This document shows positions 1 through 14,612 of a stretch of DNA of 14,612 nucleotides, piece after piece. The notes beneath the pieces are model-generated. The model saw nothing but the letters and a program-made list of their open reading frames with translations. It was not told where the DNA came from and searched no databases. Source of the DNA: Gallicola sp. (GTDB lineage: Bacteria; Bacillota; Clostridia; Tissierellales; Peptoniphilaceae); NCBI GenBank assembly GCA_012798975.1, contig JAAZME010000004.1, positions 1-14,612 of the forward strand, written 5' to 3'. The position numbers were made by a program, and so were the translations under genes. How positions within the stretch are numbered: position 1 is the stretch's first letter; each line of letters begins with the position of its first letter.

Positions 1-57
1 AAGAAAGGAAGTTTTTTCAGCAAAGCTTATTGCTGTAAAAATATCCTTTCTTTTTTT
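1..57 (+). terminator. Intrinsic terminator of a gene left of the window
   Basis: Arms 1-9 (AAGAAAGGA) and 44-52 (TCCTTTCTT) pair perfectly. Inside them CAGCAA (18-23) pairs with TTGCTG (30-35) around a six-base loop, with a T-run opposite an A-run between the two helices. A run of seven T follows (51-57). This is the layout of a rho-independent terminator for + strand transcription entering from the left. The gene it serves is outside the window. Confidence 0.75.
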
Positions 58-176
58 AGCAGCCGTAGGCATACAGCTTTTCTTTAAGTTGTGTCAAAGA
101 GAGCTGTATTTTCCTCTTGTCAAAAAAGCTAAACAAAAAGCACAATCAATGTCTCTACCATAGAAAACGTTAAAAA

Positions 177-250
177 GACTTACCTATATGCTGACACAAA
201 CACTTACCTATGTCTTGACACAAATGACTTACCCATGTCGTGATCAGACC
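177..250 (-). repeat. Three tandem 24-25 nt units, probable insertion-sequence end
   Basis: Three imperfect units begin ACTTACC at 178, 202 and 227 and carry a (C)TATGTC..TGACAC core. The middle unit (196-218, 23 nt) is repeated exactly as its reverse complement at 3741-3763. Multiple short repeats at an element's end are known in IS21-family elements, so this may be the right-hand end of an element whose genes lie left of the window, or a remnant of one. No transposase is visible and the family assignment is inference. CRISPR is unlikely because the units abut with no variable spacers. Confidence 0.5.
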
Positions 251-303
251 TCCCGCTTTCTTTCCCTACTTCCTAAGACCTATAACCTGCTTCCTCCCTT
301 CTG
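247..303 (-). repeat. Pyrimidine tract (purine-rich GGAAGTAGG repeats on the - strand)
   Basis: On the + strand this stretch is almost entirely C and T. Read on the - strand it contains AGGAAGTAGGGAAAG and GGGAGGAAGCAGG. The same GGAAGTAGG-type words recur on the + strand at 6471-6541 and near 3268-3280. No function can be assigned; it lies directly upstream of the importer promoter. Confidence 0.4.
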
Positions 304-316
304 TTTAACTTAAATA

Positions 317-345
317 TTGATACCAAGGGCTTTCAATGATAGAAT
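317..345 (+). promoter_or_regulatory. Sigma-A promoter of the amino-acid ABC importer
   Basis: TTGATA (317-322), a 17 nt spacer and TAGAAT (340-345) match the housekeeping consensus well. Transcription would start near 352, about 23 nt before the ATG at 375 and just upstream of its ribosome binding site. This also rules against the in-frame ATG at 336, which lies between the two promoter hexamers. Confidence 0.65.
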
Positions 346-374
346 ATGAACATATAAATAAATGGAGGAGAAAT

Positions 375-1172
375 ATGAAAAAGATAACGAAAATTGTAAT
401 GGCATTAATGATGGCTGTTGTTTTAGCTGCCTGCGGTAATGCACAAAATGCAGAAAACACAGAACCAGCTGAGCAAGGCGCATCAAGCGGTGAAAAACTT
501 ATCGTTGGATTAGAAGCAGGATTCCCGCCATACGAGTACATAGGAGACGGCGGAGAGGTTGTAGGAATTGATATCGATATTTCTAAAAAAATTGCAGAAA
601 AGCTTGGCAAAGAATTAGAAGTAAAAGATATGGATTTTGACGGAGCTCTTTTAGCAGTTCAATCAGGAAAGGTAGATATGGTAGCTTCAGGGGTTTCTGT
701 AACAGAAGAACGGGAAAAACAAATGGATTTCTCTGAAAGATATGTTGATTCTACAGAGGTGGTTGTTGTCAATGCAGCAAATCCGGCAGTAGAAACTCCT
801 ACATGGGATGCTTTAAACGACAAAATTGTAGCAGTTCAGCAGGGAAATATTGCAGATATTCAAGTCAGCAATCCAGAAAACACGAATCCGAAAGAAGTGA
901 AGCGTTATACGAAGTTTGTTCAAGCTACAGAAGATTTGAAAAATGGCAAAGTAGACTGTATCGTAATGGACCAGCTTCCAGCAGAAGAATTAGTAGCGGC
1001 GAATAATGATACCTTAAAGATTCTTGAAGGCGAACCTCTTTTTGTAGATCAATATGCGATTGCAGTTCAAAAAGGAAATCAAGAGCTTTTAGATCAAATC
1101 AACACCGTAATCAAAGAGCTTAAAGAAAGCGGCGAATTAGACAAGATTATGGAAAATCATGCACAGAAATAA
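375..1172 (+). CDS. Amino-acid ABC transporter substrate-binding lipoprotein
   Basis: This is a family 3 solute-binding protein (265 aa), the extracellular lipid-anchored receptor that delivers a polar amino acid to the permease encoded next. Residues 1-20 form a lipoprotein signal: basic MKK, a hydrophobic stretch and the lipobox LAAC with lipidated Cys20. The mature protein shows family landmarks: GLEAGFPPYEY (45-55), GIDIDI (64-69), and ASGVSVTEER (104-113), whose Thr and Arg normally hold the ligand's alpha groups, then a second lobe ending in a helical C-terminus. The start was set at 375 because GGAGGAG lies 4 nt upstream (364-370), the signal peptide begins there and the promoter covers the earlier ATG. 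It is first in a three-gene operon. The exact amino acid transported (arginine, glutamine, cystine and so on) cannot be read from motifs alone. Confidence 0.93.
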   Translation: MKKITKIVMALMMAVVLAACGNAQNAENTEPAEQGASSGEKLIVGLEAGFPPYEYIGDGGEVVGIDIDISKKIAEKLGKELEVKDMDFDGALLAVQSGKVDMVASGVSVTEEREKQMDFSERYVDSTEVVVVNAANPAVETPTWDALNDKIVAVQQGNIADIQVSNPENTNPKEVKRYTKFVQATEDLKNGKVDCIVMDQLPAEELVAANNDTLKILEGEPLFVDQYAIAVQKGNQELLDQINTVIKELKESGELDKIMENHAQK

Positions 1173-1177
1173 AGGAG

Positions 1178-1208
1178 AGGAACCTGTTTAAGGTTCCTTA
1201 TCTTTTAC
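1178..1208 (+). terminator. Intercistronic hairpin, possible partial terminator
   Basis: AGGAACC (1178-1184) pairs with GGTTCCT (1192-1198) around a seven-base loop and is followed by a weak T-rich stretch (TATCTTTTA). It sits 6 nt after the binding-protein stop and before the permease. Such hairpins often let the abundant binding protein be made in excess, through partial termination or 3'-end protection. The short, interrupted T-run argues against full termination, so the operon probably continues. Confidence 0.5.
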
Positions 1209-1228
1209 TTAGAAGGGAATATTGAGAT

Positions 1229-1912
1229 ATGAATATATTAGACCGATTATATGAAGCCTTCGTTCCCCAAGGACGATATATGCTTTATTTAGATGGTTTG
1301 CTCTTAACGTTGAAGATCACTGTTTTAGCTGTTATTATCGGTATGGCTATCGGAGTGATTGTTGCAATTATCAAGGTAAGCCGCAAGCAGAATGCTATTA
1401 TGGGGATTCTGGCAAGAATAGGAGACCTTTATACAACTGTAATTCGAGGGACACCAGTCCTTTTGCAATTATTAATCATATATAATTTGATTTTTACTTC
1501 AAGATCTACAAGCGAAGTGCTGGTAGGAGCTGTTTGTTTCGGAATCAACTCTGGAGCATATATCGCTGAGATCGTCCGTGCAGGGATTGAAGCTGTGGAT
1601 AATGGACAAGCGGAAGCAGGACGGAGTCTAGGATTTAAGCAGGGGGAAACGATGCGCTATATTATCCTTCCACAGGCGATTAAAAACATTCTTCCAGCCC
1701 TTGGAAATGAGTTTATCGTATTGATCAAGGAAACATCTGTAGGTTCCGTTATAGCTATTACTGAGCTTACAAAGGCGGCTACTTTAGTAGGATCGAGAAC
1801 CTATGATATCTTGCCCCCTCTATTTATTGCAGCGGCATTTTATTTAATATTGGTTCTTATTTTACAGAAATTCCAAGGAAAATTGGAAAGGAGGATGGCA
1901 CAAGTTGATTGA
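1229..1912 (+). CDS. Amino-acid ABC transporter permease
   Basis: Inner-membrane channel subunit of the HisM/GlnP type (227 aa, normal for the family). Hydrophobic segments lie roughly at 23-48, 64-90, 98-118, 160-180 and 193-213. The family motif RGTPVLLQL starts at residue 73, [11 protein letters not shown] at 110-120, and the EAA loop that docks onto the ATPase spans about 129-160 (EAGRSLGF and the following LPQAI). AAGGGA lies 11 nt before the ATG. It overlaps the following ATPase gene by 8 nt, which points to translational coupling. A protein of this type normally dimerises and works with the binding protein encoded upstream. Substrate is not specified by the sequence. Confidence 0.93.
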
Positions 1913-2627
1913 TATTCTAAATTTAGAGAAGGCTTTCGGAGAGCATGAAGTCTTAAAAGGTATTACAACGAAGATTGAACGAAAAGACAGAGTCGTTATC
2001 GTAGGTCCATCCGGTTCTGGAAAATCAACCTTTTTACGCTGCTTGAATCTTTTAGAGCGTCCTACGGGAGGCAAGATCATAGTAGACGGACAGAATATTA
2101 CGGATAAGAAAACGGATATCAACAAGGTCCGCCAGAAAATGGGAATGGTTTTTCAGCAGTTTAACCTTTTTCCTCATTTATCCATCGAAGAAAATATTAC
2201 CATCGCGCCAAGAAAACTTAAGAAATTAAGCAATGAAGAAGCGAGAGAAAGAGCAAATGTTCTCTTAAAAAGGGTAGGCCTTGTAGATAAGGCAAAAGCA
2301 TATCCGAATCAGCTTTCCGGCGGACAGAAACAGAGGATTGCTATTGTAAGGGCTTTGGCAATGGATCCTGAAGTCATGCTTTTCGATGAACCGACCTCAG
2401 CTCTCGACCCAGAGATGGTAGGAGAAGTGTTGGATGTTATGACAGAGCTCGCTTATGAGGGCATGACTATGGTAGTGGTTACTCATGAGATGGGTTTTGC
2501 CCGCCAAGTATCGAATCGTGTTATGTTTATGGATGATGGTCTTATCGAAGAGGAGAATACTCCAGAGGAATTTTTCGCAAACCCGGAAAGTCCAAGACTT
2601 CAAAGTTTCTTATCGAAGATATTGTAG
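1905..2627 (+). CDS. Amino-acid ABC transporter ATP-binding protein
   Basis: Cytoplasmic ATPase of the GlnQ/HisP type (240 aa) that powers the importer. All nucleotide-binding motifs are intact: Walker [10 protein letters not shown] (34-42), Q-loop Gln84-Gln85, signature LSGGQ (137-141), Walker B MLFDEP (158-163), D-loop SALD (165-168) and the switch histidine His194 in THEMG. The best start is a TTG at 1905, inside the end of the permease gene, with AAAGGAGG at 1887-1894, giving an 8 nt overlap. The start fits the family N-terminus ([12 protein letters not shown]). It completes the operon. No T-rich terminator follows directly; the structured repeats downstream may provide the transcript end. 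Confidence 0.94.
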
Positions 2628-2641
2628 TTGGAGATAGGAAG

Positions 2642-2717
2642 AGGCGGGATTGCTGCGCAACCCAGGCAGGATGCCTTTGGCACCTAGGCTCTAGGCAGGA
2701 CCGCTTTGCGGCCTAGG
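2642..2717 (+). repeat. Three tandem mini-hairpins with constant flanks and variable stems
   Basis: Three consecutive units share the plan GGa - four-base arm - three-base loop - complementary arm - CC, then a (C/T)AGG word. The arms are TTGC/GCAA (2650-2653 with 2657-2660), TGCC/GGCA (2672-2675 with 2679-2682) and CCGC/GCGG (2701-2704 with 2708-2711). The stem sequence differs in each, yet pairing is perfect in all, and an unpaired A precedes each left arm. A single unit of the same design (TTGC/GCAA) opens the second long repeat at 3281-3305. The set lies 15 nt past the importer's stop. Function is unknown. Confidence 0.6.
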
Positions 2718-2788
2718 AAAAGATAGAGGAAGATAGGGATGAAAGAAAAAGTGTGGAATGTGAAAGAGGGGAGAGGGGAGTTGTGGAG

Positions 2789-3071
2789 GAAAATAAGAAG
2801 TACGCTTATTTTCTACGCATGAAAAAAGGCGTCGTTAGACGCTCCTCTGCTCCTAAGCGTTGGGGTGTAAAAGGAGGGGGTCTGGGGGAGGATATGGCCG
2901 ATCGTTTCTAGCCAATCGCAAAATACCGCTCTTGGGAAACGAGTGGCATGAGGCCTGCTTGTCAAATCAAAAGACCTGATTTGAGCTAGGGCTTTAGGAG
3001 AATCTTGGCGCTCTTCATCCTCCCCCAGAGATGGAAACTAATACCTTTCTCATACTATAAAAGTATAGAAA
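2789..3071 (+). ncRNA. Candidate structured RNA, copy A
   Basis: The region can fold on the + strand into a series of helices. GAAAATAAG (2789-2797) pairs with CTTATTTTC (2805-2813). GCGTC (2829-2833) pairs with GACGC (2838-2842). A 12 bp closing helix joins CTGGGGGAGGAT (2882-2893) to ATCCTCCCCCAG (3017-3028). Inside it lie CCGCTC/GAGTGG (2926-2931 with 2941-2946) and TCAAATC/GATTTGA (2962-2968 with 2978-2984). A last hairpin pairs TTTCT and ATACT (3046-3056, one bulged C) with AGTAT and AGAAA (3062-3071). Copy B keeps these helices with compensating changes in the first and last. I do not recognise the family, and transcript boundaries are unknown. Confidence 0.55.
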
Positions 3072-3176
3072 TAAGAAATTTAGGGCTTAGTTTTCTAGGT
3101 AAAGACTCATTGCTATAAAATCTTCTTGCTACTTTAGAAGTGCTTTTACAGTATACTTATATTAATTAAATATATT

Positions 3177-3256
3177 ACTTCGCCACCGGGTGAAGTGGAA
3201 GGTATCGTATCTCTCCGTTAGGTCTAAGAAGGAGAGATGGGATGCCTTCTTTTTTT
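3177..3256 (+). terminator. Two-hairpin intrinsic terminator or small RNA
   Basis: ACTTCGCC (3177-3184) pairs with GGTGAAGT (3189-3196) around the tetraloop ACCG. One base later a second, long hairpin pairs 3198-3216 with 3231-3249 in 18 of 19 positions, directly followed by seven T. The second hairpin is a very strong intrinsic terminator. A TATACT hexamer at 3152-3157 could be a -10 box giving a separate small RNA of about 90 nt, but its only -35-like partner (TTGCTA, 3126-3131) is 20 nt away. The alternative is that it ends a longer transcript running through copy A. Confidence 0.7.
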
Positions 3257-3280
3257 AGGGAAAAGATAGGGAGTAGGAAA

Positions 3281-3665
3281 AGGCGGGATTGCTTCGCAAC
3301 CTAGGCTCTAGGCGGCACACCTGTAGTAAGAAAAGAGTGAAGTGTGAAAGAGTGGAGAGGGGAGTTGTGGTGGAAAATGCGGAGCATTTTCTTCGTATAT
3401 AAAAGGCGTCGTTAGACGCTCCCTTGCTCCTAAGCGTTGGGGGTGTAAAAGGAGGGGGTCTGGGGGAGGATATGGCCGATCGTTTCTAGCCAATCGCAAA
3501 ATACCGCTCTTGGGAAACGAGTGGCATGAGGCCTGCTCGTCAAATCTAAAGACCTGATTTGAGCTAGGGCTTCAGGAGAATCTTAGGTGCCCTTCATCCT
3601 TCGCCAGGATTGGAAACTAAGACCTTTCTTGTACTGTAAATGTACAGGAAGAAGATATCTAGAGC
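3281..3665 (+). repeat. Long direct repeat, copy B
   Basis: Second copy of the element at 2642-3085, same orientation, about 640 nt downstream. Its core (3426-3584) has four differences from copy A. It starts with one mini-hairpin rather than three, then a divergent purine-rich stretch, then the conserved core. It lies between the two-hairpin terminator and the MATE gene, so it could be part of that gene's long leader; no terminator is seen between copy B and the gene. Confidence 0.85.
3373..3650 (+). ncRNA. Candidate structured RNA, copy B
   Basis: This is the equivalent fold of copy A. GAAAATGC (3373-3380) pairs with GCATTTTC (3384-3391) around a GGA loop, where copy A uses a different helix sequence at the same place. 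CTGGGGGAGGAT (3460-3471) pairs with ATCCTTCGCCAG (3596-3607) in 11 of 12 positions, one of them a G-T wobble. The inner CCGCTC/GAGTGG and TCAAATC/GATTTGA hairpins are unchanged. The last hairpin pairs TTCTTGTAC (3626-3634) with GTACAGGAA (3642-3650), again with different bases from copy A. Retained pairing with changed sequence supports an RNA role; identity is unknown. Confidence 0.55.
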
Positions 3666-3709
3666 TTTAAACTTTCTTATAGCAAGAGTTGCCATTGGAA
3701 GGAATAAAT

Positions 3710-3737
3710 ACGCATGGTTCTAGAGGAACCTAAGCGT
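3710..3737 (+). repeat. Hairpin sharing end motifs with the long repeats
   Basis: ACGC (3710-3713) and GGTTC (3716-3720) pair with GAACC (3726-3730) and GCGT (3734-3737). The words TACGCATG and CCTAAGCGTT that frame it also frame the first part of long repeat copy A (TACGCATG at about 2814-2821 and CCTAAGCGTT at about 2852-2861). It may be a collapsed third copy of that part of the element, fused to the insertion-sequence-like end that follows at once. Confidence 0.4.
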
Positions 3738-3738
3738 T

Positions 3739-3786
3739 AGTCAAGACATAGGTAAGTGTTTGTATCACGACAGAGGTTAGTATTTT
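3739..3786 (+). repeat. Second insertion-sequence-like end, inverted to the one at 177-250
   Basis: Two tandem units of about 24 nt: one centred on GACATAGGTAAGTGTTTG and one on TCACGACAGAGGTTAG. The 23 nt at 3741-3763 are the exact reverse complement of 196-218. The second unit resembles the outermost unit of the left array, which reads TCACGACATGGGTAAG on its own strand. The pair therefore forms an inverted repeat about 3.5 kb apart around the importer and the RNA repeats. No transposase lies between them. Confidence 0.5.
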
Positions 3787-3806
3787 AAATATTTATGGGG
3801 GAGAAT

Positions 3807-5129
3807 ATGGTAGAGATTAAGAGGGATTTTATAAAGTATGTAAGCTTGAATGTGATGAGCATGATTGCTTTATCTTGTTATATATTAGGAGATACGTATT
3901 TTGTGGCTAAGGGTTTAGGAGGGGAAGGGCTGGCGGCTCTTAATTTTTCGATTTCTGTTTATAGTATTTTAAATGGATTCGGACTGATGATCGGGATCGG
4001 AGGCGGAACGGATTATTCTTTAACTCAGCATAAAGAAGGAGAAGGGAATAGATCCTTCAGCCATGCAGTGTTTATAGGAGGATGCGCGGCTCTTGTTTTT
4101 GTACTGATGGGGATCTTCTTTACGGAGCCTTTGTCTAATGTTCTTGGAGCGGAAGGAGCAACTTTGCCTTTGACCGTTACCTATCTTCGGACGATCCTTT
4201 TAGCGGCTCCTTTTTTCATTTTTAATAATATAAGTCTTGCTTATATTCGAAACGATAACAATCCAAAACTTCCAATGATTGCGATGATTACCAGCAGTTT
4301 TTCGAATATTGTACTGGATTATGTATTTATGTTTGTATTTGGCTGGGGGATGTTCGGAGCGGCCTTTGCTACGTCTTTATCTCCTGTTATAAGCCTCCTT
4401 ATTTTATCGAAGCATTTTAGAACTCAGGCAGGATTTAAATGGATAAAAACAAAAATTAGTTTAAATAGGATTTTTGCGATGGCATCTTATGGTTTTTCTT
4501 CTTTTATAGTAGAAATCGCCTCAGCTGTTTCTCTGATCACCTTTAATCTTATTATTATGAATATAAGAGGAACGATAGGTGTAGGGGCTTATGGGATCGT
4601 TGCGAATATCGCTTTAATCGAAACAGCTGTTTTTGTGGGGATTTCTCAAGGAATTCAGCCTCTAGCAAGCAGATCCTTCAGTTTAGGAAAAAAGACAGAT
4701 CTGAAATTTATTTTTAGAGCTTCTTGGATTACGGCGGCTATAGTGATTATCCTTTGTTATGGAATCGTGTTTTTCTTTGCAGAGGAAATAGGAATGCTGT
4801 TTAACAGCCAAGGGGATCCAGAACTTCTGGGCTTAGCGGTAGAGGGTCTTCGGATTTATTTTATTGGATACTTTTTCGCAGGTTTTAATATTGTGACTAT
4901 TGCTTATTTAAGTGCTGTATTAAAAACAAAGGAGGGGATGTTTTTATCCATACTTCGAAGCATTGCAATACTTATTCCCATGGTTTTTATACTCCAGGAA
5001 TACTTTAAGATGAGAGGGGCCTGGCTTTCCTTTGTATTTACAGAGGGAATTGTGTTTTTAATTATGATGGGTATATTCTATAGTGCAAAGAGAAATAGGA
5101 AAGAAAGGAAGACCGCAGATGAAATCTAG
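3807..5129 (+). CDS. MATE family efflux transporter
   Basis: Integral membrane protein of about 440 aa, the normal size for MATE exporters, which expel cationic drugs or metabolites in exchange for Na+ or H+. Around twelve hydrophobic segments are visible, in two halves joined near residue 220. N-terminal family features include GDTYFVAKGLGGEGLAALNF and a glycine-rich GIGGGTDYSL stretch, and the second half carries GVGAYGIVANIALIETAVF and GISQGIQPLASRSF, a typical MATE repeat. The ATG at 3807 is preferred because GGGGGAG (3797-3803) precedes it, though the spacing is short; the in-frame ATG at 3795 has no clear ribosome binding site and would add four residues. Its end overlaps the acetyltransferase start by 11 nt. 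Substrate is unknown. Confidence 0.9.
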   Translation: MVEIKRDFIKYVSLNVMSMIALSCYILGDTYFVAKGLGGEGLAALNFSISVYSILNGFGLMIGIGGGTDYSLTQHKEGEGNRSFSHAVFIGGCAALVFVLMGIFFTEPLSNVLGAEGATLPLTVTYLRTILLAAPFFIFNNISLAYIRNDNNPKLPMIAMITSSFSNIVLDYVFMFVFGWGMFGAAFATSLSPVISLLILSKHFRTQAGFKWIKTKISLNRIFAMASYGFSSFIVEIASAVSLITFNLIIMNIRGTIGVGAYGIVANIALIETAVFVGISQGIQPLASRSFSLGKKTDLKFIFRASWITAAIVIILCYGIVFFFAEEIGMLFNSQGDPELLGLAVEGLRIYFIGYFFAGFNIVTIAYLSAVLKTKEGMFLSILRSIAILIPMVFILQEYFKMRGAWLSFVFTEGIVFLIMMGIFYSAKRNRKERKTADEI

Positions 5130-5643
5130 TGTATTAAGAGAAATGAAAAAGGAAGAGTTCAATGATTTTTTTAAGATCTTAGAAAGTTCTTTTCCCGCAA
5201 AAGAATACCGTTCCTATGAAAGGCAGAAAGAATTATTAGATCATCCTCATTATGATATCGAAGTTTATGAAGAAGAGGAAAGAATAAAAGGATATATCAG
5301 TTCTTGGAAGTTTAAAGATTTTAATTTTGTAGAACATCTCGTAGTATGTCCAGATACACGAGGAGAAGGAATCGGCACAAAGATTTTGACGTCTGCCCGA
5401 TCAAAATGGATCAAAAGAATTTACCTAGAAGTAGAACCTCCAGAAGACAAGATCAGCAGAAGAAGGATCGCCTTCTATGAAAGAAACGGCTTTGAATTAA
5501 ATGAGTATCCTTATGCTCAGCCTCCTTTAATGCCGGGAAATGCTGAAATACCTCTTCTTATAATGACCTCCCAAGGTAAGATAACCGAAGAAGATTTTCA
5601 TGAATTTAAAAGGAAAATGAAAGGTGTCGTTTATATTTATTAA
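5119..5643 (+). CDS. GNAT family N-acetyltransferase
   Basis: Cytoplasmic acetyl-CoA-dependent transferase of the GNAT fold (174 aa). The acetyl-CoA pyrophosphate loop is clear: VVCPDTRGEGIGTKIL (75-90), with R-x-x-G-x-G at 81-86. A second family feature is RIAFYERNGF (116-125), the motif B helix and turn. Start 5119 is chosen for the upstream AAAGGAAG and because an earlier in-frame ATG (5083) would extend 47 nt into the MATE gene. The 11 nt overlap with that gene indicates one operon, so it might modify a compound the exporter handles, but this is only inference from position. The acceptor substrate (amine, antibiotic or protein N-terminus) is not evident. Confidence 0.87.
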   Translation: MKSSVLREMKKEEFNDFFKILESSFPAKEYRSYERQKELLDHPHYDIEVYEEEERIKGYISSWKFKDFNFVEHLVVCPDTRGEGIGTKILTSARSKWIKRIYLEVEPPEDKISRRRIAFYERNGFELNEYPYAQPPLMPGNAEIPLLIMTSQGKITEEDFHEFKRKMKGVVYIY

Positions 5644-5726
5644 AGAAGATATTTATATTGATAGTTTTAAAACGATATAGGGTATAAGTATATCATTAGA
5701 GATAATAATATAACAAGGAGGAAAGT

Positions 5727-6470
5727 ATGGGAAAATTAGATGGAAAAGTTGCGATTATAACGGGATCTACTTCAGGTATGGGAAGGGAAACAGCCTATTT
5801 ATTCGCAAAAGAAGGAGCAAAAGTCGTTATTACCGGTCGGAATGAAGAGCGTTCTAAGGAAGCAGTTCAAAAGATTAAAGATGCCGGCGGAGAAGCGATA
5901 TATGTTTTAGTGGATATGACAGATTTAAAACAGGTAGAAAATATCTTCGACGAAACGATAAAAGCTTATGGAACGGTAGATATTTTGTACAACAACGCTG
6001 GAATGCTGTCAACAAAAAACACTTTGGATATAGAGCTGGAAGAGTTTTTAAATGTGTTTAATGTGAATGTAAACGCAGCTTTAGTCCTTACGAAAAAATG
6101 CGCTCCTGTGATGAAAGAAAAGGGCAAAGGGGTTATTATCAACACCGGTTCGGTAGCGGGAACCTCTGCAAGATGGGGGTCTGTTGCCTATTGTTCTTCG
6201 AAACACGCAATGAGCGGTTTAACCAAAGCTTTTGCAAGGGAGCTTGGCCCGGAAATCCGCTGCAATGCTATTCTTCCTGGAGCGATCCAGACGGCGATGC
6301 TGGATTCTGTAGGGGGAGCCGATGCGATGGAACCTATGCGTCAGATGAGTCCTCTTAAAACACTAGGAGAAGGGTTAGATATTGCAAACACAGCACTTTT
6401 CCTTGCTTCAGATGAATCTAGATTTATAACAGGACAATTATTAAGAGTAGACGGCGGAATCGATTGTTAG
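5727..6470 (+). CDS. SDR family oxidoreductase (FabG/glucose dehydrogenase type)
   Basis: Classical short-chain dehydrogenase/reductase (247 aa) interconverting an alcohol and a ketone with NAD(P)H. The cofactor motif TGSTSGMG is at 12-19 and NNAG at 89-92. The catalytic tetrad is Asn114, Ser142, Tyr155 and Lys159 (YCSSK). PGAIQT follows, and the C-terminus DGGIDC is typical. Arg38 after the second strand (TGRN) suggests NADP(H) preference. AAGGAGG precedes the ATG closely. It appears to be a single-gene unit: an 83 nt AT-rich gap upstream and an intrinsic terminator about 100 nt downstream. Substrate cannot be deduced, because this subfamily includes 3-oxoacyl-ACP reductases, sugar dehydrogenases and hydroxysteroid dehydrogenases. 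Confidence 0.92.
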   Translation: MGKLDGKVAIITGSTSGMGRETAYLFAKEGAKVVITGRNEERSKEAVQKIKDAGGEAIYVLVDMTDLKQVENIFDETIKAYGTVDILYNNAGMLSTKNTLDIELEEFLNVFNVNVNAALVLTKKCAPVMKEKGKGVIINTGSVAGTSARWGSVAYCSSKHAMSGLTKAFARELGPEIRCNAILPGAIQTAMLDSVGGADAMEPMRQMSPLKTLGEGLDIANTALFLASDESRFITGQLLRVDGGIDC

Positions 6471-6541
6471 GGGAGTAGGAAGTAGGTAAAATAGGAAGTA
6501 GGGAATTGGTAGTAGGTAATAGGAGACAGGTAATAGGGTAA
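6471..6541 (+). repeat. Purine-rich degenerate repeat (GGAAGTAGG words)
   Basis: Directly after the SDR stop codon comes about 70 nt nearly free of C, built from variants of AGTAGG, GGAAGTAGG and GGTAATAGG. Related words occur on the opposite strand at 247-303 and on this strand just upstream of long repeat copy B. No coding potential is evident. It may be a decaying simple repeat dispersed between genes. Confidence 0.55.
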
Positions 6542-6568
6542 AGATTTTCTGTGCTTTATTATGAGTAT

Positions 6569-6606
6569 AAAAAAGGGACGCTCCTGAGGAAGGTCTCTTT
6601 TTTTGT
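6569..6606 (+). terminator. Intrinsic terminator after the SDR gene
   Basis: An A-run and GGGAC (6569-6579) pair fully with GTCTC and a T-run (6594-6604), allowing one G-T pair; a TCC/GGA pairing closes the inner loop. The flanking A- and T-runs make it a bidirectional-looking intrinsic terminator. It ends the SDR transcript 36 nt before the next gene's start. Confidence 0.75.
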
Positions 6607-6640
6607 TCTAAAAGGGTATTAGTAAAGATAGGAGGTTTCT

Positions 6641-8005
6641 ATGAATATACAAGAGCTAGTACAAAATCAAAGAGATTTTTATAATAGAGGTTATACAAAA
6701 GATTTAGATTATCGGATAAAGAAGCTTCGCGAATTAAAAGAAGCTGTAGAAATAAATGAGAATAGGATTATGGAAGCGTTAGATAAAGATCTGGGGAAGT
6801 CTCCTTTTGAATCCTACGAAACAGAGATAGGGATGTTTTATCAGGAAATCAATCATATTATAAAAAATCTGAAAAAATGGGGAAAGCCGAAAAGGGTTAA
6901 AACGCCTTTGGCTCATTTCCCTTCAAAATCCATAGTTTATTCAGAACCTTATGGGCAGGTGCTTGTGATTTCTCCGTGGAATTATCCCTTTCAGCTAACG
7001 CTGCATGCTTTTATTGCAGCAATAGCAGCCGGAAATACAGTGATGATAAAACCATCGGAGATTTCCGTACATTCTGCGAAGGTTTTAAGGAAGATTATAG
7101 AAGATACTTTCGATAAAGAATATGCTGCTGTTGTGGAAGGCGGTAAGGAAAGGACTCAGGAATTATTAGATCAACATTTCGATTATGTCTTTTTTACCGG
7201 CAGCACCGCTGTGGGGAAAATAGTCTATGAAAAAGCGGCAGAAAAATTAATACCTGTTACCTTAGAGCTTGGAGGGAAAAGTCCTTGTATTGTCGATAAA
7301 ACAGCAGACATAAAACTTTCAGCAAAGAGAATCGCATGGGGAAAACTCTTAAATGCCGGTCAGACCTGTGTAGCACCGGACTATATTTGTTTACAAAAAG
7401 AAGTAAAAGAAGAGTTTATAAACTATTTAATAGAATCCATAGAGGAGTTTTATGGGAAAGATCCTTTAAACAATGAAGAATATCCCAAGATTATAAACGA
7501 GAAGCATTTTCAAAGGCTTGTAGAATATTTAAAGAAGGACATTGTCTTTTATGGCGGGGGTTTTGATCGGCAAAAAGAAAAGATAGCCCCAGCGATTATA
7601 GAAGGAACCTGGGAGTCGGCTTCTATGAAGGAAGAAATATTCGGTCCTCTTCTTCCGATTATTGAATTCGATCAGATCGAAGAGATCGTTAATGTTTTAA
7701 GGAACAAACCAAAACCCTTAGCCCTGTATCTTTTTACAACCTCCAAGGAAAATGAAGAAAGGATTCTGAGGGATCTTTCTTTCGGAGGAGGAGCTGTCAA
7801 TGATGTGGTCATACAAGTTTCTTCATCCTATCTTCCCTTTGGAGGTGTAGGAAAAAGCGGACTTGGTTCTTATCATGGAAAAGAAGGTTTCGAGACCTTT
7901 ACTCACAAAAAAAGCATTCTAAAGAAAAGTAATCTGTTGGATATTCCACTAAGATATCCGCCTTTTAAAAACAATTTAAAACTATTAAGGAAAATATTGA
8001 AATAA
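6641..8005 (+). CDS. Aldehyde dehydrogenase, class 3 type
   Basis: NAD(P)-dependent aldehyde dehydrogenase (454 aa) oxidising an aldehyde to its acid. The active site is complete: oxyanion Asn114 in SPWNYP, FTGSTAVG (185-192), general base Glu209 in LELGGKSP, nucleophile Cys243 in GQTCVAPD, and EIFGP late in the protein. The length and the basic C-terminal tail (PLRYPPFKNNLKLLRKILK) resemble ALDH3/YwdH-like proteins, whose tail can attach to membranes and which prefer medium or long aliphatic or aromatic aldehydes. AGGAGG lies 6 nt before the ATG. It is separated from the SDR gene by a terminator and followed after 32 nt by a small protein gene that may share its transcript. Confidence 0.93.
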   Translation: MNIQELVQNQRDFYNRGYTKDLDYRIKKLRELKEAVEINENRIMEALDKDLGKSPFESYETEIGMFYQEINHIIKNLKKWGKPKRVKTPLAHFPSKSIVYSEPYGQVLVISPWNYPFQLTLHAFIAAIAAGNTVMIKPSEISVHSAKVLRKIIEDTFDKEYAAVVEGGKERTQELLDQHFDYVFFTGSTAVGKIVYEKAAEKLIPVTLELGGKSPCIVDKTADIKLSAKRIAWGKLLNAGQTCVAPDYICLQKEVKEEFINYLIESIEEFYGKDPLNNEEYPKIINEKHFQRLVEYLKKDIVFYGGGFDRQKEKIAPAIIEGTWESASMKEEIFGPLLPIIEFDQIEEIVNVLRNKPKPLALYLFTTSKENEERILRDLSFGGGAVNDVVIQVSSSYLPFGGVGKSGLGSYHGKEGFETFTHKKSILKKSNLLDIPLRYPPFKNNLKLLRKILK

Positions 8006-8037
8006 GAGTATAATAGAAGAAAAAAACAGGAGGAATT

Positions 8038-8289
8038 ATGTTAGAATTTAAATACGATACCCAGTTATTAATCGAGGGAAAGAATTTATCAGAAGATGAT
8101 ATAGATGAGTATATCAAATCGCATTTTGAGGGAGACAGTCTCTTGGCTGTAGGAGATGAAAATCTGATTAAAATCCATTTTCACACAAACAAGCCTTGGG
8201 AGATACTGGAATACTGTTCTACCTTAGGAGAGATTTTTGATATTGTAGTGGAAGACATGGATAGACAATCAAAAGGACTGCAGGGATAA
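8038..8289 (+). CDS. Small protein like the C-terminal domain of fatty-acid kinase FakA
   Basis: An 83 aa protein with a strong AGGAGG site before its ATG. The series YDTQLLIEG (6-14), GDSLLAVGDENLIKIHFHTNKPWEIL and LGEIFDIVVEDM closely resembles the end of FakA/DhaK2-like proteins, where the family shows a GDS..VVGDE..VKVHVHT stretch and a closing ENM. The kinase (DAK2) and middle domains are absent, and it begins at its own start, so it looks like a free-standing domain rather than a remnant. In full-length FakA this part works with acyl-binding FakB. Lying 32 nt after the aldehyde dehydrogenase and before a terminator, it probably shares that transcript. Its function alone is unknown. Confidence 0.72.
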   Translation: MLEFKYDTQLLIEGKNLSEDDIDEYIKSHFEGDSLLAVGDENLIKIHFHTNKPWEILEYCSTLGEIFDIVVEDMDRQSKGLQG

Positions 8290-8302
8290 AAGCTTCCTGT
8301 AC

Positions 8303-8328
8303 AAGAGCCTGTCAAGGGCTCTTTTTTT
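8303..8328 (+). terminator. Intrinsic terminator after the FakA-like small gene
   Basis: AAGAGCC (8303-8309) pairs with GGCTCTT (8317-8323) around a seven-base loop and runs into a T-tract to 8328. It closes the aldehyde dehydrogenase and small-protein unit. Confidence 0.85.
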
Positions 8329-8528
8329 GTGAAGAATAAAAGGATTTGAAGTATGAAAAGCTGTTTTTATTGAATTCGGTTACAGAAATGTATAGAAGTA
8401 TAATAAACTATATATATTGAAAAAACGAAGTATTTTAATACTACTTTTTATTATGTAATAAGAATCTGCGTAAGGATAATTCTTAGGGGTAGAATTTAAT
8501 AAATAAAGACTTTTACAAGGAGGAATTT

Positions 8529-9137
8529 ATGGCTAAAAAACGGGTGAGGCTTTATACAAGGCAGAATGATAAAACGCTTTATGCACTAGAGAAAAAAGGC
8601 AGGATTATTAATGAAAGAATGTATGTTAAACTGCATTTTGGGCCGGATGCGGATTTGTTTTTAGAAAGCTACGACTGGTTTACAAAGGAAGCATCAAAAA
8701 GGCTGCCAAAACCAGAGGATGTAACAGCTCCGATCTGGTGCTCTATCAGTGCGGTTGGTTGTTTAAAGGCAACAGAAAATACAGTAGTTTATGTTCTAGA
8801 AGTGCCGGAAGATCAAGTGATATATTTCGATAATCTAAAATGGGATCATATTTTAAATAGAATCTATCTTCCGAAGGACAAGGAAGATGAAAAAGCTTAT
8901 GAAGAGCATCTGAAGAAAATAGGAGTAAAAGACGGGTTCAGTTTTTTTGTCGGAAAATACAAGGGGAAATATCCGGAGGAAGAAAGACGAATACGAGACA
9001 GCTGGATCAGAGCTTTCGATATCGACAACTGGTCGCCTTTTGAAGTTTCCGGAAATCTATGGGAAATAAAAAAAGAATGGGTAAAACGAATTGTATATCC
9101 GGGGGAATCTGTACCGGGAGATGAGGAGGTGTTGTAA
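8529..9137 (+). CDS. DUF3841-like hypothetical protein
   Basis: Soluble protein of 202 aa with no signal peptide or membrane segment. The N-terminal pattern LYTRQNDKTLYALEKKGRI, then FLESYDWFTKEASKRLPKPE and APIWCSIS, resembles DUF3841 proteins, and later VVYVLEVPEDQVIYFDNLKWDHILNRIYLP fits the same family. It is rich in Trp and charged residues in the C-terminal half. No catalytic motif is recognised and no function is assigned. AAGGAGGAA precedes the ATG. It stands alone: the 239 nt gap before it holds the previous terminator, an AT-rich stretch and a possible hairpin (TAAGAAT / ATTCTTA around 8458-8485), and the next gene starts about 130 nt after it. Confidence 0.7.
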   Translation: MAKKRVRLYTRQNDKTLYALEKKGRIINERMYVKLHFGPDADLFLESYDWFTKEASKRLPKPEDVTAPIWCSISAVGCLKATENTVVYVLEVPEDQVIYFDNLKWDHILNRIYLPKDKEDEKAYEEHLKKIGVKDGFSFFVGKYKGKYPEEERRIRDSWIRAFDIDNWSPFEVSGNLWEIKKEWVKRIVYPGESVPGDEEVL

Positions 9138-9176
9138 CTGCAAAGCAATGTTTTTAATAACAAGACCATGATTTAA

Positions 9177-9206
9177 TTTCAAAATAATAATATTATCTGT
9201 TATGAT
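9177..9206 (+). promoter_or_regulatory. Possible promoter of the TetR gene with internal palindrome
   Basis: TTTCAA (9177-9182), an 18 nt spacer and TATGAT (9201-9206) form a fair sigma-A promoter. The perfect palindrome ATAATATTAT (9187-9196) lies in the spacer, where self-repressing TetR regulators often bind. The AT-rich setting makes chance palindromes likely, so the operator idea is weak. Confidence 0.4.
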
Positions 9207-9268
9207 CTTGATATAGAATCCGCTCTAAAAGGCTGATCTATTATGTTAATTGTAAAGGAGCGATGAAC

Positions 9269-9955
9269 ATGGGAGAAGGAATTTCTCAGGAAAAGACTGC
9301 ATTACAAAAAAAGCAAAAACAAAGAGCACGAATTACAAATTATTTTTTAGAAGCAGCGATTAAAATTATTGAAGAAGAGGGAGTAGAAGCAGTTACTATT
9401 CGTAAAGTAGCTGATATAGCCGGCTTCAATAGTGCGACATTATATAATTATTTTGATGATCTGCAGCATCTCTTGTTTTTTGCGTCTATGACATACCTTC
9501 AAGAATATATAGATGGTCTGCCTTCTTATATTAAACATGTGGAAAACTCAGAGGATTTATATTTAAAAATATGGAATTGTTTTATAGACTATTCTTTTTT
9601 GAGACCAAATATTTATTACACTTTATTTTTTAGTGATATAAAATGCGATATGGATACTTATGTGGCTCAGTATTATTCGTTATATCCCTTAGATGTGAAG
9701 CGTTTTCCTAAGGATGTACAAAGTATGCTCAAAAATTCTTCGATTCGTCAAAGGTCTCAGGTTCTAATCGATCAATGTGTAGATGAAGGTTTTGTTAAGG
9801 AAGAGGCCGGTCCGGCTATTGTAGATATTACAACAAGCGTCTATGAAAATATGCTAATGCAGGTAAAAAGAAATTCTATTCTGCCAGGAGTAGCGAGAGA
9901 ACTTTGTATGAAGTATGTTAATACAATCTATCAAGGATTAAAAGGTTTCGTTTAG
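9269..9955 (+). CDS. TetR/AcrR family transcriptional regulator
   Basis: DNA-binding regulator of about 228 aa. The N-terminal helix-turn-helix is typical: IIEEEGVEAVTIRKVADIAG followed by FNSATLYNYFDDLQHLL, with the recognition helix around residues 53-62. The rest, variable in this family, would bind the inducing ligand and form the dimer. The ATG at 9269 is favoured because AAAGGAG (9254-9260) is 8 nt upstream; the in-frame ATG at 9263 is only 2 nt from it. The gene ends in its own terminator and is the immediate upstream neighbour of the betaine transporter and reductase operon, so control of that operon, perhaps in response to betaine or a related amine, is a reasonable inference. Confidence 0.88.
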   Translation: MGEGISQEKTALQKKQKQRARITNYFLEAAIKIIEEEGVEAVTIRKVADIAGFNSATLYNYFDDLQHLLFFASMTYLQEYIDGLPSYIKHVENSEDLYLKIWNCFIDYSFLRPNIYYTLFFSDIKCDMDTYVAQYYSLYPLDVKRFPKDVQSMLKNSSIRQRSQVLIDQCVDEGFVKEEAGPAIVDITTSVYENMLMQVKRNSILPGVARELCMKYVNTIYQGLKGFV

Positions 9956-9960
9956 AGTCA

Positions 9961-9986
9961 AGAGAGAGGCATTGCCTCTCTTTTTT
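9961..9986 (+). terminator. Intrinsic terminator after the TetR gene
   Basis: AGAGAGGC (9963-9970) and GCCTCTCT (9974-9981) pair perfectly around a three-base loop and run into T residues. It separates the regulator from the transporter-reductase operon, which therefore needs its own promoter. Confidence 0.88.
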
Positions 9987-10054
9987 ATGTTTTTTTATAG
10001 GAAAGATAAAGTAAGTCTTTTTTGAAATAGTTTTCCTTTAGGAGATGTTTTTTA

Positions 10055-10083
10055 TTGCAATTCAGTTTTATGGGTGGTATTAT
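10055..10083 (+). promoter_or_regulatory. Extended -10 promoter of the betaine transporter/reductase operon
   Basis: TTGCAA (10055-10060), a 17 nt spacer and TATTAT (10078-10083) with an upstream TG (10075-10076) make a good sigma-A promoter. Transcription would begin near 10090, leaving a leader of about 80 nt before the BCCT gene. Confidence 0.6.
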
Positions 10084-10099
10084 AAAGGTAGTTACATAG

Positions 10100-10130
10100 T
10101 AATCATGATTATATTATTGAAAATGATTAT
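10100..10130 (+). promoter_or_regulatory. Candidate operator: palindrome plus repeated half-site
   Basis: TAATCATGATTA (10100-10111) is a perfect 12 bp palindrome just after the predicted transcription start. The half-site ATGATTA recurs at 10123-10129, 18 nt further on. This position suits repression by the TetR protein encoded immediately upstream. The area is AT-rich, so the assignment is tentative. Confidence 0.4.
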
Positions 10131-10172
10131 AATTTTGTCTGATCAACGAAATTATACGAGAGGAAAGATTTT

Positions 10173-11717
10173 ATGAAAAAGAATAGTAAAGATTCGAGTG
10201 TGTTTATCATTTCTATGATAATCATTGTGTCAATCGTAGCTTGGGGATTAGTATTCCCTAAAAATTTTGAATTTGTAGCTGATAGGACTTTCAGCTTTAT
10301 TTCTGCAAATTTTGGCTGGTTCTATACTATAATTATGACTTCTTTCATCCTTTTTGCAATATGGGTGGGTTTCATCAGTCCTTATAAGAATATAAAGCTC
10401 GGACCTGATGATTCCAAGCCGGAATATAGTAATATTTCTTGGTTTGCCATGTTGTTTTCGGCGGGGATGGGAATAGGTCTCGTGTTTTGGGGGATTGCAG
10501 AACCTTTGAATCATTTTATGAAACCGATTGGAGCAGAGCCTATGACAAATGCAGCGGCAAAGTTTGCGATGACAAAGTCATTTCTTCACTGGGGGCTTCA
10601 TCCCTGGGCGAACTACTGTGTACTCGGTTTAGGTCTTGCGTACATGCAGTTTAGAAAGAATAAGCCTGGACTTGTCAGCAGTATTTTCATTCCTTTATTG
10701 GGAGAAGAAAAGACGAAAGGTCCTATCGGAAAGACAATCGATATTTTAGCTGTGTTTGCTACTGCGGCAGGGATGGCGACTTCTTTAGGATTAGGTACTT
10801 ATCAGATCAACAGCGGTCTGAATTATATGTTTGGTATTCCGGAAAATACTACAGTTCAGCTGATTATCGTTGTAGGTATAACGATTATTTATACTATAAC
10901 AGCGGTGTTGGGAGTGGATAAAGGGATAAAGATGATTTCGAATTTAAACATGATCTTAGTTGCAATTATCCTTATAGGATCTATTGTTCTAGGTCCAACA
11001 GTTGGAATATTCAATACATTAGTAGAAAGTACTGGATTATATCTGCAAAATATTGTTGGAAACGCTTTTGAGATGGGGGCGTTTGGCGATGAGGCTTGGT
11101 ACGGTGCATGGACTATATTTTATTGGGCATGGTGGATAGCTTGGGCACCTTTTACAGGTGTATTTATTGCAAGAATTTCCAGAGGACGTACTATTAAAGA
11201 ATTTGTAGCGGGAGTGCTTTTTGTGCCAACAATAGTATCTTTTATCTGGTTTGCGATCTTTGGAGGTATTGATTTTGCGACAGGAAAAGAAGTGTTGGCA
11301 GAGGCAGTGAAATCAACATCGACTGCGTTTTTTGTAGTAATGAATGAATTGCCTTTTGGTGGATTTTTAAATTTTGTAGCGATTATGTTATTGTTTACAT
11401 TCTTTATAACTTCTGCCAATTCAGCAACTTTTGTATTAGGAATGTTGACTCAAGAGGGAGAGTTGAATCCAGACAATAAAAGAAAAACAACTTGGGGAAT
11501 CTTACAAGCGGCATTGGCACTATCTTTGATGATCGGGTCGGCAAATGGACTTCAAATGCTTCAGACTATATCTATAATTGCAGCTTTTCCATTTGCTTTT
11601 ATCATGGTGCTGTCAATGATTGCTTTAGCAAAAGCATTGAAGGAAGACAATACCGTGAAATTTGAAAGTGTATCATTTGAGGATTCTACGATAACAATGG
11701 AGGAAAAAAGAGTATGA
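10173..11717 (+). CDS. BCCT family transporter, probably glycine betaine uptake
   Basis: Secondary transporter of 514 aa with about twelve membrane segments, of the betaine/carnitine/choline (BCCT) family. Substrate-site features match the sodium-coupled betaine carriers BetP and OpuD: the glycine motif GMGIG (98-102), the aromatic box W140, W145 and Y148 in HWGLHPWANY with the same spacing as in BetP, and the signature WAWWIAWAPFTGVFIARISRGRT (318-340). CaiT-type carnitine antiporters lack GMGIG. The N- and C-terminal tails are short, unlike osmosensing BetP, which suggests a nutritional rather than osmotic role. GAGAGGAAAG precedes the ATG. Its stop overlaps the next start as ATGA, so the transporter and reductase are made together; the likely role is feeding betaine to the reductase. 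Confidence 0.92.
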   Translation: MKKNSKDSSVFIISMIIIVSIVAWGLVFPKNFEFVADRTFSFISANFGWFYTIIMTSFILFAIWVGFISPYKNIKLGPDDSKPEYSNISWFAMLFSAGMGIGLVFWGIAEPLNHFMKPIGAEPMTNAAAKFAMTKSFLHWGLHPWANYCVLGLGLAYMQFRKNKPGLVSSIFIPLLGEEKTKGPIGKTIDILAVFATAAGMATSLGLGTYQINSGLNYMFGIPENTTVQLIIVVGITIIYTITAVLGVDKGIKMISNLNMILVAIILIGSIVLGPTVGIFNTLVESTGLYLQNIVGNAFEMGAFGDEAWYGAWTIFYWAWWIAWAPFTGVFIARISRGRTIKEFVAGVLFVPTIVSFIWFAIFGGIDFATGKEVLAEAVKSTSTAFFVVMNELPFGGFLNFVAIMLLFTFFITSANSATFVLGMLTQEGELNPDNKRKTTWGILQAALALSLMIGSANGLQMLQTISIIAAFPFAFIMVLSMIALAKALKEDNTVKFESVSFEDSTITMEEKRV

Positions 11718-13039
11718 AATTAGAAATTGGAAATTTTATAGTGAAAGATGTTGTTTTTGGAGATCGAACATTTTTCGAAGATTCTGTGCTAACAATTAAT
11801 AAACAAGAAGCAGAAGAGTTCATTAAACAAGATAGTCATATTATTAAAGTAGAGATTGAAATTGCAAAACCTGGTGAGGACATAAGGATTCTACCGGTAA
11901 AAGAAGCAGTAGAACCGAGAATTCGAGTAGATGGAAGAGCACTTTTCCCAGGAGTGACTGGAGAGTTAGCACCTGCTGGTGAAGGAAGGGTTCATGCTCT
12001 AAAAGGAATCAGCGTATTAGGTGTTGGCGGTACTTGGGGATCTTTTGGAGATGGAATGATCGACATGGCAGGAGAAGGACAAAAATATACATTGTTCGGA
12101 TCTCTTATAAATATTTGCCTTGTAATTGAGACGGATGAAGATTTTGAATATCATGAGCAGCAGAAGAAAAATAAAGCGATCCGATGGGCAAGTCATTTAT
12201 TTGCAGAGTATTTAGGAAAAACGGTAAAAGATTTACAGCCAGATGAAGTTGAGATATTTGAACTTCCATCTCTAAGAAACCGTGATGAAGCTATAGAGAA
12301 ACTTCCTTCTGTTGTACTAGTTTTACAACCTCAGTCTCAAATGGAAGAGATGGGATATAACGACTTAGTTTATGGATGGGATTTGAACCATTTTGTTCCT
12401 ACTCTTATGAATCCTAATGAAATATTAGACGGGGCATTAATATCAGGAAGTTTTATGCCTTCATCTTCTAAATGGTCAACTTACGATATGCAGAACTTCC
12501 CAACTATTCGAGAGTTATATAAGGAGCATGGAAAAACATTAAACTTTCTGGGTGTTATCATGTCAAATTTGAATGTATCGTTAGAACAAAAGGAACGCTC
12601 AGCGATTTTTGTGGCTCAGCTTGCAAAATCTTTAGGTGCTGACGGAGCTATTGTTACAGAAGAAGGTTATGGAAATCCAGATACAGATTATATTCGTTGC
12701 ATCGTTGCGTTGGAGGATGTAGGAGTTAAAGTTGTCGGTATTAGTAATGAATGTACAGGAAGAGATGGTGCATCCCAGCCATTAGTTGTTTTAGATGAGA
12801 AAGCGGATGCTCTTGTTTCTACAGGAAATGTTTCTACACTAATAAATCTTCCACCGGCAGCTAAAGTTATAGGTTGTTTAGAGTCTCTTGCTCGTGACGG
12901 TCTTTCTGGAGGTTGGGCTAATGATGAAATATTAGGACCATCTGTACGAGAAGACGGTTCCATCATTATGGAAAATAATGCAATGTTCTGCGGGGATCAA
13001 ATAGCGGGCTGGTCTACAAAAACGATGAAAGAGTTCTAG
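11714..13039 (+). CDS. grdI: Betaine/sarcosine reductase component B proprotein, GrdI-like
   Basis: A 441 aa protein of the GrdE/GrdG/GrdI family, the non-selenium subunit of the substrate-binding component B of glycine-type reductases. Landmarks are RVDGRALFPGVTGELAPAGEGR from residue 71, GVGGTWGSFGDG (103-114), a middle segment ILDGALISGSFMPSSSKWSTYD (237-258), VIMSNLNVSLEQKERS, and NECTGRDGASQPLVVLDEKADA (345-366). GrdE is made as a proprotein cleaved near its middle at a cysteine that becomes a pyruvoyl group; here residues 230-260 contain no cysteine. The ATGA overlap with the BCCT gene and the 11 nt gap to the selenoprotein gene show one operon. The betaine assignment rests mainly on the transporter; sarcosine or another N-methylated amine is possible. 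Confidence 0.85.
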   Translation: MKLEIGNFIVKDVVFGDRTFFEDSVLTINKQEAEEFIKQDSHIIKVEIEIAKPGEDIRILPVKEAVEPRIRVDGRALFPGVTGELAPAGEGRVHALKGISVLGVGGTWGSFGDGMIDMAGEGQKYTLFGSLINICLVIETDEDFEYHEQQKKNKAIRWASHLFAEYLGKTVKDLQPDEVEIFELPSLRNRDEAIEKLPSVVLVLQPQSQMEEMGYNDLVYGWDLNHFVPTLMNPNEILDGALISGSFMPSSSKWSTYDMQNFPTIRELYKEHGKTLNFLGVIMSNLNVSLEQKERSAIFVAQLAKSLGADGAIVTEEGYGNPDTDYIRCIVALEDVGVKVVGISNECTGRDGASQPLVVLDEKADALVSTGNVSTLINLPPAAKVIGCLESLARDGLSGGWANDEILGPSVREDGSIIMENNAMFCGDQIAGWSTKTMKEF

Positions 13040-13050
13040 GAGGGGTAAGG

Positions 13051-14355
13051 ATGAAAAAAGCTATTTTATATGTGAATCAGTTTTTTGCAGGAATCGGCGG
13101 TGAAGATACAGCTGATTTAGAGCCTGTGATAAAGAAAGAAAAGATTGGGCCAGCATTATCTTTGGATAAGTATTTAGAAGCCGAAATAACGCATACTGTT
13201 TATTGTGGCGATAATTTTATGGGTTCAAATACAAAGGAAGCAGTTTCGAAAATAATTGAAATGCTGAAACCTCTTGAATTTGATATCTTTTTAGCTGGGC
13301 CGGCATTTCAAGCAGGCCGTTATGGGGTAGCTTGCGGTAATATCTGCAAGGCTGTGAAAGAAGAGTTTAATGTACCGGTGATTACATCCATGAATGAGGA
13401 AAATCCTGGTGTAGAAATGTTTAAAAAAGAGATGATTATTCTAAGAGGCGGAAAATCAGCAGCAAAAATGAAAAAAGATACAGAAGCTATGGCAAAGGTC
13501 GGGAATGTTTATCTTAAAGGAGAAAGACCAGGGCCTGCTGATGAGTATAACTTTTTTGAAAGAGGGATAAGAGATCAAGTTTGGCTTGATACACAAAAAA
13601 CTGCAGATCGAAGAGGGGTAGACATGCTGATAAAAAAATTAAGCAATGAATTTTATCAGACAGAACTTCCTATACCTAAAAAAGATGTAGTACCTATTGC
13701 AGATCCGATTAAAGATTTAAAAGAGGCTCGGATTGCTATTGTAAATACAGGAGGTATTGTACCGATAGATAATCCTGATAGAATACAATCGGCTTCTGCT
13801 ACACGCTGGGGAAGATACGATGCTTCTGGAATGGAACGATTAGAAGGCGGTGTGTTTAAAACGATACATGCAGGATTTGACCCGGCAGCTGCCGATGCAG
13901 ATCCGAATGTAATTGTCCCTTGGGATGTTATGAAAGAGATGGAAAAAGAAGGTGTTTATGGATCTTTGCATCCTTACTTTTATACAACAGTAGGAACAGG
14001 TACAACTCAAGCAGAAGCTTCGAGGATGGGAATTGAAATATATGATAAATTAAAAGAAGACCATGTTGATGGAGTTTTGCTGATCTCGACCTGAGGTACT
14101 TGTACTCGTTGCGGTGCAACGATCGTTAAAGAAATTGAAAGATTTGGGATACCTGTAGTACAGCTTTGCAACCTTGTTCCGGTAGCGATGACTGTAGGCA
14201 CGAACAAAATAGTTCCGACTATTTCTATTCCGTATCCGTTAGGAGATCCTCAAACTTCTAATGAGGAACAGTACAAACTGCGTTATAAAATTGTACGAAG
14301 AGCACTGGAAGCATTAACGGAAGAGATCACAGAACAAACGGTGTTTAAAGTTTAA
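13051..14355 (+). CDS. grdH: Betaine reductase component B selenoprotein, GrdH-like (UGA read as selenocysteine)
   Basis: Selenocysteine-containing subunit of component B, which cleaves the C-N bond of the bound substrate and passes a carboxymethyl group to selenoprotein A. The frame meets TGA at 14092-14094 after 347 codons, but continues in frame to TAA at 14353-14355 with the conserved sequence that family members have there, giving 434 residues with Sec348 and the motif U-G-T-C-T-R-C (348-354). A hairpin follows the UGA. N-terminal landmarks are VNQFFAGIGGEDTAD, GDNF, and AGPAFQAGRYGVACG (91-105). Annotation that treats TGA as stop would give a false 347 aa product lacking the redox centre. 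AGGAGGGG precedes the ATG. GrdF (sarcosine) is the main alternative. Confidence 0.9.
14092..14122 (+). promoter_or_regulatory. UGA selenocysteine codon and candidate bacterial SECIS hairpin
   Basis: After the UGA (14092-14094), TCGTTGC (14106-14112) pairs perfectly with GCAACGA (14116-14122) around the loop GGT (14113-14115). The loop GGU begins 19 nt after the UGA, the offset I remember for E. coli fdhF, where a GGU loop binds SelB. The hairpin lies within the coding region, as bacterial SECIS elements do. SelB binding is inferred. Confidence 0.75.
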
Positions 14356-14365
14356 TATCTGACTT

Positions 14366-14406
14366 ACCGGCAATCATAAAAAATATGATCTGCCGGTTTT
14401 TTCTTT
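14366..14406 (+). terminator. Intrinsic terminator of the transporter/reductase operon
   Basis: ACCGGCA (14366-14372) pairs with TGCCGGT (14391-14397), and ATCATA pairs with TATGAT inside it, with one bulged C; a T-rich run follows. It starts 10 nt after the true TAA of the selenoprotein gene, which supports readthrough of the internal UGA as the normal gene end. Confidence 0.88.
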
Positions 14407-14467
14407 TGAAAATAGGGCATAAAAGGAGTAGATGAGACAGAATATTATAACAGGAAGAGGGATTCCT

Positions 14468-14612
14468 ATGAGAATAGGTTTAAATAAAAGAAAAATTACT
14501 CCAGCGATACCCGTTTTAATGGCAGGGTATGAAGGGGTCAGAAAAGCAGAGGGTGTTTTAGATGATCTTTATGTAAAGGTTTGTATCTTCGAAAAAAAAG
14601 ATCAGTTTTGCG
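14468..14612 (+). CDS. Neutral/alkaline ceramidase-like protein (partial, 5' end)
   Basis: Only the first 48 codons are in the window. MRIGLNKRKITPAIPVLMAG followed by YEGVRKAEGVLDDLYVKV resembles the start of neutral/alkaline non-lysosomal ceramidase-like proteins, where a (V/D)ITP motif leads into a MAG(Y/F) stretch and a (R/S)EGVhDpL(Y/F)(V/A) pattern. The ATG at 14468 is preferred because GGAAGAGGG precedes it and ITP then sits near residue 10. An in-frame ATG at 14432, with AAGGAG 3 nt before it, would add 12 residues. It lies past the terminator, so it may be a separate unit. Bacterial members often hydrolyse amides other than ceramide; with so little sequence the function stays open. 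Confidence 0.6.
   Translation, partial: MRIGLNKRKITPAIPVLMAGYEGVRKAEGVLDDLYVKVCIFEKKDQFC

Follow-up and report, generated by a model that had tools for sequence, protein, structure and literature searches.

Element C, a double hairpin of 103 nt that occurs twice in the window (the whole 14,612-nt stretch of Gallicola sp. DNA analysed here), belongs to an apparently undescribed family of apparently mobile double hairpins. We regard it as about evenly probable that C is a non-autonomous mobile DNA element that moves with the probable help of a REP-associated tyrosine transposase (RAYT) or another HUH enzyme and that also travels as REP cargo. C is dispersed, uninterrupted forms of its targets exist (repeat B, REP palindromes and tRNA pieces), and a relative, C′, interrupts C itself; it is on such comparisons of sequence that its apparent mobility rests. 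C belongs among the dispersed hairpin elements, which are a known kind.

Repeat units of the window

The genome that supplied the window (G000; genomes carry G numbers and loci L numbers) amounts to 1.70 Mb in 375 contigs and is 82% complete. Between an ABC-transporter ATPase gene (1905–2627) and a MatE-family gene (3795–5129), the first-pass annotation had described two direct copies of a single RNA element of about 400 nt with a near-invariant core. The copies and the core are real, as positions 2862–3006 and 3440–3584 are direct copies with 98% identity over 145 nt and the flanking direct-repeat pieces are 78–90% identical (2747–2794/3331–3378, 90%; 2824–2880/3401–3457, 84%; 3007–3088/3586–3667, 78%). 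The single element, however, dissolves into four separate repeat units, Z, A, B and C, all on the forward strand. In copy 1, Z (2642–2731) is a run of small G+C-rich hairpins (AGGCGGGATTGC..GCAACC and others), A (2742–2816) is a purine-rich leader with the hairpin AAAATAAG/CTTATTTT, the arms of which differ among copies, and B is found in two parts, a left part (2817–2895) ending in the stem strand TCTGGGGGAGGA (2881–2892) and a right part (2999–3075) with the stem strand TCCTCCCCCAGA (3018–3029) and a 3′ hairpin. Between the two parts of B lies C (2896–2998), the double hairpin that is the invariant core and that scores 103.6 bits with the covariance model R1 described below. Copy 2 (3270–3655) consists of a shorter Z (3270–3323; repeat families D3, D6 and D12), A (3326–3399; hairpin AAAATGC/GCATTTT; D5), the left part of B (3400–3473; D1 and D4), C (3474–3576; R1 100.4 bits) and the right part of B (3577–3655; D2, 78% identical to copy 1).

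A search of the same genome with positions 2740–3260 gave at least 50 matches, of which 48 lie away from the two copies, with 40 of 73 candidates scored and some matches being separate pieces of one place. By BLAST of the fetched own-genome loci, Z, A, B and C travel as separate pieces: Z was matched separately in, for example, L007, L010 and L012, A in many loci, and C is present without B in L007–L010, L012 and L027. Repeat B is itself free of C in L003, L004 and L023. In L003 and L004 the match covers 2808–2896 and resumes directly at 3009 (3009–3071), and in L004 this jump from 2896 to 3009 leaves the empty junction GGGGGAGGATATGAGGGCGAATCGCAACGCCCTTCATCCTCCCCC. C therefore interrupts B, and the 12-bp helix that had been seen to close around the core is B's own stem; it is perfect in copy 1 (2881–2892/3018–3029) and has nine Watson-Crick pairs, two G.U pairs and one mismatch in copy 2 (3459–3470/3597–3608). 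C enters B at a junction in the stem, not at the tip, and the right side of this junction is too diverged to judge target duplication; the right junction is seen again in L054, where another element lies inside C. Because the order of the units and the C junctions are identical in both copies, the simplest history is one in which C would have entered B and Z-A-B[C] was then duplicated in tandem.

The paired changes reported between the two copies are also genuine. The helix first given as GAAAATAAG/CTTATTTTC belongs to repeat A as its hairpin, which differs between copy 1 and copy 2 in the arms given above, and the 3′ hairpin, which is part of B, changes from TTTCT-c-ATACT/AGTAT-AGAAA to TTCTTGTAC/GTACAGGAA with one T.G pair. 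Compensating changes of this sort are nonetheless a general habit of the dispersed palindromes of this genome; among 31 matches to repeat A in own-genome loci, obtained with a loose expression and including a few that are not A, there are 19 distinct complementary variants of the arms.

Two further features of the window were observed. A dispersed repeat (CTTACCTATGTCTTGACACA...) is present at 160–245 and, inverted and 3.5 kb away, at 3740–3794, so placed that it encloses the transporter operon together with the repeat stack; it occurs at four places in the genome, the others being C189:6185 and C352:9814. A GRDB-type selenoprotein gene (13051–14355) lies downstream of BCCT transporter and Gly_reductase genes. 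Its ORF ends at a TGA (14092–14094), and as an Rfam SECIS_4 match (14095–14132) follows directly behind, selenocysteine read-through is likely.

The family of C and comparable hairpin repeats

Model R1 was built from eight own-genome copies of C, and its E-values are rough. In the genome of the window it gave 30 matches at E up to 0.1; nested relatives cause some of these to overlap on the two strands. In the covariance-model search of relatives that had been proposed at the outset, 39 of the 130 genomes searched in the family (Anaerococcus included) had matches at E up to 1e-3, and 19 of 39 genera were represented; counted from the listing, 19 of the 130 genomes match at E up to 1e-5. Anaerococcus sp. 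Marseille-Q5996, which is placed in Peptoniphilaceae, also gave a hit. Two genomes in a class-wide sample of 391, at least 15 of which are in the family, matched at E up to 1e-5, and both belong to the family. No match fell outside the family among up to 376 class genomes, at a lower sensitivity of 10 candidates scored per genome versus 30 in the family search. At the DNA level, a search of 100 relatives had no match outside the genome of the window, and the covariance model alone reached the relatives.

Across the family the length of C is about 85–115 nt, and its copy number among relatives ranges from 0 to 45. The pattern for hairpin 2 was found at 45 places in G024, 18 in G037, seven in G031, six each in G057 and G059, five each in G048 and G162, and none in G000, with none for the reversed control. 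By rough ORF calls, five of 81 copies overlap an ORF of at least 100 aa, and the 32 copies with both neighbours assigned comprise 13 in convergent, two in divergent and 17 in codirectional settings. A 225-nt form from the genome of the window was considered as the parent of C and rejected; beside the Anaerococcus copies it reads as C with an inverted C′ inside.

The statement of the first-pass annotation that no known RNA is matched held up. Rfam 15 had no match in the window at the gathering level; with the limit relaxed to E 10 it had a single one, at chance level (E 4.3), and it had none over C in 12 related loci. With respect to a phage or plasmid origin, blastn against both annotated collections returned nothing, and one C pattern had no exact match in viral contigs. 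A bacterial double-hairpin element of this kind is absent from the literature covered on REP, RAYT, family palindromes, double hairpins and loop insertion, which included few subscription journals, and none of the papers on a 'double-hairpin element' concerns a bacterium by its title.

C resembles the REP, BIME and REPIN repeats and their RAYT (TnpA_REP) in its dispersed intergenic hairpins, its strictly complementary arms and the closeness of some copies to RAYT. Unlike a REP, C is composed of two unlike hairpins with conserved mismatches and sits inside REPs instead of being one, and the GTAG-type foot that the host REPs in G054, G057 and G031 carry at the 5′ end was seen on none of the C copies that were read. 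REP dimers are regularly inserted within longer palindromes in A. variabilis, T. roseum and H. neapolitanus, according to the available part of PMC3733652. In those nested dimers the REP is the guest, whereas here C is the guest in REPs and is also a host of REPs, as in two C copies of G031 (L241 and L242) that hold GTAG-type REPs inside hairpin 1, the reverse of the usual nesting.

Like MITEs, some of which derive from IS200/IS605 ends, C is short, non-coding and multi-copy, with subterminal hairpins and no target duplication at the compared sites. For C, unlike the IS200/IS605-derived MITEs, no parent IS with C ends was found in the sequence read, and its sites are other hairpins instead of a fixed short target. 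The terminal inverted repeats and target duplication of a classical DDE-type MITE were not visible in the C copies with flanks. Compared by architecture only, C is also like the mitochondrial double-hairpin and repetitive hairpin elements, which form hairpins, are apparently mobile and occur both between genes and inside RNA genes (PMC2800124); these differ in being organellar and, in the accessible portion of that source, in having no reported RAYT link. The Rickettsia palindromic elements are likewise mobile palindromic repeats that enter genes (PMC3733652); they are described as lying in frame in protein genes, unlike the C copies with their rare overlap with ORFs.

Insertion sites and candidate enzymes

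Short palindromes are interrupted by C in G054, G057, G031, G037 and G160. The pair of empty and filled sites in G160 is exact, with GGGGGACAGTCCTAAAGGACAGACCCCC beside a RAYT gene and GGGGGACAGTCCT-C-AAGGACAGACCCCC in L092. The filled form in G054, GGACCAAT-C-AAATTGGTCCCTAC, corresponds to an empty GTAGGGACCAATTTATTGGTCC on the other strand, which occurs 12 times in the fetched stretches, and most C copies of this genome are in the filled form. Flanks complementary over at least 6 bp were present in 45 of 113 copies, where copies from one genome are not independent, versus 7.5% of shuffles, and 56 of the 113 had 4 bp or less; with 45 such copies, the proposition that C always lies inside a palindrome was rejected. 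Target duplication does not exceed 1–2 nt at the C sites judged by eye (G160, G054 and the tRNA-Glu pieces), and a TC before C is a tendency only (21 of 44 GCAGA-type copies).

Pieces of tRNA flank 10 of 13 C copies at nine loci, where BLAST matched one side of each and the other side of tRNA-Glu (AAGCGG) was recognised by eye. The 5′ piece stops at the last base of the D-stem in five copies (three of tRNA-Glu and one each of tRNA-Phe and tRNA-Asp), and in the other five it is the 3′ piece that was matched, beginning either in the T-loop (two copies, tRNA-Met) or at the anticodon loop (three copies, tRNA-Asp). In the genome of the window, C′ is embedded in C in inverted orientation where the second hairpin has its base, and six of the eight R1 copies are in or beside repeat A, not in a loop; together with the stem junction in B, these copies speak against a strict rule of insertion into loops. 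Some clusters of tRNA genes hold extra, hairpin-broken tRNA fragments beside intact copies of that tRNA (L066, L071, L074, L089, L090, L093 and L153), and at about 1170–1370 of L066, beside a tRNA-Glu gene, there is another tRNA-like stretch that is apparently interrupted by hairpins. The tip of B (GTTGCGATTC, reverse strand) was also observed to recur where C enters long palindromes of other genera (L083 and L095), and B may itself be a family-wide palindrome.

A large minority of the C copies occupies the would-be loop of another hairpin. C may insert as single-stranded DNA into stretches that are exposed as single strands, in cruciforms or lagging-strand hairpins, with an HUH enzyme, most likely a RAYT, cutting and joining it in trans; C would also be copied along, as cargo, with any moving REP in which it lies. 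More tentatively, C could be a loop-homing element, a second-order element on the RAYT/REP system whose single-stranded DNA would enter hairpin loops (REPs, tRNA-like folds and its own relatives) largely independently of sequence. The empty and filled C sites, some of them beside RAYT genes, are usable for asking how REP-type elements move and choose their targets.

Judged from gene content and position, RAYT is the leading candidate enzyme for C. RAYT-type genes, defined as matches to NF047646 with E no higher than 1.5e-12 (a threshold chosen after viewing the list, where it shows a gap), are present in 21 of 130 family genomes, and in three of 130 above the NCBI curated cut-off. C is present in 12 of the 21 genomes with such a gene versus 27 of the 109 others (Fisher p = 0.0076, which ignores kinship), and 12 of the 39 C-positive genomes carry a RAYT-type gene. 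By hand count, four of the 12 genomes that carry both have C less than 7 kb from RAYT (six of 18 places in G037, two of two in G160, two of six in G057 and one of seven in G031); the other eight had no such closeness in the listed places, several of which are on other contigs. The RAYT gene is flanked by the kind of palindrome that hosts C in the five genomes inspected (G037, G160, G057, G031 and G054), and RAYT genes flanked by REPs have been reported (PMC6006769, available in part). An intact Y1 gene was not found in the C-bearing genomes G024 (one broken remnant), G048, G059 (73% complete) and G017, nor was any Y1 gene found in G000 at its 82% completeness.

It is possible, if unlikely, that C is moved by another transposase, either of the IS110 type with its bridge RNA or an unrecognised enzyme, and that the link to RAYT arises only because both share REPs as targets. 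Genomes without RAYT nevertheless retain C, and its two structured hairpins are reminiscent of IS110-type bridge RNAs. REPs are also targets of insertion sequences, with five IS families, IS110 most often, inserting into them (PMC1525189, in its available part). This explanation is countered by the absence of IS110 from five of 12 C-bearing genomes (G000, G054, G031, G017 and G030), with a weak match only in a sixth (G059), and by the stretches that were read, 20 extra ones included, in which no C-ended element with an ORF, as an autonomous form would be, was seen among several solo or damaged copies of hairpin 2. IS200 genes 200–300 bp from two C copies of G037 were set aside as neighbours only; the IS200 copy read (L173) has other ends. 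Just before an IS200-type transposase gene of the same genome there is an Rfam STnc490 match (L070, 1705–1820; 64.5 bits), perhaps an IS200 leader RNA.

It is improbable that C has no special mobility at all and that it and the other palindromes spread through slippage, template switching and recombination among repeats, with nesting arising as a by-product. The repeats in the genome of the window are heavily mixed and partly broken, the stack in the window is itself a tandem duplication, and hairpins can be made and preserved by template switching (PMC8794818, partial text), but one and the same double hairpin, with sharp ends, is found again at many unrelated sites across 19 of 39 genera.

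Base pairing in C

Alignment A3 combined the window with 93 of 155 loci, mostly the best-scoring ones, and its 123 matches gave 113 distinct rows; it left out, among others, most own-genome copies with C′ inside. In these rows, which were fitted to the structure of R1 and hence lean towards pairing, 92.9% of cells are paired versus 33–49% in slid controls, two-sided changes occur at 35 of 36 pairs, and the covariation score is 0.450 versus 0.123 when shuffled. The covariation of helices proposed from the two copies is thus confirmed strongly across the family. Two kinds of departure from Watson-Crick pairing are conserved, a TC/TC internal loop that is unpaired in 76 of 113 rows at each of two pairs and fixed G.U pairs in 106 and 73 of the 113 rows.

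When the two fixed G.U columns (5–79 and 86–162) are left out, G.U occupies 20 of 3569 cells (0.56%; 199 of 3792 with them), little above A.C with 11, and 14 one-sided changes stand against 729 two-sided ones, where cells are not independent events. The control of 55 distinct tRNAs from nine related loci, in which ARAGORN favours paired stems, had G.U in 75 of 1162 cells (6.5%), with 11 one-sided and 48 two-sided changes, a wide difference from C. As a structured functional RNA, C would therefore have the expected covariation and lack a tRNA-like tolerance of G.U.

With one-sided changes far rarer than two-sided ones and G.U at 0.56%, the arms appear to be kept complementary at the level of DNA, and the scarcity of G.U favours evolution as a DNA palindrome over ordinary selection on RNA. 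Hairpins can arise and persist through template switching, with no need for compensation in steps, according to the available part of PMC8794818. If C is a mobile DNA element, the matching changes in its arms would come mostly from DNA-level processes, namely copying or template switching from one arm to the other together with enzymatic recognition of the hairpins, and selection on an RNA would not be their main source. The first-pass argument, that double changes imply selection on RNA or single-strand structure, was half right: the excess of two-sided changes stands, and the G.U frequency is unlike that of tRNAs. Its own counter-explanation, a mobile element behind the conservation, largely applies to what is apparently a mobile, dispersed double hairpin. 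The step from covariation to RNA is weakened, and C may still be transcribed.

It is quite improbable that C is a repeated functional RNA, a small RNA or cis element whose conserved mismatches mark an RNA fold or protein site, for although the two-sided changes, the fixed G.U pairs with the internal loop and the rare overlap with ORFs would all suit it, C interrupts tRNA pieces, REPs and other C copies, varies widely in number among relatives, has no Rfam match and shows little G.U outside the fixed columns. An apparently mobile DNA palindrome can carry many double compensating changes, so covariation alone is no proof of RNA, and the scarcity of G.U offers an easy further check on other elements proposed to be RNAs.
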